Origin: Mesostigma viride | Lineage: Eukaryota; Streptophyta; Mesostigmatophyceae; Mesostigmatales; Mesostigmataceae | Length of the DNA stretch: 64,000 nt | Reading direction: 5' to 3' | Assembly: GCA_009746045.1 (NCBI GenBank) | Contig: RPFO01000017.1 | Coordinates: 580,001-644,000, forward strand | Part shown: in pieces, positions 1 through 64,000 of the stretch | Layout: every line of letters begins with the position of its first letter | Numbering within the stretch: position 1 is the first letter of the stretch | Made by a program: the position numbers and the translations under genes | Notes under the pieces: generated by a model | Told to the model about the DNA's origin: nothing | Databases searched by the model: none | What the model saw: the letters and a program-made list of their open reading frames with translations, nothing else

Positions 1-130
1 CACACATGGTGTCACCACTATCACCACCACAAAGAGAAGAAGAGGACACCTAAAGGACACTCTCCAGAAAGCGACATGGCACTTGCCACTACCTTCTTAG
101 ACGAGTGTCCCACACGCACGCAACCCCACT
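1..130. repeat. 130-bp segment duplicated in gamma-tubulin intron 2
   Basis: By eye, this stretch matches 26927-27056 base for base over 130 bp. The match stops exactly where the second copy enters a (CT)n tract at 27056. The left end is cut by the window edge, so the full length is unknown. It holds no credible gene. It could be a dispersed repeat, a recent duplication, or an assembly join at a microsatellite. Confidence 0.9.
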
Positions 131-273
131 TGTAGCTCTGTCTTTAGGCACGCGAACTTTCATCATGCCACGCCGTCGGCCTGCCCACAGATTAAGCATC
201 CCAAACCCTCCAGCCAGACAACCATTCAGCCAAACACGCTGGCATCCTCCGCCCCCATAACCCAACCCCTCAG

Positions 274-3200
274 ATGGAGGAGCGCCTACGGCTGAACACG
301 CCGCCCGTGGTAAAGCTATCGCCCGCGGAGCTGGAACACCAGATCCGCGAGCGCCTCGAACAGCGCGCATTGGGCACGGCCTCCGCCATGTGGCACCGCC
401 TCATGCACGGGGTAGGGGCCACCAGCAAGCCGGGCGGTGGGCGCCGCCCCACCATCACGCAGGAGGAGCTGCGCGCGCTCCTCCGCTCGTTCAACATCAA
501 GCTGGATGACGCCAGTTTCCGCGCGCTCGTCCTCAAGTACGCCGCACAGCCAGGCAGCAGCATCCGCACCAGCGTGGCAGATCCCAGCACCAGTAGCGGG
601 GGGGCCCAGGTAACGGGGCCCCCCTCGCGAGGCGCAGAAACAAGTAATCGGTCGCCAGCATCGTCCCTTCTTATCGACACGAGGAAGCTGCTGGGGGCCT
701 TCTGCCCCGATCTCTGGGCAGAGGCCTCCGGTAACAACCCACAGGCGCACGGCAGGGGCCTGCGTATGGTGCCGGAAGCCAGAGCGCCCACGATGCCCTT
801 TGCCGGTGCGAGGACAGCCGGAGCGGTGTCCACGGCGGCAGCGCATCCAGTTGGCAGTAACAGTGTCGGCGCGCCCGCATCGACCGTGATGCTTGAGGAG
901 GGCATCCAAGCGGTGCTTGCGGCCCTGCGAAAGGTGGAGCTGCGGCAGCAGGCGGCTGCAAGAACGCGTAGTGGGCCCATTCCATCACCATCACCATCAG
1001 CGGCGCCAGCAGCAGGGGCGGCGTGGGAACCCTCGGGCTACCTGTCCCTGGACCGCATCTTGCGCGTATGCCAGCGCTGCGGCATCCACACCAACATGCA
1101 GCAGGTGTGTACGCGCATGGGGGCATGCGTGTGTGCTTATGCCTGCAAGCACGTCATGTAGGGGGGTGACTGCGTGCGTCTCCCTCATCTGGGTTGCGCG
1201 GCAAAGCATTAGCACACAGTCTTCTTTGCATCCCTATAAACCAAGTACATGTCCAAGAATGGCCTCTGCCCTTGTCAAGCTGCTAGAATAGAGGAGAATA
1301 GATGCTCTCACGCTGTCCTTTTTTTTCTATTTGGTCTCACCTCCATCCCCCTTCCCACGCACGTGTGGAGCCAACCTGGTTTGTCCTTCGCACCTCTGTG
1401 TACCGGCTCAAAGTGCCTCTGACATCCTACACGCAACCTGCCCTCAAAACCCACACGTCCCCTGCCCTCCAACCCACATGTCCCCTCCCCTGCCCCCCCG
1501 CCCCCCCTCCCCCAGCTGCGCGCAATCGCGGGCGAGTGCAGCACGGAGCCAGGGGGCGGCCCCGGGGTCAATTACCACGAGCTGCTGGCCTCGCTCCGCA
1601 ACGTGCTGCGCGTGCAAGCGACTAGCACTTCCTCCGCCCGTCACAGTACCGCACCCAACGAGGCCCAGGGGACAACGACCAGCATTACCAGGCCCGATCG
1701 GGGCGCCGTGCCTGGTGTCCTTGACGCGCTCACGGGTCCGAAAGAACCCGTCAAGGTGCGAGAGACGCAGGTGCCTTCGCGCCTGACGGTGTCGCAGCTG
1801 GAGTCCCTGGTGGCGTCCAAGCTGGGCCAGCGCGGGCGGCCGGGCATGGCGGGCATGCTGCGTCTGGCGTTCCAGTGGTTTGACCGCGACGTGGAGGGCA
1901 GGATCCCCCACGATGCCTTCCGGCAGCAGCTGGCACGGCTCAACATCGCGCTGGACGACGACACCTGGCAGGCCGTGCTGCGCAAGTGAGTGGCGGAGGG
2001 GTTGACAGGGGCCGAAAGGGGATACTGCGATGCATGCATGTGGCCTTGCTGTGCTGCTGTCATCCGCCACTCCGGCATACGTGCTTGTTGAAGCAAGAGG
2101 AAGAGGACACAGGAAGCATGGGCGGCGGGGGAAGACCCGCTCCCGCTGCGGAGTTTGGGGGGGGCAGCATGTAGATGGGGCTGATAAGGTGGATGTGGAT
2201 GGGTAGGAGGAAAAACAAGATGTGGTCGTTTGCAAAAGGACAGGCTTATTGCCCACGAAGGCGAGTGGGAACGGGCAAGGACATGTTTGAAGGTCTCTTC
2301 TCCGTCTCGCTGTGGTGCCTTAGGGTCAGGGCATGAGATGATAAGCCTCTTGCACTGAACCATCCGCCAGCTCTGTCTTCTGTATGGTTGGCCTCGTGAA
2401 TACCAGGTACCTGATCAAGCCTGACCTGGATATGCCCTGCTGTGAACCATCTGCTACCGATCCCCGCCCGCACATGGCTGTCGTTTCTGCATGTCGCCGT
2501 TCCTTGCGCCCCTGTTGATGCTGTCTTCTGCCCCCGCATGATGCTGTTGGACGCGCCCTCGGGATGTCATGTCACATCTCGTGCCCAAGTGCGGTTGTTT
2601 GCTGCATGTGCGTGGTGACGCGTGCTGGACCCCCGTGGCATTGGTTGCTGCACCCTGTTGATGCCGTCTGCTGCCACGGATGCTGTCTTGCGCCCTCACC
2701 CCACGGATGCCGCAGGTACGACCCGCGCGACAGCGGGTACGTCAACTTCCACCAGTTTATGTCGGCGGTGCTGCCCTCGAGTGACATGGCCAGCATCATG
2801 AGCGCGCGCGCCACCAGCTACACGATGGACAACGAAGGCTTCCGCAGGGCGCTGCAGGGCATGGACCGGGACAACTCAGGCAGCTTGCCGCAGGCGACTG
2901 TGTGGCAGGTACGGCACCGTTCATGAGGCACGGCGTGCTGCCACTTGGCGTTCACACGGTTCTCTAGCCTAGTATTTCACAGTAGATCTATCTGTTATTC
3001 GATCCACCACAATAGCAGGGTGGGCATCCCTGGGGGCTTGGGCCATAGGCTATCTGGCCGTCGACGGGCTGCCCATTCCGTGTTGCCTTGTACCGTGGAA
3101 GGTGCGGGGCGCGCATAAGCTGGCCTGTTGTTTGGTGTGTATGTGGCATGTGTTCTGCTGCACGCTCCTGGTACGCACCACCACATGGATGGGAAGGTGA

Positions 3201-4359
3201 TACTGGTGGTCAACTGGCTACTTGCCGTCATGTTGGTCTACAAAATCTTTCCCTTCGGTTTACTGTTGCGTTGTAAACCTGGCTAGCTGTACTTGCGTTG
3301 TAAACCTGGCTAGCTGGTGGAAGCCAGGTCGTTCCCCAAGCATCCCCTTTGGTCACCCAGGTGTCATGAGGTCGCCACTCGAATGTAGGCACATGCGGGG
3401 TTGGCCTCCAGGCATCCCAATTCACGGGAAAATTTCACTCAATTATGAGGCCATCACGGATATGCTGCAAAGCCTGTCGAATGACATCCAATGTGGCCAT
3501 GGACAAGGAACGGAGGCACATGCATACACGTGCAGGCCAGGGTGCAGTCCCAACGGTTCTCCCCATACACTGGTGCACCCTAGGCACTGCACGGGTGAAC
3601 CAAAGGCAGTCGCACGGGTGAACCGAAGGCTGTTTGCCAAATGCTGCAGTCAGCGTTCCCTACCCGGTTCTGACCTGTGTGCTCTGCCTGATTGCCTGCC
3701 CCGTGGCGTTGCAGGCGCTGGTGGACAAAGGGTACAGCGTGCCTCACGGGATCTTCACGCAGCTGTGCACCAAGTGCCGCATGGATGCCCCCGTGCCAGG
3801 TGGCGCGCCGGGGGGGCCGCTATACCAGCCGCCACGTGTGGACTATATCCACTTCTGCGAGCTGCTACAGGAGGCCGAGCGTGTGCAGCTGGGCCTGCAG
3901 GGGGTGGGCTTTGTGAACCGCAGCAAGCCGGCAAAGTCAGCAGAGGGAGACAAGGCAGCCAAGCGGCCCCCGTTGCTTGCGTGGGTGGGGGCGGAGGACG
4001 TCCAAGCGGGCATTAGCACGGAGCTGGGCGAGCAGAAGCGGGGCGGCAAGCGCCAGGGGATCGCCAACACCCCGCCGCTGCCGATGGCGATGATGGAGAC
4101 ACGTGTCGTCCCCAAATTGAGGAAGGCCATGCAGGACCACCGGCCTGAACTGGCAGTGGCCACGGCGGAGGCGCCAGCTGGCAGAGCGCTGAGGGAGCTG
4201 GACGCCAACGTGGATGCGCGCCATGCGCTGGCCCACAATGATGACCGACAGCATGGCGGAAACAGCTGGGGCACGCCCTATAATGAGCGGCCGGGCACAA
4301 ATGTGCACCCGACATACTCCCTGGGTTCCACCCAAGTTCTCAGGGTGCATGATGACTAG
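274..4359 (+). CDS. Degenerate EF-hand repeat protein (four exons)
   Basis: Proposed exons are 274-1104, 1516-1985, 2716-2908 and 3715-4359, joined by GT-AG introns in consistent phase, giving 712 residues. Helix-loop-helix units resembling EF-hands occur at about residues 61-90, 265-305, 390-440 and 470-530. The loops starting at D400 (DRDVEG) and D484 (DRDNSG) keep the first half of the EF loop, but position 12 is Ala or Thr rather than Glu, so strong calcium binding is doubtful. The pattern of spaced, partly degenerate EF-hands resembles the EFCAB6 type of ciliary protein; that likeness is inference. The C-terminal 140 residues are charged and low-complexity. The start is uncertain: the bases before ATG274 (cccctcag) form a good 3' splice site, so an upstream exon may exist. 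Intron 3 holds a 27-bp direct repeat near 3270-3320. Confidence 0.75.
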
Positions 4360-4433
4360 CTAGCTGGTATGCAGGAGCCATTGAAAAGTAATGAACAAAG
4401 GTGGATTACCAGTATTAAAAACATTAAGTTTCC

Positions 4434-4860
4434 GTGCACATGATGGCATGTAAGTATTTGTGTGCCATGCGTCGGGGTGTGTCATGGAGTATGGAGGAGC
4501 ATGTGCCCACAACAGCCTTTCTTGGGCCATGCAGGACAAAGGGTGGATTCACAAAATGTTGCAACGCATTCCTATGTTTAAAGCCACGAATCACTTGTAG
4601 TCCATCCCCGCATGCAGAACAAGACGCGGTGGCAGAAGATTGTCAAGGCTCACACGCCCGCCCCTGTGGGCAAGCCACCTCCCCCCAAGAGGAGGCGGCG
4701 TTTTGATGAGTAGTGTAGTTAGGATTTTTCTAGACTAGATAGCTTAGAGTTAGGTTAGTTCGATTACGCGGCTCCCTCCACTCCCCCATCCATCAAGGAA
4801 TATGTGCTACATGATCTCCCAACGGAGGCATGTAATAATTTAGTTTAATTTTAATCCCCG
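4434..4860 (+). mobile_element. 3' end of an RT-bearing LINE, truncated
   Basis: The segment at about 4610-4713 encodes the same basic C-terminus (KPPPPKRRRRFDE, then stop) that ends the reverse-transcriptase ORFs at 33.7 and 41.3 kb. About 95 bp further on is the family stem-loop at 4809-4833 (CTCC, loop CAAC, GGAG), followed by an AT-rich tail. Only the 3' end is present, as expected of a 5'-truncated LINE insertion. Confidence 0.75.
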
Positions 4861-5019
4861 TTTGTTGCACTATGAGAAGGGGGCCTGCGGAGACTCCCTT
4901 TTTCCGGCCCTCATGCCCAAAGGCACATGCAAGCGGCCCTAGCTAGTCCGGAGTTGCAATCATGAAGACTACTCGCCAGGATCGAGAGTCTGGAATACTA
5001 GATCATACTGTGGGTGCAC

Positions 5020-5225
5020 TTAATTAATTTAACTCGTGCTCCCGTTGGGGAGTCGTGGAGCACCGAAGTGCTTTTAATCCCTGTATGTGCACTGTCAACA
5101 GGAAGAAAGGGCAGAGACCCCCTTTCTCCTTCATGCCAGCTAGAGGCATGCCACAGCAGCAATCGGACGCGATAGACGATCCGGCAAGTTCTGTGGGTGC
5201 AATAAGACCCATGTGAGCATATCAT
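5020..5225 (-). mobile_element. Family A retroelement 3' UTR and (TTAA)n tail, truncated
   Basis: On the minus strand this is about 200 bp of the 3' UTR seen at 20.1, 34.4, 38.7 and 39.1 kb. It ends in the family A stem-loop (5033-5060) and a short TTAATT tail. No coding sequence is left. The outer stem is broken in this copy (CGT where other copies have CAC), so it looks old. Confidence 0.7.
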
Positions 5226-5410
5226 AACAAGGAGGGTGCACTTAGCCCGATCAAAGTGTGCGGCTGGGGGTATATAGCTAGGCCAGCAGGTGCATGTACT
5301 GAAAATTTGAGCATAGGGCTGCGTGTCGCATCCGGGCGCTTTGAATTATAACCATTCCAGGGGCGGTCGATCGCGATCAAATTTACACAGTTTGCAATAT
5401 ATGCAATTAA

Positions 5411-5515
5411 AGCCCAGTAAGTAAGTACTTGCGTGTCATGCGCAATGGCATGCCACGGAGTACTATGCTAATCTCATTAGAAAAAATAATTTCACAAATA
5501 TCGTCTGCATCAGAA
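5411..5515 (-). mobile_element. (TTAC)-tailed LINE 3' end, truncated
   Basis: Read on the minus strand it ends with the conserved imperfect hairpin bounded by AGTACT on both sides, then TTACTTAC. The same 3' end occurs near 33440, at 50482-50905 and near 52400-52512. It is a short 5'-truncated copy. Confidence 0.65.
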
Positions 5516-5516
5516 T

Positions 5517-5865
5517 ATGCCCAGAATATGCATTGAAGCACAGCAGTTGATGGCTGACCTAGTGGTCGGGCCAGTGCAGTTTGAACATCGCATTCACTCC
5601 CTCTCTCTTGCTTGGACTGCTATGCAGGACAAGAAGAGGTGGAAGACCATTGTCCAGGCTCATACGCCAGCCCCTGTGAGCAAGCCCCCTCCCCCCAAGC
5701 GGAAGGGGCGCTTTGCTGTCAGAGTAGAATAGGTAGGGTTTTCTAGATTAGATTAGCGCAGAGTTAGATCAGTTCGGTTTCGTGGCTTTGTCCCCCCCCA
5801 TCCATCCACTGGAATACGTGCTACATGATCTCCCAATGGAGTCATGTTATAATTTTTTTTTTTTT
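5517..5865 (+). mobile_element. 3' end of an RT-bearing LINE, truncated
   Basis: The ORF at 5517-5732 is the C-terminal tail of the LINE polyprotein (KPPPPKRKGRF near its end), with LINE-related sequence just upstream. The stem-loop at 5823-5847 has arms ACATGATCTCC and GGAGTCATGT around loop CAAT. Its outer stem (ACATGA with TCATGT) is one base pair longer than in other copies. The tail is T-rich. Confidence 0.75.
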
Positions 5866-5869
5866 TAAA

Positions 5870-5990
5870 TGCCCATAGGAAGTAGCCCAGAGTGTCAAAT
5901 TCAAGTCATATTCCCCTTCTCAGGCGGATATGTGCTACATATTCTCCCAACGGAGTTATGTTCCAATTCAATTCAAATCAATTCAATATG
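5870..5990 (+). mobile_element. ORF1-only element 3' end with (AATTC)n tail
   Basis: The last part of the 3' UTR found at 21310-21760 and 50559-50860, with stem-loop at 5937-5961 and a degenerate AATTC/AATTCA tail. The next LINE copy begins directly at the tail. Confidence 0.65.
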
Positions 5991-6125
5991 CATGCATTCA
6001 TCCACGCGGCAGAGGCGTTCGTCGACGCGCTGGACATCCCGGCCAGCCACGCCCAGCTCAGTGTTCGCTGCCGGCCCGGCATCGGCCCTTCGGCACGTTG
6101 CTGGCAAGCTGCCCGCGGCCGGGGC

Positions 6126-6133
6126 CCTGCTGC
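6126..6133. repeat. Left 8-bp target-site duplication of hAT element
   Basis: CCTGCTGC lies immediately left of the terminal CAGAG and is repeated exactly at 7751-7758. Confidence 0.9.
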
Positions 6134-7750
6134 CAGAGTGCAATCATACGCCGTATAATACGGTATAATACGGTATAATACGTAATACGCTGGCTTTGAG
6201 CGTATGATTCATACGTTATAATACGTTTTAGCGTATAATGACGTATAATACCGTATTATACCGTATGATGCCGTGTTTTCCGCGTTTTTTTTACGTTTTG
6301 CGCGGCTAGGATGCCAGAACGACAGGGCAACGATTTGAAGCCACAGATTTCGTATCTCTACTATAAGTACTGACCCGTCTGAACTTTCACAATTCGACGC
6401 GATCTTATTTTGACATTGTGGTGCACAGTGCGCGCACCGTGCGGAGGTGGCCATGGCGACGTGCGTTCCGTTAAAATATGGCTAATCCGGCGGGCGACAG
6501 GCGAAAAAATTAAGCCGATGGTTAAAAGTGATGTTCTATTATGATGTTTCATAGCAAGATCTGCACTATTTGCAAATTCGCTGCCTTTGTTGGTACAGAT
6601 TTGCACGGGGGTCTCATCCAACAATTTGGCCGCGATGAATAATCTAGCATGTGTGCCTGCGACGGTAGAACTCGATATTCGTGGGTTATTTTGATGCAGC
6701 AAGAGCCGTTTAGTAACGGACACCATGAAAATAACCTAAGCATCTTCGATCTGCGGCCATTTCCTGTCATTTCTAAAATGATTTCGTTCAGGCCTGCGCG
6801 ATCCGCGGTTAATCCATCCATGGCTGGCTGGCTTTTCTTGCGCGCCTGGGTAGGAAATAATGCCGGCCGTGGTACGTTGATTTGCCGCATGTCACCGCCC
6901 AGTCTGTTTGCGCTCTTAATGAACCTGGCATGAAACTTTTTGCGCCGTTTCTGGGTTTTTCTTGCTATTTTGTTCTCCACTTGTTGCAGTTGTGCTATCA
7001 GATTTTCCGCAGCTTTCAATGGTTTTCCTTACGCTGCGTATGCCATGCTTCCTAAAGCTACCCAGAATTGATCGGGCAGTTATCTGGCTTTGCTACGCTT
7101 CCTGTATGGAGGTTTTCACACGGTAGACATTCTATATTGCGTAGTCAAGGACCCTAGCTGCCTGGGAGCGGCATCACCGTTGCAAGGAGCTGGCGAGCTC
7201 AGCTCATAGACGCCTGTCATGCTCTTCAGCCTGCTGGAAAACAAGGTTGTTGTATGGAAGGTGAGAATATGTGAGTTACTTATTATCACATCCCCACCTG
7301 TTTAGCCATGTTTAACATGTTGGCCCCTTGCTGGCCCACTGCACGGTCCCCTAGTTATTGCTGGCCTTTTTACCATATATAATTACTTGCATCAAAGTGA
7401 AGGCACCCAAGTAAACATAACCAATATAAAGCCACATATATACAGTTATACACATGCACACAATTATGCATGCGCACGTTTACATTCTCAGTATTACATG
7501 CAATATATCGATCGTGTCCACAATATCCACCGTATAGAGTATAGCCGAGGGTAGGGCAACCTTGGATTATGTCCAAAACAGTGTTAAAAACATGTGGATT
7601 GATGGTGGGTGTCTTAAAATGTGTAAAATCAGAGTATTCTGAGTGTGTCCGTACGAAAACGTATAATACCGTATTATACCGTATTATACCGTATTATACA
7701 TTATACTCCACCGTGACCGTATAACGCGTATAACGTACGATTGCACTCTG
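6134..7750. mobile_element. Non-autonomous hAT-like DNA transposon (1617 bp)
   Basis: The element begins CAGAGTGCAATC and ends with its exact inverted complement, giving a 12-bp terminal inverted repeat that continues imperfectly (ATACG against GTACG). It is flanked by a perfect 8-bp duplication. CAGAG-type ends plus an 8-bp duplication are the hallmarks of the hAT superfamily. Both subterminal regions (6145-6275 and 7655-7735) carry arrays of TATAATACG-like repeats, typical of transposase-binding regions. I do not recognise a transposase; minus-strand ORFs at 6361-6726 and 6549-7019 are of unknown value. It sits inside the LINE copy, so it is younger than that LINE. Confidence 0.85.
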
Positions 7751-7758
7751 CCTGCTGC
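7751..7758. repeat. Right 8-bp target-site duplication of hAT element
   Basis: Exact second copy of CCTGCTGC. Confidence 0.9.
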
Positions 7759-10070
7759 CCCCCTGCCGCCCGCCCCGCTTCACCAGCGCCTGCACCGGCT
7801 CCCCGCCGTCACCCGGCAGGCCCGGCAAGCCCTGCGCGACAACCGCGACCCCGCCAGCTACGCCCGCCTCAAAGCCGATTACCGGCCACTCGGCCATGCA
7901 TCCGGCAGGCAACCAAGGAGCAGGAGGACCTTCATGTCCGCGAGTACTTTCGCCCACCTCAAGGACCAGCACGGCAAGTACGCCTGGACACGCCTGCGTC
8001 ACGCCCAACGGCCCGCCGGCGGCTCGCAGCCGGCGCCGCGGACGCTCTCTGGCTCACCGCAGCAACAGCTCGCCCCAGTGGTATCGATCCTCCCAGTCCC
8101 GGCCGGCTCGGCGCCCCCCCGCCGCGATCCGCCGCTTGGCCCTCTGGCGGCCGCACGCCTGGCAGTCGCGCCTGCGGACCGGTCCCTGCGCCGCCCACGC
8201 CGCCCGCCGCTGAGCAGGACCGTACACGTACCCAGCCCTGACGGAACCCCTGGCCGACCCCAACGAGCTACCGCCGTTCACCGAGCTCGAGCTGAGCACC
8301 GCCGCCAAGCAACTCGATCCGCTTCTACGCCGCCGTTGGACCTGATCAGCTAGCTCCCAGCCCCGGTGATTAAGCTGACGGCGCTCACGGGGTTCCTGCT
8401 TGACGTCTGCAACCGGATCCTGCTTGCCGACGCGCCGCCGATTCCTGAGTGGCAGCACAGCTACTGTATTATGCTGTACAAAAACAATTAAAGGTTCCCC
8501 TGACGACCCCGCCAACTACCGAGGAGTCTGCATCCAGAGCGCCGCACTCAAGTTGTTCATGCGCATGATCCTTAACCGCCTTCGTTCTGCCCTCGATTGT
8601 CACCTAGGGGAAAGTCAAATGGGCTTTCGTCCTGGGCGCAACTACCGTCATGGCCATCTTCGTCGCGCGTCGCCTCTTTGAGGAAATTGCTCTCCTGCAA
8701 CCTGGTGAGTTTTCCGCCATCCTGATCTTCGTCGAGACTTCATCAAGGCTTTTGATTCTGTCCTCTGGGACGCTCTATGGGCTGTACTTGCTCGCGCTCG
8801 CGTCCCCACTCCCCTGATTACCGTCATCCGCACTCTGTATGAGGGGTCGACCACTTCGGTTCGCACTCAACACGGCATTACCCCGCCATGCCCACTGCAG
8901 ACCGGCGTCTGGCAGGGTTGCGCGTCCTGTCGCCGTACCTGTTTATTTATTGTAGTGGATTATGTTATGCGCAGGCACGTGCTCGCTTTGCTAGCATTGC
9001 ACTGCCGTGCCCCTGGCCTAGCGATCACGAACGAGCTTGGAGAAGGGGGGCCGACTAACAAGCAGAATTTACTAGCTGGCCTCATTTATGCCGACGACAT
9101 CACGCTCATCGAGAAGCCGGAGTCTGCCCAACTTTGGCTGGACTGCCTGGCGCTCGAGGCTCGGGCGGTTGGTCTAGAGACTGAATCAGCCCCAAAACGG
9201 AGGCCCTGGCCCTCGGCATGGCAGGGCCCCCACCCACACTCCGCCTCTTAGACGACACCGAGGTCAACTACCCTCCTTCAGGCCGCTTCAAGCTGCTCGG
9301 CAGTTGGCTTCCCGACTGCGAGGACGACATGACGACAAGGATCGGCATGGCGTGGGCGCACCTCCATGACCACCGCCGCTGGTGGAGTGAACCCCGCCCT
9401 ACCCCGGATCGTCACGCGTGACCTCTTCAATTAGGTCGTCATTCTGACGATCCTGACCTAGGGCGCCGAGACTTGGACACTGACGCATGGGAGCTGGAGC
9501 AACGACTCGACGGCGCCGTCACCAAGATGCTGCGCAAGGCCCTCAACATCCCCTTTTTAACTGCACATTAGTAATGAGGATTTGTACGCTGATTTGCCCT
9601 ATGTTTCCCACATTATTAGGCACAGGCGCCTGGGCCTAGCCGGGCACCTGGCCCGCACAGATCAGGTAGATACATCAGATAGGCTAGCTGGCACCAAGCC
9701 CGCCCAGCCTGGGCGATATGTCCTCACCTGGCGTGCCCCCGGCCGCGCGCGGCAGGGCCGCCACCCGTGGACTTTTCGCCGAGTGATAGACTCGGCATGG
9801 ACATGTGCTACATGCACTAGACGTGACGGGCTCACACCCGGGCAGCCTCCTGGTTTGTCTATATATATGAAGGCAGATGGTGCGCAAGGATAGATGGCAA
9901 GTAGTGATGAAGGAGACCACCCCCAAGCCTGTGGGGGCTCCGCGCGTGACCAAGTATGGCATTCATAGCGATTCGGGCCGCGGTGCCCACACAACTGTAA
10001 CTAGGACCTAGATAGCTTACACCATCCATTCCCGTGATCCCATGTTCCCCTCCCTCTGAGGACTTCTGCT

Positions 10071-10112
10071 CACGTGACGCAGTCACGTGTCTATTAATTA
10101 ATTAATTAATCC
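10071..10112 (+). other. LINE 3' stem-loop and (ATTA)n tail
   Basis: Arms CACGTGAC and GTCACGTG pair perfectly over 8 bp around a GCA loop. The (ATTA)n tail follows within three bases. The sequence differs from the CAAC-loop families, but the layout (hairpin, then simple-repeat tail) is the same. Confidence 0.8.
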
Positions 10113-10847
10113 ACGTGGCCGGGCAGGCGTGCGAGCAGGAATCTGGGTCGATCGTTATTTGTATGAGATGCAGGCCTCAATCCGACATGTCGCGATCAAG
10201 ACACAGTGCGTGATCGATGCATTACGGTACGTATACATCAGATCACGTGCTGTGCTATGAAATCTGGCCGGCCAGTATATTGTACCCGTGTGCATTTTAC
10301 ATATAAATTCAATCTCATACATCTGAAAAGTTTTGATAGTAGTATTATATCACCATTTTGAGGGTGCATAAATGTACACAAAATAATGGTCTACTGCGCA
10401 CAGCATAAACAGAATGAGAACTGGAATGGTGGGCATGTCATAATTCCTTGTAAGTGACCCACCAGTGATTCTCACATATTTGCCCTGCACATCGACAAAA
10501 ATAGGGAGGGAAAGCAAAGAATTGTAAATAGCCCGATGCAGCTGCAATGAAAGCATGCAACATTACAGGGGCGAAAGAGGCCAATCCTGCACCCATCTCT
10601 GCAGGATGGCCAGACAGGCAGGCCCTGGCTGGTGAAGACCAACTCTAGCCAAATTGCTCTGTGGCCATGGATGTCGCAGCCCAACTGCCCGAGGCTACCA
10701 ATCTGAACATGGGCTCACAAGAAAAAGAACGTTGCTGGAAATCTCCACAGAACAAATCATGGGCTCGTGTTCCCTGGAAAGAATGTATACACGTTTGTAT
10801 TGTGAGTGAACGCTGATCGGAACGGCACAGTAGGCTCCTGACACCTG
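10113..10847. other. Intergenic, nothing recognised
   Basis: AT-rich spacer between the LINE tail and the 3' end of the 5-phosphatase gene. It probably includes that gene's 3' UTR. No gene or repeat was seen. Confidence 0.6.
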
Positions 10848-13800
10848 TCATACCACCGTTCTGCTGTATGCCCTGTGGCCTTTGATGGTCTTGACCGCCT
10901 TGGACACCCACATCTTGAGCCGCACCGCTGACCTTGCGCCGCCCAGCCGCACCTTCCCTCTGTGCCCACTGGCCGCCACCTGTCCATTGGTCGCGGCGTT
11001 GTTCTCAAACGCCAGCCGAAAACGACCGTGCAGCCGCCCCTGGTGCACGCCCCGGAACGTAATCGCGGTCTCGAAGGTGTGCGTGTGACAGGTGGCGCCC
11101 GCCGCCTCCATCTCTGAAAAAGCATCCGCGAGGTGCAGCACGCACGAGCCGCAGCGCTGGTTTGAGCCGATCTTGTCCCAGTCCATCAGGCTGATGCTCA
11201 GCATGTTGTGGCGCAGGTCCGACACCGAGAGGCTCTTGAGGTGAACAGGGGGGATCTCCCAAGCCTCCCAGCGCGGGTGCAGCGTCTGGTGCTTGACGCC
11301 CGTGGCCACCTCCTGCGCGACTGAGGGCCCCAGGATCACACAGTAGGGGTCCGAGGTGCCCCCCCGGTCACGCGCGGCCACCGCGGACGCGCGCAGGTAC
11401 TCAAACGTGACCACCCAGTGGCTAAGCGGAAGCACAGGCGCAGGGCTGGTCGGCACAGAGGGGGCTGGCACAGGCCTAGCTGGGGCAGGCAAGGGGGCTA
11501 ACTCCCATGGCGGTGGGCTATGGCGGCCGGTGCCCCGACTGGAGCTGGAATTAGAGCCGGGGGTGACCGACCCAGGGGGTGTCTTGGGGTTAGACCCCGT
11601 GGGTGTCTTGGCGGGTGTCTTATGGGGGAGGCCGGCAAGCAACGGCCCGCACGCGTGCTCGTCCGGGCGGTGGATATCGGGGGATAGTGCGTGGGCCATC
11701 ACGGTGTAGCACGCAGAGACCGGCTTGTGGTCGGACGAGACGATGTCGAACACGGCATCGTAGGACAGCTGCTGCAGCACGCGCCAGCTGTCACTGCGTG
11801 AGCTGTGCTCCAGTATGCGGTCGGTCCACGCGGGGAGCCGCTTGGCGTTGTACGCACGCGTCTCCCCCTTTACCATCTTGAACGTGGGGGGGAAGCAAAT
11901 GTCGCCTTCCACGAACCGATAGAAGGCCTTCCCGGCCGCCATCTCGCGCCGCAGCTCGTCAAACGCCAGCAGCTCGTCGAGAGACCCGTTTGCGATGGCG
12001 TCCGTAACTTGCGCAAATTGGGCCTCGGTCGGTCGGCGCTTGCTGCCGTCCTTGGAGTGGGAGGACTCGGGGAAGAGGTGGAGGCGGTAGTTGAGGTCGC
12101 CCATCCAGAAGACGTGCTCGAACTGGGACACCACGTCCAGGCGCGGGTCGCCGATGCGCAGGTTGTGGACCACCTCCGCATAGTCCAGGTTGCGCACCTG
12201 GAGGGGGCAAGGGTGGGGGTGGGGGGAGAGCGGGCCACACAAGGCAAAGGATGCAAAACAAGGGGGGGGGGGGGGGGGGGGACATGAGCGGTCAAAGCCA
12301 CCGGCATGGAAGCATGAGGAAAGGGCAGTGGGCATGATTATTATACATGGCATCGAGCAGGGTCTGCTGCCAATGGCCATGGGAGCATGCCACGGAACCT
12401 GGGGCGATGAACCTTGCGATCGGGTCGACACATGCTCCTAACGCCGAAAACCGCCACCCCCTGCATCCACTGCCTGTCCCGAGCCCCACCACGAGGTGCA
12501 TGTGACCCCACGGTGCAGTCAGCGGCGACGCCCTCGAGAGGACATGAGACCTTTCTGCGATAACGAGGTCGCTTGAGTAACATATTGCATGACCCCAGTC
12601 ACCACTACCATGATTACACAACCACCAGTCAAGACACTGTCCTGGTGTCATCACTGGGACCGTCTTCAGTGCCTATTCCCTCACCTATTCCACCTATCAA
12701 CAGCATATGTGTACAGTGTCATCACTGGGACCGTCTTCAGTGCCTATTCCCTCACCTATTCCACCTATCAACAGCATATGTGTACAGTGTCATCACTGGG
12801 ACCGTCTTCAGTGCCTATTCCGTCACCTATTCCACCTATCAACAGCATATGTGTACCGTGTCATCACTGGGACGGTCTTCAGCGCCTATTCCGTCACCTA
12901 TTCCACCTATCAACAGCATATGTGTGCAGTGTCATCACTGGGACGGTCTTCAGCGCCTATTCCATCACCTATTCCACCTATCAACAGCATATGTGTGCAG
13001 TGTCATCACTGGGACCGTCTTCAGTGCCTATTCCGTCACCTATTCCACCTATCAACAGCATATGTGTACCGTGGCGAGAATACATCTGCTGTCCTTGTCT
13101 AGTCCTTCCGTTGTACGAGCAACCCACGCCGGCCGAGACCACGATGGCTAGGACAATCACAAGGAGGGCCAGGCGGCCTTATTTACGCTGCGGCGCACAC
13201 ATGCCCACAGAATGACCATGATCATAGCGGCAGCGAAGCAGGTACGGCTACTGCCACAACCATGACTGTGATGACCTGGATGAGGACTGAGGAGGGAGGA
13301 TGGTGCACAATATAGTACCTGTAGTGGCACACGGTAATAGCGACAGCGATGCAATGGCCATGCGCATGATGCGGCCAACTTCGAGGCCAACCTGGCAGGA
13401 ACTAACAGTGGCATGGACCACAGTATCAAGCTTGTTTTCTAGGAATTCTAGAAAATAGTAGTAGACATATATATTTCCCCCCCTCCCATGGGGACACCGC
13501 CTGCCCGCAAGTCCCCACCTTATGCTGCCCCGCGTGCGCGGCCATGTGTGCGGTGATAAAGCACAGTGACGTGTCCCAGTAGAGCAGCGAAATCGCGACG
13601 CCTCCCTTGTTGCCCATGACGCGACCGACGCCGGTGGCCTCTGTGTCCTTCTTGACGCTGGCGACCGCCACACGCGCATCATCCCGCACGAGCGCCGCCA
13701 GCCGGATGGCCCCGAGGGACTTGTACGCGAGGACACTATAGCGGACGCCCACCGCGTCCAGCAGCGTGCTCAGCCAGTCGTCCTCGCAGGAGCTGAACTG

Positions 13801-14424
13801 CGGGCGCGGCTCATACACGCACTCCTGCGCACCGACCACCACCAGGTCATGCCGCGCGTCGTTCGGGATCCAGGCCGACAGGTCCTCCGGAGGGCGGGCA
13901 TTGCCCATGTTCCACGTCCCACAGAACAGGTTCAGCTGGCACTCTTCGTCGCCGCGCACGAGCGACAGCTCCAGCTTGACCTGGGGGGAGGGCGCGGAGC
14001 GGAACTTTGCCACCTGTCCCGCCGCCACGCCGGCCGTGTACCAGTCCTCGCCCAGCTTGCGCTGGCCATCGTCACGGTCCCCTTTCTCCCAGATGTCGCG
14101 CACGCGCAGGTGAGAGATCGCGCCGACCAGCGCCTGCTTGGCGTCAAATAGCCGGATGTCGATAAGTGTGTCCAGGGACTCCCGGATGTGGGGCAGGGGC
14201 CACGAGAACGTCTGGTGCCACACGGGGGATGGGTTGAACCCTTGCCGCGTGCGGTGGCGAATGCCGTCGACAGTCACCACGCACTTGGTCGTCACGGGGT
14301 TGCCGGCGGGGTGCAGGTGGCGCGCCTCCAGCACGCTGATCTTGAGCCGCCAGGGGCGTTCCCCCTTGATGCCCAGGGGCGAGCCATTCTCGCCCAGCGG
14401 AGAGCATGGGTCAGCATCAGGCAT
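10848..14424 (-). CDS. Inositol polyphosphate 5-phosphatase with two C2 domains
   Basis: Two exons on the minus strand (14424-13519 and 12197-10848) join in phase 0 to give 749-751 residues. The family removes the 5-phosphate of phosphoinositides or inositol phosphates at membranes. The catalytic signature is complete: GTWNMG (169-174), GAQE (198-201), GNKGG (271-275), AHMAAH (292-297), WMGDLNYR (333-340), PAWTDRIL (424-431) and SSDHKPV (456-462). A C2-like domain precedes it (about 25-110). A second C2 domain follows (from about 555, with a TSDPYC strand motif) after a Pro/Ser/Thr-rich linker at about 480-550. The order C2-catalytic-C2 suggests calcium- or lipid-directed membrane recruitment. 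The start is the first in-frame Met before the N-terminal C2; an upstream exon cannot be excluded. Confidence 0.88.
12647..13073. repeat. 71-bp minisatellite, six copies, in the 5-phosphatase intron
   Basis: Units begin at 12647, 12718, 12789, 12860, 12931 and 13002, an exact 71-bp period with few substitutions. Because 71 is not a multiple of three and the unit has no plus-strand stop in any frame, all three plus frames stay open for about 130-200 codons. Those ORFs are artefacts of the repeat. Confidence 0.95.
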
Positions 14425-15566
14425 GACGAGGATGAGGGCTCATCGGGTTGCAATTGCCCTTGCTGGTGAAGGTATCGGGAGGGCAGTGAACCTGCGCGGT
14501 CCGAGGGATCCGAGTGGACATCTGGACGGTAGGGAATTCCAGCTCATTAAAAGTAAAGCGCGTCGCGCAAGCATGAAGCGTAAAACGTGCCGTCTACATT
14601 CATTGACTGTCACTACAGTCGCTTTCAAATTCTGCCGTTTCCAGGCCACTCTCGTACGATAGATGGCTTTTCCCACGCCGTTGTACAAAAGGCCTCGTCG
14701 CTCCTTACTGGATGCTCGCTATCGTCGCAAATGCGCCCCAGACAGTTTGGCAATTAACGCATGCCCGTCTGATCTCCTTAGAAGAGGTAGGTCACATTAC
14801 TAATTGAACATATACAATTCTGACCCGCGCCCTGACACCTACCGCCCGAGCCATTAGCAATTGCTTTTATTTGGCGAGCAATACAACCAAATCGCGCACA
14901 AGAAGATTAGCTCGTACGCACTGAAAGCTGACAAAGCGCGCCCCAAACTGACAAAGCGCGTTGTCCTCGTTCAGTCATGTCGGAAAAGAGTTTCCGAAAT
15001 ATTCTAGACGTTAAAGCTCGATCTGCGGTCGGGGCCAGCGTACTATGGTGGTATGGCCATTGGCCGAGTCGCTGTGAATTAACCCACGTCCGCTTGGGTT
15101 CAGCGAGACAGCGCATTGCGGTGTTCATTAGTTGTAGGTATTTTGTCCAATGTAAGTCGTGACTGTATTTTGTCCAAGCCAGCGGGTGCACAACTTGCAA
15201 ATCTACTTTTTTAAAATACACAATTTTGGGGGGGGATTACCACCTTTCCCCGACTATTGGGAGCTCCACAAGTACGCGACCAATCCAGAAATGGGAAGCG
15301 AAAGCGGGCCAGTAGCGGGAAAGCAACACCCAATCCAGGTGCAGAACACTAGAACTCGGTGTGCACGCCACAAGATGACAGTGGCTAGTATTGCATGTTC
15401 CCATCAGCTGCTATCTACAGCTGCTGTACAGTGCCGTAAGCGGAACCGCCCACACAGTGGCTAGTATTTTCGAAACCACAGGGCACTTCTGGAACCCAGA
15501 GAAATGGCGCCAAACGGACAGGACTGCAGCGCGAGAAGGCCCCGATTCACAACATCAGAAAGACGG
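14425..15566. other. Intergenic, nothing recognised
   Basis: Upstream flank of the 5-phosphatase. No gene, RNA or clear repeat was identified. Confidence 0.5.
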
Positions 15567-15796
15567 TACAGTCATCATTCACGCCTGACGTTGGGTTCGT
15601 GGTTTTTGAGGGGCAAAACCCCAACTTAAGACGTGAAACCAACTTAAGGCGTGAATGACTCTAAGTAATTCTACTAGTTTGAACTAAAGATAATAAAACA
15701 TACTATTCTTAACTACTGTGAAATTAGAACGCCGAAATCCAATATTCCAATTCGACCCAACTTGAGCCAACACAACTTAAGGCGTGAATGACTGTA
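15567..15796. mobile_element. Small Tc1/mariner-like inverted-repeat element (MITE)
   Basis: The ends are TACAGTCAT and ATGACTGTA, part of an imperfect inverted repeat of about 24 bp (CATTCACGCCTTAAGTTG core). An additional internal copy of the end lies near 15640-15663, so two elements may be nested. TA at both ends and TACAGT starts suit the Tc1/mariner group. A diverged partial copy lies at 47455-47548. Confidence 0.6.
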
Positions 15797-16160
15797 CATA
15801 GTTGAACACTCCGCTGACTGCTGCATGGTGGGAGCTGGTCATTAGGGGTTATTGGGAAGCCTAGAACTGCATTAATTGGGTGTGAAGCATCGCAAAATTT
15901 GTGCGAAGCGACTTTTTCCTCCGCTATATGGTAGAGAAAAGGATGGCAGGGAGCAGTGAACAGGCAGCAGTTAGCTCGCAAAAACGTCAGTGCCTCCTAA
16001 GCGTGCATTCATGACCTACGCGCAAGTTTCACGGCCCATTCAGGGAAAGCGGTGGGAAGTGCCGTCGTGCAACGATTTTAGTCTCCCACAGCCCGCACTT
16101 CTATCTTTCGTTGCAAGCGATTTGCATTAACCCAAAGCTATTGGCGTGAACCCCCTTGCC

Positions 16161-16667
16161 ATGGCCTCCGCTCCTGAAGGAACCACTGGCGCAGCTGTTA
16201 ACGGCAGTTCTGCTGCCCAGCCAGCGGAGGTTTCCTGGCCAGATGGTATAATCGAGGTGCGATGGACCAGCCGCAGCGGGAATACTACCGCGACCGCCTT
16301 CCTGTGCGATCAGTGCGGAGAAATGCTCAGCGCCCACGAGTGCATTCTACCCTCAAGAACATTTCTGGAGAAAGCGAAGGCATCCCATGCCAGCGCGTGC
16401 ACGGGCTCGGAATGCCGCAAGCACCACCCTGGCACGTTGATGAGTGCTGGGGTCCGCTGTCGGAGTCAGGCCAGAAAGGGTAATCACACGCTGGCGGTGT
16501 GGAAGTGCTGCAAGATGGCAGGGGTGTTGGTGAGCAAAGAAGCTCCCTCCGAGTCCAAGCTGTCGACCGAGTGCCGCATGCTACCGTGCTGCAAGGTGCC
16601 TCCGGAAAGCAACAGCTGCAGTATCGACATGGCCATGATCGTGGACAGGCTGGAATTCCACAACTAA
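16161..16667 (+). CDS. Cysteine-rich hypothetical protein
   Basis: A single open frame of 168 codons from an ATG in good context (gccATGG); an in-frame ATG lies 15 bases upstream. About residues 47-90 contain Cys-x2-Cys, then spaced Cys and His (CDQCG, HECIL, ACTGSECRKHH), suggesting a zinc-binding fold. More cysteines follow toward the C-terminus. I do not recognise the family. It may be one exon of a larger gene or a fortuitous ORF. Confidence 0.35.
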   Translation: MASAPEGTTGAAVNGSSAAQPAEVSWPDGIIEVRWTSRSGNTTATAFLCDQCGEMLSAHECILPSRTFLEKAKASHASACTGSECRKHHPGTLMSAGVRCRSQARKGNHTLAVWKCCKMAGVLVSKEAPSESKLSTECRMLPCCKVPPESNSCSIDMAMIVDRLEFHN

Positions 16668-17640
16668 AGCATCACGGAGTGACTGAGGCTTCACCGCTGA
16701 GATCAACTAGACAACCGTACTGGAAGGCTTACAGGAAATGTTTGGCCACTGAGGCGCGGCCGACTGCAAGTTGACGCCGCGCCCAGGGTTATTTACATAG
16801 ACCCTGCTAGCCGGAACGCTGGGCTAGCAGAAACGTGTTGTGGAACTGGACGAGTACCATCGCAGCACCCGTTTATTTCAACCATTTGGGCCAATTGTTG
16901 CATGTTCCTTAGACAGCGCTGGTAATCGGCACTTTACGGAAGACCCACTAGTGGGTATCGGTCTCAACTCGCAGGAACAGCGTATGTGCTTGTCCACAAA
17001 AGCAAGCCATCCGCCGGAGGCACGTGGGTGTGGTAACTCGACCCTCCAATGTGGTGGCGATCTCTTGAGGACTGTGGTTGTGTAACTAGTTAGCCATGAT
17101 GCATGACTGTGACTTATGAGAGGCAAGGGATGGAACGAGTATCTTACTGCATGGGCCCCATTTTGGGTTCGTAGAGCAGCAACTCAGGAGCGTGGCAGGC
17201 TGCCCAAATCTAGTGGGCATGTTCTTGAAGGGGCAGCAGCTAGAACATCGAGGCTGCATTTCCCTGAATCTATCCCGGATCCTTTGGTGGTGGTTGGCTG
17301 TCACTTGGTCAACACCGATACGATGGGTTGAGACAGCCCTGCTTCCAAGGTCCTGACAGTTTTATACATGTCTTGAATAGCCTACCTGTTACTTCGCACG
17401 GCCGATCGAAAAAGAAGTTTTTGAAATAAATGAAGTTGAATCAATATTACCTATTCCCAGTTTCCCACAGCTATAAAATAGGGCAAGGTGGATGCAATCA
17501 ACGGAGACTAGTGCTAGCTTAAACTATAAACACAACTATCAAAGAGACAACCAGCGCAGGACAGACTTATGTAACTGTCATGCAGTGTACCGGTTTCAAA
17601 GACTACGCCCCTCCAACTGCATGCATGGGTCCTAAAGGAA
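16668..17640. other. Intergenic, nothing recognised
   Basis: No gene, RNA or repeat was supported in this stretch. Confidence 0.5.
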
Positions 17641-17800
17641 ATTGAAAATGCATGGAAAAAATTGAAATTAAATTAAATTGATACACATCTCCGTTGGGAG
17701 TACATGTAGCACATCATATCCCTGGGAAGGGGCATATGGCTTTTAATACATTCTGGGCTACTTCCATGGAAGGCATAGTTTAATTGCGTGCAAGATTAGC
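17641..17800 (-). mobile_element. ORF1-only element 3' end, truncated
   Basis: Read on the minus strand: the end of the 3' UTR (ggaagtagcccagaatg), the stem-loop at 17707-17683 and a (TTTAA)n-type tail. The stem pairs ACATGT with ATGTGT (two G-U pairs) after one bulged A, then CTCC with GGAG. Confidence 0.65.
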
Positions 17801-18204
17801 TCATGCAAGGCCTTACTTGAGGCCCAAATTCTGGACTACCTAGCTGTGGGCCTACTGACTGTGGCCATGTAGCCAAATTGCCCCGGCTATAATCCAACTA
17901 ACGACGAGATTATAGGCAGCGTAGGATAGCATTTGTAGGACATCTTGCTCGCACCAGCCAGGTCGACACCGCCCTTGGTCCATGGCCGGCCCCCAGCGGC
18001 TTAGCCAACCAAGGCGGCGGGCATATTTTGACCTGGCCTGGCACCCCAATGTCCTTGGGGCACCCCAAGGACATTCCCAGGAAGCTAGGTAAACCTGCCA
18101 TGAACTACACTCAGATACATGTTGCTGGCCGACCTAGTGGTCCGGCCAGCCCAGTTTGAACACCGCATCCACTCCCTCATCCCTTCTTTGGACTGCCATG
18201 CAGA

Positions 18205-18787
18205 ACAATTAATTAATTAGACTCGTGCTCCCGTTTGGGAGTCACGGAGCATTAAGCAGCACACCACCTCCACCACCTCCGCCGTCGCAGCCCAGCTTCA
18301 GCGGCAGACGCTTGACCTCCGCGAGGAGGCCGAGCTCGCCAAGCGCAGCCTCAACGTCATTTTCAAGAATCTCAAGATGGAGGAAGGTGAGAATTCCGAG
18401 AAGCTTGCGCGTGCTTTTGAGAGAGAAATCCTTGATCGCATGGGCCTTACTGGTGAGATCGAGCTGGTCGCCCACCGCCTTCCCCGCGCGCGGGGTAAGG
18501 CAGGGCCGCCCCCGCTCCTTCTCACCTTTAAGACCCCGGCGGACAAGATTTCTTTTCTCAGACGCCGCAAGCGGCTCGAGAAGACTCTCTTCACCCTTGA
18601 TGACGACTTGACCCTGGCGCAGCAACAATTAACGGCGACGGGAGCTATGGCCGACCTACCTCCAGCTCCGGCAGACCAAGGCGGGCCAGGGCAGTGTACT
18701 GGAAGGGGGCGGCCATCTACGTCGGCCACAAGCCCTGGCAGGCGACCCCCGCGACCCCAGCGACTCCAGACGCCCCAGCTTAGGGGA
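18205..18787 (+). pseudogene. LINE ORF1 fragment, frameshifted, abutting a minus-strand family A tail
   Basis: Positions 18205-18249 are a minus-strand family A tail and stem-loop. From about 18250 the plus strand encodes ORF1: LREEAELAKRSLNVIFKNL, then HRLPRARGKAGPPPLLLTF and FTLDDDLTLAQQQ. These correspond to the RRM-like and C-terminal domains of L1-type ORF1 proteins (RNA chaperones). After QQQ the frame shifts twice; the family's ending (VYWKGAAIYVGHKPWQ) is recovered in another frame. It is not functional. Confidence 0.7.
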
Positions 18788-21030
18788 ATTAATTAATTAA
18801 TTAATTAAAATCATAGCTCCGTTGGGAGCATATGTAACACATAGCCCTGAGAAAGGGGCATCTATGGCTCGAAACACACGCCCTGATCAAGCATGCTGTT
18901 TCCGGCCCCACCGTCTAGGTCATCTAGTCGCTCTACACGTAAGCCAGCCATAATTTCAATGCACAAGGATACACATTTCCATCACCATTCATCTTCATCA
19001 TCCTGAACGACTCGAAAACGCGGAAAAGATAACGGCAGGCTCGAGCTACCATGGTCCGGATTCTCCCGATTTCTGGCCTGCGCTGGTTGTCTCCTTGATC
19101 TATGGGTTTGTAATACAATCAGGGCTACAACCTGCAGGTGGAGGATGTACAACTGTCACCTGCTCTGGGTGCACAAGGTGCACCTGCACCGCCATGATGG
19201 TTCATGCCTCCTTAACAAGCACAGGCACCCAGGGGGGGCTTGAGGAGAGGGCATAGAAGGCCTGCATGACATATGGGGTGGAGGGTATGTGGCTAGGCTA
19301 TAGCTGGTGTACACATGGCATCTCAGCAGAGAGTAACTCCCTGTGCACATTATTAGGCATCGCATGGCTAAATTCTTAATGCATCATCCATGGGAGGTCC
19401 CATTGTAGGCTGGGCGCGGCTAGATACTGAAAGCATCATCCATGGGGGCCATCAGTCATGGGCGCACATGCGCGTGGGCCACTTGCAAAGGCTAAGCCTA
19501 TCTAATCTACACTACTGGTATATTCCCTAGTCTGGAATGGCAGGAGGGGCCTGCCAGGGCTTGTGGTCAACGTGGATGACCGCCCCCCTCCAGTATACCG
19601 GCTTCCCCCCTGCACGCTGCCGGAGCTGAAGGTAGGTCGGCCATAGCTCGCGTCGCCGCTGTTGCTGGGCCAAGGTCAAGTCGTCGTCCAGCGTGAAGCG
19701 AGTCTCCGAGAGCTTCTTGCGGCATTTAAGGAACGCCAGCTTGTCCGTCATGTACTTAAAGGTGAGGAGCACGGGTGCCGGGCCAGCCTTCCCCCGCGCG
19801 CGGGGGAGGCGGACAGCCGACATGTCCAGCTCACCAGTGATACTTAACATGGGGGCAAGAATGGCGCGCTTAACTGCCTCAAGGAGACTCGTGGAGGTCT
19901 CACCTGCCGGCTGGTCGAAGTGCTTGACGATGACATTGTGGCTGCGCCGGGCGATGTCGGCTTCCTCGCGAAGGTCGAGGGCTTGTTGCTTGATTTGTGC
20001 CGCGATGGTGGAGGTGGTAGGAGGTGGTATGATGCTTAAGCAAGTCCGCCCAGGTGGACCGGGAACATCACTGGCCGGGAACATCACTGACCGGGAACAC
20101 CACTGACATGCTCACACGGGTCTTATTGCACCCACAGTTTGCCGGATCGTTAGCCTGTCCTTTTAGCTAGCCGCGCCCGATTGCAGCTGTGGCATGCCTT
20201 TGGCATGAAGGAGACTGGGGGTCTCTGCCCTTTCTCCTGTAGTGCACACACAGGGATTAAAAGCACTTCGGTGCTCCGTGACTCCCCAACGGGAGCACGA
20301 GTTTAATTAATTAATTAATTAATCACTGGCCGGGCCAGCAGGTGCCGGCTGGGCAGCGATTTCCTGCACCGCTTGGGCGGTGAGGCCGGCGGTGTCATGC
20401 AAGCTCTCAAGGGCGGTGGCGGTGGCTTGAAGGCGTTGGTCGAGGTCGAGGAGCTGGGCTTTGATGTCGGCATGCAGTGAAGGCGGAAACGGCGGTGGAG
20501 GTAGAGGCGGCGGCGGTGGAAATGTGAGGAAGTTCAGCAGTCAGCGTGCCGCCGATTGCTGAAATGTCGGCAGCAAGGGGGGTCACGTGCTGCTGGAAGG
20601 CTTCCGTCAGGATGGAAGGGAGTGTGGGGGCGGAGATGGATGGAGGGCTCCCAGATCTCGTCGTCGGAGCGCTTGAGAAGGGAGTTGAGGATGGCGTGCT
20701 GGAGTTCGGGGCGCTTGCACCCGGGCAGCAGGGTGAGGTGTTGCCAGAGGCGGCCGTCCGGGAGGATGAGGCAATTGTTGTCGTGGAGATGGAGGCACAG
20801 GTCGTAAAGCGAAGCATAGTCCCCGAAGAAGATGCATCGCAGAGCATCGGTCGGAGACGGGTTGGCCCAGTCACGAGTAATCTTCGACCTTGAAAGGCAG
20901 GGGCCGAAAGCTCGGTTCTGAGGGGCGTGAGGACCCTCCGGTTTGGTCGGCTGAGCGGGTGCGCTTGGGGTCAGGCGATGCAGATGGCGAGGCGTTATAT
21001 AAGCCTGGGAGGTTGCTGGACGACCACCAG
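18788..21030 (-). mobile_element. ORF1-only 'half-LINE' with its own 3' module
   Basis: Read right to left. ORF1 coding runs from about 21030 to 20325, including LYDLCLHLHDNN and ILPDGRLWQHLTLLPG. A 220-bp family A insertion occupies 20323-20103. ORF1 resumes to its stop at 19527 (RLPRARGKAGPAPVLLTF, TRFTLDDDLTLAQQQ, HVDHKPWQ). Then come about 690 bp of 3' UTR, the stem-loop at 18835-18811 and a (TTAA)n tail at 18808-18788. No endonuclease or reverse transcriptase lies between ORF1 and the 3' end. The same organisation recurs at 34331-35517, so loss of ORF2 is a family property here. ORF1 of this copy has at least one frameshift near 20890. Confidence 0.75.
20103..20323 (+). mobile_element. 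Family A 3' UTR insertion, truncated
   Basis: About 170 bp of family A 3' UTR, the stem-loop at 20274-20301 (inner arms CTCCC and GGGAG, loop CAAC; outer GTG with CAC and CTC with GAG, each after one bulge) and a TTAATTAA tail. It interrupts the ORF1 of the host half-LINE; CACTG occurs at both edges as a possible short target duplication. Confidence 0.75.
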
Positions 21031-21309
21031 TGCACGACTAGTGTCACCGCTGCCTGCCGGACCTGATGGCGGAGCTGCAGCCTGAGCTGCAGACGTATTT
21101 TAATTGCCGAGCGCAGCCGCCAGGCTGCGTTGCGTCGAGGCGCGTTTATTCGCCATATATTGCGTAATAGCGTCGGAAAATTATATCAGCATGTGCGTCT
21201 TAGAAAGACGAAGCGATTGTGATATTCACAGCTAAATTCGGTGCTCAAACGTGAAAGTTATGAGCTCCGACAGCCATGGCTACCTCGTGGCCGGAATTCG
21301 ATCCGTTAG

Positions 21310-21765
21310 GGGAATACAGCAGTAGTAGTGTAGAATAGATAGACCGTGGCCATGTACATGTACGCCTCCTAGAGGCACTATCCCAGCTAAGCCACGCGCT
21401 TTATTTAATCATGTACATGTGTGCCTACGATGAGCCACACTCCAGATGATGCCTAGCTTTATTTAGTTATGCTGTGCCCATGCAGAGAGTTGCTCTCTGC
21501 TGAGATGCCACGCTCTAGTTTTGTATAGCCATGATTATCTTCCCCCTCACAGGCATGCTCCCCCCTTACCCGGGCATAGCGTGATAGACCATGAGGGTGC
21601 AGGTGCCCTGGTGCACCTAGAGCAGGGGTCCTTTACATCCCCACCCTTGCAGGAAGTAGCTTAGGATGTATGATAGGCCATATGCCCCCTCTCCAGGGCT
21701 ATGTGCTACATATACTCCCAACGGAGTTATGTTACAATTCAATTCAATTCTATATATATATACGA
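21310..21765 (+). mobile_element. ORF1-only element 3' UTR with stem-loop and (AATTC)n tail
   Basis: The 3' UTR matches 50559-50860 closely over its last 300 bp. It ends in the stem-loop 21708-21732 (arms ACATATACTCC and GGAGTTATGT, loop CAAC) and (AATTC)n. It is a 5'-truncated insertion. Confidence 0.75.
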
Positions 21766-23991
21766 CAAACCCGGATAAAATAACAGTAGGCTCGAGCTAC
21801 CAAGGTCCGGATTCTTCCAGATTTCTGGCCTGCGCTACATTAAATTAGTTGTCTCTTTGATATATTCTCATGCATGTTGCCCTTTAGCAAAGCGCGAGTG
21901 TCAGCTGCCTACGTTGATCGACGGATATACTGACTAGCCCAGGAATGCTGGCGCAAGACAGGCAGCTTACATAACAAAGTGACGATTTTATATGTAGATC
22001 TGGATGAAAAATACGCTCGTGCACACGAAGCGAGGGCATGAGCTGGGCCGGCCACAGAGGGGCGAGAAGAACAAGACGGTGCAGTCTCGAGATCAGATCA
22101 CGATCCATGACAGTACAAGCAATGCACGATGTTCTTCATGCACCCGACATTGCGCATAAGGCCGCCGCTGAACGGGGATCATGGATGAAAGGACGTGAGA
22201 GTCATGGCAGCTGCAAAGGTACTTACACCAGGTGACGGCATGTCGGCTGTGAGCACATATTGACTAGTAGTGTATGCAGATACCACCACTAAGCAAACAC
22301 ATGCATGTCGGAGGCAGTGAAAGGGACTTGATTCAGCGAGAGGCATAGATTTAGATATCTAAGGTAAAAGATAGGTAGTGCTTTGAAGTACTAATTGACT
22401 TGCTATCGTCCTTTACGGACTGAGCTAATTGCACGCTGGGGCATAGTCATGAGTTTCAGTTGAACCGTGAAGTAACGTAGCAACTAGTAGTTTCTAAACA
22501 GTCCAAAGTCATAGCAAAATTTTTTAAAAGTCATTATCAGGAATCCGTCATTTTCGTAATCGAAAAGAAGCACGAGGCTAGCTGGTTCTGATTCCTAGAA
22601 TATGTAAGGGCCGGTTGCCCATGAACTACAGACTGATGGTCGATGGACCGGATAGGTTCGTCTAGGTCCGATGTTAGTGCCCTGATCACTGGTGAGGGGA
22701 AAGTCCACAATGACTGACGGCTGCTCCCTTGACCAGCCCTGCAACAGACTAGCTACAGGTGGCTAATTTATGCAATATAAATCAGCAACCTTACCAGCAA
22801 TCTGTAATGACAAGAGCAACTAACACGATGTTATAAACCCGGTCATTTTTTCTTTTTGAATAAAATGGCGTAGCCAGGTATTGGCTTCGGCAAATTGGCA
22901 ATCTCTACTAGCCAGCTTCCGTCCCAACGCAACGCATGCTCCCAACGCAAAATTGTGCCGGCAGCCGGCGTGATTTTACGCAACTGCGGCGCAAACAGCA
23001 TGGCAATCAATCATGAAAGTGGAGCCATACATCATTCATGAAGTCAACGCGACACCGACATGAGCAGGGCTGAAGCCACACTGTCATCCATTTGCTGACA
23101 ACGCGCCCGAGTCGGCCGTCATTCAAGCCCGCGCAGTCATGTGCCCCTGTGTCGTACATACAACAAACGACGCCATACCTAGCTTTTTGTGTAGAAAATA
23201 TGCGCTGCACTGGCAGGGCGCTTAAGCCACCCGGATACAACAAATTCGCAGCTGGTGACCAAACGTGCGACCTGCAACGGAAAACCTAGGGGCGGCACAC
23301 TTGCCATCTAGTGTATCCACGCGACTCTCAATATTAATGCAGACAAAATATTGCCTCTGGTATAAGCGCGTGCTCCATTTTTGCCAAACGGCCACAGTCA
23401 ATATCGGCTTCCGCAGGCTTTTGGAGACACACCCTCCATAACAACATCAACGCCTCCATAAGAGTTTTCAACGCCTCCATTCTCCTCAATACATAATAAA
23501 AATGGCGCGGACGCCGGGCGGACAAATGCGCGGATCGTAACTCGTAACCTCAGTTCACGCACGAGGGTGTCTCTTGACTCTTCAGTATGGTCTGTCGGTC
23601 CGCTGCGCCGCGCCGGGACGATGGCCCCCCTCGGTCGGAATCGGGTAAAGGACGGGTAGGTATACGCGCGCTTCTTGGCAGGAGATTCAAATGAGCAGTG
23701 CTCCATGTTTGCGTCATAAGCCATTAAAGCCAACGAAGCTCTTCGTTATACCGTGAAGTTCGCAGTTTTTCAACCAGGCAACACGTTAAGGCTTGCCTAG
23801 GGCGTGGCTCGTAGCCGCGTTTCGTGCACCACACCAAAGGCCATGGACTCCCCCAATTTGAAATGCTAAAGCTGGATATTGTCTTGCTATCTCTACGGAT
23901 GTTTCGTAAAGAAACTGCGGTGAAGCCGTTCCGATTGTGGCCTCATAATTGATTTGGCAAGCAGTCTCAGCAGCAAGTAAAAGCTGCCAAA
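21766..23991. other. Intergenic and presumed gamma-tubulin 5' flank
   Basis: A dispersed motif copy, broken by about 11 bp, lies near 21776-21865. Otherwise the stretch is moderately AT-rich with no recognised gene. The gamma-tubulin promoter should lie in its right part; no clear TATA box was assigned. Confidence 0.5.
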
Positions 23992-30624
<6,633 letters not shown>

Positions 30625-33550
30625 GCATGGCTCCATGTTGAGTGTAGCGGTTGATGGTCGGGTAGCCATCTTCCCTACGTGGGGGCAAACTATTTGACCT
30701 TTCGATATTTTTTTCCGTCACCGTCTTTATTCTAAGTCATAGATGAAGGTGGCCATGTATTCAGGCATGTGTTCCTGGCAGTTTGTAGTAGGGTTGAGGC
30801 ACCACCATGGCAGTGAACTTTGCGCCATTGTGTTATTCCATTCCCGTCACTGGTGGATGGAGTAAGCTGACGTGTGCGAGCACGTTGAGTGCTCCAGTGT
30901 TTCGATCAGTGGCGGAATGACGCCAAATGCGGCGGTGCGGCACCAAATATGGTAAAATGTGGCGGTACCACCTTTTTTTTTTTTCCTTAGTCAAGATGCC
31001 ACAAGTTGGCCGTGCTGTTCTGCTTTTCTAGTTCCTTTTGCCACAGAGTGGCCGTGCCTGAAGTTTACTCTAGTGCAGGTGACGCCACTAGTTGGCAGTG
31101 TCAGCCAAGCTCCCAGCCGGCGTTCCGCCACAAATATTCCCTCCACTGATGCATACATACTAATTGAAGCTGAGCAGTGCGCCGTCATTCACTAGTCACG
31201 AGTACTAGTACTGTAGTGGGCCCCTACAACCGTAGTGGGCAGCTGGCGTCCATGCATTTTCTCCAGCCGGCTGCCTCCGGCAGGCAGGCAGGGGCCCGGA
31301 GGTTGCCTGAGAGGTGCTAAAACGCCAATCAGCCAGCACGCAAAGCGCCGCGCCGACAGTGCCTATTGAAGGCCGGCCACCACACGTGGCCGTGCCAAGC
31401 GCAATTTTAATAGGCTAAAAGCCACCCATAGGCCGAGTCAACAGAAGTTTCAAAAGTGCGAAATGCCACAAGTGGCTGACTGCAAAAACCTTAACCCATA
31501 GTCCGGGAATGGGTTTTTGGCATTTTTATACCCCTGAAAATGGAAAAAATCATAACTCATAGGCCACAACTCCAAATACCCCCAACCAAGGTGCTAGGAG
31601 TATCTACACTTCAAGGGCTTTCAGAATATGCAATAGTATCCTGAGTCCATTCAGTGCTTTGCAAGATATTTACTGCCAAAGTTGGACAAAAGACGATCAT
31701 TTTCAGGTAAGCAAAAGCCCCTTAGATAATAACACCTACTGGGAGGGTCGGGAACCTCAATATTAACATTGGACAATTTCATTGGATAGTGCCACCATGC
31801 TTTCCTTGGGTCAGACGGCACGGATAGCCCATCTGACCTATATAACGCGCTCACTTACGTGTGTGGGTTACGCGCGCGTAAGCAGCCATCCATGAAATGC
31901 CACACAGTTATGCATTGTATACAGCCACATAGAACTGTAAAAAGTGCTGGGAAACAAAGAAGTTGCTGAACCAGCACTAACGGAATGGCATCCTCCAAAG
32001 AAACACCACAAACTGAGCAGATTTGGGGCTAATAGCACTAATACAGCAGGCATGGAAACCTGCTGCAAGACGCACTGATACACTCGTGTAAAATCGATGC
32101 ATAAACGACAGATTCCCGTGCAAACGACATGCAAACACGTTGCCGTACCTGGCTCGATCACGACCTTTCCGGGTTCTGCTGGCCGGGACCCTCATATCTC
32201 ACACGGGCTAATGCTTTCCAGGCATAGGCCGCCATAGCCGCATAATGAATGCATCTGCCATGATTACCAGGTTGATGTTCTGTGCAAAGATGACCTATAA
32301 ACACATCCGAATTCACAGGACGCTGCTGCCGATGTCCCGTACCAAAACTGGGTGCTCGGGCTGGCGCAGACTGCCGGGCCATAAGAAGAAAATCGAAATA
32401 TGACATGCCATTACTCATCTGGTACTGACGACCAAGAAAGCAGTAATTTCCTACCTGTATTTTACCAATGCTACACATCTGGCCACCCCTGACCTACGAA
32501 AATCACGCATCATCATTCTGAGCAACATTCTGAACCGTTACAAGCCGCGAGACGCAAAATTTCCTTGATAACGGCACGCTGGCAGCCATATCTAGTTACG
32601 CGCGCGCGCGAGTGAAAATTTCCCGCCAAAGTCACGTGATACTGTCTCAATACAGGTTGTAATTACCAGGCTATGGCGAATATTACCTCCAAACCTATGC
32701 ATCACCTTCGTCCCTAAGTGTTCCCAGACCCACCGGACAACTTCCCTCCGTCACGGGTGGCGCGGCGCTCCGGGAATTGAGCGCCGCGCCACCGGGGGTC
32801 AAACAGTTCTATATATCGAACTGTTTCCGGACTAAGGGTTAATCGAATAAATGGAGTGCTCCATTCCATGCTCAGGTCGCCTGTGTGAGAAGATGCGATG
32901 CAACAGGATCTGGGCTGCATGGGCCATGTCCTAATCATTCTGACACCCTGCTGCTCCCATTCCTTGCCCATGCCTGGGTGCGGTGCAGGACCGAGGCAAG
33001 GCCATGACAGATGGGGGGAATGCCACCGGGAGTATGGCAGATCCGCGGATGCCATAAGCAAGAAGCTGCCATGAGCTTGGGGCCGCCATAAGCATACATG
33101 TGGCTGCCCGCTGTTGCTCACAAGCCAAGGCTGGTCGGCTAGCAGAGGCAGTTGTAAAGGCAATGTGAGCACGCAAGGGCACCCTGATCTGCCAAGCAGC
33201 GCAGGTCGAAGCGTGCACCAAGCCGGGGTCAGACGGGAGTTGGATGTGACCAGTGTCGTGTGAGTCAAATGATCCAGCCTCGCTCTGCTGCCTTGGATTA
33301 TGTAGTGGTGGGTCCTGGGCCTGAGCTGGTCCGAGAGCACATGCGATGTCCTCTCAGGAAACAACCTTTGTTTCCCTATCAAAGTCATGCAGGTTTAGTT
33401 TGGTGAGCCATGAGTTGGTGTATGTGTCTACCAAACTTGAAGTACTTGCGTGTCATGTGCATAGGCATGCCACGGAGTACTATGCTGATCTCATTAGAAA
33501 AATAATTGTAAACACGAAAGTTGAAACAAACAGACAAATATCGTCTGTAT
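30625..33550. other. Intergenic, no gene recognised
   Basis: It contains two consecutive perfect inverted repeats (32756-32826) and a fragment of the (TTAC)-tailed LINE 3' end near 33440-33540. The 224-codon minus-strand ORF at 32714-33388 runs across the hairpins and has no recognisable domain. Confidence 0.5.
32756..32826. repeat. Two adjacent perfect hairpins
   Basis: First: arms GGTGGCGCGGCGCT and AGCGCCGCGCCACC (14 bp, 10-nt loop, 32756-32793). Second: arms AAACAGTTC and GAACTGTTT (9 bp, 8-nt loop, 32801-32826). Confidence 0.9.
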
Positions 33551-34319
33551 CATTAAAAATAAAATAAAATTAAATTAAATTATAACATGCCTCCGTTGGG
33601 AGATCATGTAGCACATATTCCTTGATGGATGGGTGGGGTGGAAGGAGCCGCGTAATCGAACTAACCTAACTCTAATCTAGCTAGTCTAGAAAAGTCCTAA
33701 CTACCCTACTCATCAAAACGCCTCCTCCGCTTGGGGGGAGGTGGTTTGCCCACAGGGTCGGGCGTGTGAGCCTTGACAATCCTCTTCCACCGCGTCTTGT
33801 TCTGCACGGCGGTCCAGAGAAGGGAGAGAGAGTGGATGCGGTATTCAAACTGGGCTGGGACCAGTAGGTCATCCAGCAACATCTGTACGTAGTTCGTGAC
33901 ATGTTTCCCTACCCTTTTGGCAATGCCCTTGGGGCCAGGCCAGGTCAGAATGTGCCGCCCTGGCTGGCCAAGCCGCTGGGGGCCGGCCAGACCAAGGGCG
34001 GTGTCGACCTGGCTGGTGCGAGCAAGGTGGACATCCTACAAATGCTATCCTACGCTGTCTAATCTCGTCCGAAATACGAGGCATGCCCTGATACAAAGAC
34101 TCTGATGACGGGCGCTTGGAAAACCCTACGTTGAGGACCTGTCGGAGCATCCTGTAAACTGTGCCGTCTAGCCTAGATGCCAGTGTGGGGGTGAGTGTCC
34201 ACGCCTCGGCGTCATACGTGAGCACCGTGAGGACGAGGACCTTGAAGAGCATGCGCTTGCGGTGTTCGCCCAGGCCCTTGGAGCGCCAGTAGGTGTTGAG
34301 CGAACGGAGCCTAGCCCAG

Positions 34320-34330
34320 GCCAGGCCAAT
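34320..34330. repeat. 11-bp target-site duplication (left)
   Basis: GCCAGGCCAAT at the tail side of the ORF1-only element, repeated at 35518-35528. An uninterrupted relative at 41.96 kb reads CCAGGCC followed directly by GATGCGGATGTCC. Confidence 0.8.
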
Positions 34331-35517
34331 TAATTAATTAATTAATTAATTAATTAAACTCGTGCTCCCGTTGGGGAGTCACGGAGCACCGAAGTGCTTT
34401 TAACCCGTGTGCACTACAGGAGAATCCCTGTGTGTGCACTACAGGAGAAAGGGCAGAGACCCCCAGTCTCCTTCATGCCAAAGGCATGCCACAGCTGCAA
34501 TCGGGCGCGGCTAGCTAAAAGGACAGGCTAACGATCCGGCAAACTGTGGGTGCAATAAGACCCATGTGAGCATATCATAGCAAGGAGCGTGGGCAAGTAA
34601 TCTGAACATAGCCAGGGCGTAGCATGGCTGTACTAGGACTAGGCTAAGGCTATGGCTGGTTGTGTACCGTGCGTTGGCGGCACGTGACTAGGTGTGTTGG
34701 CACAGCTAGGCAACAGTCTAGGCATGGCTGCCTTAGCGGCAGTGACGCCAATGGTTACAAGCTAGGGCTATTCTAGCCCGCTGGGGGCGTCCACATCTTG
34801 TGGTTGATCATCAGGTCCCCGCCCCTCCAGTACACCTTGGGCTTCTGGGGGTCCTGCTTATGGCGGAGGTATTCCGGCCACAGGTCGCGTCGCTGCTGTT
34901 GCTGAGCGGGGGTGAGGTCGTCATTCAGCGTCCAGGTGAGGTCGTGCAACCGCTTGTGACGAGAGAGGAACCGCTGCTTATCCTCAGGGGAGGGGAAGGT
35001 GAGTAGGACTGGTGGGGGAGCCGCCTTGTCCCGTGAGTGGGGAAGGCGGTGGCACCCACGCAGTTCTACCTCACCTACCAGGCCCATGAGGGTAAGAAGC
35101 TGGTTCTTGAGCTCGTCAGCAAGAGAGGTTGACGTCTCACCTGGCTTCTGGGGGAAGCGACGTAGCACCACTCGGCACTCGCGGCGAGCGCGGTCGGTGA
35201 CCTCCCGTTGCTGGGCCTGGCGGTGGTCCTCCAGCTCCTGGAGCTGTGTGGCGATGGCGTCGGTGGTGGAGGCGGTCGCTGACCGCAGCAGGTCCGCGTA
35301 GGAGAGCGGCGGGAGGTCGCCAGCATCCTGCCGGGGTGGCTGGGATGCAATGGTGGCCGTCTGCTCCGCTATCTTGGGGACCTGTGTGGCCAGGGCCTCG
35401 GTGTGGGCGGTGATGGCCTCAAGCTTCTTCAGGAGCACGCCACACTTGCCCTCCACCTGGTTAAGGCGAGAGACAAGTGCAGCATGCGTTTCCGAAGCCT
35501 GCGCCGCGGTGTGTAGC
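34331..35517 (-). mobile_element. Family A ORF1-only element, 5'-truncated (1187 bp)
   Basis: ORF1 runs to its stop at 34773: a coiled-coil-like stretch (LVSRLNQVEGKCGVLLKK, EAITAHTEALATQV), an RRM-like region (CRVVLRRFPQKPGETSTSL, RLPHSRDKAAPPPVLLTF) and the C-terminal domain (LTWTLNDDLTPAQQQQRRD, MINHKMWTPPAG). After about 385 bp of 3' UTR come the stem-loop 34386-34359 and (TTAA)n. No RT is encoded. The flanking 11-bp duplication marks a single insertion event. The long ORF that seems to begin at 35546 takes its first 10 codons, with the Met, from the host LINE out of frame. Confidence 0.85.
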
Positions 35518-35528
35518 GCCAGGCCAAT
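35518..35528. repeat. 11-bp target-site duplication (right)
   Basis: Second copy of GCCAGGCCAAT. Confidence 0.8.
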
Positions 35529-35627
35529 CAATGCGGGTGTCCACATCGTCGGCTGTGTCAGGAAGCCAGCTCCCTAACAGTTTGAAGCGGTCGCGGATCG
35601 AACCGGACCGTCGTCCCGTCGAGCAGG

Positions 35628-35632
35628 CGTGG
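35628..35632. repeat. 5-bp target-site duplication of LTR-like element (left)
   Basis: CGTGG, repeated at 37709-37713. Confidence 0.7.
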
Positions 35633-35894
35633 TGTTACGAGCCGCACCATCGGCTCTGAAAGACCCTAGTCTAGCGTGGGTTACACCTGAATAAACTCGG
35701 AATCTGCTATCCGCCAGAAAGGGACCCAGCGGGCTTGGGACCAGGGGGGGATATTTATTATCCGCCCTGGTGGTGCCGGGAGCATCCTGGATATTCTTAA
35801 AGATACTTATAGTAGCTTTAGATATTATTTTTCCCTGGCAAAATACCCTGTCAAAGTTTGAAGTGCCAGAATACAGCCGGTGTCAAACCCTAAC

Positions 35895-35930
35895 AGCCCC
35901 TGTCACCACCAAGGTGATGGGGGCTTTTTT
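35895..35930 (+). terminator. Terminator-like hairpin plus T tract inside the LTR-like unit
   Basis: Arms AGCCCCTGTCACC and GGTGATGGGGGCT pair over 13 positions (two G-U) around ACCAA, followed by a run of T to 35930. It has the form of an intrinsic terminator, but nothing shows that it works as one here. Confidence 0.4.
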
Positions 35931-36791
35931 ACGTTAGGAGTCACAGGGCGGAGCCTATTTCTACCCTGGTTATATTGGGCATATAAACCAGCCAATCATA
36001 TGGGGACACGTGGCACTCTGCCGGGTGTACAGGGGGGGTATATAAATGTAATAACTTTATTCTGTTTATTTATATTATATCCCCACCCCCTGGAAATAAC
36101 CAGGGTGGGGGTGTATTCTCAGGGGTTGAGACGGGTTTCTGGCTGGGTCTCCCTCAGGTGCTGAGAAATGCTGCCCAGGTGTTAATAAATAGTATCCTGG
36201 GACCCTGTCAGGTGCTTCTGGGGCCCTGAAAGGGGGTTGGATTAGGAAAAAGTTGGCCCGGACTACGTGAATGTAGCCCTGAATTCTAGCTAGTACGCGG
36301 AATTACTAGCTAGGCCCTGGATGCACAACTAGATAAATTATGCATATACATGGAATGCACGAAGGGCGTTAGTGCAGCCCAGATTTGACCCCTGGTTCGG
36401 CAGACGAGTTTTACTCAAGTCGATTTTATTCCAAACCAAAGATAGGAAGCCATTGTCACCTACGACATTTGTCCAAGACGGCGTGCGTGCCAGCGGGTCG
36501 GCTGGGGGGCGAACCTCTAGCGCAGCCTGCAATTAATATCAGCCGTAGATGTACATAGTATCCGCCAGTCTGGCACCCGGTACCTGGCAGTCCCGGGTAC
36601 AGACCAGTAACACACCAAACCGAAAGCAAAGCCACGGGTACCTGGGCCGGGTGAGGGAATAACTCGGCCAAGTCCCCGAATCTAACATAATAATTATCGA
36701 AAGTCTCAAACAATATCAAAATGACTTTCGACTGACCAAACTAATTTATTTTAGGAATTGTTACGCCCAAACATGGGTTAGGGCCGTAACA

Positions 36792-36812
36792 CTCCTCCCC
36801 CTCCCCGGGGGG
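36792..36812 (-). other. Putative polypurine tract
   Basis: A purine run on the minus strand immediately 5' of TGTTACGGCCC, the position of a plus-strand primer in LTR elements. Confidence 0.55.
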
Positions 36813-37112
36813 CGATGGCTATCGTCCAATCGCCCGGGGGCGCACCTCAAACAACGACACACAAACATGGCCCGAAAATTCAAAAGAAAACCAAAACACA
36901 ATCATAACAAGGGGGTGCTGTGTACCAGCGAGAACCCATCGTCATACATGTGCACATATAATACACCAACTATGAGAATACTATGTCCCGATCCCTGTTC
37001 GCCAGCGGAGCAGTAGCCAGTTCTTCTCGGTGTTGCCTCGCAGGGACAACACCTTGATAGAGTTGTCAAATACTCCTTCGTCCCAGCACTCTCCGGCCAA
37101 TCTCCCGGAAAA

Positions 37113-37706
37113 TTACTGGAATCCCTGCTGTGCGCGATGCCGCCGCAACGCGTTGTAGCCGTGCTCAGTCATGATCTCCGGGATCTTGCCAAGGGGAGCC
37201 GCGACCACGTCGGCGTTGAACGCCACCTGGTAGTCATTGCGCGTCTGCTGACGCAGCGTGGACTTCTCAATCCACACATCCGGCGGCCAGTACGACAGGA
37301 AGGCCGCCATGTAGGGGAGCCGGGTGAACCTGATGAACCCCTGCTCCACATCGACCTCCCCGCACCCAGTTTCCGCGAAGTACCCGGCAGCCATGAGCAA
37401 CAGCTCCTTCTGGGCCTTCTCGCTCTCGCAGTAGAACCCCGGAGCTGCTGCAATCTCAGGGAGCTGCTTCCGCATGTAGATAGCTCCCGGGATAGGCATG
37501 AGCTTGGGATACGCAATCCGTCGCAAGTGGTGCTCAGCGCGGTATTGCGGCAGAGGCGGCGGGTGCAGATCGTACGTGGCGGTAGTCCCTACTATCACCG
37601 GCTCGTAGCGGGACTCCGGATGGCACCGGCGCCGGCACATGTGCGTGCAGGAGAAAGCTGACCGAGTCGAAGGTGCCTTCTCGCTGAATAAGCACGCTGG
37701 AGCCCC
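37113..37706 (-). CDS. Unidentified ORF in the LTR-like element
   Basis: About 198 codons within the insert, ending at 37113. The stretch from SRYEPVIVGTTATYDL to the stop looks like real protein (mixed hydrophobic and charged residues, for example RIAYPKLMPIPGAIYMRKQL, VEQGFIRFTRLPYMAAFLSY and DYQVAFNADVVAAPLGKI). I do not recognise the family. Within the insert it has no convincing start codon; the apparent Met at 37739 lies in the flanking LINE. It may be the 3' part of a longer element ORF lost with the 5' end. Confidence 0.4.
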   Translation of the reverse strand, partial: GAPACLFSEKAPSTRSAFSCTHMCRRRCHPESRYEPVIVGTTATYDLHPPPLPQYRAEHHLRRIAYPKLMPIPGAIYMRKQLPEIAAAPGFYCESEKAQKELLLMAAGYFAETGCGEVDVEQGFIRFTRLPYMAAFLSYWPPDVWIEKSTLRQQTRNDYQVAFNADVVAAPLGKIPEIMTEHGYNALRRHRAQQGFQ

Positions 37707-37708
37707 CA

Positions 37709-37713
37709 CGTGG
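37709..37713. repeat. 5-bp target-site duplication of LTR-like element (right)
   Basis: Second copy of CGTGG; uninterrupted relatives have CGCGG or a close variant once at this point. Confidence 0.7.
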
Positions 37714-38525
37714 CAGCGGCGGTGGACTGGAGGCCCCAATCACCATCGCCTCAGTTTTGACACTAATCTCCAACCCCACCGCCCTCGCCTCCGGCCAGGC
37801 CCAGACAGTCCAGCCAGGTCTGCTGAATGTCTTCGGGGCGCGCGATGAGGGTGGTGTCATCCGCATAAATCAGGTCGGCCAGGCGGTAGCCAGGCTCAAC
37901 CCCGCCGTGCTCTTTCTCGTGAAGGATGTCCAAGCCTGGCTCGAACCCCTTAAGAGCAGTAAAGCGCGCACGTGCTCGGCGCATATGACGTGATCCACAA
38001 CAATAATGAACAGGTATCGGGGGACAGGACACAACCTTGCCACACCCCGGCCGTGGTGAAGGGGGAATGGTGGGGTGGTGCCTTCCGCAGTCCGCACTAC
38101 TGCCTGTGAGCCCTCATACAGCCGGCGAATGGCAGCAATAAACGCAGGTGGCACTCGATCCAGAGCTAGGATGGCCCAAAGAGCCTCCCAGAGGACCGTG
38201 TCAAAGGCCTTGATATAGTCAACAAAAATGAAGACCAGCGGCAAACTGTCAGGGGGAAGGCGACGCACCTCCTCCATCAACCGGCGCGCGACAAACACAG
38301 CCATGACAGTGTTACGACCACGACGGAAACCCATCTGAGACTCACCCGGGTGTGGGTCCAGCGCGGCGCGGAGCCTGTGCAGCATCATGCGCATGAAGAC
38401 CTTCAGCGCGGCGCTCTGGAGGCAGACACCCCGGTAGTTACCGGGGTCAGCAGCAGAGCCCTTCTTGTACAGCATGACGCGGATGGCCGTCTGCCACTCA
38501 GCAGGCGGCCGGGGAGCATGATGTC

Positions 38526-39660
38526 ATGCGGGCCGGGGAAGATCATCATGGCTATACAAGAGCTAAGGCATGGCTTCTCAACAGAGCCGCATCTCTCTGC
38601 ATAGGTATAGCATGGCTAAATTCTTAATGCAAAATCCATGGATGGGGGTCGATCCCATGACAGGCATTAATTAATTAATTAATTAATTAATTAATTAATT
38701 AATTAATCAAACTCGTGCTCCCGTTGGGGAGTCACGGAGCACCGAAGTGCTTTTAATCCCTGTGTGTGCACTACAGGAGAAAGGGCAGAGACCCCCAGTC
38801 TCCTTCATGCCAAAGGCATGCCACAGCCGCAATCGGGCGCGTTAGCTAAACGGACACGCTAACGATCCGGCAAACTGTGGGTGCAATAAGACCCATGTAG
38901 GCGTAGCATAACAAGTATAGCGTGGGCAAGTAATCTGAACACAGCCATGCAGGGCGTAGCATGGCTGTACTAGGACTAGGCTAAGGCTATGGCTGGTTGT
39001 GTACCGTGCGTTGGCGGCACGTGACTAGGTGTGTTGGCACAGCTAGGCAAACATTAGGTAATTAATTAATTAATTAATTAAACTCGTGCTCTCGTTGGGG
39101 AGTCACGGAGCACCGAAGTGCTTTTAATCCCTGTGTGTGCACTACAGGAGAAAGGGCAGAGACCCCCAGTCTCCTTCATGCCAAAGGCATGCATGCCCCA
39201 GCTGCATTCGGGCGCGCTAGCTAAACGGACACGCTAACGATCCGGCAGTCTGTGGGTGCAATAAGACCCATGTGCATGAGCATATCATAGCAAGGAGCGT
39301 GGGCAAGTAATCTGAACATAGCCAGGGCGTAGTAGCATGGCTGTACTAGGACCAGGCTAAGGCTATGGCTGGTTGTGTACCGTGCGTTGGCGGCACCTGA
39401 CTAGGTGTGTTGGCACAGCTAGGCAACATTCTAGGCATGGCTGCCTTAGCGGCAGTGACGCCAATGGTTACAAGCTAGGGCTATTGCTATTCTATCTAGG
39501 CAGCGTGCGGCTGCCTAGATAGATGTTGTAGTTAGAATGCTGTTAGATAGATGTAGTGTGTAGCCAATGTAGATAGATTAGACCGGTAGGAATGTTTGCA
39601 CCCATCCATCCATCCATCCGTGACTCCCCAACGGGAGCACGAGTCTAATTAATTAATTAA
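38526..39660 (-). mobile_element. Tandem pile-up of family A 3' UTRs and tails
   Basis: A fragment of ORF1-only 3' UTR (38530-38665) is followed by two family A 3' UTR copies in the same orientation. Their tails and stem-loops are at 38668-38739 and 39058-39110, and their UTR bodies run to about 39053 and 39485. A short plus-strand tail with stem-loop lies at about 39616-39665. The second copy has a changed inner stem (CTCTCGTTGGGGAG). No coding sequence is present. Confidence 0.75.
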
Positions 39661-40690
39661 TTAATTGCTATTCTAGCCCGCTGGGGGCGTCCACATCTTG
39701 TGGTTGATCATCAGGTCCCCGCCCCTCCAGTACACCTTGGGCTTCTGGGGGTCCTGCTATGGCGGAGGTATTCCGGCCACAGGTCGCGTCGCTGCTGTTG
39801 CTGAGCGGGGGTTAGGTCGTCATCCAGCGTCCAGGTGAGGTCGTGCAACCGCTTGTGACGAGAGAGGAACCGCTGCCCATGACAGGCATGACTTGGCTAA
39901 ATTCTGAAGGCATCATCCATGGGGGCCATTATGCAGGCGCACGGCATGCGCTGGGGCCGCGTGGTAGGCTAAGCCTTACTAATCTACACTATACTGCTAT
40001 ATTTCCTAGACTGGGTTTGCTGGGGTGGCAGGGGGTGCCTGCCAGGGCTTATGGTCGACGTGGGTGACGTCCCCCCTCCAGTATATACCGGTTCCCCCCC
40101 TGCGCTTTGCCGTATCTGGAGGTAGGTTGGCCATAGCTCGCCGTCGCCGTTGTTGCTGGGCCAGGGTCAGGTCGTCGTCCAGCGTGAAGTGAGTCCCCGA
40201 GAGCGTCTTGCGGTTTTTAAGAAACAACAGCTTGTCCGCTATGTACTTAAAGGTGAGGAGCACGGGTACGTACCGGGCCAGCCTTACCCCGCGCACGGGG
40301 GAGGCGGACAGCCGACATGTGCAGCTCACCAGTAATGTGCATGGGGGCAAAAATGTCGCGCTAGCTGAAATGCCGTAAGAAGAGTTGTCGAGTCCTCACC
40401 TGCCGGCTGGTCGAAGTTCTTGACTATGACATTGTGGCTGCGCTGGGCCGGTACGGTCGGCCTCCTCGCGGAGGTCGAGGGCTTGTTGTTTAAGCTGTGC
40501 CGCGATGGTGGAGGTGGTGGAGGTGGCGTGGTGCTTGAGCAGGTCCGCCCAGGTCTGGGTGGGAGGGGCGTCGCCGCTTGGGCCAGCAGAGGTCCTAGAG
40601 AGCGAGCGAGATGAGCGAGCAAGATGTCCTACGAATGCTATCAGGACTACGCTGTCTAATCTCGTGCGAAACGCGAGGGAGACAATGTAA
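39661..40690 (-). mobile_element. Two joined ORF1 fragments of half-LINEs
   Basis: 39661-39880 is the ORF1 C-terminal end of family A (with HKMWTPPAG-type ending). 39881-40690 is a separate ORF1 copy with its stop near 40006: LLFLKNRKTLSGTHFTLDDD, DLTLAQQQRRR, VDHKPWQAPPATP, and upstream an AAQLKQQALDLREEAD-type coil. Both have frameshifts. Confidence 0.75.
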
Positions 40691-41165
40691 TTTATCAATT
40701 AATTAGGAACATAACTCCTCTCTGCGCTGGTTGTCTACTTGCCGGATAACTCCGTCGGGAGTATATCAAGGGCCCTTCTCGGGGCTATGTAGCACATAGC
40801 CCTGAGAAGGGGCATATGGCTTTTAATAATAGACTCTCGGCTACTTCCTGCAGGTGGGGGAATGTAAACTGCCACCTACTCTGGGTGCATGCACAAAGGG
40901 CACCTGTCCACCACTGTATTCAGGCACCTAGTCTAGGAGGGTAACCGACAGAGGGGGGAAGATCAGCATGGCTGTACAGAAGCTAGCTAGGGCATGGCGT
41001 CTCAGCCGGCTGAGAGTAGCTCTCTGCGTGGGCACAGCATAAATAAAGCTAGGCATCATCTGGTGTGTGGCGCATCATGGGCACACATGTACATGACTAA
41101 ATAATGCTCATAGGTCAGCTGGTATAGTGCCTGTAGTAGGCGTGCATGTACAAGGCCACGGTCTA
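40691..41165 (-). mobile_element. ORF1-only element 3' UTR and stem-loop
   Basis: 3' UTR similar to 18.8-19.4 kb and 21.3-21.7 kb, read on the minus strand. The stem-loop at 40767-40745 has loop CGAC and outer arms GATA and TATC, which differ from the other copies at both arms and still pair. Confidence 0.7.
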
Positions 41166-42155
41166 ACTATTCTACACTAAAATTAAAAATTAAATTATAA
41201 CATGCCTCCGTTGGGAGATCATGTACATAGCACATATTCCTTGATGGATGGTGGAGTGGAGAGAGCCGTGTAATCTAACTAACCTAACGCTAATCTGCCT
41301 AGTCTAGAAAAATCCTAACTACCCTACTCATCAAAACGCCTCCTCCTCTTGGGGGGAGGTGGTTTGCCCACAGGGTCGGGCCGGCGTGTGAGCCTAGCTT
41401 GACAATCTTCTGCCACCGCGTCTTGTTCTGCATGGCAGTCCAAAGAAGGGAGATCGAAAGTGGATGCGGTATTCAAACTGGGCTGGGACCAGTAGGTCAT
41501 CCAGCAACATCTGTACGTAGTTCGTGACATGTTTCCCTACCCTTTTGGCAATGCCCTTGGGGCCAGGCCATGCCAGGTCAGAATATGCCGCCCTGGCTGG
41601 CCAAGCCGCTGGGGGCCTGCCAGACCAAGGGCGGACTGGGCGGTGTCGACCTGGCTGGTGCGAGCAAGGTGTCCTACAAATGCTATCCTACGCTGTCTAA
41701 TCTCGTCCAAAATACGAGGCATGCCCTGATACAAAGACTCTAATGAGGGGCGCTTGGAAAACCCTACGTTGAGGACCTGTCGGAGCATCCTGTAAACTGT
41801 GCCGTCTAGCTTATTAGCTGCCAGTGTGGGTGTGAGTGTCCACGCCTCGCCGCCATACGTGAGCACCGTGAGGACGAGGACCTTGAAGAGCATGCGCTTG
41901 CGATGCATGCTCGCCCAGGCCCTTGAAGCGCCAGTAGGTGTTGAGCGAACGAAGCCTAGCCCAGGCCAGGCCGATGCGGATGTCCACATCGTCGGCGGTG
42001 TCAGGGAGCCAGCTCCCCAACAGTTTGAAGCGATCGCGGAACGGGACCTCCGTCCCGTCGAGCAGGCGCGGCAGAGGCGGGGTGCTAAAGGCCCCAATCA
42101 CCATCGCCTCAGTTTTGACACTAATCTCCAACCCCACCGCCTGCGCCTCCATTCT
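41166..42155 (-). mobile_element. RT-bearing LINE, 3' part
   Basis: Starts within the RT ORF (EAQAVGLEISVKTEAMVIGA, LLDGTEVPFRDRFKLLGSW) and continues through KVLVLTVLTYGGEAWTL and QRRIAFVGHLARTSQVD to the KPPPPKRRRRFDE stop near 41327. The stem-loop is at 41224-41200. This is the best-preserved C-terminal copy and serves as the reference for the interrupted one at 33.5-38.5 kb. Confidence 0.85.
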
Positions 42156-42485
42156 ACATACTACTGCTGTATTCCCCTATAAGCTGGGGCGTCTGGAGTC
42201 GCTGGGGCCGCAGTGGTCGCGGGGTTCGATTGCTTGATTGATTGAATTCGCATGCCAGGGCTTGTGGCCGACGTAGATGGCCGCCCCCTTAATTCCAGTA
42301 CACCGGCTTCCCCCCCGTGGTCTGCCGGAGCTGGAGGTAGGTCGGTCATAGCTCCCGTCGCCGTTGTTGCATGCTGCGCCAGGGTCAAGTCGTCATCCAA
42401 GGTGAAGGGAGTCTTCTCGAGCTGCTTGTCGTGTCTGAGAAAAGAAATCTTGTCCGATGGGCTCTTAACGATGAGAAGAAGCGGA
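42156..42485 (-). mobile_element. ORF1-only element, ORF1 C-terminus and start of 3' UTR
   Basis: SPSDKISFLRHDKQLEKTPF and TLDDDLTLAQ are in one frame, with the rest of the ORF1 end in other frames. It is truncated at both ends. Confidence 0.65.
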
Positions 42486-43848
42486 AGACCATATATAGCA
42501 CATAATCGCAAGAAGAGGGAGACCATATATAGCACGTTCTGGACATTGCTGGTGGGTGGGGGTGAACAATGCCGCGAAAAACTACCTAAGCTAACTCGAT
42601 CTGTGTATATAGCTGCCATGAATATTATACATGTAAGCTGTAATTTGTGTAATGCATACTTTAACTATCTACAGCCCAGTATTTCGTATCGATCCATGCA
42701 AGCACCTTGGATTTAGCTTGATATATCGGATCACCCTTGTACATATGTGTATGTGATCAAATGATCAGGTCCATGAAAAAATCATCGATCTTTAACGATC
42801 GTCCATGCACCTGCTGGTTGTAGATGGTTAATATCGCAGCATGCACCCATGCATGGAGTATAGCGTACGAGTTTTAATTCATTAATGGAGTATAGCATCT
42901 AGTATGCCTAAAGAGGCATGGGCACACGCCGGCCATATCGTGCTGGCCTATAAATGTTTGCGCCCTGCCATTCTTTTGCCAGAACATATATAGATGAGTA
43001 GTTTCGTGCGCAAACCATGTGCAAAGCACGGGTCTGCATGGAAGGCATGGCGCACTGATTGTCAAGGACAAGCTGCCACACTTGGACATCACCCCTTCTA
43101 AGTGCAGCATCTACTCCACGGTCTAACAGTGTACCATTTACATGGCAGTGAAATGCTAGGCCATGCCCCATCTTTGTTGCAGCCTATGCACATATGGTTG
43201 TCTCATTGTTATGCTGAGATGGAGAAACTGAAAGCCGTCAGGGCAAAGCCTGCGCCAGTTTGTCAGCTGCCTGGCAGGTAGTTCACTTTGTCATCAGATG
43301 CACAGGTGACCATCCCAAAATAATCCCAATGCGGTACACATCCTCATTCCTGAGGCACCTGGCAGGACCGGACAAGCAGGAAGTCCAGCATGTCTTGGGT
43401 CCCCCACTCTGCACGGTGGCCCGACAACCAAAGAAAACTTGCATAGTGAGCCTGGAGACACAACACTAGCAAGCCATTCATTCAATATCACACGAAGATC
43501 TAAAGCAATGAAAAATGTAGAAATATAATGCCTCATTCATATGGGTGCTGCCATGGTCGCAGGCCCAAGACATGCATAATCCACCAAGCCCGCCCTTACC
43601 CACCTGGTCTAGGCAGGACCGAATTCACTTCCTGGTGCATGTGGATTGCTAGGCCAGTACATGTGTTGTGCCTTGGGATCAGCCAAGCGATTTAAAGTAC
43701 AATTACAGGATGCAGGATGTGCTCATTGTAAACATGGCGGCACAAGGCAGGACAACACGATCTCCTCCCGCCACCAGTCCGCCTGCTTGATGCGGACCAG
43801 AAAAGTCGCTGCTTATCAACAAATGCATGATCTACTATGTCCCCTCAC
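42486..43848. other. Intergenic or ankyrin 3' region
   Basis: No repeat was recognised. A possible last ankyrin exon on the minus strand (acceptor gcag near 43260-43270, then a short frame to a stop) fits the required phase, but it is too short to call. Confidence 0.35.
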
Positions 43849-44957
43849 CATTGGCGTAGTCCACGGCGGTTCCCCGGTCTGACGACTGGGCGTGGATGTC
43901 GGCACCCGCATCCAGTAGCATCTGTGCCACCTGCCAGGGGGGGCAGCAGCAGGTCAAGGCAAGCAGCAAGGCGAGCAGCAAGGCAAGCAGCAAGGCAGGC
44001 AGCAAGGCAAGCAGCAAGGCAAGCAGCAAGGCAGGCAGCAAGGCAGGCAGCAAGGCAGGCAGCAAGGCAGGCAGCAAGGCAGGCAGCAAGGCAGGCAGCA
44101 AGGCAGGCAGCAAGGCAGGCAGCAAGGCAGGCAGCAAGGCAGGCAGCAAGGCAGGCAGCAAGGCAGGCAGCAAGGCAAGCAGCAAGGCAAGCAGCAAGGC
44201 AGGCAGCAAGGCAAGCAGCAAGGCAAGCAGTGGCCAGGAGCACCATAAGCCAGAAACGTTACTAAGTATCTCATGCATACTGGCATCCCTGGAGTTCCAC
44301 AACCGAGGCTCCACCTTGCATGGAATGGTAACCACTAGGGCATGCCGCACGGACGCAGCCACTGAGGTAAGGGCTAGAGAGGTAAACAAGCGGTAAGGGC
44401 CCCAGAGGTTTAAAAGGGGCAAGGGCTACGGCCAGCCATGGAGTGCGCCGTTCCGCTTTGTGTCCCAGGGGTCTCAATCGCACCAGGTCCGTAACCACAA
44501 CGTCATAACCCTCCCTGCTCATACTTATGTTCTTATCTCAAAGCACCTACTCAGACATCTTGACGCCCTTATTCACTGACGTACCTGAATATCGTACCTC
44601 GAGGTCCGTACTTACTTACCTCAGTGCACTCAGTGACTTCCTACCTCAAAGTCATACCTCGAGCTATTGACTTACCCCAATGTCGTCGGTCATGGCCGCA
44701 AACTGCAGGCTGGTGTTGCCCGAGTCATTCCTCGCGTCCACTTGCGCGCCCGCGTCCAGCAGCAGGCGCACCAGTTGCGGGTGGCGGTAGTACGCGGCCA
44801 GGTGGAGGCACGTCCAGCCGCCGCGTGCACTGCTGTGCTGGTTGACCAGCTCCGCCACGCTGGCCCCTGAGGAGGCGAGGAAGGCCTTCACTTTCTGCTC
44901 GTCCCCCGCCTTGACGGCGTCCTGATACGCCCACAGTTGAATAGCCCGCATGTGCAA
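43849..44957 (-). CDS. Ankyrin-repeat protein (two exons seen, 3' incomplete)
   Basis: Exon 44957-44676 (94 codons) joins in phase 0 to exon 43930-43849, which ends in phase 1 before a GTGAGG donor; at least one further exon is therefore expected. Ankyrin repeats are plain: GGWTCLHLAAYYRHPQLVRL then LLDAGAQVDARND, and SGNTSLQFAAMTDDIGVAQM then LLDAGADIHAQ. The N-terminus (LWAYQDAVKAGDEQKVKAFL) is a degenerate repeat. Ankyrin repeats mediate protein binding; no partner can be inferred. ATG44957 is preceded by an AT-rich leader, so it may be the true start. The 12-bp minisatellite in the intron begins about 20 bp upstream of the second exon's acceptor. Confidence 0.75.
43951..44229. repeat. 12-bp minisatellite in the ankyrin intron
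   Basis: About 23 units of GGCAGGCAGCAA with A/G variants. All six frames are open through the array, which creates spurious ORFs on both strands. Confidence 0.95.
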
Positions 44958-47454
44958 TTACACTTATTTTTTAAAGTTAATTACTCAAACAGTTTGCACC
45001 CCGTGGCCCTCTCAACGGAGGCACCAGAATGAGTGAAAGAACGAATACTTATGCTATCCGAGTTATGGATCCCATCATGGAGTCACAGTGCATGGTGAAG
45101 CGCTGGCTGACAAGTACAATCCATCCTGATGATAACTCATTACGCCAGAGACTCGCCATCCGTGACATCTTCCAGGGACTAAGGAATGGACCTCCTTGAG
45201 AAGGGTAGCCCTTGCGTAGCATAGTATGAGGTTTACCGGAACTTGAAACAGCATGCCTTGTGAGACGCCGGCTGGCAAATTCAAGCATGGCGATAAGCTA
45301 TCAGCCGCGGACTCACCATCAGTGACTCGATGTTCACCGCTGCCGAGTTTCTAGTTACGGCACGTCTGCTTGGCCGCGAGCGCGTGTATTGGCGGTTTAG
45401 ATGCCGGCTGGGCGCATGCAGCTTGGAAAACCACCCGGTAACAAAAGCTGATTGCGGGCAAGCTGTGGAGCTCACTCGAACTGCGCTCCTCACTATGTGA
45501 TCAGCCGAAGAAGGATGTAAACCGGCAGCTTGAGCGTACGTTGCGCATAAATGACTCCGCACGGCGGATTGGACCAGTAGGTAACACATTCTTTTACCCT
45601 CGTTGATAAGCAGCGATTGCGCCCTGATATTTACCCGGGTTTTCAGCTCATTACGAAAGGGCTGGGCAAGAGCCACACTTCAAATTAACTCGAGCTGCGC
45701 ACTCGATGTGCGCCCCGGCGATGGAGCCGAAATTGATTGCAATCCACGTCACGTGCGTCGGGTGCATGAAGCAATCAGCTGCTGCTTCTGGACAGGAGGG
45801 GTGGCATCCATGCAGCCAAGGGTCCGCGGTCACAAAAAACCACCACCGGACAAAAAAGGCCGGGCCCGCGGTCCAACCATGACGCGTGGACCGCAACCGG
45901 CACCCAACGCTGCTGGTACCACGGTAGCGCCGTGGTACCCGCCGGCCGCCGCCGGCAAGCAAGAGCCGGTACCATGGTTACCCCCTCGTACTCCTATTTG
46001 CGGTAACTATCCTTACTATACCCACTAAAGTGAACTTTCTACTACTATTCTGCTCTCTCCGTACTCCAGTATTCTGCCACGTGGCAACTCAACAACCCTC
46101 AAAACAAACTGACCCACATGCCGGCACACGTGGCATGCGCCTGCCTGTTCAAGGTCAGTGATGGTCATTCAAGTTCAACTTTGCACGTGGCAGGCCTGCA
46201 CAGGTACAGTACCTACAACACTATCCACGTGGCATACTTCTACTGGTCCATAGCTACCACCGCGGTCCTGAGCCAACCCGGCGTGATGTACAGCCCTGGT
46301 CTAACATATTACACGTGGCAGATTTCTAAGTACTGGGCTGTAGTAAAACCACGGTTCTGATCACCCAGGGTCCACGAACCGCCACCGGCAAGTTTTAGAC
46401 CCTCAAACCCCGCGGTTAACCATGGGCCCCGCGAAAATCCACCACCATCAGCCCCTGGGACAACCCTCTCTGGTACCGCAGTTCCAGAAAATTTTGCCCG
46501 GGCATGCCACCCCTCCTCACAACTTTATGGAGGCTTTATGGACGTCACCCGACTACGCAGACATTACCTGGCTGTCGGCGACACTCCCGGAGCATGAGTG
46601 TGTATGGAGGGGGGAGGGGGGCGGGGTTAGAACGCCCCCTCCCTACCCCAAAAACTGGGGGCGGGGGGTAAAGGGTCGGACCCCCCCACACACACACAGA
46701 GAGAAAATGGGTGGGTGGGGTGGGGATGCACAACCCCCCCCTCCCCCCCTGAAAAAAAAGGGGGGGGGGGGGGGGGGGGTCGCCAGCCAAATTCTTTTTT
46801 TTGGCTAAGGGAGCGGGTCCAAGAATGTACATCCGTCGCACCCATTCTCCTAGCCCTATGAATTATGATGGTAGGCTGAGCACAGCACCTCCAAATTCAG
46901 CCATTTGTGGCATTGGAATTAACTTGGTTAGACAATACCTACTTATTAGCCAATCACATTGGACAACTCATACCTTCACCGGCCATACATACGGCTAACT
47001 CGCCCTCCTGCCAAACGTGGCATGTTGACTGTCCCGCCGTCATCATCCTCCGGGTTATCAGACTGCAGCCGCACATGATCATCGTCGTCGAAGACTGACC
47101 GGTCGGCGTTGAGGCCGACATGATGAAGAGGGATGAGTGAGCGGCAGTGGCCAGCCCGGAGGCAGTCGGTGATGAGCGGCCGCCCCTCCGCACCCCTTTT
47201 TGAGTTCTTGATGAGCGACAGCAGTTCGAGTGAGCTGCAGAGCCCGGGAGCATATCCCGCCTTCAAAAGTGCTCAGGAGAATTCCCGCTTTGTAGCAATT
47301 CCTGCGCTGTTCCCGCGGTGAACCCCAATTGAAATTTAATTTGTTTGGTCGGGGATCAAGACCCCCCGGCCACCTCCCCACACCCTGGAAAACGGGGGGG
47401 CGGGGGGTGGTATACACATGCCGGCTCCGGGAGTGGCGCGGACTGTCAGCCAGT
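44958..47454. other. Intergenic with clustered ACGTGGCA motifs
   Basis: No gene recognised. A perfect 10-bp inverted repeat lies at 45915-45939 (GGTACCACGG, 5-nt loop). Five ACGTGGCA motifs lie at 46079-46320. C/G homopolymer tracts lie at 46735-46780. Confidence 0.5.
46079..46320 (+). promoter_or_regulatory. Five ACGTGGCA (G-box-like) motifs
   Basis: Exact 8-mers start at 46079, 46128, 46185, 46227 and 46313. ACGTGGC is the core of plant ABRE/G-box sites bound by bZIP factors. No adjacent gene was found, so function is unproven. Confidence 0.35.
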
Positions 47455-47548
47455 TACAGTCATTCACGCCTTAAGTTGTGTTTACGCCGTCAGTTGGGTC
47501 GAATAGGATTTCGGTATTCTAATTTCAAAGTAGTTCATAGCAGTATGT
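47455..47548 (+). mobile_element. Partial copy of the 15.6-kb MITE
   Basis: Starts TACAGTCATTCACGCCTTAA and matches the reverse complement of 15796-15700 with scattered differences. The other end is not present. Confidence 0.6.
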
Positions 47549-47811
47549 TTATCAAGGAGACAACCAGCAGTTTATGAAGTGAGACAACTATGCATGGACG
47601 CATGGCGATCTAGTGTATCTTTAGTTAAACTTAGTAGAATTAGGTAGAGCAATTCATGCAGCCTGAGTACAACAATTGCCAGATTGATGTTCAGAGGTCC
47701 GACCGCCGCAATATTTTATTTATGCTTGAAAGTTGACAGTCTGAACACCAGTTGTGCTCTGACAGGGAGTCCACTGTAGTTAGTAAGTATGTACGTACGT
47801 ACGTAAGTACT

Positions 47812-49588
<1,777 letters not shown>

Positions 49589-50547
49589 AAAGTTAGTAAC
49601 GAGTTAGTTAGTGACCCTCCTCTTGCTGGACGGCAGCCCCGACCCCCCGGCGACTCGCTTCAAGCTCCTTGGCAGCTGGCTTCCCTCCACGTACTGCCGA
49701 CGACATCAACACCCGCATTGGCCAGGCCTGGGCGGCCCTCCGCCGCCTCGACAGGTTCTGGACCTGCCGCTACCTTCAGGAGTGAGCGACGCAAGCGCAT
49801 TCTGTTCAAGGCCCTTGTCCTCAGCATCCTCCTTTATGGCTGCGAGGCGTGGACCCTGGACCAGGCGCTGAGCCAGCAGCTTGACGGCACCATCACTCTT
49901 ATGCTCCGTCATATCCTCGGCGTCCGCTAGCCTACCAAGAACGCCGCACCCGGGCCGAGCTCTACTGCGAGCTCCCTCTTGTCACCCATACCATCCGACA
50001 CCGCCGCCTCCTCTTCAATTGCCGGCCATCTTGCCCGCACAGACCAGGTGAATACCGATGTGGGCCCTGCCGCGGGGGGCTTAAGACGGGCCAACCAGGT
50101 AGACACCTCCTCCTATGGCAGGGTCCCCTTGTCCCATCGCAACCCACTGGCAAGCTTGCGCGCGCCGGGCACCGGCGCGGCGCGACCCGGACCTATGTGA
50201 CACAACTGCTTGAAGATGTGCACAGGGCTTCCCGGCGGGACTATCCGTACTCCGCGCCCGCATGATTGACTTGATCGCAGAAATGGGCTGCCATCTGCGA
50301 TAAGCACCTTCCTGAGGGGTATGCCCCGCGCGGCCCGGCGGTGCTAGCCAGGGTAGAAGTCCGCAGGTGGACGGGTTATTGGTCCTGAGGATAGCCGCTA
50401 CACTACCGTCTCGTCTGCCATTACAGTAGAGGACAGCTCGGATGAGGATTACATCCCCATCTAGTGCTTAACGGTTGGGGGATGATGCAGACGATATTTG
50501 TTTAAACTTTTGTGTAATTATTTTTCTAATAAGATTAGCATAGTACT

Positions 50548-50558
50548 CAGTGGCATGC
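50548..50558. repeat. 11-bp target-site duplication (left)
   Basis: CAGTGGCATGC, repeated exactly at 50861-50871. Confidence 0.9.
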
Positions 50559-50860
50559 TTAAATATTTAGTTATGCTGTGCCCATGCAGGGAGTAGCTCT
50601 CTGCTGAGACGCCATGCCCTAGCTTCTTTGTATAGATATGCTGATCTTCCCCCCCATGACAGGCTCCCCCTTCGCTGGGCATAGCTTGAAGATCATGGGG
50701 ATGCACGTGCCCCAGGGTGCACCTAGAGCAAGGGTCCTTTACATCCCCACCCTTGCAGGAAGTAGCTTAGGATGTATGATAGGCCATATGCCCCCTCTCA
50801 AGGGCTATGTGCTACATATACTCCCAACGGAGTTATGTTACAATTCAATTCAATTCAATT
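50559..50860 (+). mobile_element. ORF1-only element 3' end, 302-bp insertion
   Basis: 3' UTR nearly identical to 21410-21760, with the stem-loop at 50814-50838 and an (AATTC)n tail. A perfect 11-bp duplication flanks it. The insertion landed inside the 3' hairpin of the (TTAC)-tailed LINE. Confidence 0.88.
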
Positions 50861-50871
50861 CAGTGGCATGC
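50861..50871. repeat. 11-bp target-site duplication (right)
   Basis: Second copy of CAGTGGCATGC. Confidence 0.9.
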
Positions 50872-50984
50872 CTTTGCGCATATGACACGCAAGTACTTAC
50901 TTACTATGCGATCACATACACTTTTCGGACTATGGGTTAAGTTAGCGAGTTAGTCTGTAAGTTAGTGAGTTAGTAAGTATGCAA

Positions 50985-51276
<292 letters not shown>

Positions 51277-51761
51277 GCAAGTGCTTGAACATGCACTCAA
51301 GGCATACCACGTGCGGGGTAGCCCATGAGGTACTTTTCTACGTGAATATACTACACCCGCAAAGGCAAGCCCACAACATGTAGGTCTACCGCACAACAAT
51401 TTACATGTAGGTCTACCGCATTATGTAAGCATTTAGCTGGTTTTCTCATTTTCTCGCATACAAACTCTTTTGTTACATCTGTAAATTTTTATACTAGAAT
51501 AGTTGCCTCATTAATTATAGTATCTGTCTCCCTCCATGCAGGTTTAATTCCTACACGCTTCAGCGCAACCGCGGCCGGGAATACACAAGCTCCCAAAGCT
51601 CAAGACATGTCTCCGGATCTAGCAAATACCAGCCGCACAGTTGAATCTTGCAGTGGCAATTTGTGGCTGCCACTGCACTGCCGCAACACGCTGACCAAGC
51701 CACGCATAGTGCCAGAAATATATTCTGGCCTGCGCTGGTTGTCTCCTTGATATTCCTAGTT

Positions 51762-58134
<6,373 letters not shown>

Positions 58135-59084
58135 TGCTACGGAAGGGAATCGTCGATGCGCACACGAGGCTCGAGGACGTGTACTTAACGGCACACCATG
58201 GCACAAATATTACAAATCAGGATACGATCCGGACTTGTTGAGGAGAAAGCGGCCGAACCAAGCCCAGTGTAATTATGTACCGTCCGGTGTGGAGGTCAAC
58301 GGAGCAAATCGATTGCTACTCGAGCACTACTGTCGCTGCCAGCTACGCAGTGCGCACTTGCGCTGTCTGGACTGCGGTGTTCATGTTGCTGTGGCAGGAC
58401 AGTGCTGCCGTCTGCTGCCAAGCGAGCAGGATGACATCGGCACTAGCGGGTATGCTACGTGGCGCCACTCCAGCTGCCCGCGGCTGACAGCCTAAGCTCG
58501 ACATTCGCAGGGGACCAGGACACCCGGACAGCACCCGGAGAGGCCAGAGGGACCGTAAAATTGTGGCTTCCATGAGCGCAAAAACAAGTTCATGATCACG
58601 TGCGAATTCTAAACGCGGATTTTGTTGCCGGAATAGTAATTGGACGTGGCAATCCTTCACATTTCACTCCGCATTTCTTCCCTGTAACGGCGAAGGGTTC
58701 CCGATGCTTCTCATTCTTCCGATGTAAGAGTGGCGATGTGCCAGGCTACTTTGCCAGCTGTATGTTTCTAATACGTGGGTCATGACCGTGGATGCAGACC
58801 TAAGCATTAACATTTCTTCCGAGGCTTTCTTATTTGCTATATATGGGGCATGGAATCCGGGCATCAAAAATCATGTCGCGTGGTGCTGTTCTAGAGGCAA
58901 CATCGAGTCCCCTTAAGGGCTAGGAATGGCCATACCGTTCTGCGAGGGAAACCAATAGCAGGACTAATCGCGTCCTCCGGGGACATTCGACCCCTATCCC
59001 CCGCTTCACGAGGAAGCCTGCCACGACCTTCCAGACAGTCACACCATACCGACGTGAGGAAATTCTGGCCGATGAGATTGCCAG
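58135..59084. other. Divergent intergenic region
   Basis: About 950 bp between the head-to-head WD40 and methyltransferase genes. It should hold both promoters. No motif was assigned with confidence. Confidence 0.5.
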
Positions 59085-62000
59085 ATGACGCTGCTAGAGA
59101 GAAACTTGACAGAAGTTGACAGCAGTGGGGCTCCTTTAAAGCTCAAGCGATCGTTGCTTCAGACCAACTGCCGTCTCTGTGGGGGGATCATTCCCGTCGG
59201 CGTGGACTTGTGGCCCGTGGCGAACCACGTGGTCGACAAAGTGTTGGCTGCCCGCAGCTCGGGTGAACTCGCTGCAGGCGTCACTCTCGACCTCTTTGCG
59301 GACGACGATGGGCTGGCCACCGATATCCCCTGCGAGTGGTGCCACGCCGAGTGCGCCCGGAGCATCTATGGAGAGCTGACCCGGCACAACTGCCCGGTGT
59401 GCAAGCATTGGGTCAGAAAGGTGCGATAGAGCAAGCAAGCGTAGCCTTCCCGCCTTTGCGATGGAATAGCTACGATTGTGACTGGCACCATCTACCCTTG
59501 GTACCTTAAAGATCTACCCGATAGCAATAGTACATGCAACATGCAGCATATGATGCTACACGGAATCTTCCCGTTGGAGAATAATTGCAGAATACCATTT
59601 GTGGCGTGGTTTGCCTGTCGTTGTTTGCCCCTGCTGCTCGGCGAGCAAGGGTTGGTGCACTTGCCCACAACCAGCTGTGTGTTCTCATGAAGGGTGGCTT
59701 CCATGTGCCATGAGCCCTATGTGACGTGAGCCAGTAGTAACATATGCTGCTGCGTTACTGGTATCCTCGCTCGCAACCTGCAGGGCTCCTGCCTCTACGG
59801 CGACAACTGCTTCTACCGACACCCGCCGCTGCACACAGTGCAGGTGGTCAAGCAAGACCGGCGATGTGAGTACGGCCTATTTGTAGTCACGTCTTTGCTT
59901 GACCAGTGTTGCGACTACCGCCTGGCTGTAGTAGTTTCTTTTCTTGACCGGGGACATGACGAGTGCATTATTGTAGTTATTTTTTCTGCTTGACCGAGAG
60001 ATGTGAGTACGGCCTCCACCACATAAATTGTCATGTCCACCCCTGTTACATTCACCACCACACTGTCACATGTCTGGCTGGAGCGCAAACTTGTCTCCAG
60101 TGGCCTGGCTTGCCTGCGAGGCAGCCGGGTTGTCAGCAACAGGCCGCCAAGTCTGCCTGGATGTCTAGGAAGGTTGAGCTGGTGTGGTGGAGGGTGGCTT
60201 GGGCTAGTATAGTGGATGTGTGCTGCGTGCTGGATATTCCTTCTGATGCATCATACGCTGGTGCATGGCGGCATCATGAACGCGTAGCTCCCTGCTGGTG
60301 TGTGAATGGTGTGGATGCATGCTGGATATCCCTCCTGGCTTCTTATGCGAGCCGTTGTAGAAGGACGAGCCCGGCTGTGGCGCGCGTGTGTCAGCATTTT
60401 GGTCATCGTGTGTCAAGTTATACAATGTGTGTTCAGTGACGTGTCACGTTTACTGTTGCTCTGTAGGCTACGCATGCCTATTGACCAGTGGATGTTTGTA
60501 TCGGACATGGAGCCCCGTGCCGGTGGGCATGGTCGGTATACTAGCCTGGCCTATTGCCTCGGGCACCATCTCTTTTATTGAAGGTACTATGTGCATAGTA
60601 GTACTAGCTTAGGAGAAAGGTCCATGCTACCTAAAAGGCACCACCCCTTAAGCTGTGATTGTGGGCGTCGTCTGTGAGACAACACAGGCACCATGGGTAA
60701 CATGTTTACGGCCACTACAAGCACGTCTACTGGAATGGTAGGAGCGGGTACAACCAGTGCCATCAGGGCTGAGCTGACCTCAGCGCAAGAGCTAGCGTCC
60801 ATCATGAATGGCTATCTCTGCCTTTTAGCCTTACTTGAGAGTTGTTGTTGTCATGGTGACGCATGCGGGGGTAAACTTTTCTATCTGCCAGGGGGGGAGG
60901 GAGCTGGGGGGGAGATGCTGACACCGGAAATGTGAGCCCACGACCCTCCCTTCTCGCGCCCGCAGCGTGGGGTGGCGCCCGCCGGCGGCTCCTCAACGAG
61001 TCGGCCCCCCGCATCTTCCGCCACTGGCTGATTGACACCTTTGGCCGCGCCCTGCTGTCATCCGGCACAGGCATCCTAGACGTGGGGGGGGGAATGGGCG
61101 AGCTGTCGTTCCAGTTTGTCAATCTGAACGGGATACCTTCCACTGTGGTGGACCCGCGGCCGCTGGACACGCGGCGCTTCCATAGGCGCCTCCTGCGGGG
61201 GTACTACCATTTCAACCCCGTGTTTGCCAAATACACGGATGTGGGCAAGCAGGGGGAATGGCTGCCAGCGACGTCACCTGCTGCCATGCCTGCAGCGAGT
61301 GGGGACACTGCGGCTGTGCCGGCAGTGAGTGGTGACCCGGTGCCACATGCCAGCACACGTTGCAGCCCGGTTGGACCGTGCCCGGACCGTGCAGGCTCGC
61401 ATCAGGTCCCAGGGGGAAGTTACGAGGCTCGGCCAGTGGCAGGATGGCCCAGGGACCCTGCCATACTGAGGGTTTTCTTCGACGCCGCCCTGGTATCCCG
61501 GCTGACGGGCGAGGCGGAGTCAGAGGGGGGGGCGGAAGCGGAGGCGGAGGCGGCGGTGGACAGGACACGGAGCTGTTCCTTGGGGGATGGTGAGGAGACG
61601 GTTCACTTAGGTCGATGCAACGGTAGCAGTGGGCGGGGGGATGGGTCGGCCTGTGGTCCAGGTCTACACACCTCTAGTAGCGGTGGGGGGGACCTGGCTA
61701 GTGCTGACTGCGTTGGTCGGGACCATGGGGAGGGGGATGAGGTGTGGGATCCTTGTCAAGGTGCCGGCAGCCATGGGCGAGACGATAACAGTGCCAAGGG
61801 CAGCGGCCGCGATGTGGGCATGCGCCCGCAGTGCAAGGGGGTTAGCAGAGAGGCATGGGGAGGGGAGCATAATGGACACTCCCTTGATCTTCCCTGTGGT
61901 GATTGGGATACCTTCTACCTGGATGCCACCAGGCGGGCGCTGGCTGTGAACTGGACGGTGAAGGGCCTGCAGCCCCGGCACGAGGATGGGGAGGGAGGGG

Positions 62001-62467
62001 ATGCACCGGGTGACGGTGGTGTGCATGCTGGGGTGGGGGAGGATGGCTGCTCCTGCGGGTTGGACAGAGAAAGCGTGGATGATCTCATCATCACAGAACC
62101 TGCTGGGGCCACTCTAGGGGCTGGCAGCCTTCATGCGGGGGCGCCGGGGGATGAGGCAGGTGCGGTGACGCCTCTGGAGGCCTTCCAGCGCCTCCTGGGC
62201 TGCTCGATCGTCGTCGCACTGCATGCGGACCAGGGCACCGAGCCAGCCATAGACTTTGCGCTTGCGACGGGCAAGCCGTTTGCCTGTGTCCCCTGCTGCG
62301 TGTACAGCAAGCAGTTCCCCAAGCGGTACCTGGCCGGCAAGCAGGTGTCGACGTTTGAGGACTTCATGACGTACTTGAAGGCAAAGGACCCTTCCATACA
62401 GGAGACAGTGCTTGGGTTTGAGGGCAAGAACAGGCTGCTCTACCGGCTGGTGCCAGGGGAAGGTTGA
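59085..62467 (+). CDS. Zinc-finger/CCCH/SAM-dependent methyltransferase fusion protein
   Basis: Three exons (59085-59420, 59784-59865, 60966-62467) join in phases 0 and 1 to give 639 residues. The N-terminus has paired cysteines (C29, C32; C83, C86, C90; C103) suggesting a zinc-binding domain. A CCCH finger follows (C106, C115, C121, H125; spacing 8-5-3). It is split by intron 1 and appears only after splicing, which supports the model. The methyltransferase domain carries the SAM motif ILDVGGGMGEL (177-187). A conserved-looking C-terminal core contains ALHADQGTEPAIDFA and PFACVPCCVY at about 563-590. Between them lies a Gly/Ser/Asp-rich insert of about 215 residues. CCCH fingers usually bind RNA, so an RNA substrate is likely; METTL25- or TRM13-like families are possible relatives, unproven. 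TGTAA at 62499, 32 nt after the stop, could be a poly(A) signal. Confidence 0.82.
59847..60024 (+). repeat. About 45-bp tandem repeat straddling the exon 2 donor of the methyltransferase gene
   Basis: Four diverged units start near 59850, 59894, 59939 and 59985 with the pattern CTTGACC, about 10 bp, TGTGAGTACGGCCT, TTGTAGT. The first contains the real donor (GAT then GTGAGT). The last restores ATGTGAGTACGGCCT exactly, 136-137 bp downstream. Confidence 0.7.
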
Positions 62468-62498
62468 ACGCAGCTCTAGTTCTTCATGTTTATGTCGT

Positions 62499-62503
62499 TG
62501 TAA
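62499..62503 (+). promoter_or_regulatory. Possible TGTAA polyadenylation motif
   Basis: TGTAA is the usual poly(A) signal in chlorophyte algae such as Chlamydomonas. The five-base motif is common by chance. Confidence 0.3.
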
Positions 62504-62828
62504 CTGTTTGCTGGTAGTTGGCCTGGGAATATTATCTGATTAGGTGACCAGCACCGCCGACATGATGCCATGAGGTATGAGGACTATGCCATGAGCCATG
62601 AGGGCTAGTTCTAAGCTCAGGCCTGGGCTGGATTTGTGCTATCTACATGCATGACAGGGTTCTTTGACGCATGTCTTTTCAGAAGAGGAAATTGACATGG
62701 TCAGTTGTCTAGCTTTTTACAACTTGTACTTATAATACATTGCAAAGTTAATCATCTCAACAAAGGTCGACCACTCAGCCGCGCAGTCCAATATAACTGG
62801 GGCCCCGTGTGACGGTTACAACTTCCTT

Positions 62829-64000
62829 GGAGGGAGGGAGGGAGGGAGGGAGGGAGGAGGGAGGGAGGGAGGGAGGAGGGAGGAGGGAGGGAGGGAGGGA
62901 GGGAGGGAGGGAGGGAGGGAGGGAGGGAGGGAGGGAGGGAGGGAGGGAGGGAGGGAGGGAGGGAGGGAGGGAGGGGGGAGGGAGGGAGGAGGGAGGGGAG
63001 GGAGGAGGGAGGGAGGGGAGGGAGGGAGGGAGGGAGGAGGGAGAGGGAGGGAGGAGGGAGGGAGGGAGGGAGGGAGGAGGGAGGGAGGGAGGGAGGGAGG
63101 GAGGGAGGAGGGAGGGAGGAGGGGGAGGGGAGGGAGGGAGAGGGAGGGAGGGAGGGAGGGAGGAGGGAGAGGAGGAGGAGGGAGGAGGGAGGGAGGAGGA
63201 GGAGGGAGGAGGGAGGAGGGAGGAGGAGGGAGAGGAGGAGAGGAGGGAGGGAGGGAGGGAGGGAGGGAGGAGGAGGGAGGGAGGGAGGGAGGGAGGGAGG
63301 GAGGGAGGGAGGGAGGAGGGAGGGAGGGAGGGAGGAGGGAGGGGGAGGGAGGAGGAGGGAGGAGGGAGGGAGGGAGGGAGGAGGGAGGGAGGGAGGGAGG
63401 GAGGGAGGGAGGAGGGAGGGAGGGAGGGAGGGAGGGAGGGAGGGAGGGAGGGGAGGGAGGGAGGGAGGGAGGAGGGAGGGAGGGAGGAGGGAGGGAGGAG
63501 GGAGGGAGGGAGGGAGGAGGGAGGGAGGGAGGGAGGAGGGAGGGAGGGAGGGAGGGAGGGAGGAGGGAGGGAGGGAGGGAGGGAGGAGGGAGGGAGGGAG
63601 GGAGGGAGGGAGGGAGGGAGGGAGAGGGAGGAGGGAGGAGGAGGGAGGGAGGAGGAGGGAGGGAGGGAGGGAGGGAGGGAGGAGGGAGAGGGAGGGAGGA
63701 GGGAGGAGGGAGGGAGGGGGAGGAGGAGGAGGAGGGAGGAGGAGGGAGGGAGGGAGGGAGGGAGGGAGGAGGGAGGGAGGGAGAGGGAGGAGGAGGAGGG
63801 AGGGAGGGAGGGAGGAGGGAGGGAGGGAGGAGGAGGAGGAGGGAGGGAGGGAGGGAGGGAGGGAGGGAGGGAGAGGGAGGGAGGAGGGAGGAGGGAGGAG
63901 GGAGGGAGGGAGGGAGGGAGGGAGGGAGGGAGGAGGGAGGGAGGGAGGGAGGGAGGGAGGAGGAGGGAGGAGGAGGAGGAGGGAGGGAGGGAGGGAGGGA
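62829..64000. repeat. (GGGA)n array with GGA variants, reaching the window end
   Basis: About 1.17 kb of GGGA mixed with GGA units, irregularly interspersed. Runs of three G every four bases can form G-quadruplexes. The right end is outside the window. Confidence 0.97.

Follow-up and report, generated by a model that had tools for sequence, protein, structure and literature searches.

A CAAC hairpin at the 3' ends of LINEs and ORF1-only elements in Mesostigma viride, a probable recognition signal for LINE reverse transcription

How the enzyme of a LINE discriminates its own RNA, and how passenger elements exploit that choice, has to our knowledge been settled experimentally for only a few elements. 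The UnaL2 and ZfL2 LINEs probably belong to a clade other than that of the LINEs described here. Their 3' stem-loop is read specifically at the loop and in a general way at the stem, a single bulged stem base being needed in UnaL2; a swap of the stem is tolerated while a swap of the loop is not (Hayashi 2014, PMC4176376). In maize, LINEs of the L1 clade and SINEs share a 3' hairpin with compensatory changes (Ohshima 2013, PMC3747384).

Here, we analyzed a 64,000-nucleotide stretch of the Mesostigma viride genome (the window), in which the earlier note had found ten copies of a short hairpin by eye. All ten are present where it had placed them, except that the copy listed at 40745 starts at 40744. 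Aligned by structure, they follow one gapless plan of 25 nt, with an outer stem of 5 bp, a 1-nt bulge on the 5' side, an inner stem of 5 bp and a tetraloop, and each keeps at least nine of the ten pairs if G-U is allowed. The family A copy at 21708..21732 on the forward strand (ACATA-T-ACTCC CAAC GGAGT-TATGT, 10/10 pairs) lies in A sequence spanning about 21306-21753 and is followed by a CAATT-repeat tail. Also on the forward strand, the hairpin at 50814..50838 terminates an A copy of about 300 nt (50564-50862) whose insertion interrupts the 3' UTR of a LINE with an ACTT tail, and another of A type stands at 5937..5961 (9/10 pairs). Family B is represented on the forward strand at 4809..4833 (ACATG-A-TCTCC CAAC GGAGG-CATGT) and, with a CAAT loop and nine of ten pairs, at 5823..5847 (B type), and on the reverse strand at 33585..33609 and 41200..41224, located 99 and 102 nt past the end of a B-LINE ORF2, which in the former case reads KPPPPKRRRRFDE. 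The reverse strand also carries ACATG-T-ACTCC CAAC GGAGA-TGTGT at 17683..17707 (9/10 pairs, two of them G-U) and the family D hairpin ACATA-T-GCTCC CAAC GGAGC-TATGA at 18811..18835, placed 694 nt past the family D ORF1 (19530..20111, same strand). The remaining copy, at 40744..40768 on the reverse strand, is of A type with a CGAC loop, is decayed or interrupted, and has no tail immediately behind it.

Seven further window hairpins, absent from the earlier ten, follow the identical plan with a second stem type, CCGTG-A-CTCCC-CAAC-GGGAG-CACGA, whose outermost pair is open (up to three mismatches; 0.00 expected). Family E hairpins of this kind occur on the reverse strand at 34360..34384, with an AATT tail and 391 nt past the E ORF1 (34776..35573), at 38713..38737 and 39084..39108 (the latter with one mismatch), both followed by AATT tails, and at 5034..5058 (two mismatches); on the forward strand, one with an AATT tail lies at 20276..20300. 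The E2 type is present at 18223..18247 (reverse strand, AATT tail, loop AAAC in this copy) and at 39618..39642 (forward strand), where the hairpin and its AATT tail form the 3' end of an E2-LINE.

With up to one mismatch, CTCCCAACGGAG matches the window 11 times against 0.32 expected, a number reached by none of 100 shuffles; the eleventh match, at 45009, is without a repeat tail. In the 440 Mb genome, exact CTCC-CAAC-GGAG cores number 13,688 (21 for the reversed pattern) and exact CTCCC-CAAC-GGGAG cores 8,576 (15 for the reversed pattern), more than 22,000 together. A scan of the hairpin plan with any loop over 315 kb, comprising the window and 84 loci of which the majority were fetched via LINE proteins, placed CAAC at the top with 88 sites, followed by TGAG with 34, mostly from one repeated stretch. 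The reversed control gave 66 GTTG sites and is no clean null, since CAAC hairpins read backwards still pair. Rfam returned no match.

Minimum-energy folding recovered the outer stem, the 1-nt bulge, the 5-bp inner stem and the tetraloop in all seven CAAC-type hairpins folded; A, B, B' and C have five outer pairs, E and D four, and E2 three. The fold z-score was weakest for D (-1.66) and strongest for E (-4.09), with -4.23 for a longer A stretch. Immediately 5' of the CAAC hairpin, a second hairpin is predicted in the A, E and E2 3' ends, with unrelated sequences.

To establish which elements carry the hairpin, loci were picked by protein match, so that the carrier counts are unbiased by the hairpin itself; the protein searches scored only the best 144-150 candidates, and the sampled copies are thus the most alike. 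The earlier claim that RT-bearing LINEs and ORF1-only elements have this hairpin in common is borne out on both sides. The B-LINE, an EN-RT element, is represented on the reverse strand of the window by a reverse transcriptase core (37873..38523, RVT_1 E 8.6e-11), an ORF2 C-terminus (33709..34035) and a further C-terminal part (41540..42097), which served as the genome-search query (best 150 scored of 17,959 candidates). Its hairpin appears in 27 of 30 loci at up to three mismatches, 291-342 nt past the query match in 25 of the 27; among the three loci without a match at that threshold, one holds an inserted stretch and two show no hairpin. For the E2-LINE the hairpin is present in 19/19 loci. 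The best 150 scored copies of the C-terminal piece of its ORF2 are 99-100% identical, and one copy (L188) has an ORF2 frame of 1,181 aa with Exo_endo_phos (E 1.7e-6) and RVT_1 (E 1.4e-25) matches. The ORF2 proteins of the B-LINE and the E2-LINE are 52.5% identical over 876 aligned positions.

On the ORF1-only side, family E has the hairpin in 30/30 loci, always 358-545 nt past the ORF1 match, a distance that leaves insufficient room for an RT between ORF1 and the 3' end. Its frames measure about 455-465 aa in many copies, and the best 144 scored are 97-100% identical to the query. In four E copies (L036, L037, L039 and L050) the C-terminal 300 aa of ORF1 are nearly identical and the N-terminal parts clearly different, as if the latter had been swapped or were changing fast. 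For family A, an ORF1 of the type found at 18221..18793 (forward strand) closely precedes the A 3' UTR in two loci with the hairpin (L005, L077) and in two others where the element is cut (L073) or broken (L048) before reaching it; family D is represented by one ORF1 copy, in the window. Family A was also considered as RT-bearing and rejected in that role: the RT beside 50814 belongs to the ACTT-LINE, a sister LINE discussed below, into whose 3' UTR the A copy is inserted.

An AT-rich tail follows 74 of the 82 hairpin copies sampled genomically, against 3/82 for an upstream control stretch, and 13 of the 82 are decayed, keeping four or fewer of six pairs (the outer five plus inner-1). The earlier note had put a repeat or AT-rich tail behind every window copy, which fails at 40744, where non-repeat sequence follows and AATT repeats begin only about 40 nt later. 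This copy forms, together with L028 and L033, a family A subgroup in which the right arm passes into TTATC and from there into an unrelated stretch with AGACAACCA where the tail would be; about 30 nt downstream, the window copy shows TTATGTTCCTAATTAATT again.

Could the hairpin have been left behind by common descent? Under plain inheritance, the ORF1-only elements would have arisen from LINEs by internal deletion, and the hairpin would be a leftover with no function as a copying tag. The proteins are indeed related: identity to the ORF1 product of E is 40% for A, 43% for D and 35% for the ACTT-LINE. They are identified as ORF1 because, in one ACTT-LINE (L064), the related protein (the one 35% identical to that of E) comes ahead of an EN-RT frame of 1,197 aa and overlaps it; Pfam returned no family above cut-off for three ORF1 pieces. 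Over the 200 nt that precede the hairpin, a weak likeness is found for A/D (z=7.1), B/E2 (z=5.1) and B'/E2 (z=3.1), and parts of the 3' UTR were thus inherited. However, an internal deletion would leave a shared upstream 3' UTR, and E/E2 (z=1.1), E/B (z=-0.9) and A/B (z=0.2) do not exceed shuffles, although an unsampled parent LINE is possible. Ahead of the hairpin, A and B share only TATGTGCT, some eight bases immediately before it that are also common to C and F. The near-identity of the best-scored E copies, with the hairpin in all 30 E loci read, also argues against a mere leftover. We therefore regard inheritance as an unlikely explanation. Since those three upstream comparisons equal shuffles, the RT-bearing LINE and its likely passenger share little beyond the hairpin and the tail, the same pattern known from LINE/SINE pairs.

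Whether selection acts on the RNA structure, as the earlier note concluded from stem changes that preserve pairing, depends on the level at which the copies are compared. Within the ten window copies, the fifth outer pair alternates between A-T and G-C as the note had claimed, and so does the switch from A-T to G-C at the pair adjoining CTCC hold in the copy at 18811; the other outer pairs, by contrast, change only by single-sided loss, by wobble or in the odd copy at 40744. Taken from the window alone, the covariation is suggestive; what carries the case is the comparison of one family with another, and the E stem most of all. Across families the bulge position and the loop, which is CAAC or CCAC and rarely anything else, barely change, while the stem pairs differ and mostly remain paired. 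In 14 hairpin types, which were chosen from copies seen and are thus not independent draws, 96.4% of cells are paired against 85.1% in shuffles (0/500 as high), and five of the ten pairs show changes on both sides. The covariation score is 0.327, compared with 0.099 for shuffled and at most 0.058 for slid partners; the 11 further pair types were reached by 11 of 500 shuffles. Four of the ten pairs are invariant, and the outermost departs by unpaired cells only. The change to the E stem keeps nine of ten pairs from B (p=0.0067); for the change from A, p=0.0006. Still, the signal is modest, because the E left arm against an unchanged right arm would already hold 8 (B) or 7 (A) of the 10 pairs, and it depends on one deep branch.

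At the level of individual copies the picture is more mixed. We sampled 82 of the first 83 core places among the 100 matches listed (one skipped), all on contig C1 and anchored on CTCCCAACGGAG, which leaves the outer stem free. Only two pairs covary in this sample: outer-5, paired in 76 copies against 48.7 expected under independence (AT 32, GC 28, GT 6, CG 5, TG 5), and inner-1, paired in 69 against 45.9. For the four outermost pairs, the 82 copies match what independence predicts. When changes were placed randomly on a tree of the copies, in the manner of R-scape and with our own script, outer-5 ranked first among 300 column pairs, but with E=0.14; non-stem pairs came second and third (E=0.2 and 0.54), and inner-1 had E=8.8. 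Pairing is kept in the family-level changes, and the earlier interpretation is supported in part. One could then suppose that the 25-mer is a primary-sequence motif whose pairing changes arose by chance, a reading in agreement with the independence of the four outermost pairs, with the lack of significant tree-corrected covariation and with the identical stem of most of the 22 E-type copies in the sample. Against it stand the two-sided changes across types, the excess of pairing at outer-5 and the p-values of the E stem, and we judge conservation of sequence alone to be quite improbable.

Other loops in the same genome offer a further comparison. The ACTT-LINE, whose ORF2 is 50.4% identical to that of B and 45.7% to that of E2, ends without a CAAC loop, in CGUG-G-CAUGC-CUUUGC-GCAUG-A-CACG within AGUACU/AGUACU, a hairpin found in 15 of 20 loci at up to three mismatches; its outer CGUG/CACG is that of E2. 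E2 hairpins were considered as the 3' end of the ACTT-LINE itself and rejected, as in L071 and L074 they are positioned after a complete ACTT end; the true E2-LINE was identified via L043 and L051. In 4/20 loci (L065, L066, L071 and L074), a B or E2 3' end lacking its 5' part lies behind a complete ACTT-LINE 3' end, in the same orientation. Nested insertion could account for this arrangement, as could a template jump in the course of target-primed reverse transcription. Long AGTA/GTAA arrays at 47778-49599 and 50957-51269 of the window, beside ACTT-LINE pieces, match the tail repeat of this LINE and may be expanded ACTT-LINE tails. A fourth RT family (window positions about 8366-9950, and L075) has behind it an 8-bp hairpin, CACGTGAC-GCA-GTCACGTG, at 10071-10089 in the window, and then AATT repeats; as a fold this hairpin stands out little from shuffles (z=-1.43, 20/200 as good). 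Finally, in loci not selected by hairpin, the loop is CCAC in 11 of 28 B hairpins and in 0/13 of the A, C and F hairpins. Four of five D copies also have CCAC, the window copy being CAAC; if the enzyme reads the loop, D may fall within a CCAC branch of B.

These observations also bear on the idea that the hairpin serves to terminate transcription, form the 3' end or stabilise the RNA instead of being recognised by the RT. Its location at the 3' end, ahead of an AT-rich tail, is what such elements would be expected to show. However, the tails immediately behind it are family-specific repeats (AATT, CAATT, TTTAA), which fit a start of reverse transcription at that point, and a sister LINE of the same host has a different loop and a different tail. 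A role of this kind in place of recognition seems to us the least credible of the alternatives.

Taken globally, the several families that end in the hairpin, with or without a copying enzyme of their own, make it probably a tag for the enzyme's choice of RNA. We propose, with a probability of roughly 80%, that a LINE machinery of the stringent type recognises its templates by the CAAC hairpin at their 3' ends, a signal that the ORF1-only elements would use in trans. Mechanistically, the ORF2 protein of the LINE would bind the RNA of the hairpin, with specificity for the loop and by shape in the stem; target-primed reverse transcription would start in the tail, whose repeats would arise through slippage. 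By carrying the hairpin, ORF1-only elements would be copied in trans by the ORF2 of the B-LINE or of the E2-LINE. As regards the enzyme, a phmmer search against solved RTs gave a best E of 1.3e-12 (an entry named Reverse transcriptase-like protein), followed by human L1 ORF2p (1.4e-11) and R2 (8.8e-11), and we make no clade assignment from these scores. Among the CAAC-LINEs the EN-RT linker, a candidate loop-reading region, is not significantly more alike (Fisher p=0.10), with the same tilt in the EN domain.

A bolder extension of this recognition model, which we consider doubtful, is that the loop would serve as an address by which the LINEs within a genome fall into separate compatibility groups. 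These groups would be two-part systems in which the E2-LINE gives EN-RT and E gives ORF1p, bound by mutual dependence and not by parasitism, and changes of loop would found new groups: the ACTT-LINE (CUUUGC), the fourth RT family with its GCA loop, and the CCAC subgroup, in which B and D would have changed in parallel. E and the E2-LINE do have the same hairpin and many near-identical copies each. No ORF1 match occurs in the 1,854 nt that precede ORF2 in the E2-LINE copy mentioned above (L188:1-1854), although this copy is possibly 5'-truncated; the E2-LINE may be without an ORF1.

With ORF1 and no RT before the 3' end, family E has a feature of half-LINEs. HAL1 (half-L1) of mammals is likewise an ORF1-only non-autonomous LINE derivative; its recognition is of the relaxed, poly(A)-dependent kind, unlike that proposed here, and we know of no shared 3' hairpin in HAL1. 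The relation between a LINE and its partners through a 3' hairpin is already known, and the case described here is an unusually abundant, fresh example of it; a CAAC hairpin common to LINEs and ORF1-only elements was absent from the titles and abstract openings searched, a coverage that excludes most subscription papers and Repbase. Its value lies in offering a natural series for loop-specific recognition: exact cores abound genome-wide, two RT families have one loop in common, loop and tail are altered in a sister LINE, and the passengers code for ORF1. In such a series one can also ask whether half-LINEs live as parasites or supply ORF1p.

Among the described systems, the Chlamydomonas pair L1-1_CR and SINEX-3_CR resembles ours in that a 3' end of about 80 nt is common to a LINE and a non-autonomous element, but the tail is poly(A), the passenger is a tRNA SINE and the available part of the source describes no hairpin (PMC3747384). 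UnaL2, ZfL2-1 and ZfL2-2, stringent LINEs of the L2 clade, likewise end in a stem-loop with a short repeat tail behind it (PMC4176376); their loops are different, and the passenger tested was an eel SINE (PMC3747384), whereas the putative passengers here are ORF1-coding elements. LINE1-1_ZM of maize and sorghum, with ZmSINE2 and ZmSINE3, likewise places a short 3' hairpin with compensatory changes on a LINE and on non-autonomous elements, there with a UCU loop, CGAG behind the stem, SINE passengers and, where listed, T-repeat tails (PMC3747384), and here with a CAAC or CCAC loop, a fixed 5' bulge and tails of the AATT type.
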